Below, piece after piece: positions 1-64,000 of a DNA stretch of 64,000 bases. The translations under genes were made by a program, and so were the position numbers. The notes beneath the pieces were generated by a model. The model was not told the DNA's origin, did not search any database, and saw only the letters and a program-made list of their open reading frames with translations. Source of the stretch: Catenulispora sp. MAP5-51 (GTDB lineage Bacteria > Actinomycetota > Actinomycetes > Streptomycetales > Catenulisporaceae); contig NZ_JBGCCH010000002.1 of NCBI RefSeq assembly GCF_041261205.1, forward strand, positions 124,001 through 188,000, read 5' to 3'. Each line of letters opens with the position of its first letter. Positions within the stretch are counted from its first letter, which is position 1.

Positions 1-1415
1 ATCACGTGCGGCTTCCAGCGGTCGCCGCGCGGGAGGTGCAGGCCCAGGGAGCGGCCCGGGGCGGTGCGCCCCAGGGCGGTGACGACGCCCGGCGAGAAGC
101 GGGGCGAGCGGGCCGGGGCCAGGGCCGGCTCGGTCGCCGGTTCGGGCGCTGGTCCGTTCGCCCGTACGCCCGCCGCCTCGCTCGCCGGCTCGGTGGCGGT
201 CTCCTTCACCGGCTTCGGCAGGTAGGCGCCGATGGCCAGGCTGACCAGGCCGCCGGCGGCGACCGCCGCGGCCGGGAACATGAGCATCTCGTAGCGCATG
301 TGGTCGGAGAAGCCGACGCCCGCGGTGATGACGTAGGTGGAGGCGACCGCGCCGACGAAGACGGCCGTGGCGTCGGAGGCGAAGCGCGCCAGGACCGAGA
401 TGCCGGCCGCGATGAGCAGCGCGTACAGGAGGCGGTCGGTGTGCCACATGTAGGTCGTCGCCTGCTCGGTGACGATCTTCAGGTAGTGGACGAACTGGCG
501 GAGGATGCCGAAGTAGGTGGTCTGGCCGCGGCCGACGACGCCGGAGGTGTTGGCGTTGACCGCCGTCATCGAGATCACCGTCATGACGAAGGTGGTCCCG
601 GCCGTCACGATCAGCGAGCCCAGCCAGCGGTTGCGCCAGCTGCGCTCGCGCACCAGCACCCACAGCCAGCCGGCGCCGGCCATCGCCGGGGCCAGCACGC
701 CGACCTGGCGGGTCAGGGCGATGAACACCGACACGATGCCCAGCCACGCCAGGTTGGCCTTGCCGATGCGGCGCTCGATCGGCAGGTTCAGGACGAGGAC
801 CGCTGCCAGCCCCAAGGCCAGGGTGTCCGTTCCCGCCCACGTGTAGACGTTCACCGGGACCGTGAGGCTGAAGGCGCCGGTGACGATCACCGCGACCCCC
901 GGGCCGTACAGCCGCTGGAGCACCCGGGCGATCGCCCAGATGAACAACACCGTGCCGATGACCGGGATCGCCATCGAGCCGCCGGACAGGCCCCACAGCC
1001 AGATGAACGGGATCGAGAGCACCGGGTACAGGAAGCGCAGGCGCACCTGCTGCCAGGTCGGGTCGTTGTCCGCGAAGTACCAGGGCGACAGGTTCCAGCT
1101 CGGCGAGATGCCCCGCTCGGTGCGGACCGCGTCGGCCCACGAGTGCCCCATGTCGCGGGACATCATCGGCAGGTAGTAGCGGCTGTCCGGCGGGTGGTTC
1201 CAGCCCTGGCGGGAGACCAGGTTCATGCCGATTCCGGCCAGGATGACCGGGAGGATCAGCACCAGCACCCCGACGCGCACACCGAGTACGTCGCGGCTCA
1301 GGAAATCGGAGACCAGGTCGGACACCGGTCGGCTCGGGCGGGGCCAGCGGCCGCCGCCCCGGCCTCGGCCTGACACCGACCTGTTCGTGTCGGCGACGAC
1401 GGTGTCCGAACTCAT
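1..1415 (-). CDS. Multi-pass membrane protein, glycosyltransferase-like (C-terminus cut off by window edge)
   Basis: The frame is open for 471 codons from an ATG at 1415 to the window edge, so the C-terminus lies outside. AGCAGGAG sits at a normal distance before the ATG. The product starts with about 45 polar residues, then alternates hydrophobic spans (the first near residues 50-70) with short loops. An early loop rich in Trp, Asp and Pro follows the first span. From about residue 400 there is an Ala/Glu/Pro tail. This arrangement is typical of GT-C type transferases that use polyprenol-phosphate sugars, but I see no diagnostic family motif. It lies downstream of msiK on the same strand, separated by a strong hairpin, so it is probably transcribed on its own. 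Function is inferred from architecture only. Confidence 0.6.
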   Translation of the reverse strand, partial: MSSDTVVADTNRSVSGRGRGGGRWPRPSRPVSDLVSDFLSRDVLGVRVGVLVLILPVILAGIGMNLVSRQGWNHPPDSRYYLPMMSRDMGHSWADAVRTERGISPSWNLSPWYFADNDPTWQQVRLRFLYPVLSIPFIWLWGLSGGSMAIPVIGTVLFIWAIARVLQRLYGPGVAVIVTGAFSLTVPVNVYTWAGTDTLALGLAAVLVLNLPIERRIGKANLAWLGIVSVFIALTRQVGVLAPAMAGAGWLWVLVRERSWRNRWLGSLIVTAGTTFVMTVISMTAVNANTSGVVGRGQTTYFGILRQFVHYLKIVTEQATTYMWHTDRLLYALLIAAGISVLARFASDATAVFVGAVASTYVITAGVGFSDHMRYEMLMFPAAAVAAGGLVSLAIGAYLPKPVKETATEPASEAAGVRANGPAPEPATEPALAPARSPRFSPGVVTALGRTAPGRSLGLHLPRGDRWKPHV

Positions 1416-1487
1416 CCAGTCCACTCCTGCTCTTCGGGCTGCCGGCGCGGCCCACAGCGTTTGTGCGACATCCCCTTATAAAGGGAT

Positions 1488-1529
1488 GCGCGGATACCTC
1501 GCCTCGGTTCCAAGGCATGGTATCCGCGC
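1488..1529 (-). terminator. Perfect 11-bp inverted repeat after msiK
   Basis: Positions 1488-1498 (GCGCGGATACC) and 1519-1529 (GGTATCCGCGC) are exact reverse complements around a 20-nt loop. The hairpin begins 41 nt past the msiK stop and ends about 70 nt before the next start on that strand. It may terminate msiK. A second, imperfect palindrome, ATCCCCTTATAAAGGGAT, abuts it at 1470-1487, so the pair could also be an operator for the gene starting at 1415. Confidence 0.5.
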
Positions 1530-1569
1530 AAGAGCGCCACCCGGGACACCGCCCGGTGTTTCGTGCGCT

Positions 1570-2664
<1,095 letters not shown>

Positions 2665-3064
2665 GGTGCACTCCCTTTCAACCGGCAGGAACGTGCCGGA
2701 CGATCCGAGTTGGAAAGGTGCCCGGGGCGTTTTCGCCCGGGCCGTAGAGGCGACGGTACCTCGGCGGGGGCCGCGTTGTCACCGGTCCTGGGGAGCCGCG
2801 ACGGTGTGTGATCAGCCATGTCGGCGCCGGATCCGGACTCCCGCCGGCCTGCGGCTTCGACGGCGGCGCGGGAAATGTGGCCGCGGGGACACAACCGTTC
2901 GCCCCTGATTCGCCGTCTGACAATAGACGGCGTCCTTAGCGGGCCTCGCACGATCATACGAACCGGCACACGCCGTCTGTACGATGTACCGGTCGCTTGA
3001 CCATGGGATGCTCACGCCTGCGTCTGCCGCACCAGTGGTCCCCTTTTCTTCTGGAGAGTCCCGC
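2665..3064. other. 400-bp divergent intergenic region with inverted repeat and repeated half-site
   Basis: This lies between the divergent msiK and the membrane gene at 3065. I find no convincing gene here; the short frames lack ribosome-binding sites and family resemblance. Its notable content is the perfect inverted repeat at 2911-2932 and the repeated CGCCGTCTG half-site at 2971-2979. A TACGAT hexamer at 2980-2985 could be a -10 element for the rightward gene, but no good -35 stands before it. Confidence 0.6.
2911..2979. promoter_or_regulatory. Candidate operator: 8-bp inverted repeat plus repeated half-site
   Basis: CGCCGTCT (2911-2918) and AGACGGCG (2925-2932) are exact reverse complements around GACAAT. 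The half-site with its next base, CGCCGTCTG, recurs at 2971-2979. A palindrome plus a third copy between divergent genes looks like a repressor or activator site. The controlling protein is unknown. Confidence 0.4.
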
Positions 3065-5218
3065 ATGAGCGTTGAGGCCGAGCGCCCGCCTACCCAGGCG
3101 CAACCCACCGGTGACGGCGTCCTTCGAATGCTGCGGGCGACCGCCGCCGACCCCGGTGCGCGGCCGAACGTGATCCACCGCGTCCTGCTGGTCATCACCG
3201 CCTTCTCCATGTTCTCCACGCTGATGGGGGTCTTCGGCCCGACCGTCCGCTGGCCCGCCGTCGGCATCCTGCTCTTCTTCTCCATGTGCGCGCTGGTCGC
3301 CGTGGCGGTCATGGGCTTCACGGCGCGCACGATGCTCTGGTTCGGCCGCGCCGAACTGCTCCTGGCGCTGCTGGCCGTGGTCGGCATCTCGCTGTGGATG
3401 CTCTCGATGATCCTGAGCTACAACGGGTACCGGAGCGACGAGGAGATCTTCGTCCAGTACTCGGCCGATCTGCTGCGGCACGGCCACAACCCGTACACCG
3501 CGGACCTGACCCCGGCGTACGCGCAGTACCCCTCGCCGTTCCCGACCAAGCTCCTGGACGGCAGCATCACGCACCACCTGGACTACCCGGCGCTGCCCAC
3601 GATGCTCACGGCGGTCCTGACCATGATGGTCGGGACGTTCCACACCGTCGGGCTGCTGTGCACGCTGTTCCTGGTCCTCACCATCTTCGTGCTGTACGTC
3701 CTGCTGCCGCGCGGCCTGCGCTCGCTGAGCGCGCTGCTGGTCGCCGGGATACCGGTGCTGGCCCAGGGCGCTGTCGGCGGTCTGCTGTTCGCCCTCGTGG
3801 TGCCGTTCCTGGCGTTCGCCGCGTACCGCTGGAAGCAGACCGGGGCCGGCGGCCGGCTGTCCAAGCTGGACCTGGCCAAGGCCGTCGCGATCGGCGCCGC
3901 GATCTCGACCACCCAGGTCGCGTGGTTCCCGATCCCCTTCCTGCTGCTCGGGATCTTCCTGGCCCGGCGCACCGAGCTCGGCCGCCGCGGCGCGGCCCGC
4001 GTCACCGGTCTCTACATCGGCGTGGCCGCCGCGACCTTCCTGGTCATCAACATCCCCTTCATCATCTGGGGCCCCGGCGGCTGGTTCCGCGGGGCGCTCG
4101 CGCCGCTCACCCAGCACGCGGTCCCCGAGGGCGAGGGCCTGATCAACCTGGTGCAGTCGCTGTCCACCGGCTCGGGCAACCTGAGCCTGTACACCTACGC
4201 CGGTGCCCTGGTGATGCTGGGCCTGCTGGTCGCGTACTGGCGGCACTTCGACCGGCTGGCCTCGGCCTGCTTCGCGCTGCCGATGATCGGCCTGCTGTTC
4301 CCGACGCGCTCCTACTGGACGTACTTCATCGCCTACGCCGCGGCGTGGATCGTGGGCCTGCTGACCAACGAGCCGGAGACGGCGGAGGAGACCGAGGCCG
4401 AGATCGAGAAGCGGTCCGCGGCCGACCGGGCACCGCTGACCTCGCGCCTGCCGTGGCTGAGCCGCTACGCGGCCATCACGGTCGCCGCCTTCGTGCCGGC
4501 GGTCGCCGTCTTCGGCGTGGCGGTGGCCTCCCCGGCACCGCTGACCCTGAAGATCGACAGCTACCTGACCTCGGCCCAGCTCAACTCGGTCCAGACCGTC
4601 ACCGTCACCGCGACCAACCACTCCGACCACGCCCTCACACCGCACTTCATGGCGGTCCACGGCAACGGCATGGTGAGCGCGAGCTGGGACATCGTCTCGG
4701 GGCCCAAGACCATCAAGGCCCACGCCTGGGCCCAGTACGTGGTGACCGCACCGAGCACAAGCGCCATGCCGCCGATAACCGACTCCCTGAAGCTCCAGGC
4801 GGTCACCGACACCCCGGCGACGGTCAGCTACTCCGGCTCGGTCTCCCCGCAGCCCTACACCACCGTCCTGGTCGCCGACACCCCGGTGATGCCCCTCCTC
4901 CCGCCGGGCGGCTCCATCGTCCTGACCGCGCGCGTGGAGTCCCAGTTCGGCAACGTGCTCCACCGCGCGGGCGTCCGCGTGTGCCTGGACCAGACCAAGT
5001 TCTCCAACGCGGCGACGAACTTCGACACCGCCAGCATCTCGGCCTCACCCCGCGGCGACCAGACCGCCTGCGGCTTCACCGACAAGCAGGGCCAGGTCCG
5101 CTTCACCCTGACCAGCCACGGCACCGGCAGCCGACAGCTGTACTTCCAGAGCTACGGGATGCAGGGCAGCCTGGGCCGGTTCGGGTACTCGACCTTCCTC
5201 TCGGCGGCCTGGCGGTAG
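3065..5218 (+). CDS. Multi-pass membrane protein with extracytoplasmic C-terminal domain, glycosyltransferase-like
   Basis: The 717-aa product has about ten hydrophobic spans in its first 480 residues. A charged loop (EETEAEIEKRSAADR) precedes a last span near 475-495. About 220 residues follow that are soluble-looking and rich in Thr, Val and Ser, read as one or two beta-sandwich (Ig-like) domains outside the cell. The early loop motif around DEEIFVQYSADLLRHGHNPY, followed by HHLDYPALP, resembles substrate loops of polyprenol-phosphate-dependent mannosyl- or hexosyltransferases. I chose ATG 3065 because TGGAGAG lies 6 nt upstream; the frame is open further back to 2984. The gene stands alone between divergent msiK and a terminator. 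Specificity is unknown. Confidence 0.6.
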   Translation: MSVEAERPPTQAQPTGDGVLRMLRATAADPGARPNVIHRVLLVITAFSMFSTLMGVFGPTVRWPAVGILLFFSMCALVAVAVMGFTARTMLWFGRAELLLALLAVVGISLWMLSMILSYNGYRSDEEIFVQYSADLLRHGHNPYTADLTPAYAQYPSPFPTKLLDGSITHHLDYPALPTMLTAVLTMMVGTFHTVGLLCTLFLVLTIFVLYVLLPRGLRSLSALLVAGIPVLAQGAVGGLLFALVVPFLAFAAYRWKQTGAGGRLSKLDLAKAVAIGAAISTTQVAWFPIPFLLLGIFLARRTELGRRGAARVTGLYIGVAAATFLVINIPFIIWGPGGWFRGALAPLTQHAVPEGEGLINLVQSLSTGSGNLSLYTYAGALVMLGLLVAYWRHFDRLASACFALPMIGLLFPTRSYWTYFIAYAAAWIVGLLTNEPETAEETEAEIEKRSAADRAPLTSRLPWLSRYAAITVAAFVPAVAVFGVAVASPAPLTLKIDSYLTSAQLNSVQTVTVTATNHSDHALTPHFMAVHGNGMVSASWDIVSGPKTIKAHAWAQYVVTAPSTSAMPPITDSLKLQAVTDTPATVSYSGSVSPQPYTTVLVADTPVMPLLPPGGSIVLTARVESQFGNVLHRAGVRVCLDQTKFSNAATNFDTASISASPRGDQTACGFTDKQGQVRFTLTSHGTGSRQLYFQSYGMQGSLGRFGYSTFLSAAWR

Positions 5219-5242
5219 GCGGACGCCGGAGCGCAGAAGCAC

Positions 5243-5287
5243 AAGAAGCGGCGACCGCGGGCGTGAGGCCCGCGGCCGTCGCTTCTT
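5243..5287. terminator. Bidirectional terminator hairpin
   Basis: An inverted repeat runs from AAGAAGCGGCG near 5243 to CGTCGCTTCTT ending at 5287, about 20 bp per arm with two mismatches and a GTGAG loop. It lies between the convergent membrane gene (ends 5218) and the YxiG-like gene (ends 5288). It has A-rich and T-rich flanks suited to termination in both directions. Confidence 0.75.
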
Positions 5288-5758
5288 TCATGCGGTCAGC
5301 CGCCAAGGGCTGTACCCAGACTCCAGCTCGCTGACCTGGAGGTCGGAGAACACCAGTGTGAGCTCATGGGCGTTGGTCGTCAGGCACACCTCGTGGAAGT
5401 CGATGCCGAGTGTCTGCGACCAGGTCCGGGCGCGAGCAGAATCGGTGACCACCTGCCCACCGGGATACAGGCAGTGCCAGCGGACACCTCACACGTATCC
5501 GTCTTGCTCGGCGTCGGGCTCCAGCAACCGATCGTCCAGGGACCGCCGCCAAGTCTCGGGCGATACCGTGGTCCGACAGTCCGCCTCGACGCAGTACCGG
5601 AACACGTAGCGTAGGTGAGCGGGGGCGATCCCAGTTCGCGGGTCCGCTGAGACGTGGACGATGACTTCGTAGTCGCGCATGTAGTCGGTGAAGCCGTGGT
5701 ACACCACGCCGTGATCGAAGATCTCATCGAGCGCCCGTTCCAGCACCGCCAGGTCCAT
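5288..5758 (-). pseudogene. YxiG-like small protein gene interrupted by one in-frame TGA
   Basis: From ATG 5758 the frame encodes 89 residues (MDLAVLERALDEIFDHGVVY and onward) and meets TGA at 5491-5489. The same frame then stays open for 66 more codons to TGA at 5290-5288 and clearly continues the protein: GVRWHCLYPGGQVVTD, then WSQTLGIDFHEVCLTTNAHE, then the ending WRLTA. The intact product would have 156 residues, which I recall as usual for YxiG-like domain proteins of actinomycetes (role unknown). A single G-to-A change of a TGG Trp codon explains the stop. It could be a recent pseudogene, a sequencing error, or a truncated functional form. Confidence 0.7.
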
Positions 5759-5837
5759 GCCGCATTCCTACACGATCAACGGGTGCGCTGAGGCCCGAAC
5801 CACGTTCGCGCCATCGCCCTTTGAAGGTCAGTAAGAA

Positions 5838-5878
5838 GAGCCCGGCCCGCCCCTCCTCATAGGGGGCAGACCGGGCTC
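5838..5878 (-). terminator. Terminator after the AftB-like gene
   Basis: GAGCCCGG (5838-5845) pairs with CCGGGCTC (5871-5878), with an inner CCCCT/AGGGG stem. Read on the minus strand the hairpin is followed by TTCTTAC. It lies about 90 nt past the stop of the AftB-like gene. Confidence 0.7.
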
Positions 5879-5897
5879 AGTGCGTCTGAGAACGGCG

Positions 5898-5955
5898 CGG
5901 TACGTCTCAGTGCGCTCGGTACGGCTCGGTACCGCCCGGTACGACTCAGCGCGCC
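5898..5955. repeat. 18-bp imperfect direct repeat, 40-bp period
   Basis: CGGTACGTCTCAGTGCGC (5898-5915) recurs as CGGTACGACTCAGCGCGC (5938-5955), with two differences. Extra CGGTAC cores lie between the copies. The repeats occupy the untranslated stretch between the stop codon at 5966 and the terminator. Confidence 0.6.
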
Positions 5956-5965
5956 TCAGGGCGAC

Positions 5966-7789
5966 TCAGTGCCCGCAGAGCTCGCCGACGGCGGCTGTGG
6001 GGTCGTTCTGCACCCGGAACTCTGTGCGGTCCACGGAGTCGACGATGTTCCGCAGGAACAGGTGGAACGTCATCGGCGACCGCGTCGCCTGGCTCAGCGT
6101 CTTCATATCCCCGCAGCCCAGGGCCCGGTGGGCCGCGTCGACGCCGGGCTCGGCGGCCGGCGGCGGGCCGGCGGGTGCGTTCGGCGCCACGAGCACCGGT
6201 GTGCTCCCGGGGACCGTGTAGTCGGCGATGATCCAGGACATCCCGGTCGTCTTCTCGTGGCCGATGCGGTGTCCGTTGGTCAGCATGTGCGAGCCCACCG
6301 CGTAGGAGAGCCCGTGCGTGTCGATGGCCAAGCCGTCCAGGGGCACGATGGCGCCGAGCGTGCCGAGGATGTCGCCGGGCAGCGCGATGGTGCCGTAGGA
6401 GGTCCGCAGCGGGAGCGTGACCATCTGGCCCTTGGCGTCCTGGTAGAACAGCGACCGGTGGTTGAACGGGTTCTGGCTGCCGGTGATCCGCTGCAGCGCG
6501 AGCGTCTCGTCGCCGGTGCCGACGACCATCTTCATGTAGGGCGCCGCGTCCACCGGGTGCGCGTCGCCGGTGCGCAGGACCCAGAACGCGCGCTCGTTGG
6601 TGATCCCGCTGTCGGCGATGACGATGGTCTGGTGCAGGCGGAAGCCCACCAGGCAGACGCCGGCCCAGACCGCGACGACGGCCATGGCCCCGACCGCCAG
6701 CTTCGCCCGCATGCCTGCCAGCGCCGGGAGCGGGACGGCCATCACCGGCATGAGGAGGGTGAAGGTGGAGGGCAGCAGCATGCGCGCGTGCATGAAGTCG
6801 CCGCCGATCCAGACGACGTACAGCGCCGACAGGGCGCCGCCGGCGGCCGCGGCGAGGATCACGAAGCGGTCGTGGCGGACGATGCGGCCCCAGGGCAGCA
6901 GCACGGGGACGGACGCGGCGATCAGCAGGACCGGCAGCCACAGCAGGTAGGGCGAGACGAAGTTGCCCAGGTAGGTCAGGCCCTGGCCCGGGTCCGAGGA
7001 CGAGGCTTCCTTGACCAGCGCTGTGTTGGGGACCAGCAGGCCGTAGTAGCCCATCCGGAAGACCTCGTACAGTCCCGGCACCGCGAAGGTGGCGGCGGCG
7101 AGCTTGACGGACGCCAGCCGGCCGGGCCGGACGATCAGGACCAGCGCGACCCCGAAGGCGAGCGTCATCAGCATCATGTCGGGCCGGACCACCCAGCCCA
7201 GGCCGACCACGGCGCCGGCGGCGTACACCCGGCCCTGCCCGCCCTCGGTCACCCGGCTCAGGAGCCACCAGCACAGCCCGAGCCAGCAGAAGATGAGGGA
7301 GGTCTCCAGCCCGGAGGTGACGAAGTCCCAGAACGGCGGCAGCGCCAGCAGCACAGCGGCGCCGAGCGGGATCAGCGGCCCGGACGCGCCGATCCGGCGC
7401 TGCACGTTGCGCGCGCCCAAAAGCGCGAACAGCAGGCCGGTCGGGGCCAGCACCAGACCGGTCCACTCGATCACCGTGTAGACGTTGGCCTGGGTGACCC
7501 ACGAGACCGCCGCGAGCAGCCAGGTCCACAGCGCCGAGGTGTTCGCCTCGACGCGCTCGCCGGGGTTGAAGACCGGTCCGTGCCCCGCGAGGATCTGCCG
7601 GACGGTCCGGGCCGCGATCAGCCCGTCGTCGGTGATCCAGCGGCGGTGCCAGCCCAGGAGGAGCCAGACGGCCGGCGGCAGCGCGATCGTGGCGTTGCCG
7701 AGGGCCGCGGACCAGCGGCCGCGCTCGGCCGCCGGTCCCGCGTCGTCCGCGGCAGGAGCGCGATCGCCCTCCAGGATCTCTATAGACAT
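5966..7789 (-). CDS. aftB: AftB/ZomB-like arabinofuranosyltransferase (GT-C membrane enzyme)
   Basis: The 607-aa product is close to the roughly 630 aa of mycobacterial AftB, which adds terminal beta-1,2 arabinofuranose from decaprenyl-phosphoryl-arabinose to arabinan outside the membrane. The family's N-terminal block is clear: RRWITDDGLIAARTV at 49-63, with the acidic pair D54-D55, then GPVFNPGERVEANTS near 71-85. About ten membrane spans follow to residue 390, and a soluble C-terminal part completes the protein. ATG 7789 is preceded by GGAGGGGAGCGGGG. It lies downstream of the DUF2079 gene on the same strand, with a hairpin between them. The exact sugar is inferred from family resemblance. 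Confidence 0.8.
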   Translation of the reverse strand: MSIEILEGDRAPAADDAGPAAERGRWSAALGNATIALPPAVWLLLGWHRRWITDDGLIAARTVRQILAGHGPVFNPGERVEANTSALWTWLLAAVSWVTQANVYTVIEWTGLVLAPTGLLFALLGARNVQRRIGASGPLIPLGAAVLLALPPFWDFVTSGLETSLIFCWLGLCWWLLSRVTEGGQGRVYAAGAVVGLGWVVRPDMMLMTLAFGVALVLIVRPGRLASVKLAAATFAVPGLYEVFRMGYYGLLVPNTALVKEASSSDPGQGLTYLGNFVSPYLLWLPVLLIAASVPVLLPWGRIVRHDRFVILAAAAGGALSALYVVWIGGDFMHARMLLPSTFTLLMPVMAVPLPALAGMRAKLAVGAMAVVAVWAGVCLVGFRLHQTIVIADSGITNERAFWVLRTGDAHPVDAAPYMKMVVGTGDETLALQRITGSQNPFNHRSLFYQDAKGQMVTLPLRTSYGTIALPGDILGTLGAIVPLDGLAIDTHGLSYAVGSHMLTNGHRIGHEKTTGMSWIIADYTVPGSTPVLVAPNAPAGPPPAAEPGVDAAHRALGCGDMKTLSQATRSPMTFHLFLRNIVDSVDRTEFRVQNDPTAAVGELCGH

Positions 7790-7871
7790 GTCCCCGCTCC
7801 CCTCCGGCCGCCGGGAGGGCCCGGCGGATCTCCCCTCCAGCCGCCGGGCGGGGCCCGGCGGGTCTTCCTGC

Positions 7872-7895
7872 GCCGGGCGGCGGCTGCCGCCCGGC
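7872..7895 (-). terminator. Perfect 10-bp hairpin directly after the DUF2079 stop
   Basis: GCCGGGCGGC (7872-7881) pairs exactly with GCCGCCCGGC (7886-7895) around GGCT. It touches the stop codon at 7896-7898. There is no T-tract, so it may act as a factor-assisted terminator or an mRNA 3'-end barrier. The 75 bp beyond it carry more degenerate copies of GCCGGGCGG-type sequence. Confidence 0.6.
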
Positions 7896-9527
7896 TTACG
7901 GGTGGTGCAGAACGACGTAACCGTCGCGCTGGTAGACCGTCACATAGCCGGCGGCCTTCAGCTCGTTCACCTGCTTGATCTGGTCCTGAACCGTCCGGAA
8001 CGGGTAGATCGCGTGCTTGACGTTCGCGACGACCCACGGCGGGATCACGGTCGTGCGGTCCCCGGGATAGGACCACATGAACACCTTCGTGCGGTCGAGC
8101 AGGTAGATGCCGGCGTTGCCGACCGAGGCGACCAGCACCCCGTCCGGAACCTTCGCCGCCGCCTTGCGCTCGGCGACCACCTCCGGCTGCCGCGTGCTGT
8201 GCCAGAACGCGGAGGTGGTCATCTCCCACATCTGCCATCGCGGCAGCGAGTCCAGGGACACGAACGTGGCCGCGATCGCCCAGGCCAGCCCGATCAGCCC
8301 GGCCCGTTTCGCCCCGACCTTGGGCACCTTGCCGACCCAGCGGGACAGCCGCGCGGCACCGTCGACCGCCCCGAGCAGCAGGATGACGGTGAGGAACGAG
8401 TTGTAGTGCAGGTCCATCCCCCAGTACATCGTGTTGTTCGAGAGGTAGCGCTCAGCAAGGAGCGGGAGCCCGAGCAACGTGATGGGGGACAGCAGGGACA
8501 GGAACAGCACCGGCAGGAACAGCCACAGGAGCGTTTCGGTCTTCTCCGCGGGGGTGATCGAGTTGTGGAAGACCCGCAGCGGGTGCTCCAGCATGTACTT
8601 GATCATCTGCCCCGGCGTGTTGCCGTACTGCTGGTAGGTCCAGTTGCGCTGCGGGCTGCCGCCGAAGTACGGGATCAGCACCTTGTTGACCAGCAGCACC
8701 ATGGCGAAGCCGATGACGACCAGGCCGACGGCGCCGAGCAGGCGCTCGCGCCGGGTCCACTGCGGGCGGCGGAAGCCCTTGGAGAACAGCAGGTAGATCG
8801 CGAACGCCGCGACCAGGAAGCCCATGTCGTCCTTGACCAGCAGCAGGATCAGGCTGATCGCGGCGGCCTGCCGGCGCTTGCCGGCCTGGGCCCGCTCCAG
8901 CATCCAGGCGATGATCGGGGCGGTGAAGGCGACCTCGTGGAAGGCGAACCACAGCTGGGCCTGGGTCTCCCAGGCCACCGCGTAGACGACGGCGACCAGG
9001 TAGGCGGCCGTGGTCCCGATCATCCGGCGCGTGAACATCCAGATCGGCGGGATCGCGGCGGCGCACAGCACCGCGGTGCCGACCAGCAGCGTCGTCGGCG
9101 AGTCGTGGATCCAGTAGAAGGGCACGAAGACCATCAGCAGCGGCGTGAAGTGGTCCGACAGCTGCAGGTTGCCCAGGTCGTGCGCGTTCACCAGCCCGAC
9201 GACCGGCGAGTGCGGGCCGGTGAAGTGCGAGTAGCTGCGGATCGCCTGGTCGTAGATCCCGAGGTCGAGCAGCCCGGTGTTGCCGTTGTAATAGCGCATC
9301 AGCATATAGACGGCGTAGATCACGGTCGTGACCAGGGTCAGCAGCCCGACCGCCACGATGTGGATCCGCTGCCCCTGTTTGCCGCGCCACCACTGGGGCA
9401 GGTTCCGGGGGTCTGGGAGGTTGCGGGGGTCCAGACGCCGCAGCACCGCGGCGCGGGCCCGGTTCGGCCACGGGGTCGGGGCGACCGGCGTGGCCTCGTC
9501 GGCCGTGTCGACGAGATCCTGGGTCAC
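7896..9527 (-). CDS. DUF2079 multi-pass membrane protein
   Basis: The 543-aa product has a polar, Pro/Arg-rich N-terminus of about 55 residues and then some ten to twelve membrane spans. The DUF2079 signature follows the first span: LDLGIYDQAIRSYSHF near 88-103, then SDHFTPLLMVFVPFY near 125-139. The family is thought to be GT-C-like, but no substrate is established. The start is GTG 9527, with no ribosome-binding site of its own. Its GTGA overlaps the TGA of a 19-codon leader frame that does have one, so translation is probably coupled. It is the first gene of the leftward DUF2079-AftB group. Confidence 0.8.
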   Translation of the reverse strand: MTQDLVDTADEATPVAPTPWPNRARAAVLRRLDPRNLPDPRNLPQWWRGKQGQRIHIVAVGLLTLVTTVIYAVYMLMRYYNGNTGLLDLGIYDQAIRSYSHFTGPHSPVVGLVNAHDLGNLQLSDHFTPLLMVFVPFYWIHDSPTTLLVGTAVLCAAAIPPIWMFTRRMIGTTAAYLVAVVYAVAWETQAQLWFAFHEVAFTAPIIAWMLERAQAGKRRQAAAISLILLLVKDDMGFLVAAFAIYLLFSKGFRRPQWTRRERLLGAVGLVVIGFAMVLLVNKVLIPYFGGSPQRNWTYQQYGNTPGQMIKYMLEHPLRVFHNSITPAEKTETLLWLFLPVLFLSLLSPITLLGLPLLAERYLSNNTMYWGMDLHYNSFLTVILLLGAVDGAARLSRWVGKVPKVGAKRAGLIGLAWAIAATFVSLDSLPRWQMWEMTTSAFWHSTRQPEVVAERKAAAKVPDGVLVASVGNAGIYLLDRTKVFMWSYPGDRTTVIPPWVVANVKHAIYPFRTVQDQIKQVNELKAAGYVTVYQRDGYVVLHHP

Positions 9528-9583
9528 GACCGTGCCGCCGTTTCGTCCGTGGGCGCGGGGACGCCTCGGTCGAGGTACGTCAT
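9524..9583 (-). CDS. Possible 19-aa leader peptide coupled to the DUF2079 gene
   Basis: ATG 9583 is preceded by AGGGGGATTCCACTC, a fair ribosome-binding site. The frame reads MTYLDRGVPAPTDETAARS and stops at TGA 9526-9524, which overlaps the GTG start at 9527-9525. The main gene lacks its own binding site, so the short frame is a plausible entry point for ribosomes. The peptide resembles nothing I know, and there is no run of one amino acid that would suggest attenuation. Confidence 0.4.
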   Translation of the reverse strand: MTYLDRGVPAPTDETAARS

Positions 9584-10289
9584 GAGTGGAATCCCCCTGG
9601 CTGGAAAGTCGGGTCGATCTGAAGCGGGTCGCCGGAGCCGCACGCTCATCGCCGGGCCCCCCGTGACGGCATCCGAGTATTCGAACACATCACCGGTCCC
9701 CGCGACATCCGGATGCGGGCTTTGAGGGGAACCCGACAGCGCAGCGGCGCCCGATCGAAGGGCTGACCGGCCCGGCGACGCCCACAGCTGTGCGCGTTCG
9801 CGCTGGCTGAAGCGAGGCTTCGACGCTCATGGTCGGATTCTCCTGAAGAATGCGCGCGTTCCCAAAAGCGTGTCTTCCGCGGGAGACGCGATCGCTTGTC
9901 GCATGAGCTGCTCATAGTACAGATACTGGGGATACCCATCGGCACCGTCCCGGGGGATCCGCCACCGAGAGTTCATCCACGAGTTCATTGGCGAGTTCAC
10001 CCGCGCGCCGCCGACTCCGTGCCCGAGCCGCGAGCCCCGAGCCGTGAGCCCCTGGCACCGAGCCGCGAGCCCCGGCCGCCGACGGCGGCCCGCCGCCCCC
10101 GACGCTCCGAACACCCGACCGAGTCCACCGCCTGATCCGCCCGGCGCACCTCAACGGCGGAGCGCAAAGGTGTCCGGGCTCTGTGCCGGATGGGTCACAG
10201 CATGTCGTCAACCGCCCCGGCGGCCCACGCCGATGTCATATTGTGGGCCGACTGACTTCTCACCGAACGCCACCGCAACAGGGGAATCC
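9584..10289. other. About 700-bp divergent intergenic region
   Basis: This separates the leftward DUF2079 group from the rightward dehydrogenase operon. I see no gene with clear family resemblance. Two short leftward frames are linked by ATGA: 9976-9827 and 9830-9690. The second follows AGGAGAATCCGACC, and both have lower third-position GC than real genes here. The region also holds three GAGTTCA copies at 9969-9999. Degenerate copies of GAGCCGCGAGCCCC lie at about 10022-10075. TTGTCG (9896-9901) and TACAGA (9918-9923), 16 nt apart, flank an ATGAGC/GCTCAT inverted repeat, giving a weak promoter candidate. Confidence 0.5.
9969..9999. repeat. Three direct GAGTTCA repeats with exact 12-bp period
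   Basis: GAGTTCA occurs at 9969-9975, 9981-9987 and 9993-9999. The spacing is 12 bp, close to one helical turn, which suits cooperative binding on one DNA face. The array lies in the divergent intergenic region, about 290 bp before the dehydrogenase start. Confidence 0.55.
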
Positions 10290-11501
10290 ATGCCCGAAAC
10301 CGCACAAAACGGCTTCGCTCACGAAGTCGTGGTCATCGGCGGGGGCGGGCATGTCGGCCTGCCGCTGGCTATCGCGCTCGCCGACCGCGGCGCCTCGGTG
10401 GTCGTCTACGACGTCAGCGCGGAGGCCGTCGAGGCGGTGAACTCCGCCCGGCTGCCGTTCGACGAGCCCGGGGCCGCCCCGGTGATCGAGCGCGTGGTGG
10501 CCGCCGGGACGCTGTCGGCCTCCACGGACCCCGCGGTGGTGGCCGACTGCGAGCACGTGATCGTGGTCATCGGGACCCCGGTGGACGAGCACCTGAACCC
10601 CGACCAGACCGCGATCCCGCGGGCGCTGGAGACCTGTGCGCCGCACTTCCGGGACGGCCAGCTGCTGATACTGCGATCCACGGTGTACCCCGGGGTCACC
10701 GAGCTGGTCGAGCGGATGATCGCGCGCCTGGGCGTGGCCGTCGACGTGGCCTTCTGTCCCGAGCGCATCGCCGAGGGCAAGGCCATGACCGAGCTCTACG
10801 AGCTGCCGCAGATCGTCTCCGGGCGGACCGAGCAGGCCCAGCAGCGTGCGGAGGCGCTGTTCCGCCGGCTCACCGACAAGATCGTGCACCTGAGCCCGGA
10901 AGAGGCCGAGCTGGCCAAGCTGTTCACCAACACCTGGCGCTACATCAAGTTCGCCGCGGTGAACCAGTTCTACATGATGGCCAACGACCGGGGCCTGGAC
11001 TTCGAACGCATCCGGGCCGGGCTGACGCAGGACTACCCGCGCGCGGAAGACATGCCCGGCGCCGGGTTCACCGCGGGCCCCTGCCTGTTCAAGGACGCCA
11101 TGCAGCTGGCGGCGTTCCACAACAACAACTTCACCCTCGGCTACGCGGCGATGACCACGAACGAGGGCCTGCCGCTGTACGTCGTGGACCGGCTGGACTC
11201 CCAGTACGACCTGAAGAACATGACGGTCGGCATCCTGGGCATGGCGTTCAAGGGCGGCTCGGACGACACCCGCTCCTCGCTGTCCTACAAGCTCAAGCGG
11301 ATCCTGAAGTTCAAGGCCGCCGAGGTGCTGTGCACCGACCCGCTGGTCACCACCGACCCCTCGCTGGTCGGCCTGGAGGAGGTCCTGGAGAAGGCGGACC
11401 TGCTCATCGTCGGCGCCCCGCACCCGGAGTACCGCGGCCTGAAGGCCACGGTGCCGGTGGCCGACATCTGGAACGTCTTCGGCGACGGGGTCCGCGTATG
11501 A
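10290..11501 (+). CDS. Nucleotide-sugar (UDP-glucose/UDP-ManNAc type) dehydrogenase
   Basis: The 403-aa enzyme would oxidise a nucleotide sugar to its uronic acid in two NAD-dependent steps in the cytoplasm. The Rossmann motif VVVIGGGGHVGLPLA lies at 13-27. The signature VIGTPV is near 98. The catalytic cysteine C265 sits in AGPCLFKD (usual form G-x-C-L-P-K-D), so Phe replaces the common Pro. The C-terminal UDP-binding domain contains GMAFKGGSDDTRSS. ATG 10290 follows AGGGGAATCC; the frame is open further upstream but without codon-like composition. Its stop overlaps the next gene (ATGA), so it heads an operon with GT2 and epimerase genes. The exact sugar is not decidable here. Confidence 0.85.
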   Translation: MPETAQNGFAHEVVVIGGGGHVGLPLAIALADRGASVVVYDVSAEAVEAVNSARLPFDEPGAAPVIERVVAAGTLSASTDPAVVADCEHVIVVIGTPVDEHLNPDQTAIPRALETCAPHFRDGQLLILRSTVYPGVTELVERMIARLGVAVDVAFCPERIAEGKAMTELYELPQIVSGRTEQAQQRAEALFRRLTDKIVHLSPEEAELAKLFTNTWRYIKFAAVNQFYMMANDRGLDFERIRAGLTQDYPRAEDMPGAGFTAGPCLFKDAMQLAAFHNNNFTLGYAAMTTNEGLPLYVVDRLDSQYDLKNMTVGILGMAFKGGSDDTRSSLSYKLKRILKFKAAEVLCTDPLVTTDPSLVGLEEVLEKADLLIVGAPHPEYRGLKATVPVADIWNVFGDGVRV

Positions 11502-12253
11502 CACCGGCGGCGGACCCGAACCGGCCGAAGGTCTCGGTCATCATCCCGGCCTACAACGAGGGCGACACGGTGCTCCCGGTGCTGGACCGGCTCTTCGAGT
11601 CCGTCCAGCTGCCGTGCGAGGTGCTGGTCGTGGTGGACACCCCCGAGGACACCACGATGCCGGTGATAGAGAAGTACGCGGCCGCCGAGCCCCGGCTCAA
11701 GGCGCTGGTCAACACCTACGGCCGGGGCCCGGCCAACGCCATCCGGTTCGGCATCGACGCGGCTCTGAGCCCGGCGGTGGTGGTGACCATGGCCGACGGC
11801 TGCGACGACCCGCGGCAGATCGACGACCTGGCCCGGCTCGTGGAGCGCGGCGTGGCGGTGGCCGCGGCCTCCCGCTACATGGCCGGCGGCCAGCAGGTCG
11901 GCGGGCCGCTGCTCAAGGGCCTGATGTCGCAGGCCGCGGGCCGCTCGCTGGCCTGGTTCGCGCGCGTGGGCACGCGCGATGCGACCAACTCCTTCAAGGC
12001 CTACTCCACCGAGTTCGTCCGCGAGGTCGGCATCGACTCCCGCGACGGCTTCGAGATCGGCATCGAGCTGGCCGCCAAGGCCCGCCGGCTGCGCCGTCCG
12101 GTCGCCGAGATCCCGACCATCTGGCTGGACCGCACCCAGGGCGGCTCCAACTTCCAGCTGCGCAAGTGGCTGCCCAAGTACCTGCGCTGGTACCGGTTCG
12201 CCTTCGGGCCGCCGTTGACCGTCGAGCAGCTCCGTACCAAGACCGAGAACTGA
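11498..12253 (+). CDS. GT2 family glycosyltransferase
   Basis: This is a cytoplasmic 251-aa GT-A fold transferase. The nucleotide-binding start VSVIIPAYNEGDTVLPVLDR lies near 12-31, and the acidic loop MADGCDDPRQIDD replaces the usual D-x-D. The region RDATNSFKAYSTEF resembles the acceptor-side segment of dolichol-phosphate-mannose-synthase-like GT2 proteins. There is no membrane segment. The start ATG overlaps the upstream stop (ATGA), so it is co-translated with the dehydrogenase, and the epimerase gene follows 19 nt later. It may use the sugar produced by these two neighbours; this is inference from operon structure. Confidence 0.8.
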   Translation: MTPAADPNRPKVSVIIPAYNEGDTVLPVLDRLFESVQLPCEVLVVVDTPEDTTMPVIEKYAAAEPRLKALVNTYGRGPANAIRFGIDAALSPAVVVTMADGCDDPRQIDDLARLVERGVAVAAASRYMAGGQQVGGPLLKGLMSQAAGRSLAWFARVGTRDATNSFKAYSTEFVREVGIDSRDGFEIGIELAAKARRLRRPVAEIPTIWLDRTQGGSNFQLRKWLPKYLRWYRFAFGPPLTVEQLRTKTEN

Positions 12254-12272
12254 AATCCAGGAAGCGATATCC

Positions 12273-13307
12273 ATGTCTGAGAAAGTCCTCGTCTCCGGCT
12301 CGGCCGGCTTCATCGGCGGCTACGTCGTGGAGGAGCTGCTCTCCCGCGGCTACACCGTGGTCGGCATCGACAACTACTCGAAGTACGGCAAGATCGTGAA
12401 GTCGTACGACGACCACCCGGACTACCAGTTCCACGAGGGCGACGTCCGCGACACCGCGCTGATGACCGAGCTGCTGGGGACTTGCGACCACTTCATCGCC
12501 GGCGCGGCGCTGATCGGCGGCATCTCCTACTTCCACACCTACGCCTACGACCTGCTGGCGACCAACGAGCGCATCATCGCCTCCTCGTGCGACGCCGCCA
12601 TCAAGGCGCACAACAGCGGCAACGGCCGGCTGAAGAAGGTCACGTACATGTCCTCCTCGATGGTCTTCGAGTCCACCGAGGAGTGGCCCTCCGTGGAGGG
12701 CTCCGAGCGCAAGGTGCCGCCGCCGCTGTCGTCCTACGGCTTCCAGAAGCTGGCGGTGGAGTACTTCGCGCGCGCGGCGTGGGACCAGTACAAGCTGCCC
12801 TACACGATCGTGCGGCCGTTCAACTGCGTCGGCATCGGCGAGTCCCGCGCGCTGGGCGACGAGGAGATCCTGTCCGGCAACGTCAAGCTGGCGATGAGCC
12901 ACGTGGTGCCGGACCTGGTGCAGAAGATCGTCAAGGGCCAGGACCCGCTGCACATCCTGGGCACCGGCGAGCAGGTGCGCCACTACACCTACGGCGGCGA
13001 CCTGGCCCGCGGCATCGTGACCGCGATGGCGCACCCGGCGGCGCTGAACGACGACTTCAACCTGTCCACCCCGGCCGGGCACTCGGTGAAGCAGCTGGCC
13101 GAGGCGATCTGGGCCAAGATCAAGGGCCCGGACGTCCCGCTGACCCTGGTCTCCGACGACCCGTTCGAGTACGACGTGCAGCGCCGCGTGCCCGCCACCG
13201 AGAAGGCCGAGCGGGTCCTGGGCTTCACCGCCGACACCTCGCTGGAGCAGATGCTCGACGAGGTCGTCCCGTGGATCGTCGCCGCGGTCGAGAACGGCAC
13301 GATCTGA
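12273..13307 (+). CDS. NAD-dependent nucleotide-sugar epimerase/dehydratase (extended SDR)
   Basis: The 344-aa product carries the Rossmann motif GSAGFIGG at 9-16 and the active-site pair Y155-x3-K159 in SSYGFQKLAV, with SSS just before it (YMSSSMVF). The segment VRPFNCVGIGE matches the extended-SDR substrate region. It acts on an NDP-sugar in the cytoplasm; whether as 4-epimerase, 4,6-dehydratase or decarboxylase I cannot say. The substitution of AGAALIGGISYFHTY for the usual H-x-A-A segment is reminiscent of GDP-mannose 3,5-epimerase-like enzymes. It is third in the operon, with a terminator hairpin just after it. Confidence 0.8.
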   Translation: MSEKVLVSGSAGFIGGYVVEELLSRGYTVVGIDNYSKYGKIVKSYDDHPDYQFHEGDVRDTALMTELLGTCDHFIAGAALIGGISYFHTYAYDLLATNERIIASSCDAAIKAHNSGNGRLKKVTYMSSSMVFESTEEWPSVEGSERKVPPPLSSYGFQKLAVEYFARAAWDQYKLPYTIVRPFNCVGIGESRALGDEEILSGNVKLAMSHVVPDLVQKIVKGQDPLHILGTGEQVRHYTYGGDLARGIVTAMAHPAALNDDFNLSTPAGHSVKQLAEAIWAKIKGPDVPLTLVSDDPFEYDVQRRVPATEKAERVLGFTADTSLEQMLDEVVPWIVAAVENGTI

Positions 13308-13343
13308 CGCTTTGCGGATATTCCGGGTCCGCTAGGTGCATTA

Positions 13344-13373
13344 GCGCCGGTCCCCCATTCGGCGGACCGGCGC
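13344..13373 (+). terminator. Perfect 10-bp terminator hairpin
   Basis: GCGCCGGTCC (13344-13353) pairs with GGACCGGCGC (13364-13373) around a 10-nt loop. It lies 36 nt after the epimerase stop and closes the three-gene operon. No T-tract follows. Confidence 0.7.
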
Positions 13374-13525
13374 CTGGGGCCGCGCATTGTTAAGTACCAT
13401 GAGCCGTCGTCGCCTTGTCCGGGCCGCGGGCAGCTCCCGGCGTTCCCGCGTTTCCGCTTTCCGCTCTGGCGGGCAACCGGATCCACCCCGGCCGGCGTCA
13501 GAAACCTAGGAGGAGGTGCGCGACG

Positions 13526-14212
13526 ATGACGGACTACAGCGACGTGTGGATCGTGATCCCGGTCTACAACGAGGGCGCCGTCATCGGCGACGTCGTGGAG
13601 AACACGCGCGCGACGTTCCCGAACATCGTCTGCGTCGACGACGGCAGCCGCGACGATTCGGCCGCGCGGATCGCCGAGACCGGCGCGCACCTGGTGCGGC
13701 ACCCGGTCAACCTCGGACAGGGCGCGGCCCTGCAGACCGGCATCGCCTACGCCCTGGCCCAGCCGGGCATGCGCCACCTGGTCACCTTCGACGCCGACGG
13801 CCAGCACCGGGTGGAGGACGCCGAGACGATGCTCGCCGTGGCCCGCACCGAGGGCGCCGACGTGGTCCTGGGATCGCGCTTCCTGGAGCAGAACGAGCAG
13901 ATCCCGCTGCTGAAGCGGATCGTGCTGCGCACCGTGGTGGCGCTGAGCCCCACCGCGCGCAAGCTCAAGCTGTCCGACGCGCACAACGGGCTGCGGGTGA
14001 TGAACCGCGAGGCCGCCTCCGGCCTGCGGATCACCATGAACGGCATGGCGCACGCCTCGGAGATCGTCGGCTTCCTGGCGAGCTCGGGGCTGAAGGTCCG
14101 GGAGGTCCCGGTCACCATCTTGTACACCGACTACTCGCGGTCCAAGGGCCAGTCGTTGATCAACGGCGTCAACATACTGTTCGACCTGTCGGTCCGGCAG
14201 CGAGGGGCGTAG
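13526..14212 (+). CDS. GT2 glycosyltransferase, polyprenol-phosphate-sugar synthase-like
   Basis: The 228-aa cytoplasmic GT-A protein starts WIVIPVYNEGAVIGDVVENT, has CVDDGSRDDS near 40 and the metal-binding D-x-D in FDADGQH near 88-92. Such short GT2 proteins usually transfer a sugar to polyprenyl phosphate. I chose ATG 13526 because AGGAGGAGG sits just upstream; the open frame extends back to 13415. DUF2304 begins 5 nt after its stop, and the same pairing recurs at 33731-34961. The pair resembles systems where a GT2 enzyme works with a small membrane partner. TACCAT at 13395-13400 could be its -10 element. Confidence 0.8.
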   Translation: MTDYSDVWIVIPVYNEGAVIGDVVENTRATFPNIVCVDDGSRDDSAARIAETGAHLVRHPVNLGQGAALQTGIAYALAQPGMRHLVTFDADGQHRVEDAETMLAVARTEGADVVLGSRFLEQNEQIPLLKRIVLRTVVALSPTARKLKLSDAHNGLRVMNREAASGLRITMNGMAHASEIVGFLASSGLKVREVPVTILYTDYSRSKGQSLINGVNILFDLSVRQRGA

Positions 14213-14217
14213 AACTC

Positions 14218-14643
14218 ATGTGGATCCAGTTCATCCTGATCGCGACCGCGATCGTGCTGTTCGTCTTCTTCATCCGCAGCTCGCACTCGGTCAAGACCCA
14301 GGCGTTCAAGCGCATCGGGTTCATCGTCTTCCTGGGCCTGAGCCTGGACGCCGTGCTGCGGCCGAACGACACCACCTGGCTGGCCCACAAGGTCGGGGTC
14401 GGCCGTGGCGCGGACCTGCTGCTGTACATGCTGGTCGCGGCCTTCGCGTTCTTCGCGGTGAACACCTTCCTGCGGTTCCGCAACCTGGAGCGCCGCTTCA
14501 CCGACCTGGCCAGGTCCATCGCGCTGCGCGACGCCCAGGCCCCGGCCGTGGTGACGGCGCCGGCGGCGCGGGTGCCGGCCCGGGCGGCCGAGAAGGAGGA
14601 GCCCGAGCCGGAGCCCACGCTGTCTGGAGGACCGGCTCGATGA
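14218..14643 (+). CDS. DUF2304 small membrane protein
   Basis: The 141-aa product has three hydrophobic segments (about 1-20, 35-50, 62-80). Then come a short basic amphipathic stretch, FRNLERRFTDLARSIALRD, and a Glu/Pro/Ala tail. Order and length fit DUF2304 proteins, which often sit beside GT2 polyprenol-phosphate glycosyltransferases and may anchor or activate them; that role is inferred. The start lies 5 nt after the GT2 stop, and its TGA overlaps the ATG of galE, so the three are translationally linked. A second DUF2304-GT2 pair lies at 33731-34961 in the opposite gene order. Confidence 0.75.
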   Translation: MWIQFILIATAIVLFVFFIRSSHSVKTQAFKRIGFIVFLGLSLDAVLRPNDTTWLAHKVGVGRGADLLLYMLVAAFAFFAVNTFLRFRNLERRFTDLARSIALRDAQAPAVVTAPAARVPARAAEKEEPEPEPTLSGGPAR

Positions 14644-15599
14644 CCTGGCTGGTGACCGGCGGCGCCGGGTACATCGGCGCCCATGTCGTGCGGGCCCTGA
14701 TCGCCGACGGCCACGAGGTGGCCGTGCTGGACGACCTGTCCACCGGCTTCAAGGAGCGGGTGCCCGACGGTGTGCCGCTGATCATGGGCACGGTCCTGGA
14801 CCCGGCCGCGCTGGCGCGCGCCTTCGGGGACCACGAGGTCTCCGGCGTCGTGCACCTGGCCGGCAAGAAGAAGGTCGGCGAGTCGGTCGCCGAACCCCTC
14901 TACTACTTCCACGAGAACGTCGAGGGCCTGCGGGTCCTGCTGGCGGCCATGGGCGGGCACGGCGTGCGCTCCCTGGTGTTCTCCTCCAGCGCCGCCGCCT
15001 ACGGGATGCCCGACGTGGAGTTCGTCACCGAGGACACCCCCTGCGCGCCGCTGAGCCCCTACGGGCTGACCAAGCTGGTCGGCGAACAGATGATCGCCGC
15101 CGCGGCGGTCGCCCAGCCGCTGAGCTACGTGAACATCCGCTACTTCAACGTCGCCGGCAGCGCGAGCCCCGAGCTCGCCGACCGGGGCGCGGCCAACCTG
15201 ATCCCGCTGATCTTCGAACGCGTCGACGCCGGACTGCCCCCGCGCATCTTCGGCGACGACTACCCGACCCCGGACGGCACCGGGATCCGGGACTACATCC
15301 ACGTCGCAGACCTCGCCGAGGCGCACACCGCGGCGGCGCGCCGGCTGATCGCCGACCCGCAGACCGCGCTCACCGTCAACGCCGGCCGCGGCGTGGGCGT
15401 GTCGGTGCGCGAGATCATCCAGACCGTCGGCTCCGTGATCGGCGAGCCCGGCCTCACCGGGGCCGTGGAGGCACGCCGGCCCGGCGACCCGGCCCGCTCG
15501 GTGGCCTCCGCCGACCGGATCCGCGAGGAGCTGGGGTGGACGGCGCGGCGGGACGTGCGCGAGATGGTGGAGTCGGCGTGGGCGGGGTGGCGCCGGTGA
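14640..15599 (+). CDS. galE: UDP-glucose 4-epimerase (GalE-like)
   Basis: The 319-aa extended SDR would interconvert UDP-glucose and UDP-galactose with bound NAD. Motifs: TGGAGYIG at 6-13, VVHLAGKKKVGESV near 76-89 (the K-x-V-x-E-S element typical of GalE), SSSAAAYG, and the catalytic Y141-x3-K145 in SPYGLTKLVGE. NIRYFNVAGS and GTGIRDYIHVADLA are also GalE hallmarks. ATG 14640 overlaps the DUF2304 stop (ATGA), and its own stop overlaps the acyltransferase GTG (GTGA). UDP-galactose made here could feed galactose-containing wall polymers. Confidence 0.85.
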   Translation: MTWLVTGGAGYIGAHVVRALIADGHEVAVLDDLSTGFKERVPDGVPLIMGTVLDPAALARAFGDHEVSGVVHLAGKKKVGESVAEPLYYFHENVEGLRVLLAAMGGHGVRSLVFSSSAAAYGMPDVEFVTEDTPCAPLSPYGLTKLVGEQMIAAAAVAQPLSYVNIRYFNVAGSASPELADRGAANLIPLIFERVDAGLPPRIFGDDYPTPDGTGIRDYIHVADLAEAHTAAARRLIADPQTALTVNAGRGVGVSVREIIQTVGSVIGEPGLTGAVEARRPGDPARSVASADRIREELGWTARRDVREMVESAWAGWRR

Positions 15600-16927
15600 C
15601 TGAAGGAGTGGGGACAGCCGGAGTGACGGCGGCGGGCACTGAGACCAAGACCGACGCCGAGGCCGAGACTGAGGCTGGCAGCGCTGCCCAGCCCGGCCCG
15701 CCGGCCGGCGAAGCGGCGCCGCCCCCGGCCCGTCCTCCCCGGCTCTACGCACTGGACCTCATACGCTTCATCGCCGCGGCGGTGGTGGTGCTGCGCCACT
15801 GGGTGGCGATCGGCGCGGTCTACGTGGGCAACCACTGGGTCTACGCCTGGGGCATCGCGCAGCCCAAGCACATAGCGCCCTTCCCCCTCGTCGCGGTCGC
15901 GACCTACGGAGACCTCGGCGTCCAGCTCTTCTTCCTGATCAGCGGATTCGTGATCTGCATGAGCAGCTGGGGCCGCACGCTCGGCCAGTTCGGCACCTCG
16001 CGCGTCTCACGGCTCTACCCCGCCTACTGGTTCTCGGTGCTCGCCTCGATCGCGGTGCTGCTGGCCCTCCCCCGTCTGGGCGTGCACCGGTGGCCCGGGA
16101 CGTTCCACGACGTTCTGATGAACCTGACCATGACGCAGAGCTTCTACGGCGTCCACGACATCGACCCGGTGTACTGGACCCTTGCCGCTGAACTGCGCTT
16201 CTACCTGCTGTTCGCGATCGTCGTGGCGTTCGGCGTCACCTACCGCCGCGTCATGTACTTCTGCTGGCTGTGGGTGTTCGCTGCGATGTTCACGCAGGTC
16301 ACCGGCAACGGCACGCTGAACCAGATCCTGCAGCCGGCCTACGCCCCGTACTTCATCGCCGGAGTCGCTTTCTTCCTGATGTGGCGCTTCGGGCCGACCA
16401 TGCTGCTGTGGGCGCTGGTCGGGGTGTCGTTCCTGACCGCACAGTCGCAGACCACCCCGGACCCGGCCTCGTTCCCCGAGATCGGCTGGGCCTACCCGCG
16501 CTGGCCGATGCTGCTGTGCCTGGTGCTGTTCTTCACCCTGATGGCCCTGGTCGCGCTGCACAAGCTCGACTGGGTCAGCTGGAAGCCGCTGGCCACCCTC
16601 GGCGCCCTGACCTACCCGCTGTACCTGCTCCACCAGGACATCGGCTTCACGATGATCGCCTACCTGCACCGGCACCTGTCGTTCTGGCCCACCCTCGGCG
16701 TGGCCTCGGTCGGCATCCTGGCGCTGTGCTACCTGGTCCAGCGGTTCGTCGAACCGACGGTGCAGCGGCTGCTGAAGAACGGCATCAAGAACTCCCTGGC
16801 GGCCATGCGCCGCGGCGACGAGGGCACCCCGTCCGCGGGCCGGGGCTCGAGAAGTCGCACATTCCTGATTCCGCACCAGACCGCGGCTTCGTCGCCGTCG
16901 CCGTCGCCGTCCGAACCAGCTCCATGA
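15596..16927 (+). CDS. Acyltransferase 3 family membrane O-acyltransferase
   Basis: The 443-aa product has a polar Glu/Thr/Ala/Pro N-tail of about 45 residues, then some ten membrane spans. The family start is [20 protein letters not shown], with the conserved Arg and His thought to act in acyl transfer; [13 protein letters not shown] follows. Such proteins acetylate or succinylate surface sugars. I chose GTG 15596 because it overlaps the galE stop (GTGA); an ATG at 15536 in the same frame lies inside galE. It is the last gene of the GT2-DUF2304-galE-acyltransferase operon, so it probably modifies the glycan made by those neighbours. Confidence 0.85.
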
Positions 16928-17084
16928 GAAGCCGTCACGGGCTGCGCGGTCCGGTCACCCTGCGCATCCTTCACGTCACCCAGGGCACCAAGGCCTTGAT
17001 TGTGTCACAGCTTCTCCAGACCAGAAGACCAGCCCCGGTATCCACCGGGTAATCTCTACTGTCGCGCTCGGCAGGTCACGAACC

Positions 17085-19613
17085 ATGGCGCGGCACAGCC
17101 AAGGCACCAGTCAGCTTCGTTTCAGCGCAGGCCACAAAGAGGTTCCTTTGTCCACAACGAGTCAGGAGAAGGACGGTGCGGCGGAGGTCGCCACTCCGTC
17201 CCCCGCTCCCCACCGAATAGCGGGCTACGCCATACGGCGTATTTTGGAACCATTCTCGGTAGGGTTCAGCGCGGCCGTGCTGTTGTTCGCCCGGCTGATG
17301 TTTCCCACGCCGGTCGGCGTGGCGGACAACTACGACGGCAGCCGGCTGCTGTGCCATCTGGGTCTGTACACCACGGGCAACTCCGGCCAGATGCGCGCCT
17401 GGGTCAACTTCACATACGTGATCAAGCAGGGGTGGACCTGCACGAAGACCCCGTACGGCATCGGCACCAAGGGCGCCACGAACATCGACCTGCCACAGCC
17501 GGCGTACAACTCCAGCCAGCTGGTCCTGATGAACATCGCGCACTACCTGACCAAAGCGCTGGGACTGCATAACAAGATCGGACCGACCGCCCTGGACCTG
17601 CGGGTACTCGGTGCCGTGGGCTGCGTCTTCATCGGGATCGCGATCGGCTTGCTGTTCGCCGTCATGCGCGCCTCGCGGCTGTCCCGCTATCTGGTGTGCG
17701 GGGCCGTGCTGCTCATCGTCGCCGACGCCAGCTTCATCGATTTCGCCGCGTCCCCGCTCAGCGAGATCTCGGCCGTCATCGGCGTGCTCTTCCTGCTGCC
17801 GGCCATCCTGTTGCTGTTCCGCCCCGGCCGATCGCGCTGGGCGGGGTTGGCTCTGGGCTGCGGCGCCCTGCTTTTCCTGGTTACCTCCAAGGCCCAGGAC
17901 GCGCCGATGGTGGGCCTGGTCGTGCTGCTCCTGGCCTTCCCAGTCACCGTGGGCCCGCTCAAGGGCCGGGTCGGCAGCCGGGTGATCCCGGCGATGCTGG
18001 CCTTGGTGGTGGGCTTGGCCGGCCACGCGCTGACCCCCAAGCAGGACCCGCACTTCACGCTGCAGACCAAGGCCGACTTCCTGTTCAACGAACTGCTGTA
18101 CGTGAGCCCGACCCCGAAGGCCGACATGGCGGCCATGGGCGTGCCGTTCTACTACAGCTCACAGGTCGGCAAGCCCGCCTGGTGCCCGCCGTACTCGCCG
18201 AGCGTGATGGACACCGGGATATACGACCCGTCCACCAAGGGCGACAAGTACGTGGCGCGCGACCATTCGAACGACCCCGCGCTGCAGGCGGCCATGAAGA
18301 CCGGCAACACGTGGAAGTTCATGCTGACGCACCCGGACCGCATGGTCCGCGTCGCCAACGACGCCGCGAACGCCTTCTTCTATGTGCGTCCCACCTACAC
18401 CGGGCTGTGCGGTGGGACGCACAGTGCCCAGGCCAACCCGCTGGCCAACTACCCCGCGCCGCACGGCGCCAACGCCGTCGACAAGCGGTTCACCCCGGTG
18501 ACCAGCTTCCTGGGCCTGTTCCGCGGCCTGGGCCTGATCCCGCTGCTGCTGCTGTGGGCCATCCCGATCTGGGTCGCCGTCCGGCGCCTGGCCCGCCGGC
18601 GCGACCGGGTCACCGGTGAGCGCAAGGCCTTCGCGTGGATGACGTTGCTCCTGTCGGCCATCGCCCTGTTGCAGTTCGGCGCGGGGGCCTACTTCGACGG
18701 GATCGACACCTCCAAGCACCTCAACCTCTCGATCTTCGCCTCGGTGCTAGCCGTGGTGACCGCTGTGGCCACCGCCCGCCTGCGCCCCGAAGCGGCCGGC
18801 GTGGGCGCCGTGGGCGTCGTCGGGACCGCCCCCGACCAGATTCAAAGGAGCGAAACCGACGTGGAGTCCGAGGCCGAGGCCTTGAGCGTCCTGGTGATCA
18901 TCCCGACGTACAACGAGTCGGAGAACCTGGAGAAGATCGTCACCCGGGTGCACGCGGCGAATCCGGACGTGCACGTCCTGGTCGCCGACGACAACTCCCC
19001 GGACGGCACCGGCAAGCTCGCCGACAAGCTGGCCGGCGCGGACGAGCGAGTCAAGGTCCTGCACCGGGCCGGCAAGGAGGGCCTGGGCAAGGCCTACCTG
19101 GCCGGGTTCGCCTGGGGCATCGAGCACGGCTACGACGTCATCTGCGAGATGGACGCCGACGGCTCGCACCGCCCCGAGGACTTCCCGGCGCTGCTGAAGG
19201 CACTGGTGGCGCAGAACGCCGACCTGGTCCTTGGTTCGCGCTACGTCCCCGGCGGCAAGACGGTCGGCTGGCCCAAGCGGCGGGAGGTCCTGTCCAAGGG
19301 CGGCAACACCTGGGTCCGCCTGGTCACCGGCATGAAGCTGGCCGACGCCACCGGCGGCTACCGCCTGTTCCGGCGCGAGACGCTGGAGAAGATAGACCTG
19401 GCCTCCGTCGCCAGCGCCGGCTACACCTTCCAGGTCGACCTGGCCTGGCGCACCGTGCGCGCCGGCCTGAAGGTCGTCGAGGTGCCGATCACCTTCGTCG
19501 AGCGGGAGCTCGGGGCGTCGAAGATGAGCGGGAACATAGTCGCCGAGGCGCTGTGGCGCACCACCGTGTGGGGCACCAAGTACCGGCTGAGCCGCCTGGT
19601 CGGCAAGAAGTAG
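17085..19613 (+). CDS. ppm1: Membrane protein fused in frame to polyprenol-phosphate mannose synthase (Ppm1-like)
   Basis: This is one open frame of 842 aa. Residues 1 to about 585 are a membrane protein: a span near 50-70, an extracytoplasmic loop around [15 protein letters not shown], then about nine more spans. Residues 600-842 form a complete GT2 polyprenol-phosphate-mannose synthase: [33 protein letters not shown]690-A-D692 in EMDADGSH, and LGSRYVPGG. Mycobacterial Ppm1 is also a fusion, but to apolipoprotein N-acyltransferase, which this N-half does not resemble. An internal AAAGGAG followed by GTG 18861 could also yield the synthase alone. Alternative upstream start: TTG 17148 after AAAGAGG. 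Confidence 0.8.
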
Positions 19614-19735
19614 GAGCGAAGCCGGCCCGCGGGCCCTACGGCACGATGGCGCGATGACACGCCGGGCTCGGGCGCCCCGCCCCGGGCCCGGGCCGGCGAG
19701 ATCGAACCCAGACCGCGATTCGTAAGGAACACACC

Positions 19736-21472
19736 GTGACCACTATCGCCGCGGAGCCTGAGGCCGGCCCGCGAAGCGCAGGCCGGATCCGAGCGTCCAA
19801 CGAGCTCTGGTCCCGGGCCCTGACCGCCGGGCGCTGGCCGCTGTACGAGGCCGCCGTGGCCTTCGCGGCCGCCGCGTGGATGCTCGTCTCCACCAAGACC
19901 ATCAAGGTCTTCGCCCCGCTGGACCGGGTGAGCCAGGTCAGCGGTCTGGCGGCGCTGCAGTTCCGGTTCCTCGTCCCGGCCCTGGCCCTGGTGGTGTTCC
20001 TGCTGCTGGCCCGCCGGTCGGAGAAGTACCGGCTGCTGGCCTCACGGACCGCCTTCGCGGCGCTGCCCGGCTTCACCTCGGGCTTCCTGGCGGCCGGCGT
20101 GTCGCTGGCGCTGCGCGGCGCGAACCTGCCGCTGAACGGCACCGCGGGCGACGCCGGCGACATGGAGCGCTGGGCGATCATGCTCCAGCACGGCCAGATG
20201 ACGCACCCCGGCTACCCGCCGCTGTACCCGCGCATCGTCTGGTTCGTCGCGAAGTTCAGCCACAACAACGTCTTCCTCGGCCTGAAGCACACCGAGATCC
20301 TGACCACCGCGGTCCTGGGCCCGCTGACGTACCTGGCGTGGCGCTTCGTCGTCTCCCGGCCGTGGGCGTGTGTGCTGGCCCTGGTGTTCGTGCCGACGCT
20401 GGCCGAGCCGTACAAGGCCTACGAGCCGCTGGTGCTGGCCGTCATCATCCCGATCGTCATCGCCTTCCTGCGATACCTGCAGACCAGCCCCGCCAAGGGC
20501 CTGGTGCACCTGGCGATCGCCGGTCTGGCCTGGGGCCTGCTGGTCGGCGAGATCTTCATCCTGTTCGCCGGCCCCTTCTACTGGGCCGCGTTCGGCGTCT
20601 GCCTGGGCGCCGCGGTGATGTTCCCGTGGCGCACCGGATGGCGCCACGGCGCGACGCTGCTGGGCGCGACGGTGGTCGGCTTCCTGATCCCCTCGTACCA
20701 CCTGATCGACGGCCTGCTGCACGAGGCGCCGGACCCGTACTTCTTCTTCGGCACCAGCGTGGACCCCGCGTACACCTTCGTGTACCTCACCGACCAGCCC
20801 GGCAACGCCATCCGGAACGGCACCTGGCCGCCCACCGGCGAGCTCGGCGGCGTGGGCGTCTTCGGCGTCATCGTCCTGGTCCTGACCGGCGTGGCGATCT
20901 GGCTCGGCATGCGCCGCACCCCGGTCCTGCTCACCGCCGGCCTGCTCACCGGCGGCTGGCTGATGCGCTTCTACCTGGCCTCGCACGAGTACCGCGACCA
21001 GCTGGTCCGCTACTGGCCGCGCACCACGACGTTCTCGCTGTACTGCTTCCTGATCCTCGCGGTGTTCGCCGTCAAGCTGATCGGCGAGCGCGCCCAGGAG
21101 TTCCTGGCCGAGCACCAGCAGCTCACGGCGAGCGTGCGGGAGCAGGCGGCGGCTGCGAAGGCCAAGCCCGAGACCGAGGCCGCAGCGCAGGAGTCTGACG
21201 CCGAGACCGACACCCGCACCGAGGCCGAGGCCGAGGCCCGCGTGCCCGCGCAGCGGGGGCGGCGCACCGGCGGGCGTGTGGCGGCGCCGTTCCAGACCGG
21301 CATGGTCGGCCTGGCGTTCGCGCTCACGCTGTTCACCGGCATGTCCGCCTCGGCGGCCACCGACAAGATCATGCCGAAGAACGACGGCTCCGAGGGCCAG
21401 CTGGCCTGGCACGCGCACTTCGACTCCCCGGCGAACCTGGTGCAGGGGATCACGAAGGTCAACGGCAAGTAG
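19736..21472 (+). CDS. AftA-like arabinofuranosyltransferase (GT-C membrane protein)
   Basis: The 578-aa product has about eleven membrane spans. The loop after the third or fourth carries GTAGDAGDMERWAIMLQHG and YPPLYPRIVWFVAKF. A later loop has DPYFFFGTSVDPAYTFVY. This pattern recalls AftA, which in mycobacteria adds the first arabinofuranose to galactan from decaprenyl-phosphoryl-arabinose, though the long soluble C-domain of AftA is missing. Instead there is a Glu/Ala-rich charged stretch (about 465-510), one more span and a 35-residue tail. GTG 19736 follows AAGGA. It lies directly after the Ppm1-like fusion on the same strand. The family call is moderate; the exact sugar is inferred. 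Confidence 0.55.
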   Translation: MTTIAAEPEAGPRSAGRIRASNELWSRALTAGRWPLYEAAVAFAAAAWMLVSTKTIKVFAPLDRVSQVSGLAALQFRFLVPALALVVFLLLARRSEKYRLLASRTAFAALPGFTSGFLAAGVSLALRGANLPLNGTAGDAGDMERWAIMLQHGQMTHPGYPPLYPRIVWFVAKFSHNNVFLGLKHTEILTTAVLGPLTYLAWRFVVSRPWACVLALVFVPTLAEPYKAYEPLVLAVIIPIVIAFLRYLQTSPAKGLVHLAIAGLAWGLLVGEIFILFAGPFYWAAFGVCLGAAVMFPWRTGWRHGATLLGATVVGFLIPSYHLIDGLLHEAPDPYFFFGTSVDPAYTFVYLTDQPGNAIRNGTWPPTGELGGVGVFGVIVLVLTGVAIWLGMRRTPVLLTAGLLTGGWLMRFYLASHEYRDQLVRYWPRTTTFSLYCFLILAVFAVKLIGERAQEFLAEHQQLTASVREQAAAAKAKPETEAAAQESDAETDTRTEAEAEARVPAQRGRRTGGRVAAPFQTGMVGLAFALTLFTGMSASAATDKIMPKNDGSEGQLAWHAHFDSPANLVQGITKVNGK

Positions 21473-21485
21473 GCGGAGAGCGGCG

Positions 21486-21531
21486 GAAGGGCCCGGTTCC
21501 AGCGGCGGAGGCTGCTGGGGTCGGGCCCTTC
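21486..21531. terminator. Bidirectional terminator between convergent genes
   Basis: GAAGGGCCCG (21486-21495) and CGGGCCCTTC (21522-21531) are exact reverse complements. The hairpin lies between the AftA-like gene (ends 21472) and the convergent GT2 gene (ends 21595). Confidence 0.7.
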
Positions 21532-21594
21532 GGGTTTCGCGATTTCGTTGGCTGAGAAAAGGTGGGCGGATGGGCGGGCGACCGCGCGCAGCTG

Positions 21595-22494
21595 CTACCG
21601 CACCCCGTGCCGCAGCATCGCCTTCGCGGCGTCGCCGTCCCGGGCGATGGCAGCGCCCGGCAGCTGGCTCAGCGCGTTCAGGCGCGACAGCAGGCGGCGC
21701 TTGGCGGCGCGCTCGGCCGACTTCCAGTTCAGCGCGATCAGCTCGGCCTGGATGTCCTCGAAGTACTTGCGCTCCTGCTCGAAGCGGCGGCCGCTGCGGG
21801 CGAAGGAGCTGGAGTGGCTGGAGCCGTGGCGGCGGTAGCGGAAGGCCACCTCGGTGCCGGCCACGACCTCGCCGCCGGCCATGATGACGTCCACGATGAA
21901 GGCCAGGTCGTGCGCGGCGTCGATGCCCTCGCGGTAGGACACCTTCTGCAGGTGCTCGCGGCGGTAGCAGGAGGCCGGGGTGTACAGCCAGTTGCTGCGC
22001 AGCAGGCTCGCCGCGCCCGCGTCGCCCTGGAGGACCACCTCGCCGGTGCCGGGGCGGGTCAGGCGCTTGATCTTGTCCGGGAGTGGGAAGTGCGGAGCGC
22101 CGTCCTCGTCGATGACCTCCACGGCGGGCTGGACCATCGCGGCGTCCGGGTGGCGGCGGATCAGGTCGGCGACCGCGCGGCCGTAGTTCGGGTTCACGAG
22201 GTCGTCGGCGCCGGGCATGGCGAACCAGTCACCCTCGGCGAGTTCGATGCAGCGGTACGTGTTCGCGTTGTTGCCGAGGTTCTTCTCGTTGCGGACGTAC
22301 CGGATGCGGTCGTCCTCCAGGGCGCGGACCGTGCGCTCGACCTCCAGGCCGTCCGGGTAGGCGTCCTCGACCACCGTCAGCCGCCAGTCGGTGTCCTCCA
22401 GGGCCCTGATGCTGGCGATCGTCTGGTGCAGGTACTCCGGACTCCCGTAGTAGGGGATGAGGAACTCAATCACCGCAGCGCCGCTGCCGGACAT
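21595..22494 (-). CDS. GT2 family glycosyltransferase
   Basis: The 299-aa cytoplasmic transferase has IEFLIPYYGSPEYLHQTIAS at the N-terminus, TVVEDAYPDG for the nucleotide-binding loop and MPGADDLVNP as the metal-binding D-D motif. The ending is basic and helical. I preferred ATG 22494, which follows AGAGGGG, over ATG 22515 in the same frame, which has no usable ribosome-binding site. It closely resembles the GT2 at 32757-33683: PYYG start, similar YVRNEKNLG or YQRNAQNLG segments, RYRRHG or QYRRHD near the C-terminal third. The two look like paralogues. It is divergent from the flippase gene, which suggests shared control. Substrate unknown. Confidence 0.8.
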   Translation of the reverse strand: MSGSGAAVIEFLIPYYGSPEYLHQTIASIRALEDTDWRLTVVEDAYPDGLEVERTVRALEDDRIRYVRNEKNLGNNANTYRCIELAEGDWFAMPGADDLVNPNYGRAVADLIRRHPDAAMVQPAVEVIDEDGAPHFPLPDKIKRLTRPGTGEVVLQGDAGAASLLRSNWLYTPASCYRREHLQKVSYREGIDAAHDLAFIVDVIMAGGEVVAGTEVAFRYRRHGSSHSSSFARSGRRFEQERKYFEDIQAELIALNWKSAERAAKRRLLSRLNALSQLPGAAIARDGDAAKAMLRHGVR

Positions 22495-22646
22495 GGCGCC
22501 CACCCCTCTCGACATCCTGTGGAACGAGCCAACATGCTACAGAAAACGTAGACAGGGCCGGGACACGCTCACGCCTCCCCGCGGATCTGGCACTATCGAC
22601 ACGTCCCCACGCCGCCCGCACCACCCTTACCCTCGGTGATTCCTCG

Positions 22647-24131
22647 ATGACGCTGACCGCTATACGCCGCCTCGCCAAAACCCCCTCGGCGATGATGACG
22701 GCTTCGGTTCTCCTGGTCGCCGGCGGTGGCTACCTGTTCCTGATGCTGGCCGGCGGACTGACCGACAAGAACGAGGCCGCCGCCATGGCCTCGATGTACG
22801 TCCTGGTGAACCTCATCGGCCAGGGCGTCTTCGCGGGCCTGGAGCAGGAGACCAGCCGGTCCCTGAGCCGGGCGGTGGCCGTCGGGGAGGACACCGGGCC
22901 GGTCATGCGCCGCGCCGTCCGGCACACAGCCGCGCTGCTGGCGGTGTGCTGCGTGTTCGTGGTGGCCGCCTCGCCGCTGCTGGTGGCCGGGCCGCTGCAC
23001 AAGCAGTGGGTCCTGATCCCCACCGTGGTGATCGGCACCGTCAGTTACGCGCTGTCATACCTCGTACGCGGCCTGCTCGGCGGGCAGCAGCTGTTCGGCG
23101 GCTACTCCGCGACGCTCGTCGCCGAGGGCATGTCGCGCATCGTGCCGTGCCTGGCGATCGTGGCCATCGGCGCCGGATCCGCGCTCGTCTACTGCGCCGT
23201 GTACTCCTGCGGCCTCTTCTTCTCCGCCGGGATCGGCTGGTACTTCTGGCTGCGGCCCCGTTTGGCGCGGCAGCACGCTGAGGCGGCCGGCACCGCGAAC
23301 GCCGCCGCCAGCACAGGCACCGGCACAGGCACCGGCACCGGGCCTACCGGGCCGACCGCCGCCGGCCTGGCCGCCGACTCCCTCACCGACCCCACCACCG
23401 ACTCCCCCGCGTCGGGCCTGCGCGCCTGGTTCTCCGCCGGCCTGCTGTTCCTCGTCGGCGCGGCGCTGCTGACCCAGCTGGTCGCGAACCTCCCGGCGCT
23501 CGGCGCCAGCTCCCGCCTCGGCGCGCACCCGGCCACGGCCACCGCCTTCGTCCAGGCCGCCACCCTGGCCCGCATCCCCCTGCTGCTCGTCGGTCCGGTG
23601 ACGGCGCTGCTGCTGCCGCGCCTGACGGCCGCCGGCGCCGTCGGCGACATGCGCGCGGTGCGCACCACGGTCCGCAACGGCTCGATCGCCATGCTGGGCC
23701 TGGGCTCCGTGGCCGGGGCCGGGCTCGGGGTGATGGGCCCGTGGGTGCTCAAGACCTTCTTCCACGCCAGCGGGATCTCCGCCCTGTCCCTGGTGCTGAT
23801 GGCGATCGGCACCGCGGGCCTGATGACGGTCGGCGTCCTGCAGCCGACGCTGATCGGCCTGGGCCGCCAGCGCCAGGTGCCGATCGCCTGGGTCGCCGGC
23901 GCGGTCGCCATGGGCGTGGCCGTGGTGTGGCCCGGCGACCCGGTCTCGGCGGCGGTCACCGCCTCGCTGGTCGGCCCGGCCGGCGTGGTCGTGGCGATGG
24001 CGTTCAGCCTCAGGGGTCTGCGAGACGCCCGCTTCACCGGGGCCGAGGACGCCGATCCGGCGGCACCGGCCGACCCAACCGATCCGGCCGATCCGGCGGG
24101 AGCAGCGGCCCCGGCGGCCAGCCGGGTGTGA
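22647..24131 (+). CDS. Wzx-type polysaccharide flippase (MOP/MATE superfamily)
   Basis: The 494-aa product has about twelve spans in the arrangement of lipid-linked oligosaccharide flippases, which move undecaprenyl-linked glycans across the membrane. The loop GQGVFAGLEQETSRSLSRAV near 58-77 has a close match in the flippase at 35134 (GVLAGLEQEMTRTVAR), so the two are paralogues. A Thr-Gly repeat linker (STGTGTGTGTG) at about 220-235 comes from GGCACC-type hexanucleotide repeats at about 23310-23345. The C-terminus is an Ala/Asp/Pro repeat. ATG 22647 has only a weak upstream GGTGA. DUF2142 genes follow on the same strand. Confidence 0.75.
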   Translation: MTLTAIRRLAKTPSAMMTASVLLVAGGGYLFLMLAGGLTDKNEAAAMASMYVLVNLIGQGVFAGLEQETSRSLSRAVAVGEDTGPVMRRAVRHTAALLAVCCVFVVAASPLLVAGPLHKQWVLIPTVVIGTVSYALSYLVRGLLGGQQLFGGYSATLVAEGMSRIVPCLAIVAIGAGSALVYCAVYSCGLFFSAGIGWYFWLRPRLARQHAEAAGTANAAASTGTGTGTGTGPTGPTAAGLAADSLTDPTTDSPASGLRAWFSAGLLFLVGAALLTQLVANLPALGASSRLGAHPATATAFVQAATLARIPLLLVGPVTALLLPRLTAAGAVGDMRAVRTTVRNGSIAMLGLGSVAGAGLGVMGPWVLKTFFHASGISALSLVLMAIGTAGLMTVGVLQPTLIGLGRQRQVPIAWVAGAVAMGVAVVWPGDPVSAAVTASLVGPAGVVVAMAFSLRGLRDARFTGAEDADPAAPADPTDPADPAGAAAPAASRV

Positions 24132-24208
24132 CCCCGGTCACCGCCAGGGAAACGCCGATCTTCACCGTCTTCACATCCAGGTGGGTCGATCCGTACGATG
24201 AACGGCCC

Positions 24209-24214
24209 TAAACT
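24209..24214 (+). promoter_or_regulatory. Candidate -10 element for a leaderless transcript
   Basis: TAAACT ends 6 nt before ATG 24221, and no ribosome-binding site is present. Spacing fits transcription beginning at or next to the start codon. No clear -35 is visible. Confidence 0.45.
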
Positions 24215-24220
24215 GACGGG

Positions 24221-25819
24221 ATGCCTGCCGCCCCGTCCCGCACCGCCCTGCGCCTGAAACCGCGCTCGACGGGGACGAAGGCGTTCCTGCTGGCGTTCGT
24301 CGGCTTCTTCCTGCTGGGCGCGGCCTGGTCCCTGGCGATGCCCTACGACGGCTCGGCGGACGAGTTCCGTCACGTCGTGCGGGCCTACGGCGTGCTGGAC
24401 GGCCAGATCAACGTCCACGACTCGCACATCACCGTGCCCAAGAGCCTGGTGCCCGACGGCATCGCCGACCCGGACCCGCAGTCCTGCATGCGCTGGAAGC
24501 TCGACGTCACCGCGGCCTGCGTGGCCTCCCCCGCGCCCGGCGACGAGCACCGCATGGTGGACACCACCAGCGGCGCGGCGAACTACAACCCGATCTACTA
24601 CGCCGTCACCGGCTGGCCGATCAAGCTCTTCCCGGATTACCACGGCGTGATCGCCGCCCGGCTCCTGACCTGCCTGCTGACCAGCGCGCTGCTCGGCGGC
24701 GCGGTGGCGGTCGCGGCCCGGCTGGCCCGCGGCCGCGGGCCGCTGGTGCTCGGCGGCGTCCTGCTGGCGGTGACCCCGGTCGCGGTGAACCTCACCGGCG
24801 CGGTGAACCCGGCCGGACCGGAGATCGCGGCCGCGGTCGCGGTGTGGACCTCGCTGATCGCGATCCTGATGGCCCGCGACGATTCCAAGTGGACGCTCGC
24901 CCTGTTCGGCGTCTCGGCCGGCGTCCTGGCCGTCCTGCGCGAGCTGGGCATCGGCTGGCTGCTGGCGGCCCTGGTGGTGACGGCGTTCGGGGCCGGCAAG
25001 GACCGGCTGCGGGAACTGGCCCGCCGACGACCGGTCCAGCTCTGGTCGGCGGCCGTGGTGATCGCCGCGGTGGTCGGCGCGGGCTGGATAATGCTGTCCA
25101 CCCAGGCCGGCATCCCGGCCAGCGGCCAGTCGACCAACGCGATCCCCCATGGCATGAGCCTGATCGTGAAGGAGCTGACCCACCGGGTCCCGATGTACAC
25201 CAGCGGCCTGGTCGGGCTGACCTCCTTCGGGGACGTCGCGGTCCCGCTGCCGCTGATACTGATCTGGTTCGCCGCCGTCGGCGCGCTGCTCATCGCGGCC
25301 GCACGCCGGGCCGGCTGGCGGGCGCTGCTGCAACTGGCCGCGATCGTGGCCGGCGGCTACCTGTTCCTGGTCGCCGCCGACCTGCAGGCCGCGGCCGGCG
25401 GCTGGTGGTTCTCGCAGGGCCGCTACGCGCTGCCGATGCTGGTCGGCGCGCCGATCCTGGCCGCCTTCGTGCTCGCCGACCGGGGTCTGGTGGCGGTCCC
25501 GCGCCAGGCCGCGCTGATGCGCTGGGCGGCGTGGATCCTCATCCCGACGCAGGGCGTCGCGCTGTGGATCACCATGATCCGGTTCCAGCACGCCTTCCAC
25601 GGCCGGCACCCGAACCTGTTCTTCCTGTTCGACCAGACCTCGTCGGTGAACCCGTTCTCCGGGGCGTGGACGCCGCCGGGCTCCGGGGTCCCGGCGGTGC
25701 TGCTCGGGGTGGCCGGAATCGTGGCCTTGCTCACCCTCGTACTGCGGGCGGCCCGCTCCGGGCCGATATCGGACGTCGAAACGGTCACAATCCGTGAACG
25801 GTATATAAGGATTTCCTAA
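24221..25819 (+). CDS. DUF2142 multi-pass membrane protein
   Basis: The 532-aa product has a short basic N-terminus, then spans from about residue 22 onward, eleven or so in all. The DUF2142 features are MPYDGSADEFRHVVRAYGVL after the first span (acidic pair before a His), a Cys-containing loop, and ANYNPIYYAVTGWPIKLFP near 123-141. The family is GT-C-like and common in surface-polysaccharide clusters, but no activity is established. The start ATG appears leaderless. A second DUF2142 gene begins 111 nt after its stop. The last 30 bp of the gene are unusually A/T-rich. The pair probably acts outside on the glycan exported by the neighbouring flippase. Confidence 0.8.
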   Translation: MPAAPSRTALRLKPRSTGTKAFLLAFVGFFLLGAAWSLAMPYDGSADEFRHVVRAYGVLDGQINVHDSHITVPKSLVPDGIADPDPQSCMRWKLDVTAACVASPAPGDEHRMVDTTSGAANYNPIYYAVTGWPIKLFPDYHGVIAARLLTCLLTSALLGGAVAVAARLARGRGPLVLGGVLLAVTPVAVNLTGAVNPAGPEIAAAVAVWTSLIAILMARDDSKWTLALFGVSAGVLAVLRELGIGWLLAALVVTAFGAGKDRLRELARRRPVQLWSAAVVIAAVVGAGWIMLSTQAGIPASGQSTNAIPHGMSLIVKELTHRVPMYTSGLVGLTSFGDVAVPLPLILIWFAAVGALLIAAARRAGWRALLQLAAIVAGGYLFLVAADLQAAAGGWWFSQGRYALPMLVGAPILAAFVLADRGLVAVPRQAALMRWAAWILIPTQGVALWITMIRFQHAFHGRHPNLFFLFDQTSSVNPFSGAWTPPGSGVPAVLLGVAGIVALLTLVLRAARSGPISDVETVTIRERYIRIS

Positions 25820-25930
25820 GCGCCGACGTCCGTTTCGTGGACAGGTAGCTAGCATGGATGGACGCCCAGGGCCAGCGGGGGAGCGGCCGGTTTCGTTGCG
25901 GGGCGGGACTCGGACGAAGGAGTACGACGG

Positions 25931-27751
25931 ATGCGGCATCGGTTGGTCGCGGGCATCGCCCCCGACACCTGGACCCCGCGCCGCGTCTGGATCACCGCGT
26001 TCCTCGCCTTCCTCGCCCTGGCCGCCGCCTGGGCCCTGGCCTCCCCGCTGACCTCCGTCCCCGACGAGCCCTGGCACATGGTCAAGGCGGCCGCCACGGT
26101 CCGCGGCCAGCTGCACGGCACGCCGATCACGGTCACCACGCACAACGGCCGCGTCACCAACGAAGTCCCGATGACCGGCTACCGCCTGCCGACCGCGTAC
26201 TCGTTCCTGACGAACCTGCACGAGTGCTACTTCAACAACCCCCATGTCACCGCCGCCTGCTCCCGGCATCTGGGCGCGCTGCCCGGCACCGCCCTGGCCG
26301 GCACCACCGCCGGGTCCAACAACCCCCTGTACTACCTCGCGGTCGGCTGGCCGAGCCTGCTGTCCGGGGGCCCGCTGGGGATGTACGGCATGCGCCTGGT
26401 CTCGGCCGCGCTGAGCTCGGCGATGCTGGCCAGCGCGGTGGTCACCGCCTTCGGGTGGAGCCGGCGCCGGCGCTACCCGATGGCCGCGGTGCTGGCCGCC
26501 GCGACCCCGATGGTGCTGTTCCTCAACGGTTCGGTGAACCCGAACTCGCTGGAGGCCAGCTCGGCCCTGCTGCTGTGGACCGCCGTCCTCAGCCTGCTGA
26601 CGGACCCCCGGCCCGAGCTGGTGCCCCGGCTGCTCACCCGGGCCGGCCTGGCGACCATCGCGCTGGTGTCGGTCCGGCAACTGGGTCCGGCGTGGGCCCT
26701 GGTGATCATCGTCTGCGCGGCGCTGGCCGGCCACCGCGGCGCGCTGCGCGCCGTGCTGCGGCGGCCCGCGGTGTGGCTGTGGACGGCCGTGGTCGGGGTG
26801 GTGGGCCTGGGCTCGATCGCCTGGACCGCCAAGTTCAACGTCCTGGGCACCGGCACCGCGGCGGCCCACCCGGAGCTGACCTTCCGGGTCGCGGCCGAGC
26901 ACACCTTCGGGCTGAGCGTGGAGTACCTGCGGCAGATGGTCGGCTTCTTCGGCTGGCTGGACGTGCGCGCGCCGTACAACCTGGCCGAGCTGTGGTTCCT
27001 CCCGGTCCTGGCGCTGATCGCGGGCGCGGTGGCCTCGGGGCGGCTGCGCGAGATCGCGGCGCTGGCGGTGCTGGCCGGCTCGGTGATCTTCATCCCGGTG
27101 CTGGCCCAGGGCCGCCAGGCGGCCAGCCTGGACTACATCTGGCAGGGCCGCTACCTGCTGGCGGTGGCCGTCGGCCTGCCGCTGCTGGCCGCGGCGATAC
27201 TGGCCAAGCGCGAGCCCCGGTGGGCGCGGGTGCGCGGCGCCGTGGCCCGGCTGCCGCTGGCGGTGACGGCCTCGACGCTGGTCCTCGGCTTCCTGATGTT
27301 CTATACGACGCTGCGCCGCTACGCCGTCGGCGCGACCGGCACACTGCTTCCGCTGCACCCGGGATGGAGCCCGCCGGGCACGATCGCCGGCGTGGTGCTG
27401 CTGTACCTGGTGGGCGCCGGTCTGGCCGCGCTGGTGGTGCTCAAGAGCCGGGCGCCGTACCCGGCCGAGGTGAGCGCGGGTTCCGGCGGGGGTGTCCCGG
27501 CGGCGGACAGGACCGTCGTCACCGTGCCCGTTCCGGCGGGGGTCAACGGGACCGGCCACAGCACGAACGGTGCGAACGGCACGAACGGGACCAACGGCAA
27601 GGCCAGGCAGCGCTCGGCGAACGGATCGCGCAAGAGCATCGCGTCGGCCCGGACCGCGACCTCGGACTCGAACCCGGACTCGAACCCGGACACGGACTCG
27701 GACTCGGACTCGGCGGAGGACCGCGGCCCGGCGGTCACCTCAGCTTCCTGA
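25931..27751 (+). CDS. DUF2142 multi-pass membrane protein with low-complexity tail
   Basis: The 606-aa product matches its upstream neighbour in layout. TSVPDEPWHMVKAAATVRGQ follows the first span, a Cys-bearing loop holds ECYFNNPHVTAACSRH, and SNNPLYYLAVGWPSLL lies near 132-147. After the last span (about 500) comes a cytoplasmic or external tail: Asn-Gly-Thr repeats, then a Ser/Asp/Asn repeat ending in acidic residues. ATG 25931 follows GAAGGAG. TAGCAT at 25850-25855 may be a separate promoter -10, giving a leader of about 70 nt. It is convergent with the GT2 at 27802. Function unknown; GT-C-like role inferred. Confidence 0.8.
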   Translation: MRHRLVAGIAPDTWTPRRVWITAFLAFLALAAAWALASPLTSVPDEPWHMVKAAATVRGQLHGTPITVTTHNGRVTNEVPMTGYRLPTAYSFLTNLHECYFNNPHVTAACSRHLGALPGTALAGTTAGSNNPLYYLAVGWPSLLSGGPLGMYGMRLVSAALSSAMLASAVVTAFGWSRRRRYPMAAVLAAATPMVLFLNGSVNPNSLEASSALLLWTAVLSLLTDPRPELVPRLLTRAGLATIALVSVRQLGPAWALVIIVCAALAGHRGALRAVLRRPAVWLWTAVVGVVGLGSIAWTAKFNVLGTGTAAAHPELTFRVAAEHTFGLSVEYLRQMVGFFGWLDVRAPYNLAELWFLPVLALIAGAVASGRLREIAALAVLAGSVIFIPVLAQGRQAASLDYIWQGRYLLAVAVGLPLLAAAILAKREPRWARVRGAVARLPLAVTASTLVLGFLMFYTTLRRYAVGATGTLLPLHPGWSPPGTIAGVVLLYLVGAGLAALVVLKSRAPYPAEVSAGSGGGVPAADRTVVTVPVPAGVNGTGHSTNGANGTNGTNGKARQRSANGSRKSIASARTATSDSNPDSNPDTDSDSDSAEDRGPAVTSAS

Positions 27752-27801
27752 GCGGCTTCTCCAGCTCGCCTCCGGGCGGCGGGCAGCGCCGCAAACAGCT
27801 C

Positions 27802-28692
27802 CTACAGCGCCGCTCCGGGCGGCAGATAGCGCCGGGACGTCTTTCCCCGGAACCCGTCCCGGAACCCCCGCAGCATCGCCATGGCGCGCGGCCCGCGCGG
27901 GGCCTCGATCGCCGTGCGGAGCCCGAACCACCACACCAGGTACGCCGCGGTGCCGCGGGTCCACACCGGCGCGTCCTTGCGGTGCTCGCGCATCAGGACC
28001 GTGCCGTTGCGGGCGATCCAGTACAGGCGCCAGGTGGGGTGCCGCGAGGAGGACACCGATACCCCGGGGAGCTTGTGCTGGTTGCGCTGCCCCAGGCTGT
28101 GCGCCAGCTTCTGGCGCTTGTCGCGCAGCACGCGGTAGCCGGCGGCGCGCACGCGCAGGCAGAAGTCGTTGTCGACGTGGTCCACGAAGAACTCGGTGCG
28201 GAACCGGCCCACCTCGGTGAGCACGTCGCGCCGGACCAGCATGCCGGAGGTGATGACCGTGTCCCGGTCGGCGACGTCCGGGCCCTTGTCCGTGCCCGGC
28301 TCGTAGTAGCGCCCCTGCCGCTCGTCCCAGGCCGCCGGGGCCGCGATGCCGACCGCCGGATCGGTCAGGTGCTCGGCCAGGCCGAGCACCAGGTCCTCGC
28401 CCAGGACCGAGTCCTGGTCGAGGAACAGCAGCAGGTCGGGCTGCTCGCCGTCGTCCACGGCGAGCAGGGTGTCCACGCCGCTGTTGAGCGCCCCGGCCAG
28501 GCCGCGGTTCCGGCCGTCGCGCAGCACGGTCACCCCGGCGCGGTCACGCAGCGCGTCGGTCAGGAACGGTCCGTCGCCGGGGGTGTTGTCCACCACGACG
28601 ACCCGCTCGCAGCTCTTCAGCGCCGCCTCCACGACGGCCGTGAGGCGCTCGTCGGGATGGAAGGCGGTGGCGACCGCGGCGATCGTCGGCAT
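27802..28692 (-). CDS. GT2 glycosyltransferase, rhamnosyltransferase-like (DQDS group)
   Basis: The 296-aa cytoplasmic enzyme has IAAVATAFHPDERLTAVVEA at the start, VVVDNTPGDG, GRNRGLAGALNSGV and the D-x-D-type motif FLDQDSVLGED. SGMLVRRDVL and FVDHVDNDFCLRVR follow. This is the layout of GT2 rhamnosyl- and related transferases. ATG 28692 is supported by TACGAT 6 nt upstream (leaderless) and by alignment of its first residues with the paralogues at 31828 and 36714; the frame is open back to 28758. Three such enzymes in one cluster with a complete dTDP-rhamnose pathway suggest several rhamnosyl transfers, which is inference. Confidence 0.8.
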   Translation of the reverse strand: MPTIAAVATAFHPDERLTAVVEAALKSCERVVVVDNTPGDGPFLTDALRDRAGVTVLRDGRNRGLAGALNSGVDTLLAVDDGEQPDLLLFLDQDSVLGEDLVLGLAEHLTDPAVGIAAPAAWDERQGRYYEPGTDKGPDVADRDTVITSGMLVRRDVLTEVGRFRTEFFVDHVDNDFCLRVRAAGYRVLRDKRQKLAHSLGQRNQHKLPGVSVSSSRHPTWRLYWIARNGTVLMREHRKDAPVWTRGTAAYLVWWFGLRTAIEAPRGPRAMAMLRGFRDGFRGKTSRRYLPPGAAL

Positions 28693-28698
28693 CGTTTC

Positions 28699-28704
28699 AT
28701 CGTA
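28699..28704 (-). promoter_or_regulatory. Candidate -10 element for a leaderless transcript
   Basis: Minus-strand TACGAT ends 6 nt before ATG 28692, with no ribosome-binding site between. It supports the chosen start of the GT2 gene. Confidence 0.45.
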
Positions 28705-28796
28705 GTGGACACGCGGCATCGCCCACGGTCGCTGAGGTAGCCTCGGACTTCTATACACGTCGATCTACGGCAGGGTGAGAAACGGGGGCAGCGGCC

Positions 28797-30512
28797 TTGG
28801 CGACAGGAGTCGCGCACGAGACGCGCGCACCGGCCCCCTCCGAGGACCACGGCGGTACCGGCTCCGCGCGGCGCTCCCTGCCCTGGATGGTCCCGCTCGG
28901 CGCGGCCCTGCTGCTCGGCGTCTTCATCCCCCTCGTGTACGCGGCCCTCAGCGGCAACCTGGGCATCCCGCACAACGACACCTGGGCCTTCGGGCGGTCG
29001 GCGGAGGACTTCGTCCACACCGGGCACGTCCGGATGTACAACTGGAACATGATGGGCCTGGCCGGCCTGGTGGTCGTGGCCTGGCCGGTCGGGGCCTCGC
29101 TGGCCGCGCAGTCGGTGTTCATCGCCGTCCTGGCGGTGGCCGGCCTGCTCGCCTGCTACGACGTACTGGCCGGCGCGCTCGGGCCGGCCGGCCGCCGGCG
29201 CGCCGCGTTCGGCACGCTGCTGGTGGCCCTGTGGCCGGGCTTCACGCTGCTGTCCACGTCCTTCATGACCGACATCCCGGCCTTCACCGCCATCGCCGCG
29301 ACGCTGGCCTTCGGGCGCCGCGCGCTGGACCGCCTGTCGCTGCCGTGGCTCGCCGCGGCCTGCGCGGCCGGTCTGTGGGGCGCGACGGTCCGCGAACAGG
29401 TCCTCGCCGCCCCGGCCGCGATCCTGGCGGTCGCCCTGTTCCGGGCCCGCTTCCGCGCCGACCGGTTCCCGACGTTCCGGATCCCGCACATCCTGGGCCT
29501 GGGAGCGCTCCTGCTGGCCGCCACGGGCCTGTTCGAACTCTGGCGCCGCAAGGTGCCCGGCGGCGCCGCACCGGACCTCACGGTGCGCAAGGTGACCGCC
29601 GAGCTGGTGTCGGTGGAGATGGTGCAGGGCCTGCTGATCGTGGCGCTCGCGGTGAGCCCGGCGGTGTTCGCCATGGTGCGCCCGCGCCGCTGGTCCTGGC
29701 CCGCCTGGACGGCGGCCGTGGCGACGGTCGCCGCCGGGCTCCTGGTCTCCGAGGACAAGGGCGCCTTCCTGGGCAACTACGTCAACCACGACGGCGCCTA
29801 CTCGGCGGCCAGCGCCGCCGGCCGGCCGATCCTGCTCGGCAGCGGGTGGTGGATGGCGCTGGCGTGCGTGGCCTACGCCTCGGCGGCGCTGCTGGTGGGC
29901 TCGGTGGTGGACCGGGTGCGCACCGAGGGCTGGGGCCTGCGCCTGCGGCCGGAACTGCTGCTGTTCGCGGTCGCGACCGTCGTCGGCACCCTGATGGAGA
30001 TCGGGGGCGGCGCCGACATCTACGACCGCTACCTGATCCCGATGGCGATCCCCGTCCTGGCGCTGGTGCTGTCCGAACCGCTGCCCTCGCCGCGGGCCCT
30101 GCGCGCCCCGCGGCGGATCGCACCGATCGCGGTCGCGGCCGGCATGGTCACGATCACCGGCGCGACGCTGACGGTCAACGCCTTCACGTTCGACATGGCG
30201 GTGTGGAACACCGCGAGCCGCATCGTGGCCTCCGGCCAAGCCGGCGCGGAGCACGTCGACGCGGGCCTGGTCTGGGACGGCTACCACTCCCCCACGGCGA
30301 TGTCCGACCACGCGGACCGTTCGGTCGACCGCGACTACTTCGGCGCCCTGCGCTATCTGCCGAACCACTTCCCCTGCTATGTGGTTTCGCCGTCACCGCG
30401 CGTCGCGGCCGGGTGGTCGCTAGTCTCGGTGCAGCACTACAAGACATACGGGTTCATCGGAGACGCGGCGCTTTACGTGTTCCGTGTAGGGGGGTCTCAG
30501 ACGTGTTCGTAG
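28797..30512 (+). CDS. Multi-pass membrane protein, GT-C glycosyltransferase-like
   Basis: The 571-aa product has about thirteen spans after a 28-residue polar N-terminus. The first extracytoplasmic loop contains IPHNDTWAFGRSAEDFVHTG, an Asn-Asp-x-Trp start like the D-x-D or D-E loops of GT39/GT83-type transferases; later FMTDIPAFTA occurs. A Pro-rich soluble tail ends with cysteine. The start is TTG 28797 with AACGGGGGC before it; no ATG fits. It is divergent from the GT2 at 28692 and its last 10 nt overlap the start of the next membrane gene. Substrate unknown. Confidence 0.65.
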   Translation: MATGVAHETRAPAPSEDHGGTGSARRSLPWMVPLGAALLLGVFIPLVYAALSGNLGIPHNDTWAFGRSAEDFVHTGHVRMYNWNMMGLAGLVVVAWPVGASLAAQSVFIAVLAVAGLLACYDVLAGALGPAGRRRAAFGTLLVALWPGFTLLSTSFMTDIPAFTAIAATLAFGRRALDRLSLPWLAAACAAGLWGATVREQVLAAPAAILAVALFRARFRADRFPTFRIPHILGLGALLLAATGLFELWRRKVPGGAAPDLTVRKVTAELVSVEMVQGLLIVALAVSPAVFAMVRPRRWSWPAWTAAVATVAAGLLVSEDKGAFLGNYVNHDGAYSAASAAGRPILLGSGWWMALACVAYASAALLVGSVVDRVRTEGWGLRLRPELLLFAVATVVGTLMEIGGGADIYDRYLIPMAIPVLALVLSEPLPSPRALRAPRRIAPIAVAAGMVTITGATLTVNAFTFDMAVWNTASRIVASGQAGAEHVDAGLVWDGYHSPTAMSDHADRSVDRDYFGALRYLPNHFPCYVVSPSPRVAAGWSLVSVQHYKTYGFIGDAALYVFRVGGSQTCS

Positions 30513-31843
30513 CCGATCGCGCTGCCGCGGTTTCCATAACGACTCCAAGGCGGCGCGGCGGCGTATGGGGTTCGGCGAAGAAGCCTGTCATCGGGGTCGC
30601 GGCTCTGGCGGCGGGGGTCACGCTGTCGCTGATGCGGACCAAGGGGTTCGGAGCGACGGACTCCATATGGGCTGAGGATGCGCGGGTCTTCTATCAGGGG
30701 ACGGTGCAGCACAACTTCGTCGATCTGTTGTTCACTCCGTACAACGGCTACCTGCACTTCGTGCCCAGGGTGCTTATAGAGATCGTCAGGATCTTCCCCC
30801 TGGCTTGGGCCGCTGAGGTGATAGCCACTATGGGGGCGCTCATCACGAGCGCATGTGCGCTGCTCATCTACCGGGCCGCCAGACGGCATCTGCACTCCCC
30901 CGCACTGCGGATAGCAGTGGCAGCCCCTGTAGCGCTTCCGTATATAGGGCAGCTGGAGTTGGCGAACAACTTCGCGTGCCTACACTTCCTGTTCCTCTAT
31001 ACGGCGTTCTGGATGGTGATCTGGAACCCTGCGCGTCGCTCGGCCCAGACACTCGCGGCCGTAGTGCTGTTCTGCACGGTGGGCAGCGATCCGGTGGCGA
31101 TGGTGTTCTTCCCGCTGGCCCTGCTGCGGTGGTGGACGCTGCGCGGAGTGCGCGGGGCCCTGCCGGCGATCGGGATGGGCACCGGGATGGTGTTCCAGTT
31201 GGTGGGGATCCTGTTCCGGAACGCCTTGACGAGCCGCAACATCTCGCCGCACTACGACCCGGTGTGGGCGGTGCGGGAGTACCTGCGGACCGTTGTCGGG
31301 CAAGGGCTGTTCACGGAGCACGCGGACACCCGCGTGGGGATGGTCGTACACAGCGGCGACGCGCACTACGTGGCGTGGGCCCTGGCCGGCCTGGCGCTGG
31401 TACTGGCCCTCCTGCGGGTGACGGAGCCGAACTGGCCGCTGGTCGGCGTCGCACTGGTGCACAGCCTCCTGCTGTTCTGCGGTCTGGCCATGCAGGGCGG
31501 CAGCGCGGCACCACGCTATGAGCTGCCGGCGATCTGCCTGTTCCTGGTCGCGGTGGCGGGGCTGCTGACGCCCCGCGAGGCCACCCCACTGACGTCCCCG
31601 AGACTGGTGCCCGCCTACGGAGCGCTGGGCCTGGTGGCGCTATGCATCTTCGGCGGCTACTCGCAGGACATGCAGTGGCGAGGGAGGGGACCTTCGTTCG
31701 ACGCGGAGATCACCAAGGCGTCGGAGACGTGCGGCGACCCTGATGCGCACGACGCACAGATCAGGGTGGCGCCGGCGTTCGTCACGTGGTCGATGACGGT
31801 GCCGTGCGATCTGGTGCGGGGCCGGGATCAGTTCTTCCGCTGA
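30503..31843 (+). CDS. Multi-pass membrane protein of unknown function
   Basis: The 446-aa product has about ten spans. The first loop has SIWAEDARVFYQGTV, followed by TPYNGYLHFVPRVLIEI; these acidic and aromatic elements are typical of GT-C-like proteins. I know no named family. GTG 30503 is chosen because AGGGGGG lies 8 nt upstream; it overlaps the preceding gene by 10 nt. Codon use is odd for the window: A/T third positions are frequent and ATA occurs four times in the first 120 codons, unlike the neighbours, which hints at transfer or weak selection. Its end overlaps the convergent GT2 gene by 16 nt. Confidence 0.6.
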   Translation: MFVADRAAAVSITTPRRRGGVWGSAKKPVIGVAALAAGVTLSLMRTKGFGATDSIWAEDARVFYQGTVQHNFVDLLFTPYNGYLHFVPRVLIEIVRIFPLAWAAEVIATMGALITSACALLIYRAARRHLHSPALRIAVAAPVALPYIGQLELANNFACLHFLFLYTAFWMVIWNPARRSAQTLAAVVLFCTVGSDPVAMVFFPLALLRWWTLRGVRGALPAIGMGTGMVFQLVGILFRNALTSRNISPHYDPVWAVREYLRTVVGQGLFTEHADTRVGMVVHSGDAHYVAWALAGLALVLALLRVTEPNWPLVGVALVHSLLLFCGLAMQGGSAAPRYELPAICLFLVAVAGLLTPREATPLTSPRLVPAYGALGLVALCIFGGYSQDMQWRGRGPSFDAEITKASETCGDPDAHDAQIRVAPAFVTWSMTVPCDLVRGRDQFFR

Positions 31844-32733
31844 CGCCGCTCTGGATCCACCGTCAGCTCCGCCCCCTTCGGCAGATACCGCAAGCTGTAC
31901 TTCTGCGTCACCCCGTCGCGCAGCCCGCGCGCCACCGCGCCGGCGTGCGCGCGCCGGTCGTCCTCGAACAGCACCGCCTGGACCGCCGCGCGCCCCAGGT
32001 ACAGCACCGCCGTCACGGCCCACGCCGGGGAGAAGCGACCCTGTTCGCGGACCGTGATCAGGCCGTTGCGCAGCTGCCAGTAGTCGCGCCAGGCGGCCTT
32101 ATGGGTGACGGGGACCCTCATCCCGAAGAAGGCGTGGGTGCGGCGTTCGCCGATGGAGTGCGGCAGCTTCAGGCGCTTGTCCTGGACGATGCGGGCGCCG
32201 GCCCGGCGGACCCGCAGGGAGTACTCGAGGTCCGCGTAGTCGACGAAGAAGTCCTCGCGGAACTCGCCGACGCGGGCCAGCAGGTCGCGGCGGATCAGCA
32301 TGCCGGAGGTGATGGAGATGGCGCGGTCCGCGACGTCCTCGTGGCGGCCGGAGAAGGTCTCGTAGAAGCGCTCGTGGACCGGGTCCCAGGGGGCCGGCGT
32401 CGCGACGCCGATGGTCGGGTCCTTGAAGTGCTCTGCCAGGCGGGGGACCACGTCCGGGGCCAGGACCGAGTCCTGGTCCAGGAAGATGACCGCCTCGACG
32501 GACGCCGACAGGCGGGAGACGCCGAGGTTCAGCGCGTGCGACAGTCCACGGTTCACACCGGAGCGCAGAACCGTGACTACGGTGGTGTCCTCGATCTTCT
32601 CCGCGACCGAGGCGGCCCCCTCCGGGGTGTTGTCCACGACCACGATCTCGGCGCAGGACTCCTGCACGGAGTCGACGACGGCCAGCAGCCGTTCGTCCGG
32701 GTGGTAGGCCGTTACTACGGCGGCGATTCTCAC
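31828..32733 (-). CDS. GT2 glycosyltransferase, rhamnosyltransferase-like (DQDS group)
   Basis: The 301-aa product starts RIAAVVTAYHPDERLLAVVD and carries VVVDNTPEGAASV, GVNRGLSHALNLGV, FLDQDSVLAPDVV, SGMLIRRDLL and FVDYADLEYSLRVRRAG, then LPHSIGERRTH. It is a paralogue of the enzymes at 27802 and 36714. The start GTG 32733 follows GAGGGGACACGAC; the frame continues upstream into the neighbouring gene but without a start. It is 23 nt downstream of another GT2 gene and forms a leftward group with it, GT2 33731 and DUF2304. Its 3' end overlaps the convergent membrane gene by 16 nt. Confidence 0.8.
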   Translation of the reverse strand: MRIAAVVTAYHPDERLLAVVDSVQESCAEIVVVDNTPEGAASVAEKIEDTTVVTVLRSGVNRGLSHALNLGVSRLSASVEAVIFLDQDSVLAPDVVPRLAEHFKDPTIGVATPAPWDPVHERFYETFSGRHEDVADRAISITSGMLIRRDLLARVGEFREDFFVDYADLEYSLRVRRAGARIVQDKRLKLPHSIGERRTHAFFGMRVPVTHKAAWRDYWQLRNGLITVREQGRFSPAWAVTAVLYLGRAAVQAVLFEDDRRAHAGAVARGLRDGVTQKYSLRYLPKGAELTVDPERRQRKN

Positions 32734-32756
32734 GTCGTGTCCCCTCAAGAACCCCG

Positions 32757-33683
32757 TCAGCGCTTCACGGGCCGGCCGGGCTGCTCCGGTCGCGGTGCGG
32801 GCAGGAATGCGTGGCGGGCCAGGTTCTTCACGCCAGGGACCGAGCGCGCCTTCAACGCCGACGGCATCAGGGTCACCGCGTGCAGGCGCGAGGCCGTGTA
32901 GCGGCGGGCCGCCCTCGCCGCCTTGGGCCAGCCCAGGGCGTCCATCTGCACGGCGGCGCCGGCGAAGTAGCGGCGGGCCTCGGCGAAGCGCTTGCCGGCC
33001 ACGGCCTCGGCCGAGCTGACGCTCGCGTCGTGGCGGCGGTACTGGAAGGCCAGGTCGTCGGACAGGGCCATGGTCGCGCCGGCCTCGATCATGTCGACGA
33101 CGATCGCCAGGTCCTGGATGATGTCCAGGTCGGGGCGGAAGCCGGCCTTCTTGATCGCCTCGGTGCGCCAGCACAGCGAGGGGAAGTAGAACCAGCAGCC
33201 GCGCAGCAGGCTCGCCGCCAGGGCCTCGCCGCCCATCAGGACCGTGCCGGTGAAGCGGGGCAGGTAGATGCGGGCCTTGGCCTGGTCGGCGATGGTGTTC
33301 ACGACCTGCCCGGCGCTGTCGATGACCTCGACGCCGGGCTGGATGATGCCCACGCCCGGGTACTCCTTGACGATGCGCCGGATCTGCGCGACGTAGCCGG
33401 GGAGCATGACGTCGTCGGTGCCCATCATCACCATGTACTCGGCCTCGGCCAGGTCCAGGCACTTGTTGAAGTTGCCGGTGACGCCGAGGTTCTGCGCGTT
33501 GCGCTGGTAGCGCACGCGCGGGTCGTCCAGGGCCGCGAACCATTCCGGGACGCCGGGCTCGGTGCCGTCGTCGACGACCGTCAGGCGCCAGTCCGGGTCG
33601 GACTGCGCGATGACGCTGCGCACCGCGGTCTGCATCAGGGCCACGTCGCCGTAGTACGGCAGCATGATGTCGATGGTCGTCAT
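32757..33683 (-). CDS. GT2 family glycosyltransferase
   Basis: The 308-aa cytoplasmic transferase begins TTIDIMLPYYGDVALMQTAV, has TVVDDGTEPG and the metal-site segment MMGTDDVMLPGYV near 93-105. WRLTVVDDG and FQYRRHDASVSSAEAV parallel the GT2 at 21595, its likely paralogue. The tail is basic and Pro-rich. ATG 33683 has a weak GTGAGG upstream. It lies 47 nt after the GT2 at 33731 and 23 nt before the one at 32733, all leftward, so the three are probably co-transcribed with DUF2304. Sugar and acceptor are unknown. Confidence 0.8.
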   Translation of the reverse strand: MTTIDIMLPYYGDVALMQTAVRSVIAQSDPDWRLTVVDDGTEPGVPEWFAALDDPRVRYQRNAQNLGVTGNFNKCLDLAEAEYMVMMGTDDVMLPGYVAQIRRIVKEYPGVGIIQPGVEVIDSAGQVVNTIADQAKARIYLPRFTGTVLMGGEALAASLLRGCWFYFPSLCWRTEAIKKAGFRPDLDIIQDLAIVVDMIEAGATMALSDDLAFQYRRHDASVSSAEAVAGKRFAEARRYFAGAAVQMDALGWPKAARAARRYTASRLHAVTLMPSALKARSVPGVKNLARHAFLPAPRPEQPGRPVKR

Positions 33684-33730
33684 GGATGCGTTTCAGGCCT
33701 CACGGATCGGGGTTCGGCGGCGGGCGGCGG

Positions 33731-34510
33731 TCATCGGCGGTTGATCGCCAGCAGCAGCGTGATCAGCGCGCGCCCCAGGTACACCGCCGCCTTGACCGGC
33801 GAGTTGCTGGGTGTGCCGGCGGCACGCTGCCGCATCGCCACCGGCACCTGGCTGACCGGGTGGCCCAGGCGGATGACGTGGACCAGGGTCTCGACGGTGT
33901 CGCCCAGGTACTCGACCGGGTACCACTGCGCGAACAGCTTGATGATCTCGCGGTCGCAGGCGCGGAAGCCCGAGGTGGTGTCGTCCAGCTTGGTCTTCGC
34001 CATCCGGGACAGGACCCGGGACAGCAGCGTCATGGCCCAGCGGCGCGGTCCGCGCACCTGGTAGTCGCCCTCGCCGGCGAAGCGGGCGCCCAGGACCAGC
34101 CGGGCCTCGCCCAGCCCGTCGATGAGCTTGGGAACGTAGCGCGGGTCGTGCTGGCCGTCGGCGTCGAGCTGGATCGCGATGTCGTAGTCGTTCTCGTCGG
34201 CGTAGCGGTAGCCCAGGCGCATGGCGCCGCCGACGCCCAGGTTGTACGGCAGCGAGACGACGCGGGCGCCGCAGGCCAGGGCCACGCGCTCGGTGTCGTC
34301 GGTGGAGCCGTCGTTGACGACCAGCACGTCGTAGGCCGGGAGCACGTCGCGGGCCTCGGCGATGACGTCCGCTATCGAGCCGGCCTCGTTCCACGCCGGG
34401 ATGATGATCAGGACGCGCTTGTCGACGTCCATGCCGGTGTCCGTGTCAATGCCAGTGCCAGCGTCAGTGCCAGTTCCAGTTCCAGTGCCAGCGTCCATGT
34501 CAGCGTTCAC
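33731..34510 (-). CDS. GT2 polyprenol-phosphate-sugar synthase-like enzyme with Gly-Thr repeat N-terminus
   Basis: The 259-aa product has VLIIIPAWNEAGSIADVIAE near 33-52, VVNDGSTDDTERVA, LPYNLGVGGAMRLG and the D-x-D in QLDADGQHDP. TTSGFRACDREI is the family's acceptor-side segment. The first 30 residues are Gly-Thr-Asp repeats encoded by hexamer-like repeats (34432-34500). GTG 34510 overlaps the DUF2304 stop by 11 nt; ATG 34498 or ATG 34432 are possible starts, the last deleting the repeat but lacking a binding site. The DUF2304 pairing copies the pair at 13526-14643. It may charge a polyprenol phosphate for external transferases; inferred. Confidence 0.8.
   Translation of the reverse strand: MNADMDAGTGTGTGTDAGTGIDTDTGMDVDKRVLIIIPAWNEAGSIADVIAEARDVLPAYDVLVVNDGSTDDTERVALACGARVVSLPYNLGVGGAMRLGYRYADENDYDIAIQLDADGQHDPRYVPKLIDGLGEARLVLGARFAGEGDYQVRGPRRWAMTLLSRVLSRMAKTKLDDTTSGFRACDREIIKLFAQWYPVEYLGDTVETLVHVIRLGHPVSQVPVAMRQRAAGTPSNSPVKAAVYLGRALITLLLAINRR
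34432..34500. repeat. Degenerate hexamer repeat encoding Gly-Thr/Asp
   Basis: Units of the GCCAGT/GTCAGT/GTCCGT type repeat about eleven times, reading Gly-Thr or Asp-Thr on the minus strand at the N-terminus of the GT2 gene. Changes in copy number would keep the frame and only alter tail length. Confidence 0.6.
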
Positions 34511-34961
34511 CGACGACCGCCTTCCCGTCCCGCTGGGTCACGATCCCGACGGTGCGACCGTTCGCCCCGCCGGCCCGGTGCGCCCGCGCGTCCTCGACCT
34601 CGGCCTCCAGCTCGGCGTGCTTCTCCTTCACCTCGCGCAGGTCGGCCCGGATCAGCGCGACTTCCTCGGCCAGCGACCGGGTCTCGTCCTCCAGTCGCGA
34701 GGCCTCCCAGCTCAGGTGGATGCACACGATCAGCAGGAACACCACGGCCAGGAACAGCACCAGGCTCGCGCCGCTGGCCACGCCCAGCCAGCTGGAGACG
34801 TTGTCCAGCGACCACGGGATGAAGCCCAGCGGCAGCGTGACGAGCCCGACGACCAGCCACAGCACGGCGTACTTCTCGCGCAGCTGGCGGCGGCGGAGCA
34901 ACTCGAAGATCAGTGCCAGCAGCAGGAGCGCCACGACACCGGTCATTATGGCCAGCTTCAT
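34500..34961 (-). CDS. DUF2304 small membrane protein
   Basis: The 153-aa product has three hydrophobic spans (about 2-21, 34-52, 65-86). A long charged coiled-coil follows: SRLEDETRSLAEEVALIRAD, then heptad-like Glu/Lys/Ala to about residue 130. LREKYAVLWLVVGLVTLPLG is typical of DUF2304. ATG 34961 follows GGGAG. The gene overlaps the following GT2 by 11 nt. Compared with the DUF2304 at 14218, this one has a real coiled coil rather than a low-complexity tail, which could serve to bind the partner GT2. The partner role is inferred from repeated adjacency. Confidence 0.8.
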   Translation of the reverse strand: MKLAIMTGVVALLLLALIFELLRRRQLREKYAVLWLVVGLVTLPLGFIPWSLDNVSSWLGVASGASLVLFLAVVFLLIVCIHLSWEASRLEDETRSLAEEVALIRADLREVKEKHAELEAEVEDARAHRAGGANGRTVGIVTQRDGKAVVGER

Positions 34962-35133
34962 GTGGATCCACTCCCGGATTGATAGCGGTGGTGGCGCGGT
35001 CCGGAGTGATGGCGCGCAACGCCGCGCCCCGGCGCGTCGGTAGTCGGCTGATCCCGATGGGTGAACCCGGGCAGTCTACCGGGTTCCATTCCGGGATCGG
35101 GGCGTCGCGGGGCGCCCCGCCAGGGCATAGCGC

Positions 35134-36636
35134 TCATCGGCGCACCCCTTCCGCGACGGGCGCGGCCTGCCCGGAACCCCGGGCCGGCACCGGCGGCGCC
35201 TGCTCGACCGGGGCCGGATCCGCCGCGCCGGCCTCGGCCGCGCCGGTGGTCGCCGACGGCGCCGATCTGGTCACGAACATCACATCGGCGGCCGCGATCA
35301 CCGTGACCGCGAGCGGCCCCAGGATCCCGGCCCAGGCCGCCGCCCCGAGCGGCGACAGCGGCAGCGCGAAGACCACCGCCATCGCGGCCAGCCCGGCCAG
35401 CCACGAGGCGAAGACCACCCGGTGCCGGTTCAGCGCGACCTGCGCGGACTGCAGGACGAAGGCGGTCATGAGGAACGCGGTGCTCAGCGCGAGGGCGGCG
35501 AGGAAGGGACGGGACAGCGGGGCGGAGGTCCCGAAATAGGACTTCAACAGCCAGGGTCCGGCCACGGCCACGGCGGCCACGCCGAGCACGCCGGCACCGA
35601 GGCAAGCCCCGACCAGGAAGCCGGTCTTCCGGCGCACCTCGCGGAAGTCGCCCCGCACAGCGGCGGCCGCCAGCAAGGGGAGCAACGGTGCCTGGAGCGG
35701 GAAAAGGCAGAGCAGTGCGAGCCGCGACATGCCCATCGCGGAGTTGAGCGACTTCGCGACGTCGGGGTGCAGGCGCGGACTGATGATCAGGGGGACCGCG
35801 TTGATCAGGAGCTGGCTGACCAGGGTGGCGAGGGTCAGCAGGATCAGCTTCTCGCGCGGGCTGCCACCGGGTTCCTCGGCGGCGTCCGGGACAACCGCGG
35901 TCGGCAGGCTCTCGGCACCGTCGCCCGCGGCGACGACCTCCTCGGCAAGGTCCGCCGCACCGGCCGGAGAAGCGGCGCCGGTCGCCCGCCACGAGTGCCG
36001 CAGGGCCGGCGAGGCCAGCCCGCTGAGCGCGGCGACCAGCGGCGCGAGCGCGAAGATCAGGGCGTATCCGAGCAGGTGCCCGTGGCCGGCCAGGGCCAGG
36101 ACCAGGCTCGGCACGATCGTGGCCACACCCTGCACCACCAGCGTGAGGCTGTAGTACCGGAAGTCCTGGCAGCCCGCCAGCACCCCGCGCACCAGGAAGG
36201 ACACCCAGGTCGCGGCCAGTCCGGCCAGCAGGGCCAGCTCCATCGGCCAACTATGGTGGAGCCAGTGCGAGAGCAGCAGCGGCGACGCCGCGATGAGAGC
36301 CACGACCGTCACCGCCGCGAGCCCGAGGGCCTGCCGCAGTTGGCCCCGCACCGCGAGCCCGACCGCCCGGCCTGAGGCGTGGGTGCGCGCGACGGTGCGC
36401 GTCATCTCCTGTTCCAGACCGGCGAGCACCCCGGTGCCGATCGTCCCGACCAGGAAGTAGAAGGACAGCAGAGCTGTCACCGAGGGGTTGTCCAGAGAGC
36501 GGTTCGCGGTCGCGATCCACAGGGAGCCCGCCACCGTCGTCGATCCCAGCCCGATCGCCAGCAGCGGACCGGGGGTGGCCAGGCGGCTCAGGACGGAGCG
36601 CACTGGGCGCGGGCGCTCGGCACTGGGAGGGGACAC
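35134..36636 (-). CDS. Wzx-type polysaccharide flippase (MOP/MATE superfamily)
   Basis: The 500-aa product has about twelve spans. GVLAGLEQEMTRTVARTHAS and FLVRGVLAGCQDFRYYSLTL match equivalent segments of the flippase at 22647, which marks them as paralogues. A long central loop (about 220-275) is Ala/Glu/Pro-rich. It would flip lipid-linked glycan to the outside. I chose GTG 36636 because minus-strand TACCAT ends 8 nt before it and it begins just ahead of the hydrophobic region. The frame is open to GTG 36693, which would add 19 residues. It is divergent from the GT2 at 36714 and lies upstream of DUF2304 and three GT2 genes. Confidence 0.75.
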   Translation of the reverse strand: MSPPSAERPRPVRSVLSRLATPGPLLAIGLGSTTVAGSLWIATANRSLDNPSVTALLSFYFLVGTIGTGVLAGLEQEMTRTVARTHASGRAVGLAVRGQLRQALGLAAVTVVALIAASPLLLSHWLHHSWPMELALLAGLAATWVSFLVRGVLAGCQDFRYYSLTLVVQGVATIVPSLVLALAGHGHLLGYALIFALAPLVAALSGLASPALRHSWRATGAASPAGAADLAEEVVAAGDGAESLPTAVVPDAAEEPGGSPREKLILLTLATLVSQLLINAVPLIISPRLHPDVAKSLNSAMGMSRLALLCLFPLQAPLLPLLAAAAVRGDFREVRRKTGFLVGACLGAGVLGVAAVAVAGPWLLKSYFGTSAPLSRPFLAALALSTAFLMTAFVLQSAQVALNRHRVVFASWLAGLAAMAVVFALPLSPLGAAAWAGILGPLAVTVIAAADVMFVTRSAPSATTGAAEAGAADPAPVEQAPPVPARGSGQAAPVAEGVRR

Positions 36637-36644
36637 GAGATTCG

Positions 36645-36650
36645 ATGGTA
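36645..36650 (-). promoter_or_regulatory. Candidate -10 element before the flippase start
   Basis: Minus-strand TACCAT lies 8 nt before GTG 36636 with no ribosome-binding site between, consistent with a leaderless or very short leader transcript. Confidence 0.35.
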
Positions 36651-36713
36651 GTCGATGCCAATCGGCACAATATACGCTTGTAGATTCCGTCACTGAAAGG
36701 TGGGTTCCCCGCG

Positions 36714-37610
36714 ATGCGCGTGGCCGCTGTCTTCACCGCCTACCACCCCGACGAGCGCCTGGCCGCGGCGGTCGAGGCGGCGCTGCGCAGCTGCACCTCG
36801 GTGATCATCGTCGACAACACCCCGGCCGGGCCCGGTGGCGCGGCCCCGGACTCGAGCGCTCCGGCGCTGGCCGGGCCGCGGGTCACGGTCGTCGACCACG
36901 GCCGCAACGTGGGGCTGGGCGCGGCGCTCAACATCGCGGTGCGGGAGCTGCCCGCGGACACCGAGGCCGTCCTTTTCCTGGACCAGGACTCCGAGCTGCC
37001 GCCGGAGATCGTGCCGGGGCTGGTCGCCGATCTCGGCGATCCGGCCGTGGGCATCGCGGCGCCGAGCCCGTGGGATCCCAAGCACCAGCGCTACTACTGC
37101 TCGGATGCCCGCCGGAACGAATCCGTGTCCGACGAAGAGGCGGTCATCACCTCGGGGATGCTGGTGCGGCGCGAAGTCCTGGAGAAGGTGCCCTTCAACG
37201 AGGACATGTTCCTGGACTGGGTCGACGTCGCGTTCTGTCTGGACGTGCGGCGGGCCGGCTGGGGCATCGTCATCGACTGGCGCCTGCGGCTGCCGCACGA
37301 GATCGGCGCCTGCGAGGTGCACACCAAGTTCGGCCGGACCGTGCACTACAGCCACTACCCCGCGTGGCGGCTCTACTGGATCGGCCGTAATGTCTCGATC
37401 CTGCACCGGGGCCACTTCGCGAGTCGTCCCCGTGCTCTGGCCTCAACACTGATCTTCATGGGCGAGCGCTTCACCAACACCCTGCTGTTCGAGCCGAAGC
37501 GCCGGACCCACATCCCGGCCCTGCTGCGCGGGTTCCGCGACGGCCTGCGGGAACGCGTCGACCCCCGCTACCTGCCCGCGGGGGCCGAGCATCCGGCGGT
37601 ACGGCGCTAG
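36714..37610 (+). CDS. GT2 glycosyltransferase, rhamnosyltransferase-like (DQDS group)
   Basis: The 298-aa enzyme starts MRVAAVFTAYHPDERLAAAV, has VIIVDNTPAGPGG, GRNVGLGAALNIAV, FLDQDSELPPEIV, RYYCSDARRNE, SGMLVRREVL and LRLPHEIGACEVHTKFG. It belongs with the paralogues at 27802 and 31828; the LPHEIG element is common in rhamnosyltransferases. ATG 36714 follows GAAAGGTGGG. It is divergent from the flippase. Its stop TAG shares the palindrome CTAG with the stop of the convergent HdeD gene. The rml genes start about 750 bp further on, making dTDP-rhamnose a plausible donor. Confidence 0.8.
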   Translation: MRVAAVFTAYHPDERLAAAVEAALRSCTSVIIVDNTPAGPGGAAPDSSAPALAGPRVTVVDHGRNVGLGAALNIAVRELPADTEAVLFLDQDSELPPEIVPGLVADLGDPAVGIAAPSPWDPKHQRYYCSDARRNESVSDEEAVITSGMLVRREVLEKVPFNEDMFLDWVDVAFCLDVRRAGWGIVIDWRLRLPHEIGACEVHTKFGRTVHYSHYPAWRLYWIGRNVSILHRGHFASRPRALASTLIFMGERFTNTLLFEPKRRTHIPALLRGFRDGLRERVDPRYLPAGAEHPAVRR

Positions 37611-38284
37611 ACCGTGGCGTGCCGGCCCGCGGGGCCGGCCCCCGCGTGCTTGACCCTGCTCCGCAGGCTGAAGGCGTGGATCACCTCGATCAGCCCGACC
37701 ACGATCAGCCAGATCCCGGTGAAGACCGCCAGGGTGACGATGGACCCGATCGGCCAGGAGATGATGATGATCCCGCCGAGCAGGGTCATGAAGCCGGCGA
37801 AGAAAGCCCAGCCCCGGCCCGCCACCCCGGACGGGGCCGAGGCGGCGGTGGCGATGGTGGCGATGCCCCACATCAGGAAGCCGATGCCGATCCAGAGGCT
37901 GAGCAGCAGCACGGAGTTGTGCAGCGAGTTCCGGAAGCAGAACAGGCCCAGCAGGATCGACAGCGCGCCGACGATCACGTTCAGCACCCGCATGCCGGCG
38001 CTGATGTGGTCGCCGAACGCCGCGATGATCTCCATGACCCCGCTGATCAGCAGGTAGATCCCGAACAGCACGCCGATCACCAGCAGGGTCCGGCCCGGCC
38101 AGACCACGGCGCACACGCCGATGGCGATCGCGGCCAGCCCCATGATCATCAGCGCCTGCCAGGCGGCCTGCCCGAGCATCCGCAGCGGGCTCCCGAACTC
38201 CTCAGGGTCGGCGCCGCGGCCCCGCGGGCTCCCGAAGTCCTCGGGGCCGGGGCCGCGGGCGTCACCCTCATGCATGTCGGTCAT
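37607..38284 (-). CDS. HdeD family membrane protein
   Basis: The 225-aa product has an acidic/Gly/Pro N-tail of about 35 residues and six membrane spans in the repeated-pair layout of HdeD: GLAAIAIGVCAVVWPGRTLL near 49-68, IVGALSILLGLF, then LGGIIIISWPIGSIVTLAVF. HdeD is linked to acid resistance in Escherichia coli; actinobacterial copies have no proven role. ATG 38284 has no clear ribosome-binding site, and an in-frame ATG lies three codons further on. The stop overlaps the convergent GT2 stop by 4 bp. It stands upstream of rmlD in map order but transcribes leftward, and is probably unrelated to glycan synthesis. Confidence 0.85.
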   Translation of the reverse strand: MTDMHEGDARGPGPEDFGSPRGRGADPEEFGSPLRMLGQAAWQALMIMGLAAIAIGVCAVVWPGRTLLVIGVLFGIYLLISGVMEIIAAFGDHISAGMRVLNVIVGALSILLGLFCFRNSLHNSVLLLSLWIGIGFLMWGIATIATAASAPSGVAGRGWAFFAGFMTLLGGIIIISWPIGSIVTLAVFTGIWLIVVGLIEVIHAFSLRSRVKHAGAGPAGRHATV

Positions 38285-38360
38285 GGGGTCGTTATGTCCG
38301 ACTATCTGACTGATAATGCCAAATGGACCGCGTTCGGTCGTCCAAATGGTCGAACGGTCC

Positions 38361-39266
38361 TCAGCCCACCTGGCTCGGGGCCGCCACGCCGCTGGCCGCC
38401 AGCATCGCGCGCCAGTCCCCCAGCTCCGGGATCCCGGCCTCGGCCCAGCGCTCGTGCCCGAGCACGCTGTACTTCGGGCGCTCGGCGGGCCGGACGAACT
38501 TGTCCGAGGTGGTCGGGCGCACCCGCTCCGGGTCCAGCCCGGCTTCCTCGAACACCGCGCGGGCCAGGCCGAACCAGGTCGTCTGCCCGGAGGCGGTGCC
38601 GTGGTAGATCCCGGCCGGAGCCTGCTCGGCCTGTCCCAGCGCGATCAGCTGTCCGGCCAGCGCGCCGGTCCAGGTCGGCTGCCCGGCCTGGTCGTCGACC
38701 ACGTCCAGGGTCTCCCGCTCGCCGGCCAGGCGCAGCATGGTGCGGACGAAGTTCGAGCCGTGCGCGCCGTAGAGCCAGGCCGTGCGGACCACGTAGCCGG
38801 TCTCCGGCAGCACCGCGAGCACGGCCTGCTCGCCGACCAGCTTCGAGCGGCCGTAGGCGTTGATCGGGTCGGTGGCCGCGTACTCGCCGTAGGGCGCGGT
38901 GCCCTTGCCGTCGAAGACGTAGTCGGTCGAGACCGTGATGAACCGGGCTCCGCTCGCGGCGCAGGCCGAGGCCAGGGCGCTGACGCCGCCGCCGTTGACC
39001 GCGGTGGCCTGGGCCTCGTGGGTCTCGGCGCCGTCGACGTCGGTCCAGGCCGCGGCGTTGACCACGATGTCGTGGCCGTCGACCGCGGCCCGCACCGCGG
39101 CGGCGTCGGTGACGTCGAGCTCGGCCCGGGTCAGCGCGGTGACCTGGGCGGCCGGCTCGGCCCTGAGCAGGGCCGCCAGATCCGCCCCGAGCTGCCCGCC
39201 GGCGCCGGTCACCAGCCAGCGGCGCGGGGCCTCGCGCCCCGGCACGATCACGATCGGGCGGCTCAC
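38361..39266 (-). CDS. rmlD: dTDP-4-dehydrorhamnose reductase
   Basis: The 301-aa SDR performs the last step to dTDP-L-rhamnose with NAD(P)H. Motifs: WLVTGAGGQLGADLAALLRA near 17-36, VVNAAAWTDVDGAE, STDYVFDGKG, and the catalytic YGRSKLVGE. RTAWLYGAHGSNFVRTMLRL is diagnostic of RmlD. GTG 39266 overlaps the rmlB stop (GTGA), so translation is coupled. A second product-specific segment, DDQAGQPTWTGALA, confirms the family. The gene is second in the leftward rmlB-rmlD operon, opposite the rightward rmlA-rmlC pair. Confidence 0.92.
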   Translation of the reverse strand: MSRPIVIVPGREAPRRWLVTGAGGQLGADLAALLRAEPAAQVTALTRAELDVTDAAAVRAAVDGHDIVVNAAAWTDVDGAETHEAQATAVNGGGVSALASACAASGARFITVSTDYVFDGKGTAPYGEYAATDPINAYGRSKLVGEQAVLAVLPETGYVVRTAWLYGAHGSNFVRTMLRLAGERETLDVVDDQAGQPTWTGALAGQLIALGQAEQAPAGIYHGTASGQTTWFGLARAVFEEAGLDPERVRPTTSDKFVRPAERPKYSVLGHERWAEAGIPELGDWRAMLAASGVAAPSQVG

Positions 39267-40288
39267 CGCGCCGCGCTCCCGGTTCCGGCGGCGCCCTCGG
39301 CGCCGGACGCGTTCTCCAGAGCGGCCTTCGCCTTCAGCGGCTCCCACCAAGCGCGGTTGTTCTTGTACCAGTCGATGGTCTGCCCGATGCCGTCCTCGAA
39401 CCGCACCTTCGGCTCGTAGCCGAGCTCGCGCCGGATCTTCTCGATCGACAGCGAGTAGCGGCGGTCGTGGCCCTTGCGGTCCTCGACCATGCGCACCGAG
39501 GTCCAGTCCTTGCCGGTGCCGTCCAGCATCAGCTGAACCAGGTCCTTGTTGGTCATCTCGGTACCGCCGCCGATGTTGTAGACCTCGCCGGCCCGCCCCT
39601 GACGCAGCGCCAGGTCGATGCCGCGGCAGTGGTCCGAGACGTGCAGCCAGTCGCGCACGTTGGCGCCGTCGCCGTACAGCGCGACCGTGCCGCCGTCGAT
39701 GAGGTTGGTCACCGACAGCGGGATCATCTTCTCCGGGAACTGGTAGTGCCCGTAGTTGTTGGAGCAGCGGGTGACGACCACGTCCATCTTGTGCGTGCGG
39801 TGGTAGGCCAGCACCAGCAGGTCCGAGCCGGCCTTGGAGGCCGAGTACGCGGAGTTCGGCGCCAGCGGCCACTCCTCGGTCCAGGAGCCCTCGTCGATGG
39901 AGCCGTAGACCTCGTCGGTCGACACGTGCACGAAGCGGCCCACGCCGTGCTTGCGCGCGGCGTCCAGCAGCACCTGCGTGCCCACGACGTTCGTCGTCAC
40001 GAAGGGCCCGGCGCCCAGGATCGAACGGTCCACGTGCGACTCGGCGGCGAAGTGCACCACGGCGTCGTGGCCGGGCATCACCGCGTCGACGACCTCGGCG
40101 TCGCGGATGTCGCCGCGCCGGAAGGCGAAGCCCGGATTGTCGCGCACCGGCTCCAGGTTCGCCTCGACCCCCGAATAGGTCAGCGCGTCGAGCACCGTCA
40201 CGGAATCGGGCGTGCCCGGCCGCGACAGGAGCTGGCGTACATACTCAGAGCCGATGAACCCGGCACCGCCGGTGACTAGAATCCTCAC
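39263..40288 (-). CDS. rmlB: dTDP-glucose 4,6-dehydratase
   Basis: The 341-aa enzyme converts dTDP-glucose to dTDP-4-keto-6-deoxyglucose using bound NAD. Motifs: [19 protein letters not shown] at 3-21, [21 protein letters not shown] (catalytic Asp-Glu), and Y-x3-K in [29 protein letters not shown] and [14 protein letters not shown] are classic RmlB segments. The last 20 residues are an Ala/Gly/Glu tail. GTG 40288 lies 7 nt after a TAGCAT hexamer, so it is likely leaderless. It heads the rmlB-rmlD operon and is divergent from rmlA. Confidence 0.94.
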
Positions 40289-40295
40289 CTGCGCG

Positions 40296-40301
40296 ATGCT
40301 A
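40296..40301 (-). promoter_or_regulatory. Candidate -10 element of leaderless rmlB promoter
   Basis: Minus-strand TAGCAT ends 7 nt before GTG 40288. No ribosome-binding site is present. It mirrors the element in front of rmlA on the other strand of the same 78-bp gap. Confidence 0.5.
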
Positions 40302-40353
40302 CCGGCCGCCGCCTCATCTCACTTCCCGCAGGTGGCCGAACCAGCGACCCGGC

Positions 40354-40359
40354 TAGAGT
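40354..40359 (+). promoter_or_regulatory. Candidate -10 element of leaderless rmlA promoter
   Basis: TAGAGT ends 7 nt before ATG 40367, with no ribosome-binding site between. Spacing fits transcription starting at the A of ATG. Confidence 0.5.
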
Positions 40360-40366
40360 GACCTGC

Positions 40367-41236
40367 ATGCGCGGCATCATCCTGGCCGGCGGGACCGGCT
40401 CACGCCTGTGGCCGATCACCAAAGGCGTGTCCAAACAGCTCATGCCCGTCTTCGACAAGCCGATGATCTACTACCCGCTCTCCACCCTGGTGATGGCCGG
40501 CATCTACGAGATCCTGGTCATCACCACGCCCGAGGACCAGGTGCAGTTCCAGCGCCTGCTCGGAGACGGCTCGCAGTGGGGCCTGGAGCTCTCCTACGTC
40601 GCCCAGGAACGCCCCGACGGCCTGGCGCAGGCCTTCATCCTCGGTGAGGACTTCATCGACGGCGAGTCCGTGGCGCTGGTCCTGGGCGACAACATCTTCC
40701 ACGGGGTGGGCCTGGGCCGTCAGCTGCGCACGCTCACCGAGCCAGCCGGCGGCGTGGTCTTCGCCTACCAGGTCGCCAACCCCCGCGAGTACGGCGTGGT
40801 GGAGTTCGACGACGCCGGCCGCGCGGTCTCCATCGAGGAGAAGCCGGACAAGCCCAAGTCCCGCTTCGCGATCCCCGGTCTGTACTTCTACGACAACCAG
40901 GTCGTGGAGATCGCCAAGAAGCTCAAGCCCAGCGCGCGCGGCGAGCTGGAGATCACCGGCGTCAACGTCGAGTACCTGGACCGCGGCCAGCTGCAGGTGC
41001 AGGTCCTGGAGCGCGGCACCGCGTGGCTGGACACCGGCACCTTCGACTCCCTCGTGCAGGCCGCCGAATACGTCCGGGTCATAGAGCAGCGGCAGGGATA
41101 CAAGGTCGGCTGCGTCGAGGAAGTGGCCTGGCGCTCCGGCTTCATCACCGACGCGCAGCTGGCCGCGCTGGCCGAGCCGCTGTGCAAGAGCGGTTATGGC
41201 GAATACCTGCAGCACCTTCTGGACCCGGCGATCTGA
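40367..41236 (+). CDS. rmlA: Glucose-1-phosphate thymidylyltransferase
   Basis: The 289-aa nucleotidyltransferase makes dTDP-glucose from glucose-1-phosphate and dTTP, the first step to dTDP-rhamnose. Signatures: [20 protein letters not shown] at 3-22, [28 protein letters not shown] (metal-binding Asp) near 103-113, [19 protein letters not shown] and [13 protein letters not shown]. Length is normal. ATG 40367 is chosen over GTG 40358 because the promoter-like TAGAGT overlaps the latter. rmlC follows after 71 nt. Divergent rmlB shares the short intergenic gap, so the four genes are probably co-regulated. Confidence 0.94.
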
Positions 41237-41307
41237 GCCCGGTCCCGGCACTGTGAGCCCGCGACCCGACCCCGCAGCCCTTCACCGGAAACGAGGACCC
41301 CTCCCGC

Positions 41308-41910
41308 ATGGACATCGTGCCCCTGTCGATCGACGGAGCCTGGGAGATCACCCCGAAACTGCACGGCGACCCCCGCGGCCTGTTCACGGAGTGGTACCGC
41401 TTCGACCTCCTGGCCGAGGCCGTCGGCCATCCGCTGGACCTGAGGCAGGGCAACCTGTCGGTGTCCGCGGCCGGGGTGGTGCGCGGCATCCACTTCGCCG
41501 ACGTCCCGCCGGGACAGGCGAAGTACGTCACCTGCACCCGCGGCGCGGTCCTGGACGTCATCGTCGACATCCGCGTCGGGTCGCCGACCTTCGGGCAGTG
41601 GCAGGGCGTCCGCCTCGACGACCAGACCCGCAAGGCGGTGTACATCGCCGAGGGCCTGGGCCACGGCTTCTGCGCGCTCACCGACGACGCGACCCTGACA
41701 TACCTGTGCTCGGCCACCTACAACCCGGGCCACGAACACGGGATCTATCCGCTGGACGCCGAACTCGGCATCGACTGGCCGGCCGCGGAACCGCAGCTGT
41801 CGGAGCGGGACGTCAAGTCGCCGTCGCTGGCCGAGGCCAAGGACAGCGGGCTGCTGCCGGTCTACGGGGCCTGCGTGGGCTACACGCAGAGCCTGCGGCA
41901 GCAAGGCTGA
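41308..41910 (+). CDS. rmlC: dTDP-4-dehydrorhamnose 3,5-epimerase
   Basis: The 200-aa cupin epimerises dTDP-4-keto-6-deoxyglucose at C3 and C5. Motifs: GDPRGLFTEWYR near 20-31, QGNLSVSAAGVVRGIHFADV with the catalytic His in RGIHF, VLDVIVDIRVGSPTFGQW, and GLGHGFCALTDDATLTYLCS with the second conserved His and Cys/Tyr region. IYPLDAELGIDWP is the usual C-terminal element. ATG 41308 follows GAGGA about 12 nt upstream. It is the second gene after rmlA and ends at a strong terminator. Together rmlA, rmlB, rmlC and rmlD complete the pathway. Confidence 0.92.
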   Translation: MDIVPLSIDGAWEITPKLHGDPRGLFTEWYRFDLLAEAVGHPLDLRQGNLSVSAAGVVRGIHFADVPPGQAKYVTCTRGAVLDVIVDIRVGSPTFGQWQGVRLDDQTRKAVYIAEGLGHGFCALTDDATLTYLCSATYNPGHEHGIYPLDAELGIDWPAAEPQLSERDVKSPSLAEAKDSGLLPVYGACVGYTQSLRQQG

Positions 41911-41940
41911 GCGCGCCGCTCCACCTTCGATCGCAGAACA

Positions 41941-41974
41941 CGAAGGGCCCCTTCCGTGCGGAAGGGGCCCTTCG
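41941..41974. terminator. Perfect 15-bp bidirectional terminator
   Basis: CGAAGGGCCCCTTCC (41941-41955) pairs exactly with GGAAGGGGCCCTTCG (41960-41974) around GTGC. It separates convergent rmlC and the WXG100 gene and can serve both. Confidence 0.85.
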
Positions 41975-42016
41975 GCGGCTCTCAGCCCGCGACGCGGGCC
42001 GGGCTCGGCACCGTGA

Positions 42017-42313
42017 TTAGTTGCCGAGGCCCTTGGCCAGCTGCTCGTCCGTCTGCTGCAGCGTCTGGGCGGCGTTCTTCAGGTAGTCGCCCATGCCGCT
42101 CATGCCCTGCATGAGCTGCTGGGCGCCCTGGGTGAACTTCGCGTACGAGTCGTCGAACGCCTTCGACGCGCGGTCGGTGACGAAGCCGGAGGCGACCAGG
42201 TTCTGAACCAGCGCCTGCGCCTGCTTCAGGATGTCCTGCGTCTGCTGCTCGAAGTGCGACAGCTTGCCCGCGGCGTCCGTGATGTCGTGGTAAGAGGCTG
42301 TGATGTTCGCCAT
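42017..42313 (-). CDS. WXG100 (ESAT-6-like) small helical protein
   Basis: The 98-aa product has the size and two-helix amphipathic layout of WXG100 proteins, which are usually secreted by ESX/type VII systems as dimers. The helix-turn-helix centre reads LVASGFVTDRASKAFDDSYA, where the usual Trp-x-Gly is replaced by Ser-Gly-Phe. The C-terminal helix ends with TDEQLAKGLGN, with no obvious Y-x3-D/E secretion signal. ATG 42313 follows GGGGAGGG. There is no second WXG100 gene and no ESX component in the window. It is convergent with rmlC. It could act as a homodimeric secreted protein through an ESX system encoded elsewhere. Confidence 0.75.
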   Translation of the reverse strand: MANITASYHDITDAAGKLSHFEQQTQDILKQAQALVQNLVASGFVTDRASKAFDDSYAKFTQGAQQLMQGMSGMGDYLKNAAQTLQQTDEQLAKGLGN

Positions 42314-42486
42314 TGGAAACCCTCCCCAAATCTGGGTGCTCCCTCGATGGGGCACCTCCCGCTCCAGCCGGACAGCGGTCTCGCTTCCCAGCCCCGTGTG
42401 AACACCTCAGAGACTGCCAGTCCGGGCCACCGGTTGGCAACCGCGACCAAGGCCCTCACCAGCGGTTTCCCAGAAACTCTGTCCTC

Positions 42487-43821
42487 TTATGCCGGAATTG
42501 CGACAGCGCCTGTAACCGGTTCCGGGGACCCGTCCCCACCCCCGTTGAGCTGCGAAGACAGCATCTCGCGGTCCAAAGCGCCCTCCCAGCCCGCGATGAC
42601 GATGGTGCCGACGGCCGTTCCGCACAGGTTTGTCAGGGCTCTGCACTCGCTCATGAACTTGTCGATCCCGAAGATGAGCATGATCCCGGCGACCGGGATG
42701 GTGCCGACCGTGGACAGCGTCGCGGCCAGCACGATGAACCCGCTGCCGGTGACGCCGGCGGCGCCCTTGGAGGTCAGCAGCAGGACGCCCAGGATCGTCA
42801 CCTGCTGGGCCAGCGACAGGTGCACGTCCAGGGCCTGCGCGACGTACAGCGCGCCGAGCGTCAGGTAGATGCAGGTGCCGTCGAGGTTGAACGAGTACCC
42901 GGCCGGCACGGTCAGGCCGACCACGTCGCGGCGCACCCCGGCCTGCTCCAGCTTGTCCATGATCCGCGGCAGCACGGTCTCGCTGGAGGAGGTGCCGAGC
43001 ACCACGAGCAGTTCCGGGGCGATGTACCGCAGCAGCTTGAGGATGTTCACCTGCTGGGTGGCGGCCACGGCGCCGAGCACGACGAGCACGAACAGCGCCG
43101 AGGTCCCGTAGAACACCGCCATCAGCTTGCCCAGGCTGGTCAGCGTGTGCAGGCCGTACTTGCCGACGGTGAACGACATCGCGCCGAACGCGCCGACGGG
43201 GGCCGCGTACATGACGATCCGCAGCACCTGGAACAGCACCTTGCCGACCACCTCGATGCCGCGCGCCACCGGCACCGCCGGCTCGCCGACCAGCTTGATG
43301 GCCACCGCCACCAGCACCGCGATCACCAGCACCTGCAGCACGCTGCCGGTGCTGAACGCGCCGACCAGGCTGTTCGGCACCATGTCGGTCAGGTAGTGCC
43401 AGGCGGTCTGGGTCTGGCCGGTCTTGATGTATTCCGCGGCCGTGCCGGTGGCCTTGGGCACCTTGGCGTGCACCCCGTCCCCGGGCCGCAGCACGTCCAT
43501 CACCAGCAGCCCGATCGCCAGCGCGACCGTGGAGAGCACCTCGAAGTAGATCAGGGACCTGATTCCGACCCGGCCCACCTCGCGCAGCTTGCCGACCCCG
43601 GCGATCCCGGTCACCACGGTCACGAACACCACCGGGGTGATGACCATCCGGATCAGGCTCACGAAGCTGTCGCCGAGCGGCTGCAACTGGGTGGCCACAC
43701 CGGGCGCGGCGGCGCCCAGGGCGATGCCGGCCGCGATGCCGACGAGGACCCAGACGTAGAGCTGGCGGTACCAGCGGCTGCGCGTCGGCGGCGACTTCGG
43801 TGGCGCTGAGGTTTCGGACAT
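42487..43821 (-). CDS. dctA: C4-dicarboxylate:cation symporter (DctA family)
   Basis: The 444-aa transporter of the DAACS (glutamate/dicarboxylate symporter) family imports succinate, fumarate, malate or related acids with Na+ or H+. Eight membrane spans are visible plus two re-entrant loops. TSSSETVLPRIM near 300 marks the first Ser-rich re-entrant loop (family SSSSEAT-like). GYSFNLDGTCIYLTL and SKGAAGVTGSGFIVLAATL mark substrate and cation sites. ATG 43821 follows AAGGGGAGCGACC. It is divergent from a DcuS/DcuR-like two-component system, the usual partner for induction by dicarboxylates. The intergenic region contains palindromes that may be the regulator sites. Confidence 0.9.
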   Translation of the reverse strand: MSETSAPPKSPPTRSRWYRQLYVWVLVGIAAGIALGAAAPGVATQLQPLGDSFVSLIRMVITPVVFVTVVTGIAGVGKLREVGRVGIRSLIYFEVLSTVALAIGLLVMDVLRPGDGVHAKVPKATGTAAEYIKTGQTQTAWHYLTDMVPNSLVGAFSTGSVLQVLVIAVLVAVAIKLVGEPAVPVARGIEVVGKVLFQVLRIVMYAAPVGAFGAMSFTVGKYGLHTLTSLGKLMAVFYGTSALFVLVVLGAVAATQQVNILKLLRYIAPELLVVLGTSSSETVLPRIMDKLEQAGVRRDVVGLTVPAGYSFNLDGTCIYLTLGALYVAQALDVHLSLAQQVTILGVLLLTSKGAAGVTGSGFIVLAATLSTVGTIPVAGIMLIFGIDKFMSECRALTNLCGTAVGTIVIAGWEGALDREMLSSQLNGGGDGSPEPVTGAVAIPA

Positions 43822-43897
43822 GGTCGCTCCCCTTGAACTGCGTGGACGGCTGACGGTCGCCGTTCACTGTGGGGCAGGTCACAGATCACAAGCGCGG

Positions 43898-43928
43898 TTA
43901 CGCGCATTACGCGCACGTGAACGTGCGC
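43898..43928. promoter_or_regulatory. Candidate operator between dctA and its two-component system
   Basis: TTACGCGCA is repeated in tandem at 43898-43906 and 43907-43915. An overlapping perfect 8-bp palindrome follows: GCGCACGT (43911-43918), GA, ACGTGCGC (43921-43928). It lies 77 nt before dctA and 84 nt before the kinase start, well placed for the neighbouring response regulator. Confidence 0.5.
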
Positions 43929-44011
43929 CGTGGGGCACCTCCTTAACGAAAGCTCACCTCACCACGCCGTTCACCTTTGCCGAAACCGATTCGTCGGGGA
44001 CACTGCCGGAC

Positions 44012-45637
44012 ATGCGTCGTCTCCACCGCCGGTTCAGCATCGCCACCCAGGTACTGCTCATGCAGTGCGTGCTGGTGCTGCTGCTGACCGCGGTGGGCTC
44101 CGCGGCGGCCGTCCTGCAGGCGCAGGCCACCGAGCACGCCGACGCGCGCCGCCAGGTGATCGCCACGGCCGAGGCGATCGCCGGCGCGCCGTCCACGGTC
44201 GCGGCGCTGCACACCGCCGATCCGAGCGTCCCGCTGGAGCCGGAGACCACCGCGCTGGAGAAGCAGGCCGGCGTCGACTTCGTGGTGGTGATGACCACCC
44301 AGGGGATCCGCTTCACGCATCCGAACCCGGCGCTGATCGGCAAGACCTTCGTCGGGCACATCGCGCCGGCGGTGGCCGGCAGGGCGTTCACCGAGACCTA
44401 CCGGGGCTCGCTGGGCCCGTCGGTGCGCTCGGTGGTGCCGATCCGCGATCCGCAGCGGGCAGGGGCGATCATCGGCCTGGTCTCGGTCGGCATCACCCAG
44501 CACCGGCTCAGCTCCCTGTTCGGGCAGCAGCTGCCGCTGGTGATCGGGATCTCGGCCGCGGCGCTGGCGCTGGCCGTCCTCGGGGCGTACGCCGTCGGCC
44601 GCCGGGTGCGCCGGCAGACCCGGGGCCTGGGCCCGGTCGCGCTGGCCGAGCTGTACGAGCACCACGACGCGGTGATGCACGCGATGCGCGAGGGCCTGCT
44701 GCTGCTGGACCCGGCGGGCAGGCTGATCCTGGCCAACGACGAGGCGGTCCGGCTGCTGGACCTGCCGGCGGCGCGGGCCGGGCGCACCCCGGCCGAACTC
44801 GGCGTGGACGGCTCGCTCGGCGCGGTGCTGGCCGCCGGCGCCGACGTGGCCGACGGGATCCACCTCACCGACAACCGGGTGGTGACGGTCAACCAGTCCA
44901 CGGCCCGGCGGGCCGGCCGCGACCTGGGCACCGTGGTGACCCTGCGGGACCGCACCGAACTGCAGGCGCTGACCGACGAGCTGGCCTCGGTGCGCGGCTT
45001 CGCCGAAGCGCTGCGCGCCTCCAACCACGAGGCGGCGAACCGGCTGCACACCGTGGTGACGCTGATCGAGCTGGACAAGCCCGGCGAGGCGGTGCGCTTC
45101 GCGACCGGGGAGCTGGCGGCCCAGCAGGAGCTGGTCGACCGGCTGCTGGCCGCGGTCGAGGAGCCGGTGCTGGCCGCGCTGGTGCTGGGGAAGGTCGCGC
45201 AGGCCCGGGAGCGCGGGATCGAGCTGGCCGTCGGGGAGGTGACGGCGGTGCGCGACCTGCCGCTGCCGGTGACCGACGCGGTGACGCTGGTCGGGAACCT
45301 GATCGACAACGCGTTGGACGCCGTGGGCGGCGCGGGCGGTGCCGGGACCTCCGCGGAGACAGGGGGCGGCGCGGCCAAGCGGGTCTGGATCGAGCTCTCC
45401 GACGACGATTCCGGGCTGGGCATCCGGGTCGCCGACAACGGCCCGGGCATCGCGCCGGGGCTGCGCGAGGAGGTGTTCGTGCGCGGATTCACCACCAAGG
45501 CCGAGGCCGGGCGCGGCCTGGGGCTGGCGCTGGTGGCGCAGATCGTGAAGCGGCACGGCGGGACGGTGGCCGTCTCGGAGGCCGAAGGCGGGGGCGCGGA
45601 GTTCGCCGTCCGTATCCCCCGGAGGGGCGGGCAGTGA
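44012..45637 (+). CDS. Sensor histidine kinase, CitA/DcuS family
   Basis: The 541-aa membrane kinase has one span near 12-32 and another near 180-203, flanking an extracytoplasmic PDC/CACHE-type sensor domain (VDFVVVMTTQGIRFTHPNP near 90-108, with GSLGPSVRSVVPIRD). A cytoplasmic PAS domain follows (about 220-325). The phospho-accepting H339 is in RASNHEAANRLHTVVTLIEL, matching the DcuS/CitA pattern H-x3-N-x-L-H. ATP-binding motifs: NLIDNALDAV, DNGPGI and GRGLGLALV. ATG 44012 is divergent from dctA; its stop overlaps the regulator ATG (TGATG). It likely senses an external C4-dicarboxylate or citrate-like acid. Confidence 0.88.
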   Translation: MRRLHRRFSIATQVLLMQCVLVLLLTAVGSAAAVLQAQATEHADARRQVIATAEAIAGAPSTVAALHTADPSVPLEPETTALEKQAGVDFVVVMTTQGIRFTHPNPALIGKTFVGHIAPAVAGRAFTETYRGSLGPSVRSVVPIRDPQRAGAIIGLVSVGITQHRLSSLFGQQLPLVIGISAAALALAVLGAYAVGRRVRRQTRGLGPVALAELYEHHDAVMHAMREGLLLLDPAGRLILANDEAVRLLDLPAARAGRTPAELGVDGSLGAVLAAGADVADGIHLTDNRVVTVNQSTARRAGRDLGTVVTLRDRTELQALTDELASVRGFAEALRASNHEAANRLHTVVTLIELDKPGEAVRFATGELAAQQELVDRLLAAVEEPVLAALVLGKVAQARERGIELAVGEVTAVRDLPLPVTDAVTLVGNLIDNALDAVGGAGGAGTSAETGGGAAKRVWIELSDDDSGLGIRVADNGPGIAPGLREEVFVRGFTTKAEAGRGLGLALVAQIVKRHGGTVAVSEAEGGGAEFAVRIPRRGGQ

Positions 45638-46326
45638 TGCGCACAGTGATCCGCACCCTGGTGGTGGAAGACGATCCGGTGCTGGCCGAGGCGCATCGCG
45701 TCTACGTCGAACGGGTCCCCGGCTTCGAGGTCGCGGACGTCGCGCGCACCGGCGCCGACGCGCTGCGCGTGCTGGCCGCGCGGGACGTGGACCTGGTGCT
45801 GCTGGACGTGTACCTGCCGGACATGACCGGCATCGACCTGTGCCGCACGCTGCGGGCCCGCGGCGACGGCACCGACGTGATCGCGGTGACCTCGGCCCGG
45901 GACCTGGCGACGGTGCGGGCCGCGGTGTCGCTGGGGATCGTGCAGTACCTGATCAAGCCGTTCCAGTTCTCGACGTTCCGCGCCCGGCTGGAGACCTACG
46001 CCGACTTCCGCCGCGCCGCCGAGTCCGCCGACGCCAGCTCCGACGCGCTGCAGCAGGACGAACTGGACCGGATGCTCGACGGACTGCGCTCCCCTCGGCC
46101 CGCGCAGCTGCCCAAGGGGCTCTCGGACAGCACGCTGGCCGCGCTCGTCGGGATCCTGAAGACGGACTCGCCGCTGACCGCGGCCGAACTGGCCGGCCGG
46201 GCCGGGGTGAGCGCGCCGACCACGCGGCGCTATCTCGAATACCTGACAGCGCGGCGGCTGGTCTCCGGACAGCCGCGCTACGGCGGGCCCGGGCGGCCGG
46301 AAACGGTCTACCAGTGGTCTGGGTGA
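45637..46326 (+). CDS. Response regulator, CitB/DcuR family
   Basis: The 229-aa regulator has a full receiver: acidic pair in TLVVEDDPVLAEAHRVYVER, phospho-acceptor D57 in LVLLDVYLPDMTG, conserved Thr/Ser in IAVTSARD, and Lys in QYLIKPFQF. A linker leads to the CitB-type DNA-binding domain near 170-225 (LTAAELAGRAGVSAPTTRRY, then PETVYQW). The ATG overlaps the kinase stop, with GGAGGGGCGGGCAGTG upstream. Together with the kinase it most likely activates divergent dctA, by analogy with DcuSR/DctSR. Confidence 0.88.
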   Translation: MRTVIRTLVVEDDPVLAEAHRVYVERVPGFEVADVARTGADALRVLAARDVDLVLLDVYLPDMTGIDLCRTLRARGDGTDVIAVTSARDLATVRAAVSLGIVQYLIKPFQFSTFRARLETYADFRRAAESADASSDALQQDELDRMLDGLRSPRPAQLPKGLSDSTLAALVGILKTDSPLTAAELAGRAGVSAPTTRRYLEYLTARRLVSGQPRYGGPGRPETVYQWSG

Positions 46327-46442
46327 ACGCCCACGGAGAGCTTCGCGTGACAGTGTGCGACGACTGCGCGGGGCAATCGTCAGCATCCATCAAAAGGCCG
46401 GTGCACCCACGTTGACAAGCCCGTCTATCCGACGTTGAGCAA

Positions 46443-47222
46443 ATGGTGAGCCCGGCGGCGGACAGTGTGGGTATGCGAGTTCTCATCACCGGACTGGGTC
46501 GGCGGCGCAGCCGGACCCTCAGTGGCGGACTTTCCGCGCTGGGGTTCGATGTGCTGGACGCCGCCGACGTCACCGGGGCCGGGCCGCTGCGGCGGCTGCC
46601 GGACGTGGTGCTGCTGGAATGCGGCATCGTCGATCGCGAAGTGCTGGCGTTCTGCCGCCGGCTGCGCACCGAGCTGCAGGCCCCGATCATCGCCGTCACC
46701 CATCGCGTGGACATGAACGCGTGGCTGCGCGGTCACGACAACGGCATCGACGACTACGTGGTCCAGCCGTTCGGACTTCAGGAGTTGGCCGCGCGTCTGC
46801 GGCTGGCCGTGGCCCCACCACGGCCGCCGCTGACCCCCGGGCCGCCGCGCCGCATCGTCGCCGGACCCCTGGTGGTCGCGGAGGACTCGCGGACGGTCAC
46901 CGTGCACGGCCAGCGTGTCGCCCTGCGCCCGAAGGAGTACCAGCTGCTGGTGGTCCTGGCCCGGCAGGCCGGCACCGTGCTGGCGCGCGACCAGCTCATA
47001 GCCCGGCTGTGGCCGGCCGGCTGGGACGGCGCGGAGCGCTCGCTCGAGGTGCACATCGCCTCGCTGCGCTCGAAGCTCGCGCTGCCCGGCATGATCGCCA
47101 CGGTGCGCGGCGTGGGCTACCGGCTGGTCACGCCGGAGTCGTTCCTGCGCCTGAGTTCGGAGGCGGTGCGGCAGCTGCGGGAGGAAGCTGCGGGCCGCGA
47201 GCGAACGGTGGTCGCGGCGTGA
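46443..47222 (+). CDS. OmpR-like winged-helix regulator with degenerate receiver domain
   Basis: The 259-aa protein combines a receiver-like domain (about 10-115) with an OmpR/PhoB winged helix (about 135-230: ALRPKEYQLLVVLARQAG, ERSLEVHIASLRSKL, TVRGVGYRLV). In the receiver the phospho-acceptor Asp is Glu59 (VVLLECGIVD), the N-terminal acidic pair is absent (VLITGLGRRR), and the conserved Lys of K-P-F is Gln108 (VVQPFGL). It therefore probably does not take up phosphate and may be constitutively active or ligand-controlled. No kinase gene adjoins. Start uncertain: ATG 46443 or ATG 46473. A hairpin terminator follows, then the Tad operon. Confidence 0.8.
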   Translation: MVSPAADSVGMRVLITGLGRRRSRTLSGGLSALGFDVLDAADVTGAGPLRRLPDVVLLECGIVDREVLAFCRRLRTELQAPIIAVTHRVDMNAWLRGHDNGIDDYVVQPFGLQELAARLRLAVAPPRPPLTPGPPRRIVAGPLVVAEDSRTVTVHGQRVALRPKEYQLLVVLARQAGTVLARDQLIARLWPAGWDGAERSLEVHIASLRSKLALPGMIATVRGVGYRLVTPESFLRLSSEAVRQLREEAAGRERTVVAA

Positions 47223-47250
47223 CAGCCGTGTGAGATATGTCCGGCCGAAC

Positions 47251-47288
47251 GGCCGCCGCGACTCGGGAGACCCGATGTCACGGCGGCC
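47251..47288 (+). terminator. Terminator after the OmpR-like gene
   Basis: GGCCGCCG (47251-47258) pairs with CGGCGGCC (47281-47288), with an inner TCGGG/CCCGA stem, and TTT follows. It separates the regulator from the Tad operon. Confidence 0.65.
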
Positions 47289-47303
47289 TTTGCCACGTAT
47301 AGT
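47275..47303 (+). promoter_or_regulatory. Candidate promoter of the Tad pilus operon
   Basis: ATGTCA (47275-47280, four of six bases match TTGACA) and TATAGT (47298-47303) are separated by 17 bp. Transcription would start near 47310 and give a leader of about 200 nt before GTG 47518. The leader has several short GC stems but no riboswitch family I recognise. Confidence 0.45.
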
Positions 47304-47517
47304 GACGAAGTAAATGCGGGAACTGGGAACGGACCGCGCGTGAACAGGTAAAGATCGCAAAACGCCCCTCCCCGGGGGCCCTGAAAGGCGGTTACGATAG
47401 CCGCTCGCAGGGGGATGGCGAACCGTCCATCGCCACATCGCTTCCGGGGGGATCACAATCCTCCCCGTCTCTGCGTTCTGCGATGTGGCCTGACGTGTGT
47501 AGGCGGGGAAGACAGCT

Positions 47518-48207
47518 GTGAGCAAGGACCGAACGATTCCGGGCGCCCCGGCAGCGGGTGCCGCTTTCGGAGGTGGTCGCGCGGTCGCGCCCACCCGGCT
47601 GCCCACGGCGCCCCGCGAGCGCAAACCCGCGCTGGCGGCCCTGGCGGTGCTGCTCATCCTGGCCGGCGCGCTGGCGACGATGCTGTTGGTGACCCAGTCC
47701 GGGCACCGGGTCTCGGTGGTGCGGGTGGGCAACACCACCATCGCCGCCGGGTCCACCCTGAGCACCGGCGAGTTCGTGGAGACCAGTGTCGCGCAGGACA
47801 GCGGCATCAACTATGTGCTCTGGAGCCAGGTCGGGAGGCTGCAGGGCCAGGTCACCTACAACACCCTGGTCAAGGGATCGCTGCTGACCGGCGAGATGCT
47901 CACCGACCAGTCGAGCGTGCCGGCCGGCGTCACACCGGGCACCACGCTGATGGGCGTCCAGTTCAAGCAGGGCCACTACCCGACACAGCAGATGTACATC
48001 GGCGACAAGTTCACGCTGTACACCGAGACCACCACGCCCGGCGCCAACGGCCAGAACGCCACCACGACCTGGGTCCAGCTGTGCACGGTGATCCTGGTGA
48101 ACCGGAACGACGCCGACACCCTGACGGCGACCATCGCCGTGCCCACCGACAAGGTGCTGTCTGTCGCGAACGCCAGCGACCTGATGATCACCAAGACATT
48201 CGGGTAG
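47518..48207 (+). CDS. cpaB: SAF-domain, CpaB/RcpC-like pilus assembly protein
   Basis: The 229-aa product has a Pro/Arg N-tail, one membrane span (about 38-58, LAALAVLLILAGALATMLLV) and a periplasm-side SAF domain near 65-130: RVGNTTIAAGSTLSTGEFVE, then YNTLVKGSLLTGEMLT. It resembles CpaB/RcpC, which in Gram-negative Tad systems supports the outer-membrane pore; actinobacterial versions lack that pore and may act in the wall. GTG 47518 follows GGGGAAG. It is the first gene of the Tad operon; tadZ starts 13 nt after its stop. The C-terminal half has no family I recognise. Confidence 0.7.
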   Translation: MSKDRTIPGAPAAGAAFGGGRAVAPTRLPTAPRERKPALAALAVLLILAGALATMLLVTQSGHRVSVVRVGNTTIAAGSTLSTGEFVETSVAQDSGINYVLWSQVGRLQGQVTYNTLVKGSLLTGEMLTDQSSVPAGVTPGTTLMGVQFKQGHYPTQQMYIGDKFTLYTETTTPGANGQNATTTWVQLCTVILVNRNDADTLTATIAVPTDKVLSVANASDLMITKTFG

Positions 48208-48220
48208 GGCAGCGCACCTC

Positions 48221-49879
48221 ATGTCCCTGATCGTCCTGGCCTCCGACAAGGGTTCCCCCGGCGTCACCACGACCGCGGTGGCGCTGGCCGGCGTCTGGCC
48301 GCGCCGCGCCATCCTGGCCGAGTGCGACCCCGCCGGCGGCGACCTGGTCTACCGCGCCCCGGCCGAGAGCGGCGCGCCGCTGAACCCGAACATCGGCATG
48401 CTCTCCCTGGCCACCACGGCCCGCCACGGCCTGTCCGCGCACCAGCTGGAACAGCACATCCAGCGCATGCACGGCGGCCTGGAACTGGTGGTCGGCCTGG
48501 CCACCGGCGACCAGTCGGCGGGCCTGACAGGCCTGTGGCCGGCCCTGGGCCGCGCCTTCGACGGACTGCCCGGCACCGACGTGATCGCCGACTGCGGCCG
48601 CGTCGACGCCACCAGCCCGGCCCTGGAACTGATGGCGGCAGCATCCCTGGTGGTCCTGATCGCCCGCACCTCGGCAGAGCAGATCGCCCACGTCCGCGAC
48701 CGCGCACTGTCCCTCCTCCAGCGCGTCGGCGGCGGCACCGCCACAGCCGGCGGCGGCCTGGGCGTCCCGATCGGCGTGGTCCTGATCGTCGACCCGAAGC
48801 AGCGCACCCGCGTCACCGCGCAGGTCGACGAACTCCTGCGCACCAGCGGCCTACCGGTGAAGGTGATCGGCACCATCGCCGACGACCCCGACGGCGCGGA
48901 CCTGATCAACGGCCGCGGCCGCGGCCGCCTGGACCGCACCCTGCTGATCCGCTCGACCCGCGAAGTGGCACTGGACTTGTCGCGGATCTACGGGACACCT
49001 TCGCAGGGGCCCGGGCCGGGCGGCGGCGGGCCGATGCCGGGTCCGGGTCAGCAGCAGCAATATGCCGCGCCGCCGATGCAGCAGCCGGTCGCACCGCCGC
49101 GGCCACCGCAGGGTGCGCCCGGCATGGCGGATCCGATGGCGAACCGGGGCGCGCGCCGGCCTGCAGAGCCGACCATGGCCAATCCGGGTTCGCAGCAGCC
49201 TGCGTCGCAGGCGATGGGCAATCCAGGGCCGCCGCAGCACATGCCGGCACCTCCGGCGATGGGCGATCCCATGTCGCAGCAGCCTGCGCCCGGCATGGCT
49301 CCGCAGCACCACATATCGGCACCTCCGGCAATAGCCGACCCGATGTCGCAGCAGCTCGCGCCTGGCATGGCGCCGGTGCCGCAGCAACACATGCCAGCCC
49401 CGCAGCAACCCGCACCTGGCATGGCGCCGGTGCCGCAGCAGCACATGCCGGCACCTCCGGCGATGACCGATCCCGTCCCGCAGCAACCCGCGCCGCCGGC
49501 CATGACTCCCGTGCCGCAGCACCACATACCGGCGCCCTCGGCCCCTCCCGCCAACGGCTACCCGCCGCCCGCGCAGGGCTCCGGAGGCTCCGGCACCGCG
49601 AAGAAGCCGATGTTCCGCCGCAACGCCCAGCCGCAGCCCACCGTCTGGCCCGGCGAGCAGCCGCCTGCTCCGCCGACCTCGCCTACTTCGCCGACTCCCC
49701 CGGCCCCGCCGCCCTCGGCGCACGAGGGCTTCACCTCCGTCACCCTCGGCGGCGGCCCCGATCCGCGCGGCAATCTGCCGTACCAGGAGGCGGTCGAGTT
49801 GGAGCGGCTTCCGCCGCGCGATGAGATCGCGCCCGGGCGGGGCGGCCACCGGGCCGGGCCGCCGCAGGGGGGCCAGTGA
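48221..49879 (+). CDS. TadZ/CpaE-like ATPase-fold protein with long Pro/Gln/Met repeat tail
   Basis: The 552-aa product starts with a MinD/ParA-like domain (1 to about 250): LIVLASDKGSPGVTTTAVAL near 3-22, where the P-loop Lys of KGGxGKT is Val, and AECDPAGGDLVYRA. Thus nucleotide hydrolysis is doubtful. TadZ proteins place the pilus machine in the cell. Residues 262 to about 500 are disordered, with five or six copies of a module around QQPAPGMAPVPQQHMPAPPA. A conserved-looking C-terminal patch is GFTSVTLGGGPDPRGNLPYQ. Its TGA overlaps the tadA ATG (49879). Confidence 0.7.
   Translation: MSLIVLASDKGSPGVTTTAVALAGVWPRRAILAECDPAGGDLVYRAPAESGAPLNPNIGMLSLATTARHGLSAHQLEQHIQRMHGGLELVVGLATGDQSAGLTGLWPALGRAFDGLPGTDVIADCGRVDATSPALELMAAASLVVLIARTSAEQIAHVRDRALSLLQRVGGGTATAGGGLGVPIGVVLIVDPKQRTRVTAQVDELLRTSGLPVKVIGTIADDPDGADLINGRGRGRLDRTLLIRSTREVALDLSRIYGTPSQGPGPGGGGPMPGPGQQQQYAAPPMQQPVAPPRPPQGAPGMADPMANRGARRPAEPTMANPGSQQPASQAMGNPGPPQHMPAPPAMGDPMSQQPAPGMAPQHHISAPPAIADPMSQQLAPGMAPVPQQHMPAPQQPAPGMAPVPQQHMPAPPAMTDPVPQQPAPPAMTPVPQHHIPAPSAPPANGYPPPAQGSGGSGTAKKPMFRRNAQPQPTVWPGEQPPAPPTSPTSPTPPAPPPSAHEGFTSVTLGGGPDPRGNLPYQEAVELERLPPRDEIAPGRGGHRAGPPQGGQ
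49186..49560 (+). repeat. Imperfect tandem repeats inside tadZ-like gene
   Basis: Five or six copies of a 45-70-bp module encode variants of DPMSQQPAPGMAP followed by QHHISAPPA or QQHMPAPPA. The repeat is coding and in frame. Copy number could vary by recombination without breaking the gene. Confidence 0.6.
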
Positions 49880-51204
49880 TGATTCCCATCGACCACGGGC
49901 TGGTCAAGCGGCTGCGGCAGGAGGTCGGGGACTGGCTGGCCGAGCAGCGGCGGGCCGATCAGGCCTCGCGGCTGCCTCCGATGACCGGCGAGGATGAGCG
50001 GCAGTACGCGCGTGCTCTGGTGGCGCAGGCCCTGGAGGACCATGCGCGGGCCGAGATCACCTATGGCCGTACGCCGCCGAACGCCATGGAGGAGGAGGCG
50101 CTGGCGGCCGCGGTGCATGCCGCGCTCTACGGCGTCGGGCGGTTGCAGCCGCTGCTGGACGATCCCGAGATCGAGAACATCGACATCAACGGGTGCGACC
50201 GGGTCTTCCTCGGGTACGCCGACGGCCGGGAGGCCGAGGGCGAGCCGGTCGCCGACAACGACGAGGAGCTCATCGAGCTCATCCAGGTGCTCGGCGCCTA
50301 CTCCGGTCTGTCCTCGCGACCGTTCGACACCGCGAATCCGCAGTTGGACCTGCGGCTGCCGGACGGGTCGCGGCTCTCGGCGGTCATGGACGTCACCCGG
50401 CGCCCCGCGCTGTCGATCCGGCGGGCGCGGCTGGGCAAGGTGTTCCTGCGGGACCTGGAGGCCAACGGGACCTTGCTGCCCGAGCTCGGCGCGTTCCTGC
50501 GGGCGGCGGTCGCGGCGCGCAAGAACATCATGATCGCCGGGTCCACCAACGCCGGGAAGACCACGCTGCTGCGCGCGCTGGCCAACGAGATCCCCGGCCA
50601 CGAGCGCCTGATCACCGTCGAGCGGGCGCTGGAGCTGGGCCTGGACCAGTTCCCCGAGCTGCATCCGAACGTCGTGGCCTTCGAGGAGCGGCTGCCGAAC
50701 TCCGAGGGCCACGGCGCGGTGTCGATGGCCGAGCTGGTGCGCCGCAGCCTGCGCATGAACCCCTCGCGGGTGATCGTCGGCGAGGTGCTGGGCGACGAGA
50801 TCGTCACCATGCTCAACGCCATGTCCCAGGGCAACGACGGCTCGCTGAGCACCATCCACGCGAACTCCTCGCTGGAGGTCTTCAACCGCGTGTCCACCTA
50901 CGCCCTGCAATCGCGCGAGCGGCTGCCGGTGGAGGCCAGCCAGATGCTGATCGCCGGCGCCATCAACTTCGTGGTCTTCATCACCCGCCGCAACGCCTAC
51001 CACCAGGGCGGCACGCTGCAGCGCATGGTGACCTCGGTCCGCGAGGTGAACGGCATCGACGGCCGCGTGCTGTCCTCCGAGATCTTCGCCGAGGGCCCGG
51101 ACGGCCGCGCCGTCGCGCACGCCCCGATCGCCTGCATGGAGGACCTCGCGCAGGTCGGCTACACCGGCCCCATGCAGACCCACCACGCTCCGGGATGGAG
51201 GTGA
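49879..51204 (+). CDS. tadA: Tad pilus secretion ATPase TadA/CpaF
   Basis: The 441-aa type II/IV secretion ATPase powers pilus assembly and perhaps retraction. Motifs: DPEIENIDINGCDRVFLGY near 96-114, RPFDTANPQLDLRLPDGSRL, Walker A GSTNAGKTT at about 221-229, Walker B-like RVIVGEVLGDE near 297-307, and His box STIHANSS near 324-331. ATG 49879 is chosen because the upstream stop overlaps it and AGGGGGGCC precedes; a GTG sits one codon earlier. tadB begins 8 nt after its stop. It is the core motor of the operon and strongly conserved. Confidence 0.92.
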   Translation: MIPIDHGLVKRLRQEVGDWLAEQRRADQASRLPPMTGEDERQYARALVAQALEDHARAEITYGRTPPNAMEEEALAAAVHAALYGVGRLQPLLDDPEIENIDINGCDRVFLGYADGREAEGEPVADNDEELIELIQVLGAYSGLSSRPFDTANPQLDLRLPDGSRLSAVMDVTRRPALSIRRARLGKVFLRDLEANGTLLPELGAFLRAAVAARKNIMIAGSTNAGKTTLLRALANEIPGHERLITVERALELGLDQFPELHPNVVAFEERLPNSEGHGAVSMAELVRRSLRMNPSRVIVGEVLGDEIVTMLNAMSQGNDGSLSTIHANSSLEVFNRVSTYALQSRERLPVEASQMLIAGAINFVVFITRRNAYHQGGTLQRMVTSVREVNGIDGRVLSSEIFAEGPDGRAVAHAPIACMEDLAQVGYTGPMQTHHAPGWR

Positions 51205-51212
51205 GGCCGCCG

Positions 51213-52121
51213 ATGGACACAGCGGTCTTCAATCCCGCCACCTTCGCCGCGCTCGGCGTCGGCGCGGCCGTCGGCGCCGCCCTGGCGCTGCTGATCGCCG
51301 CGCTCCGCGGCTTCCCGGCCAAGCCGGAGGAGGAGCGCAAGCGCAGCGCCGGCGACGTCATCAAGTTCCTGTCCACGCGCGGCGCGGTCGCGATCGTGGT
51401 CGGCGCGGTGGTGCTGGCCGCGACCCGCTGGCCGACCGCCGCGATCGCCTCCGGCGTCCTGGTCTTCTTCTGGAACCAGCTGTTCGGCGGGCTGGCCGCC
51501 GAGCGCGCCGCGCTGGCCCGGGTGGAGGCGCTGGCCGGCTGGACCGAGAGCCTGCGCGACACCATCGCCGGCGCGGTCGGCCTGGAGCAGGCGATCCCGG
51601 CCACCGCCCGCGCCGCCTCCCCGGCGATCCGCGACAACCTGCACACCCTGGTGGACCGGCTGCGCGCGCGCATGCCGATGCCGCAGGCGCTGGAGTACTT
51701 CGCCGACGACATGGACGACGCCTCGGCCGACCTGGTCATCGCCGCGCTGATCCTGAACGCCCGGCTGCGCGGCCCCGGCCTTCGCGAGGTGCTCGGCGCG
51801 CTCGCGCAGTCCTCGCGCGAGGAGGTCGACATGCGCCAGCGCGTCATGGCGCAGCGCAGCTCGACCCGGCGCAGCGTGCAGATCGTGGTCGGGGTGTCGG
51901 TCGCGGTGGTGCTGGGGCTGGCGATCTTCAACAAGTCCTTCGTGCAGCCCTACAGCACGGCCACCGGCCAGATGGTCCTGCTGGCGGTGATCGCGCTGTT
52001 CGCGGCCGGGTTCTACTGGCTGCGCCGGCTGTCCTCGATCGAGACCCCGGCCCGGTTCCTGCAACGCGCCCGGACCCCGCAGCCGCAGGTTCCCGACCAG
52101 CGAGGCGGTGATCCGCGATGA
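51213..52121 (+). CDS. tadB: Tad pilus inner-membrane platform protein TadB
   Basis: The 302-aa product has hydrophobic spans near 8-28, 55-85 and two at the C-terminus (about 220-270), enclosing a T2SF cytoplasmic domain: WTESLRDTIAGAVGLEQAIP, then ADLVIAALILNARLRGPGLR. These match TadB. ATG 51213 is chosen because GGAGGTGAGG is 6 nt upstream; ATG 51195 overlaps tadA. Its stop overlaps the tadC ATG (ATGA). It would form the membrane platform with TadC on which TadA acts. Confidence 0.88.
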   Translation: MDTAVFNPATFAALGVGAAVGAALALLIAALRGFPAKPEEERKRSAGDVIKFLSTRGAVAIVVGAVVLAATRWPTAAIASGVLVFFWNQLFGGLAAERAALARVEALAGWTESLRDTIAGAVGLEQAIPATARAASPAIRDNLHTLVDRLRARMPMPQALEYFADDMDDASADLVIAALILNARLRGPGLREVLGALAQSSREEVDMRQRVMAQRSSTRRSVQIVVGVSVAVVLGLAIFNKSFVQPYSTATGQMVLLAVIALFAAGFYWLRRLSSIETPARFLQRARTPQPQVPDQRGGDPR

Positions 52122-53032
52122 CGTACGAGGTACTGGCCGGCGCGCTGGTGGGGCTGGGGCTGTTCCTGCTCATCAGGGCCCTGATCCCGGGCAAGCCGGA
52201 CCCGATGGCCGCGATCGCCCGCATCGACGCGCTGCGCCAGCACAGCTCGCTGGCGCCGTCGGCGGAGCAGGCCCCGCCCAAGGGCCTGGCCAAGCTGCGC
52301 GCGGACCTGGGCGCGTCGATGAACGAGTTCTACATCCGCCAGGGCTGGCAGATCCGCTCACTGCGCGCGGACCTGGCGATCCTGGACCGCTCGGTGGAGC
52401 AGTTCCTGGCCACCAAGCTGTTGCTGGCGGCCCTGGGCGTGGTCTTCGGCCCGTTCGTCTTCGCCGCCTTCTACATCATCGGACTGCACCTGACGCCGAC
52501 CATCCCGGTCTGGCTGGCGCTGCTGTTCGGCGGGGTCTTCTTCCTGCTGCCGGACCTGGAGGTGAAGGGGCAGGCCGCCGACAAGCGCCGCGACTTCCGC
52601 CGGGTGCTCGGCGCCTACCTGGACCTGGTGGCGATGAACCTGGCCGGCGGACGCGGCCTGCCCGAGGCGCTGATGGCCGCGGCCGAGGTCTCCGACGGCT
52701 GGGCGCTGCGCCGGATCCGCGACGCGCTGACCGACGCCCGGGTCACGGGTATCTCGCAGTGGAACGCGCTGTCGCACCTCGGCGACGCCCTGGACGTCGA
52801 CGAGCTCAAGGACCTCGGCGCCGCGCTGGCCCTGGTCGCCGAGGACGGCGCCAAGGTCCGCGAGTCGCTGGCCGCGCGCGCCGAGACGATGCGGCACCGC
52901 GAGCTGTCCGAGATCGAGGGCGCGGCCGGCGCGAAGTCGCAGTCCATGCTCGTGGCGCAGATGCTCCTGTGCGCGGGCTTCATGGTTTTCCTCCTGTACC
53001 CGGCGATGGCACGGGTCATGGGCTCTATCTAG
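52118..53032 (+). CDS. tadC: Tad pilus inner-membrane platform protein TadC
   Basis: The 304-aa protein has one N-terminal span (about 4-22), paired spans near 100-150 (LLLAALGVVFGPFVFAAFYI; WLALLFGGVFFLLPDLEV), a T2SF domain (FRRVLGAYLDLVAMNLAGGR) and a last span at 280-300. It pairs with TadB. ATG 52118 overlaps the tadB stop. The pilin gene follows after 13 nt. Confidence 0.87.
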   Translation: MTYEVLAGALVGLGLFLLIRALIPGKPDPMAAIARIDALRQHSSLAPSAEQAPPKGLAKLRADLGASMNEFYIRQGWQIRSLRADLAILDRSVEQFLATKLLLAALGVVFGPFVFAAFYIIGLHLTPTIPVWLALLFGGVFFLLPDLEVKGQAADKRRDFRRVLGAYLDLVAMNLAGGRGLPEALMAAAEVSDGWALRRIRDALTDARVTGISQWNALSHLGDALDVDELKDLGAALALVAEDGAKVRESLAARAETMRHRELSEIEGAAGAKSQSMLVAQMLLCAGFMVFLLYPAMARVMGSI

Positions 53033-53045
53033 GAGACACGCAGAG

Positions 53046-53423
53046 ATGAAGGCTCAGGTCATCACCACCGAGTACACCGACCTCTACCCGGTCCAGGCGT
53101 GGCAGCACGTGGTCGCCGCCTCGCAGGACCCTGCCATCGGCGCCGAGGCTCCCGCCGACGCCGACGCACAGGCCACCGCGGCGCCCGCACGCAAGGCCCG
53201 CGACCGTGGCGCGTCCGCCGTCGAGTGGGTCATCATCACCGGCATCGTGGTCGCGATCGTGGCCGGCGTGGGCGTGATCATCAGCAAGGCCATCACCAAC
53301 AAGGCCAACGACGCCTGCACCCAGATCAACAACGCCGGCAGCGGCGCGACCGCCGGGACCACCGGCGGCGGGAACACCGGCGGCACCACTGGTGGCACGA
53401 CCGGCGGCGGCAACTGCGGCTGA
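53046..53423 (+). CDS. flp: Flp-type pilin with unusually long leader and Gly/Thr tail
   Basis: The 125-aa product is the likely pilus subunit. The prepilin-type site is G55-A56 in RDRGASAVEWVIITGIVVAI, with Glu60 at +5 and Trp in place of the usual Tyr/Phe, followed by a hydrophobic segment to about 82. The leader is thus 55 residues, long for Flp. The mature part would be 70 residues, with Cys91, then a Gly/Thr repeat and Cys124 near the end; the cysteines could pair. No TadV prepilin peptidase is present in the window. ATG 53046 follows AGGAGACACGCAG. TadE-like genes lie directly downstream. Confidence 0.8.
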   Translation: MKAQVITTEYTDLYPVQAWQHVVAASQDPAIGAEAPADADAQATAAPARKARDRGASAVEWVIITGIVVAIVAGVGVIISKAITNKANDACTQINNAGSGATAGTTGGGNTGGTTGGTTGGGNCG

Positions 53424-53432
53424 GTCGGGGAC

Positions 53433-53927
53433 ATGACGGACGGGGTGAAGGACGGGACCACGTCGCGCGGCGGACGATCGCTGCGCGACGACCGAGGCAT
53501 GACCGCGGTCGAGTTCGTCATCCTCACCCCGCTGCTGTTCCTGATGCTGATGCTGACGGTGCAGTTCGCGCTGTACCTGTTCGCCAAGCAGGCCGCGACG
53601 GCGGCGGTCGAGCAGGGCGCCCGCACAGCCCGTGAAGAGGCCGCCACGGGCACACTGCCGCAGAACTGCGACGCCGCGACCGCCCCCTGGCAGCAGGACG
53701 CGGTGAACACCGCCATCCAGCAGTCGCGGATCCTCGGCGGACAGCTGCTCCTCAAGCCGACGGCCACGACCAGCTTCACCGCGGACCCGAATCTGAACGC
53801 CGACTGCAAGATCTCGCTGGTGCGGGTGGATCTGCACTCGAACGTGCCCTCCGTCTTCCCCGGTTTCGGCCTGGCGGTCGACGTGCACGCCGGCGGACCG
53901 GTGGAGCAGCCGGTGAGGCACCCGTGA
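53433..53927 (+). CDS. tadE: TadE-like minor pseudopilin
   Basis: The 164-aa product has the TadE N-terminal pattern: RDDRGMTAVEFVILTPLLFL, with processing likely after G22 and Glu27 at +5, then a span to about 48. The soluble C-part has two Cys (PQNCDAAT, NADCKISL) that may form a disulfide. TadE pseudopilins initiate or modify Flp fibres. ATG 53433 lies 9 nt after the pilin stop. Its stop overlaps the next GTG (GTGA). Confidence 0.8.
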   Translation: MTDGVKDGTTSRGGRSLRDDRGMTAVEFVILTPLLFLMLMLTVQFALYLFAKQAATAAVEQGARTAREEAATGTLPQNCDAATAPWQQDAVNTAIQQSRILGGQLLLKPTATTSFTADPNLNADCKISLVRVDLHSNVPSVFPGFGLAVDVHAGGPVEQPVRHP

Positions 53928-54706
53928 ACGAGGCACCCGTGGACGAGGAGAGCGTGGGCGTGCCTACGGCGGGCCGCCGCACCCGTGCCGCCGACGCCGG
54001 CGTGTCCTCGGTCGAGGTCGTGCTGATGACCCCGCTGATCGTGACGATGCTGCTGTTCATCGTCGCGCTCGGGGTGATGGTCAACGTCCGCAGCGAGGTC
54101 GAGGGCGCGGCGCGCGACGCGGCCCGCGCCGGATCGCTGCAGGGCAACGGCGACGACGCGACGGCCCAGGCGCTGGCCGCCGCCGACGCGGACCTGGGCT
54201 CGCGCTGTCAGGATCCTGCTACAGTCACCAGCACGTACGTACCGCCGGTGGCGGGTGGCGGCGGCTACTGGAAGGTGACGGTGGCGTGCACGGTGAACAT
54301 GTCCGGGTTCGGGATGTTCGGCGCGCACCAGACCTTCAGCCAGACCTTCGCGGCGCCGATCGACCCGCTGCAGAACTTCCACCCCGGGCCCGTGCCGACC
54401 TCCACCGCCCCGCCGCCGAGCGAGCCCAGCACGCCGGAGCCGACGCAGTTCTCCGTCCCGAGCTGGCTGACCCCGTCGGTCCTGCCGACCAACGCCAGCA
54501 CGACCACGGTCGGCGGACCTTCGACGTCGCCGACGTCGCCGACGACACCCACGACGCCCACGACGCCGACCGGAACCGACAGCCTGCCCACCCCGCCGGC
54601 CACGACCCCGCCCAGCAAGCCGAGCCCGAGCGACAAGACGACGAGCTCGACCGGCAAGCCGACCAAGCCGAGCAAGCCGGCCACGACGACCCCCACGGGG
54701 CGCTGA
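53924..54706 (+). CDS. TadE-like pseudopilin with Thr/Pro/Ser-rich tail
   Basis: The 260-aa product has a prepilin-like segment AADAGVSSVEVVLMTPLIVT, cleavage likely after G26 with Glu31 at +5, and a hydrophobic stretch to about 55. A soluble domain with two Cys runs to about 145. The last 115 residues are Thr, Pro, Ser and Lys (for example TTPTTPTTPTGTD), ending in positive charges. Such a tail can cross the wall and is a typical target of O-mannosylation; the Ppm1-like synthase at 17085 could supply the donor (inference). GTG 53924 overlaps the tadE stop. Confidence 0.75.
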   Translation: MNEAPVDEESVGVPTAGRRTRAADAGVSSVEVVLMTPLIVTMLLFIVALGVMVNVRSEVEGAARDAARAGSLQGNGDDATAQALAAADADLGSRCQDPATVTSTYVPPVAGGGGYWKVTVACTVNMSGFGMFGAHQTFSQTFAAPIDPLQNFHPGPVPTSTAPPPSEPSTPEPTQFSVPSWLTPSVLPTNASTTTVGGPSTSPTSPTTPTTPTTPTGTDSLPTPPATTPPSKPSPSDKTTSSTGKPTKPSKPATTTPTGR

Positions 54707-55218
54707 TGGGACGCCGTCTGGACCGCCTGCGCGAGACCCTGCGCGACGACCGGGGTTCGCTGGCCATGGCCGTGGTCATCTGGGCGCCGGTCGTGGTGCT
54801 GTTGATGGCGTTCCTGGTCGACGTCGGCCTGCTGATCTCCGACCGCACCCAGGCCTCGGACTACGCCGACCAGGCCGCGCGGCGGGTCGCGCAGGACATC
54901 GACCAGGGCTGGCTCAAGACGCACAACGTGCTCGGGCCGAACGGCGAGTATCCCGGGATAAAGATCAACGTGGACCCCAGAACCGGGGACTGCATGCCGG
55001 ACGCGGAGCAGTACCTGCTCGACAACCAGATAGCAGACACCACGATCACATCGTGCACAGTTGTCGGGAACGAGAAGACCCCTGAAGAGCTCTATGTCAA
55101 TCCCCAGATAACGGTCACACTACAGATGCAATACAAGCCGCTGTTCGTCGGTTTCGCCCTCAAAGGGGACACTACTGTCACCGGGACGGGAACCGCGACA
55201 CCGGTCATTCCGAAGTAG
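54706..55218 (+). CDS. TadG/TadE-like pilus assembly protein
   Basis: The 170-aa product has a basic N-terminus, then RDDRGSLAMAVVIWAPVVVL: a prepilin-like segment in which the +5 Glu is replaced by Ala22. The hydrophobic part extends to about 48 (VDVGLLISDRTQASDYADQA follows, typical of TadE/TadG proteins). Two Cys occur in the soluble part. ATG 54706 overlaps the preceding TGA by one base. The product probably belongs to the pseudopilin set, either uncleaved or acting as a membrane-bound assembly factor. The LysM-BTAD gene starts 27 nt later. Confidence 0.75.
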   Translation: MGRRLDRLRETLRDDRGSLAMAVVIWAPVVVLLMAFLVDVGLLISDRTQASDYADQAARRVAQDIDQGWLKTHNVLGPNGEYPGIKINVDPRTGDCMPDAEQYLLDNQIADTTITSCTVVGNEKTPEELYVNPQITVTLQMQYKPLFVGFALKGDTTVTGTGTATPVIPK

Positions 55219-55245
55219 CAGAAGCAGGAAAGGGGGCGCGGACGC

Positions 55246-58200
55246 ATGGCGCACGATTCAGACCGGCAGTTCCTCGCGCCGCAGGGGCCGCCGCCGGGCA
55301 TGGCGCAGCAGACTCCGGTCGTTCTGAAACGGCGGCGGAGCGCGAAGGACGTCATCACCGGGCTGGGCGCTCTGCTGGCGTTGCTGGTGCTGGTGATCGG
55401 CGTGCCCTTGGCGTTGGCGTACTTCGTCGGCTGGCCCCTGCCGCACAAGATGCCCTCGGGCGGTCTGCTCAACGCGAAGATCGACACCAAGACCTTCACC
55501 AACGTGCTGGCGGTCCTGGTCTGGCTGGCCTGGGCGCAGTTCTCGGCGTGCGTGCTCGTCGAGGCGCTGGCCGCGGCGCGCGGCATCGGGATGCCCGGGC
55601 ACGTGCCGCTGTCCGGCGGCAGCCAGATCCTGGCCCGCCAGCTCGTCGCCGCGGTGCTGCTGATCACCGCCTCGGCCGCGTCCTTCGCCCCCGGCCTGTC
55701 CTCGCTCGGCCGTACCCACGACGACGGCCCGCACCGCGCGCCGGTCGCCGTCACCCAGGTCCTGCAGCAGGGCACCCGCGCCGACACCGCGATGCCCTCG
55801 GGCCCGACCCAGCGCACCGCGACGAACATCGACGCGCGGACCGCGACGGACTTGAAGTCCACCGCGGCCAAGGGCTCGACGAAGTTCTACCGCGTGCAGC
55901 CCCCGGCCGGCCGGCACCACGACTCGCTGTGGGAGATCGCGCAGCGGCACCTCGGCGACGGCCGGCGGTACCAGGAGATCTACGACCTCAACAAGGACCG
56001 CGTGCAGCCGGACGGCTCGATGCTGACCAAGGCGTCGCTGATCCGGCCGGGCTGGATCCTGGAGATGCCTGCCGACGCGACCGGCGGGGACCTGGTGAGC
56101 GATCCGGCGGCGGCGTCGCACGGCGGCGCGCCCTCGCAGCACGGCGGCGGGCCCGCGCTCACCACGCAGGGCGGCGGCACACAGCAGGGTGGCAATACCC
56201 AGCAAGGCACCCACCAGGGTGGCGCGCCCGGAAGCGGTACCCAGCAGGGCGGCGGCACGCAGCACCGCGACGGCACGCAGCCGGACGGCGGCGCGCCGCG
56301 CAGCGTCCCGGGGACTCCCGGCCTCATGGGCGGCGGGGGCGGCGTGCCGGGCAGCCCGCGCACCATAAACATCTCGAACGACATCCGGCACGGCGCCGCC
56401 GCCGGCGCCCTGGACAGCGTCTCGCCGACCGAGCAGACGATGAACCTGGCCGCCATCTCCGACGCCGCCGACACCGCCGGCCAGGTCGTCGCGCAGGCCG
56501 CACAGCATCTCGGGGACGGCTCCGGCCAGTACTCGGACGCGGTGCAGATCATCGCCGGCACCCTTTCGCAGAATCCTCAGTCGCCGCACCACACCCCGGC
56601 GGTCCCGGCCGCGCCGGCCGCACCCGGACACACGAACACCGAGGCCGGCGGCCACGGCTCCGGCACGGCCGCGCACCAGGACCAGGACCGGGGCGGCCAA
56701 GCTCAGGCCGGCCAAGCTCAAGGCGGCCAGGAGTCGCCCTACCGGCTGCCGCTGGAGCTGGCCTCGGCCCCGCTGCTGGCCGCCGGCCTGCTCGGCGCGC
56801 TGGGCCGCAACCGGCGGCGCCAGCTGTGGAACCGGACCGTCGGGCGCCGGCTGACCGGTCCCGGCGAGGCCGCGGCCGGCGCCGAGGAGGCGATCCGGCT
56901 CGGCGCGGGGCTGGCCGACGTGCGGTTCCTGAACCAGGCGCTGCGCGAGCTGTCGGCCTCGCTGGCCACCGCCGGCCGGCCGCTGCCGCCGGTGCAGCTG
57001 GCCAACCTGACCGAATCAGGACTCGAACTGCGCCTGTCCGAGCCCGCCCCGGCGGCCCCGCAGCCGTGGCACACGCGCCCGGACGGGCTCGCCTGGTGGT
57101 TGGCCCGCACCGACGTCGGCGCGGTCGCCAAGCGCGTCGTGGAGGCCGCCGTGGCGCCGTGCCCGGGGCTGGTGACGGTCGGCGCCCTCGGACCGGACGC
57201 GGCCACCCGCGTGCTGCTGGACCTGGAGGCCTCCGGCGGCGTGATCTCGGTCGGCGGTGACGACGCCATGCGGCGCGCGGTCCTGGCCGCGATGGCCGTG
57301 GAGCTGCTGACCAACACGTGGTCGGACAAGATGACGGTGACCCTCGTGGGCTTCGCCGGCGACCTGTCGACGCTGGCGCCGGGGCGCGTGCACCAGACCC
57401 CGTCCCTGGAGGAGGTGCTGCCGGGGCTGGAGACGGAACTGGCCGAGCGCCGCCGCGGGCTGGCCGAGGCCGGCCTGGACTCGGTGCTGGGCGGCCGCCT
57501 GGGCATGGTCGGCGGCGCGGGCTGGCCCCCGCACTTCATCATCAGCGCCGTCCCGGTGTCCGGCCAGACCGCGGCGCGGCTGGCCCGCATCATCGGCGAT
57601 CCGTCCCGGCTGGGCATCGGCTACCTGATAGCCGGCGACGTCGACATCCCGGGAGCGGCCTGGAAGGCCACCGTCGACCGGGCCGGACGCCTGCGTCTGC
57701 CGGCCCTGGACCTGGACCTGACGGCCCAGCGCCTGCCCGACGACCAGTACCAGTCGGTCCTGGAGCTGTTCGAGGCCACCCGCGACCTCAACGGCGAGCC
57801 GATCCTCCCGCTGACCGCCGAGGCGGCGGCCCTGGAGGCCCAGCTCCGCGTGACCCCGACGGTGTCGGTCCGCCTGCTGGGCAACCTGGAGGTCACCGGC
57901 GCCTACGGCGACCTCGACGAGGACCGCGTCGACCAGGCCGCCGAGGCCCTGACCTTCCTGATGCTGCACCGCGACGGCGTCCACCCCAGGGTCCTGACCT
58001 CGGCCCTGTTCCCGCGCGGGGCCACCAACGACGTCGGCGAGCAGGTCCTGCACCGCCTGGGCACCTGGCTCGGCGTGGCCCCCGACGGCTCCCCGAACCT
58101 GGTGACGCTGCCCGACGGCCGCCTGACGGTCTCGCAGAGCGTGCGCAGCGACTGGGAGATGTTCAAGAACATGCGCGCCCTGGCCGACGCCGACCCCCGC

Positions 58201-58644
58201 TATCAGGACCCGAGGAACCGCGACCAGGTCCTCGGACAGGCCCTGGGCCTGGTCCGCGGCCCCCTGCTGGCGCACCGCGAGACCAGCCGCTACGGCTGGC
58301 TGGCCTACGAATCGGTGGAGGCCGAGGTCCCGGCGGTGATCGCGGACACCGCGGTCGAGCTCTGCGAACTGCGCCTCGCGCTGGGCGACGCCGAGGGCGC
58401 GATCGACGCCGTCCGCAGCGGCATGCGCGGAGCACCCTCCGACGAGGAGCTGTCCCGCGCCCTCCTGCGCGCGACCCACGCCACCGGCGACCAGAGCAGG
58501 CTGCGCGAGGCGATAGCGACCGTCGAGGAGCAGACGCGAGCGGTCCACGGGGAACGCGGCCTGCACCCGAAAACCGAGGCCCTCGTGGACGAACTGCTGC
58601 CCGGCTGGCGCGAAGGACACGAGGCGCTGGCGGTGAGGGTCTAG
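55246..58644 (+). CDS. Large membrane protein with LysM-like and BTAD domains
   Basis: The 1132-aa product has three hydrophobic spans near 38-60, 84-108 and 128-148. A LysM-like module at about 210-275 follows (FYRVQPPAGRHHDSLWEIAQ). Next is a Gln/Gly/Thr repeat region (about 285-380), a fourth span near 500-518, a large folded part, and a C-terminal bacterial transcriptional activator (BTAD) domain with TPR-like helices at about 870-1130 (SVRLLGNLEVTGAYGDLDED onward). LysM usually binds peptidoglycan and BTAD belongs to SARP/AfsR regulators, so the protein may link wall sensing to expression or assembly. It lies 27 nt after the Tad genes with AGGGGGCG before ATG 55246. Confidence 0.75.
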   Translation: MAHDSDRQFLAPQGPPPGMAQQTPVVLKRRRSAKDVITGLGALLALLVLVIGVPLALAYFVGWPLPHKMPSGGLLNAKIDTKTFTNVLAVLVWLAWAQFSACVLVEALAAARGIGMPGHVPLSGGSQILARQLVAAVLLITASAASFAPGLSSLGRTHDDGPHRAPVAVTQVLQQGTRADTAMPSGPTQRTATNIDARTATDLKSTAAKGSTKFYRVQPPAGRHHDSLWEIAQRHLGDGRRYQEIYDLNKDRVQPDGSMLTKASLIRPGWILEMPADATGGDLVSDPAAASHGGAPSQHGGGPALTTQGGGTQQGGNTQQGTHQGGAPGSGTQQGGGTQHRDGTQPDGGAPRSVPGTPGLMGGGGGVPGSPRTINISNDIRHGAAAGALDSVSPTEQTMNLAAISDAADTAGQVVAQAAQHLGDGSGQYSDAVQIIAGTLSQNPQSPHHTPAVPAAPAAPGHTNTEAGGHGSGTAAHQDQDRGGQAQAGQAQGGQESPYRLPLELASAPLLAAGLLGALGRNRRRQLWNRTVGRRLTGPGEAAAGAEEAIRLGAGLADVRFLNQALRELSASLATAGRPLPPVQLANLTESGLELRLSEPAPAAPQPWHTRPDGLAWWLARTDVGAVAKRVVEAAVAPCPGLVTVGALGPDAATRVLLDLEASGGVISVGGDDAMRRAVLAAMAVELLTNTWSDKMTVTLVGFAGDLSTLAPGRVHQTPSLEEVLPGLETELAERRRGLAEAGLDSVLGGRLGMVGGAGWPPHFIISAVPVSGQTAARLARIIGDPSRLGIGYLIAGDVDIPGAAWKATVDRAGRLRLPALDLDLTAQRLPDDQYQSVLELFEATRDLNGEPILPLTAEAAALEAQLRVTPTVSVRLLGNLEVTGAYGDLDEDRVDQAAEALTFLMLHRDGVHPRVLTSALFPRGATNDVGEQVLHRLGTWLGVAPDGSPNLVTLPDGRLTVSQSVRSDWEMFKNMRALADADPRYQDPRNRDQVLGQALGLVRGPLLAHRETSRYGWLAYESVEAEVPAVIADTAVELCELRLALGDAEGAIDAVRSGMRGAPSDEELSRALLRATHATGDQSRLREAIATVEEQTRAVHGERGLHPKTEALVDELLPGWREGHEALAVRV

Positions 58645-58682
58645 GCGACTACGAGGGGCTAGGCCGTCCAAGGCGCACTCTC

Positions 58683-58688
58683 TAGAGT
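58683..58688 (+). promoter_or_regulatory. Candidate -10 element before lipoprotein gene
   Basis: TAGAGT at 58683-58688 would start transcription near 58695, about 55 nt before ATG 58749. No good -35 is visible. Confidence 0.3.
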
Positions 58689-58748
58689 GGCGGCCGGGCC
58701 GCGAGACGCGATACGGGGATGACAAGGGGAAACGCGAGGATGGAGCTC

Positions 58749-59450
58749 ATGAAGCAGGGCACGGTGTACAAGGGCCTCGTCGGGGTCCTCGGGGGTTGTC
58801 TGCTGCTGGCTGGATGCTCCAGCTCGCAGAAGCCGGCTGCTTTGGGGCCTGTGGGCGGGAGCGCCACCGGGACTTCGGCCGCCCCTACGGATTCGGCCAC
58901 GTCCACGGGAACGGCCACGGGATCTTCGGGTTCTTCGAGTTCCTCCGGCTCGGCGGCCGGCAACAGCCCGGGGGCTCCGGCGCCGACGAGTGTGGCGACG
59001 TCGAACGGGGGATGGGCCTATAACGCCGCCGTACCCGGCGACACCGCCATCGCCGACGCGATGACGGCGTTCCAGAACTACGCGGCGCTCTCGTACCAGA
59101 TGGCGATCACCATGTCGCACGACAACAACCTCGTGAACTACGCGGACGGCAACGTCGAGTCCCTGCTGAACAACTTCGTGACAGAGGAACGCCAGAAGAA
59201 CATCATCTCGCGCGGCCAGGAAGGCATCAGGGTGATGAACGTATCCAAGGACACCGGCAATCCACCGATCGTGTCGATCACGGTGTGCACCGACGACTCG
59301 AAGCTCCCGATGTACAGCACATACGGCCCGAACAAGGGCAAGATCGTCGTCCCCGCGCAGCCCGCCGCGATGTCCGTCTACAAGGTCCACCAGAGCTTCG
59401 GTGGCAAGTGGCGCGTCTACTCCGTGTCTCCGTCGAGCACGACATGCTGA
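58749..59450 (+). CDS. Ser/Thr/Gly-rich lipoprotein
   Basis: The 233-aa product has a textbook lipoprotein signal: MKQGTVYKGLVGVLGGC, with lipobox LLAGC and lipidated Cys23. Residues 24-85 are Ser/Gly/Thr/Ala-rich, likely a flexible wall-spanning linker. A globular domain from about 88 has AFQNYAALSYQMAITMSHDN and ends VYSVSPSSTTC. I do not recognise the family; the fold layout resembles small extracellular domains with a conserved ending of beta strands. I chose ATG 58749 because TGGAGCTC precedes it; frames extend upstream to 58719. The next gene overlaps its end by 7 nt. The pair adjoins the Tad operon and may be part of the pilus surface system. Confidence 0.7.
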   Translation: MKQGTVYKGLVGVLGGCLLLAGCSSSQKPAALGPVGGSATGTSAAPTDSATSTGTATGSSGSSSSSGSAAGNSPGAPAPTSVATSNGGWAYNAAVPGDTAIADAMTAFQNYAALSYQMAITMSHDNNLVNYADGNVESLLNNFVTEERQKNIISRGQEGIRVMNVSKDTGNPPIVSITVCTDDSKLPMYSTYGPNKGKIVVPAQPAAMSVYKVHQSFGGKWRVYSVSPSSTTC

Positions 59451-60397
59451 CCGCGCTCGGACGCCGGCTCGGACGCCGGCTGCCCGCGGCCGTCGCGGTC
59501 CTGGCCCTGGCCGCCGCCTCCGTCGTCGCCATGACCGCCAAGGCCCCCGCCGCGCACGCCGACGGGTGCACGTCCATCACTGTGACCCGCGATGGCACCA
59601 CCATCTGCTGGATCAACGGCCAGCAGGGCGGTGGAGGCGGCGGGGGCGACGGCAACGGCGTCAGCATCAACTGCGACGCCGCCGGCAACATCGTCTGGGA
59701 CGGCCAGACCTACAAGTGCGCGATCAACGGATGGTCGTTCAGCGGCGGCTGCTACATCCAGCCGGTCGTGCCCCAGCCCGCCACGAACGATCCGATCTGG
59801 GGCAGCAGCGATCCCTCCACCAACCGGGCCCAGTGGGAGGACTGCACCCCCGGCAGAAGCGCCAGCAACCCGCCGACCCAGGTGGGCGCCAAGGAGATCA
59901 TCGGCCCCTGCGTCGGCTACTGCGCCGGGACGAACCCGGTGCAGCTCATCACCGACGAGCTGCAGATCGCCAAACCGGACCTCGGGATGGCGCCGCCCGG
60001 CGGACCCGGCGCGATCGGCTTCGTGAACCAGAACGTCTGGTTCTGGACCAAGGGCCTGGACACGTCCACGCAGACCCGCTCCGCGGGCAACGTGATCGGC
60101 ACCCGGACGTTCGTCGCCGTGAAGTGGACCATCACGCGGGCGAATCACACGGCGCCCGACGCGACCCTGTCGTGTGCGTCGGACTACGAATACAGCACCT
60201 CCGACGGCTCGGCGGCGTCGAAGGACCCGAACTGCGCGTACCAGTTCACCGCGCCGGACACCTACACGATCAGCGTGACGACGTCCTGGACGCTGGTCAT
60301 CACGCAGAACGGCGTCGCGGACGCGCCCCAGACCATCACCAGCGCGCCGAACACCACGACCATCAAGATCACCGAAGGTCAGAGCACCAACGGCTGA
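59444..60397 (+). CDS. Secreted ten-cysteine protein of unknown function
   Basis: The 317-aa product has a Sec-type signal peptide (RRLPAAVAVLALAAASVVAM) with likely cleavage after AHA39. The mature part contains ten Cys and a Gly run (GGGGGGGDGNG) near 63-73, many Trp and Thr, and no membrane anchor. The ending TTTIKITEGQSTNG is beta-rich. An even cysteine number suggests a disulfide-stabilised extracellular fold. I know no matching family. ATG 59444 overlaps the lipoprotein gene end, so the two are co-translated and probably work together at the surface. A strong terminator follows. Confidence 0.65.
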   Translation: MLTALGRRLGRRLPAAVAVLALAAASVVAMTAKAPAAHADGCTSITVTRDGTTICWINGQQGGGGGGGDGNGVSINCDAAGNIVWDGQTYKCAINGWSFSGGCYIQPVVPQPATNDPIWGSSDPSTNRAQWEDCTPGRSASNPPTQVGAKEIIGPCVGYCAGTNPVQLITDELQIAKPDLGMAPPGGPGAIGFVNQNVWFWTKGLDTSTQTRSAGNVIGTRTFVAVKWTITRANHTAPDATLSCASDYEYSTSDGSAASKDPNCAYQFTAPDTYTISVTTSWTLVITQNGVADAPQTITSAPNTTTIKITEGQSTNG

Positions 60398-60420
60398 TCC
60401 GTCCCGGCTCCAGCCCGGCT

Positions 60421-60470
60421 CCAGCACGACATCGCCCGCGTCGCCCCACGGCACGCGGGCGATGTGCTGG
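60421..60470 (+). terminator. Long terminator hairpin after secreted protein gene
   Basis: CCAGCAC plus ATCGCCCGCGT on the left arm (with a GAC bulge) pair with ACGCGGGCGATGTGCTGG on the right, an 18-bp stem with an 11-nt loop. It lies 23 nt after the stop at 60397 and marks the end of the Tad-associated transcripts. Confidence 0.75.
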
Positions 60471-60586
60471 AACGGTGCCGCCGTCACCCGCCCCGCGGCC
60501 CCGCGCGCACAGTCACTGGAACCCCTGATATCACTGTTACAGCCGCCGTTGATCGCACGCGGCCGGCAGGACGGAGGGAGCGGGCC

Positions 60587-61600
60587 GTGACCGCAGCGGA
60601 CGAGCGTCTGTGGCGCCCCGAGCCGACGGTTCCGCTGGCCCGGCTGGTCGTGTGGATCACGCGCGGGGGCGCGCCCGCGGTGGTGCGGGTTCCGGACCTG
60701 GGGCCGGGGATCTACGTCGTGGCCTCGACGCTCGCCAGCATCGACGTGGCCGACGCGCCCGGCGGCGCGCGGCCGGTGTCGCCGGGGGCGGCCGACGCCG
60801 TGCTGGCGCTGGTGCCGGCGCACCACGGGCTGGTGGTGGACATGGCCTCGGCGGACCCGATGGTGGTCTCGGCGGCGGAGGTCGACCAGCTGCGGCCCCG
60901 GCCGATCCCCTTCGGGACGGAGGCCGATGCCGCCTTCCACTTACCCCCGCCGCACGTGAACGCCTACCTCGCGGGGATCCGGCGGGCCGCCAAGCCGGCC
61001 GGGGCCGGGCGGATCACGGCGACGTGGACGCTCTTCCCCGACAGCGTGCCCGCGCTGCTGCTGATCGTGAAGCCGGCGCGGAAGGCCGACGCGCCGGCCG
61101 CCCTCGACGCGGTCTACCGGGCCGTCCGGGAACTCGCGCCGCCGGAGACCGTGCGAATCGTCGACGCCGGCACCCTCAGCCGGGGACAGATGTTCCGCAC
61201 GCTCAGCGGCCAGCGTCTGGTGGAGTCCCCGGCGCCGGACCCCGATCCGTACGCGTGGCCCGCCGGGACCCCCGGCACCGGCACGCCGCGCGGACGCCGC
61301 ACCGACCCCCGCTCGCCTTACTCGCCCCGCTCTCCCCACGCGCCTCGCACTCTGCCCTCCGGCACCGATCCGGCCGTGGGCACCGATCCGGCCGCCGGCA
61401 AGGGCCCGATCACCGGCCGCACCCCCTTCAACCTCACGCTGGCCATGGTCGGCGCGCTCACCGGCGCCTTCGTGACGGCCGTGCCGCGCGAGTTCTCGAT
61501 GCGCGGAGGCGCCGCGATCGCGACGGTCGTCATCGGGATCCTGATCATCGTGGGCTGCGTCGGGGCGGCGCTGCGGGACTTCTTCCGGCGAGAGCCCTGA
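60587..61600 (+). CDS. Unrecognised protein with two C-terminal membrane spans
   Basis: The 337-aa product has a globular N-part (about 1-230), faintly like SseB-type domains (LARLVVWITRGGAPAVVRVP), then a Pro/Arg/Ser linker (about 225-275) and two spans (about 282-302 and 308-328). A short basic end follows. It would sit on the inner membrane with the globular part in the cytoplasm. I do not recognise a family. GTG 60587 is chosen because GGAGGGAGCGGGCC lies just before; the frame extends back to 60464. It is separated by a terminator from the secreted-protein gene and followed by a 15-bp triple repeat. Confidence 0.6.
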   Translation: MTAADERLWRPEPTVPLARLVVWITRGGAPAVVRVPDLGPGIYVVASTLASIDVADAPGGARPVSPGAADAVLALVPAHHGLVVDMASADPMVVSAAEVDQLRPRPIPFGTEADAAFHLPPPHVNAYLAGIRRAAKPAGAGRITATWTLFPDSVPALLLIVKPARKADAPAALDAVYRAVRELAPPETVRIVDAGTLSRGQMFRTLSGQRLVESPAPDPDPYAWPAGTPGTGTPRGRRTDPRSPYSPRSPHAPRTLPSGTDPAVGTDPAAGKGPITGRTPFNLTLAMVGALTGAFVTAVPREFSMRGGAAIATVVIGILIIVGCVGAALRDFFRREP

Positions 61601-61645
61601 GACTGTCGAAACCCCGATTGTCGAAACCCCGACTGTCGAAACCCC
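61601..61645. repeat. Three tandem 15-bp repeats (GA[CT]TGTCGAAACCCC)
   Basis: GACTGTCGAAACCCC occurs at 61601-61615 and 61631-61645, and GATTGTCGAAACCCC at 61616-61630. The array begins at the base after the stop of the preceding gene. It could be a binding array, or the residue of slippage. The rest of the gap to 61884 shows no other clear element except a promoter hexamer. Confidence 0.7.
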
Positions 61646-61871
61646 GCCCGCGTGGCGCCGAACCCACTCCCGGCCCTGGGCATCGACTCCTCAGCGACAC
61701 CCGATAGGATCGACGCGGCCTCCAGATCAGGGCACAAACCCCTTCGAGTGAAGAACCCCTGATTTTCACCTGTTATCAAGCGAAAAGCCGCCCCGACCGG
61801 ATACGGTGGAGCAGTCGCGCCGCACACCGCGTGCACGCATACGAGTCCTCCCGCATGGCTGTTCGCTTGGC

Positions 61872-61877
61872 TACAGT
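61872..61877 (+). promoter_or_regulatory. Candidate -10 element of a leaderless transcript
   Basis: TACAGT ends 7 nt before ATG 61885, and no ribosome-binding site is present. It supports 61885 as start. Confidence 0.45.
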
Positions 61878-61884
61878 GGCATCC

Positions 61885-62334
61885 ATGCCGATCCGGGGGA
61901 CCGTAGCACCGGCCAGGGCCGCCGCCACCGCAGTCGCGGCGGCCCTGGTCTGCGCCGTTTGCGTTGCCTGCGGCAGCGCCGCCGGCCACCAGCCGGCTCC
62001 GCTGACGAAGAGCGCGGTGGTCTCCACCACCGGGGCCGACGCCTCCGGCGACGCCGACCGGCCCAGCGGGGCGGCGATGGATCCGGGCGGGACGACATCG
62101 CAGGACCGGCCCAGCGGCGGGTCTATCAACGACTCGCAGGCCTCCGCGTCCGCCACCTCGGCGACCTCGTCCCGGTCGAGGAACCCGGCGCCGACCCACC
62201 CGCAGCCCACGTCCGCGCCGAAGCCGACCACCTCCGCGCCGCCCCCGCCGCACAGCAGCACGCCCAGCGGCCCGGTGATGGGGTCGCGGTCGAACACCAC
62301 GCCGCCGCCCCCGCCGTCGATGTCGACGCGCTGA
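61885..62334 (+). CDS. Small putative lipoprotein with Ser/Thr/Pro tail
   Basis: The 149-aa product has a basic start and a hydrophobic signal (AAATAVAAALVCAVCVACG). Cys29 follows Val-Ala, so lipidation is possible, but Cys at -3 departs from the usual Leu. The rest is disordered, Ser/Thr/Pro/Ala-rich with many Pro-Pro pairs, and has no folded domain. Start ATG 61885 is chosen from the -10 element 7 nt upstream; in-frame ATGs at 61831 and 61855 would add 18 or 10 residues. It is monocistronic and convergent with regX3. Function unknown; a surface tail or stress lipoprotein is possible. Confidence 0.5.
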   Translation: MPIRGTVAPARAAATAVAAALVCAVCVACGSAAGHQPAPLTKSAVVSTTGADASGDADRPSGAAMDPGGTTSQDRPSGGSINDSQASASATSATSSRSRNPAPTHPQPTSAPKPTTSAPPPPHSSTPSGPVMGSRSNTTPPPPPSMSTR

Positions 62335-62393
62335 GCGCGGCGACGCGCACCGGCACAGGCACACGCGCACACCCGCGCACCCCAACGCCGAAA

Positions 62394-62418
62394 GGGCCCC
62401 GGTCACCGACCGGGGCCC
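62394..62418. terminator. Terminator between convergent genes
   Basis: GGGCCCCGGT (62394-62403) pairs with ACCGGGGCCC (62409-62418) around CACCG. It lies between the small lipoprotein gene (ends 62334) and regX3 (ends 62530). Confidence 0.65.
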
Positions 62419-62529
62419 CTCGTGACGCACGTCGACCCCCGAGGCCGGCGTCCGCGGCGTGCCGGGAGGATCCGCTCCCGACCGCGCTCAGCCCTGGAAA
62501 CTCAGCCCTTGAAGCTCAGCTCCGGAAGC

Positions 62530-63210
<681 letters not shown>

Positions 63211-63254
63211 TTCGGGGTCCTCCCACTTGGTATGGCTGGGTTGTGCACGGTCGC

Positions 63255-64000
63255 TCAGACGGCGCGTGCCAGATCGCGTTCCTCGACACAGACGGGGAGC
63301 TTCAGGGTGAAGGTGGAGCCGTTCCCCTCGGAGGACCACACCGTCACCTCCCCGCCGTGCGTGGCCGCGATGTGCTTGACGATCGACAGGCCCAGACCCG
63401 TGCCGCCGGTGGCGCGCGAGCGCGCCGGGTCGACACGGTAGAACCGCTCGAAGATCCGCTCCAGGTCCCGTTCGGGTATCCCGATCCCCTGGTCGGTGAC
63501 GGAGATCTCGACCAGATCGCCGACGTGCTTGACGGTCACCGCCACCCGGGTGTCGTCCGGGGAGTAGTTCACCGCGTTCTCCACCAGGTTGCCCAGGGCC
63601 GCGGACAGCTGGGTCCGGTCCCCGCGCACCGCGACGTCGTCCTCGGCGTCGGCGACCAGTTCGATCCGGCGCACCGCGGCGGTCTCGTAGCTGCGGTCCA
63701 GCGCGTCGGCCACCACCTCGGCGATGTGCACCTTCTCCGCCGAGGCGGCCAGCGGGGCGTCGATCTGCACCCGCGACAGGTCGATCAGGTCCTGGATCAG
63801 CGAGGTCAGCCGGTGCGACTCCTGCTGCATCCGGGCCGCGAACCGGCGGACCGCCTCGGGGTCGTCGGAGGCCGACTGCACGGCCTCGGCCAGCAGCGAC
63901 AGCGCCCCGACCGGGGTCTTGAGCTCGTGCGAGACGTTGGCCACGAAGTCCCGGCGCACCTCGTCCACCCGCCGGGCCTCGGTGCGGTCCTCGACCAGCA
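63255..64000 (-). CDS. senX3: Sensor histidine kinase SenX3 (N-terminus beyond window)
   Basis: Only the C-terminal 248 codons are present; the frame stays open through 64000, so the sensor part lies outside the window. HisKA region: RRDFVANVSHELKTPVGALS with the phospho-accepting His. ATP-binding motifs: NLVENAVNYSPDDT (N box), DQGIGIPERDLERIFERFYR (G1/F box) and GGTGLGLSIVKHIAATHGG (G2). The short upstream linker VEDRTEARR is typical of SenX3 PAS-to-HisKA junctions. It precedes regX3 and would phosphorylate it. In other actinobacteria this pair responds to phosphate limitation, often with PhoU nearby; none is visible here. Confidence 0.88.
   Translation of the reverse strand, partial: LVEDRTEARRVDEVRRDFVANVSHELKTPVGALSLLAEAVQSASDDPEAVRRFAARMQQESHRLTSLIQDLIDLSRVQIDAPLAASAEKVHIAEVVADALDRSYETAAVRRIELVADAEDDVAVRGDRTQLSAALGNLVENAVNYSPDDTRVAVTVKHVGDLVEISVTDQGIGIPERDLERIFERFYRVDPARSRATGGTGLGLSIVKHIAATHGGEVTVWSSEGNGSTFTLKLPVCVEERDLARAV

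What the first reader, a model, noticed from the sequence alone, without database searches (positions are those of the whole stretch)
17085..19613. New fusion partner for polyprenol-phosphate mannose synthase, with internal restart
Mycobacterial Ppm1 is fused to an apolipoprotein N-acyltransferase. Here the complete synthase domain is fused to an unrelated membrane protein of about 590 residues that resembles GT-C proteins. An in-frame GTG at 18861 after AAAGGAG begins a standalone-sized synthase of 250 aa, so one gene may make a fused donor-making and donor-using enzyme and also free synthase.
Basis: partly seen in the sequence, partly recalled or inferred. Interest (0 to 1): 0.75.

Follow-up and report, generated by a model that had tools for sequence, protein, structure and literature searches.

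The report
Mannose donor-maker fused to its user
In the soil bacterium Catenulispora, the enzyme that loads mannose onto a membrane lipid is fused to a membrane enzyme of the kind that takes sugars from such lipids and puts them on surface sugar chains, so one protein probably makes the building block inside the cell and uses it outside.

The parts
17148..19613 (+). WsfD-Ppm fusion gene, 821 aa, from the likely true start TTG 17148
   Evidence: AAGAGG + TTG/GTG in 9 of 9 fused genes; ORF
17085..17147 (+). upstream in-frame extension from ATG 17085, probably untranslated
   Evidence: ATG without counterpart in the homologues readable there; stops in this frame in L014 and L016 (by eye)
17136..17142 (+). 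Shine-Dalgarno AAAGAGG of the main start
   Evidence: duplex -7.0 to -7.4 kcal/mol in 9 of 9
17262..18767 (+). WsfD-type GT-C domain, residues 60-561
   Evidence: NF051875 9.2e-65; 10 TM segments; GT-C matches
17322..17354 (+). extracytoplasmic loop motif [11 protein letters not shown] (A80, N82, D84, R87, L88, C90 invariant in 10 aligned WsfD sequences; D81 nearly so)
18780..18884 (+). linker, residues 566-600, with rare codons
18844..18850 (+). internal Shine-Dalgarno AAAGGAG
   Evidence: -8.4 kcal/mol here; -7.8 to -8.9 in 5 of 9, -5.3 to -6.3 in 4 of 9
18861..18863 (+). in-frame GTG, possible internal start of a 250-aa synthase
   Evidence: GTG in frame in 9 of 9; use not shown
18861..19613 (+). 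polyprenol-phosphate-mannose synthase domain (GT2)
19152..19160 (+). DAD (DxD) motif D690-A691-D692, aligned with that of the dolichol-phosphate-mannose synthase 5mlz

Best explanation
The gene encodes a two-sided enzyme. The C-terminal GT2 domain lies in the cytosol and moves mannose from GDP-mannose to polyprenyl phosphate (inferred from homology). The N-terminal WsfD-type GT-C domain has its conserved loop on the outer face, takes the mannose from the flipped lipid and adds it to a surface glycan made by the surrounding polysaccharide cluster (inferred). Fusion places donor supply beside its consumer; the lipid must still cross the membrane, by an unidentified route. Shown by computation: fusion, families, fold matches, predicted topology, a single origin in the Catenulispora lineage on the trees made. 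Inferred: donor sugar, acceptor, channelling.
Against: WsfD of P. alvei is proposed to handle glucose, not mannose, and its authors could not exclude cytoplasmic transfer. No biochemistry. The synthase half reaches no NCBIfam cut-off (best AglJ 85.4 bits against 325), so its product rests on similarity. The GT-C model is moderate (pLDDT 70) and Foldseek alone gives no match under 0.001 (best 0.017). One metagenome bin lacks the synthase half, so fusion may be dispensable there. The own genome's WsfD paralogue on contig 4 has no synthase gene in the 15-kb stretch looked at.
Confidence: 0.72

Rival explanations
1. Anchor only: the WsfD half recruits the synthase to the membrane, as domain 1 of M. 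tuberculosis Ppm1 does, while its own reaction uses another donor; the two activities are not a pathway pair.
For: Ppm-type synthases are fused to unrelated membrane proteins elsewhere: 90 of the 120 listed (of 868) fusion-sized hits carry PF00795, the Lnt fusions; M. tuberculosis Ppm1 domain 1 is membrane-anchored by six segments (PMC3485146, passages).
Against: WsfD is itself modelled as a user of a lipid-carried sugar, which Lnt is not; the conserved outer-loop residues are kept in the fused form.
Confidence: 0.25
2. Dual output: translation also starts at GTG 18861, giving free 250-aa synthase that feeds other mannosyltransferases.
For: Strong Shine-Dalgarno here (-8.4) with the in-frame GTG in 9 of 9; about 2% chance at the linker; in the five-genome clade 7 of 8 amino-acid-invariant codons at the site are identical, against 0.61 in the WsfD part and 0.69 in the synthase part (binomial against 0.61 gives 0.12).
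Against: Shine-Dalgarno weak in 4 of 9; the true start's is uniform. Complete standalone synthase gene in 8 of 10 genus genomes. The rare codon AGA remains in genes where the Shine-Dalgarno is weak, as a relic would. No promoter-like site found (E. coli-type scan only).
Confidence: 0.3
3. The internal site is a relic of the ancestral synthase gene's own leader, left when a duplicated ppm gene was fused in frame behind wsfD.
For: The eight standalone copies start at TTG or GTG after GAAAGG with similar spacing; rare codons AGA/AGG/GAA in the linker of fused genes; synthase duplicated within the lineage.
Against: Of 18 linker-leader pairs aligned, 4 are reached by 0 to 14 of 500 shuffles (L020-L042 0, L012-L042 6, L017-L042 11, L017-L047 14), the other 14 by 18 to 198: inconclusive.
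Confidence: 0.45
4. Sequencing or assembly error joins two genes.
For: None found.
Against: Same fusion in 9 of 10 genus genomes, including the single-contig genome G004, and both domains in 13 of 19 database relatives, the window's own protein included.
Confidence: 0.01

Closest known systems
WsfD/WsfH pair of Paenibacillus alvei S-layer glycan (WsfD: NF051875)
   Same: WsfD family membrane protein, thought to take a hexose from a lipid carrier
   Different: There donor maker (WsfH) and user are separate genes and the sugar is glucose; here they are one chain and the maker resembles a mannose synthase
Mycobacterium tuberculosis Ppm1 (Rv2051c): Lnt-Ppm fusion
   Same: Membrane domain first, Ppm synthase second, one polypeptide; synthase 61% identical
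   Different: Partner is an N-acyltransferase, not a GT-C glycosyltransferase
Three-component GtrA/GtrB/GtrX glycosylation systems
   Same: Cytosolic lipid-sugar synthase plus extracytoplasmic GT-C
   Different: B-like and X-like parts fused; no GtrA family gene found on this contig (five places elsewhere in the genome)
Dolichol-phosphate-mannose synthase of known structure (5mlz; Pyrococcus furiosus, recalled)
   Same: Closest solved fold for the synthase domain
   Different: Has its own C-terminal membrane domain (recalled); no GT-C partner

Membership tests
WsfD (NCBIfam NF051875) | Score above curated cut-off over nearly the whole profile | tested here: met
   219.1 bits, cut-off 80, profile 3-451 of 452
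WsfD (NCBIfam NF051875) | Hexose transfer from a lipid carrier to a glycan | not testable with these tools
   needs biochemistry
GT-C superfamily | GT-C membrane fold with large first outer loop | tested here: met
   Rows 1-33; TM1 then 102-residue outer loop. Foldseek alone is weak (best 0.017)
GT-C superfamily | Conserved acidic residue in the first outer loop | tested here: met
   D84 invariant in 10 aligned sequences; that it is catalytic is inferred
Ppm1/DPM synthase (GT2) | GT-A fold and DxD | tested here: met
Ppm1/DPM synthase (GT2) | A named NCBIfam model reached above cut-off | tested here: inconclusive
   no model over its cut-off; best AglJ 85.4 of 325, PpgS 64.0 of 370; no Ppm1 model appeared in the list
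Ppm1/DPM synthase (GT2) | Makes polyprenyl-P-mannose from GDP-mannose | not testable with these tools
   only 61% identity to M. tuberculosis Ppm1
Apolipoprotein N-acyltransferase | PF00795 domain | tested here: not met
   no Pfam match in residues 1-585 at E<=1
GtrA/B/X three-component system | Adjacent GtrA flippase | tested here: not met
   the five PF04138 places lie on contigs 3, 10 and 26, none on contig 2

The most novel reading that the evidence does not exclude
A single polypeptide works as a transmembrane relay: polyprenyl-P-mannose made by the inner domain is handed across the membrane to the attached GT-C domain without a separate flippase, and in part of the genus an internal start also releases free synthase for the rest of the cell.
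Probability: 0.12. Interest if true: 0.85.

Novelty: new variant of a known kind. Interest (0 to 1): 0.52.

Why it matters
Systems that decorate glycans outside the cell use a lipid-sugar maker inside, a flippase and a GT-C user outside. A natural maker-user fusion ties a GT-C enzyme of unproven donor to a synthase whose product can be predicted, gives a handle on WsfD enzymes, whose side of the membrane was left open, and offers a compact system for asking how the charged lipid crosses the membrane.

Tried and rejected
Rejected: Lnt as partner; sequence error. Wide occurrence was not found: a WsfD match above cut-off in 1 of 396 Actinomycetota genomes, the own one (13 of 396 at E<=0.001; 0 of 14 control genomes), and among 60 relatives full-length matches in Catenulispora only, as far as the capped list shows.

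Led nowhere: leader-relic alignment (mixed); Pfam on the N-half (no family in the copy held; the protein database labels it PF27133); PDB sequence profile for WsfD (0 matches); RNA folding of the two start sites (z -0.05 and 0.17); promoter scan (0 sites). The full-length model gave structural matches only for the synthase half, so the N-half was folded alone.

Literature: searches for an account of a Ppm/GT-C fusion were (20 and 63 returned 0 papers). None of the listings, nor the passages I read, describes one. The library holds open-licence papers only, so this is weak evidence. Passages of PMC12331936 and PMC12691653 had nothing on the question.

Not tested: GT2/GT-C fusions of other families beyond the 120 rows listed of 868; WsfD outside Actinomycetota, save the 14 control genomes. 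A slip of mine: window:13525-14212, scanned, is one base out of frame, so its empty results mean nothing; one search finds a GT2 there.

Full report
Observation. The ORF is open from 17085 to the stop ending at 19613. In-frame GTG 18861 with AAAGGAG 10 nt upstream is there. Comparison of nine fused genes shows that translation most likely starts at TTG 17148: AAGAGG followed by TTG or GTG is present in 9 of 9, ATG 17085 has no counterpart by eye where the homologues can be read, and L014 and L016 have a stop in this frame just upstream. The protein is then 821 aa; residue numbers below keep the 842-aa frame.

What the halves are. Residues 604-770 match GT2 (PF00535) and residues 60-561 match NCBIfam NF051875, glycan biosynthesis hexose transferase WsfD, at 219 bits (N-half alone) against a cut-off of 80. 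The synthase half reaches no NCBIfam cut-off (best AglJ, 85.4 of 325). The local Pfam copy gave no match for the N-half; the protein database labels it PF27133. No Lnt domain was found.

Topology. Hydropathy gives 10 TM segments with a positive-inside pattern; the loop with ADNYDG is outside and the synthase inside. A80, N82, D84, R87, L88 and C90 are invariant in ten aligned WsfD sequences, D81 nearly so. The two active sites would therefore face opposite sides of the membrane.

Distribution and origin. All ten held genomes of the genus were searched: nine carry the full fusion. The tenth (G007, a 77% complete bin) has a fragment that keeps the linker and then ends in PTR-stop, with no synthase match in the stretch fetched: a loss, or an assembly fault. 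Among 60 relatives no genome outside the genus shows a full-length match in the list, which is capped but sorted by E-value. In the protein database, 13 of 19 relatives of the N-half, the window's own protein included, carry both domains; five carry only PF27133 (P0013 and P0014 are named partial and run into the synthase start; P0016 stops short; P0019 departs near its end; P0018 has a different tail), and one is fused to PF09594. A profile search added one more of that last kind, P0129. In the WsfD tree the 17 rows counted as fused (P0013 and P0014 among them) plus the G007 fragment form one group (99/99), with P0018 and the two PF09594 fusions outside. In the synthase tree the 16 fused and 8 standalone Catenulispora rows form one clade (100/100) apart from the 10 rows of other genera, which points to duplication in this lineage. 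Fused and standalone rows do not separate cleanly: one fused row (P0009) falls with the standalone copies, the G007 standalone copy falls among the fused ones, and L016 branches at the base, so exchange between copies or assembly mixing is likely. Of the 120 listed of 868 fusion-sized relatives of the synthase domain, 13 are WsfD fusions, 90 carry PF00795 and 17 are other (my count).

Internal start. The in-frame GTG is present in 9 of 9. Pairing with the 16S tail is -7.8 to -8.9 kcal/mol in L012-L016 and -5.3 to -6.3 in L017-L020; at the main start it is -7.0 to -7.4 in all nine, and at the eight standalone genes -7.2 to -7.4. 6 of 1092 internal start codons in called ORFs have a match of 6 nt or more, this one included (ORF starts there are approximate and at least one hit, 13526, is probably a true start). 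The linker uses codons that are rare in 17 ORFs of the window (AGA 0.4% and AGG 2.0% of Arg, GAA 8.5% of Glu) and falls in the lowest 1-12% of 11-codon windows in each of nine genes. This fits either selection for a ribosome site or a relic of a former leader; direct alignment to the standalone leader was mixed. Codon identity at the site in the five-genome clade is 7 of 8 against 0.61 (WsfD part) and 0.69 (synthase part), not significant. A standalone synthase gene is complete in 8 of 10 genus genomes; G003 has a 145-aa fragment at a contig edge, which could belong to either kind, and none is listed for G005 (90% complete).

Context. The gene lies in a surface-polysaccharide cluster with sugar-nucleotide enzymes, several GT2s, an acyltransferase, dTDP-rhamnose genes and more membrane proteins. 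Gene order around it is largely kept in L054, L055 and L056 and rearranged in L076, L077 and L078.

Mechanism. Section 15 of PMC2943079, read in full, reports from P. alvei mutants that branching glucose depends on WsfH and WsfD, with WsfH proposed to charge a lipid carrier and WsfD to transfer from it; no flippase was in that cluster and the side of transfer was left open. Passages of PMC3485146 describe GT-C enzymes that use polyprenyl-P-mannose and the two-domain Ppm1; a passage of PMC3460810 says the Lnt and Ppm domains are separate adjacent genes in other species. Passages of PMC8035078 and PMC11127046 describe multi-component systems; the terms fusion and fused do not occur in either main text. 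From this I infer a maker-user fusion. Donor identity, acceptor and direct hand-over are not shown.

Verdict. A fusion of two known families in a new combination, seen in one genus and conserved there: new variant of a known kind. The restart is possible but unproven.

Noticed in passing
17044-17067: Conserved element upstream of the gene: TCTACTGTCGCGC is kept in 6 of 8 homologues with upstream sequence (L012-L016, L020; a variant in L017 and L018), perhaps part of the promoter (by eye).
   Followed up: no
5966-7789 (-): Protein matching terminal beta-(1->2)-arabinofuranosyltransferase NF041481 at 285.9 bits, far below its cut-off of 1050: a distant AftB-type relative in this glycan cluster.
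   Followed up: no
13526-14643 (+) and 33731-34961 (-): Two pairs of a GT2 gene with a DUF2304 gene; the second GT2 resembles PpgS, 96.9 bits against a cut-off of 370.
   Followed up: no
19736-21472, 22647-24131, 35134-36693: Long proteins without a Pfam match in the cluster. The first lies next to the fusion in 3 of 6 fused loci with wider flanks (L054-L056) and not in L076-L078.
   Followed up: partly
P0021, P0129: WsfD fused behind a PF09594 domain in metagenome proteins: a second kind of WsfD fusion.
   Followed up: partly
L049, P0009: Fused and standalone synthase copies seem to have exchanged sequence in some lineages, or were mixed in assembly.
   Followed up: no
L073:6848-8464 (-) and L074:6924-8465 (-): Two further, unfused WsfD paralogues in the own genome, both above the family cut-off; near the first is an ORF that resembles DUF2142 proteins by eye.
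   Followed up: partly
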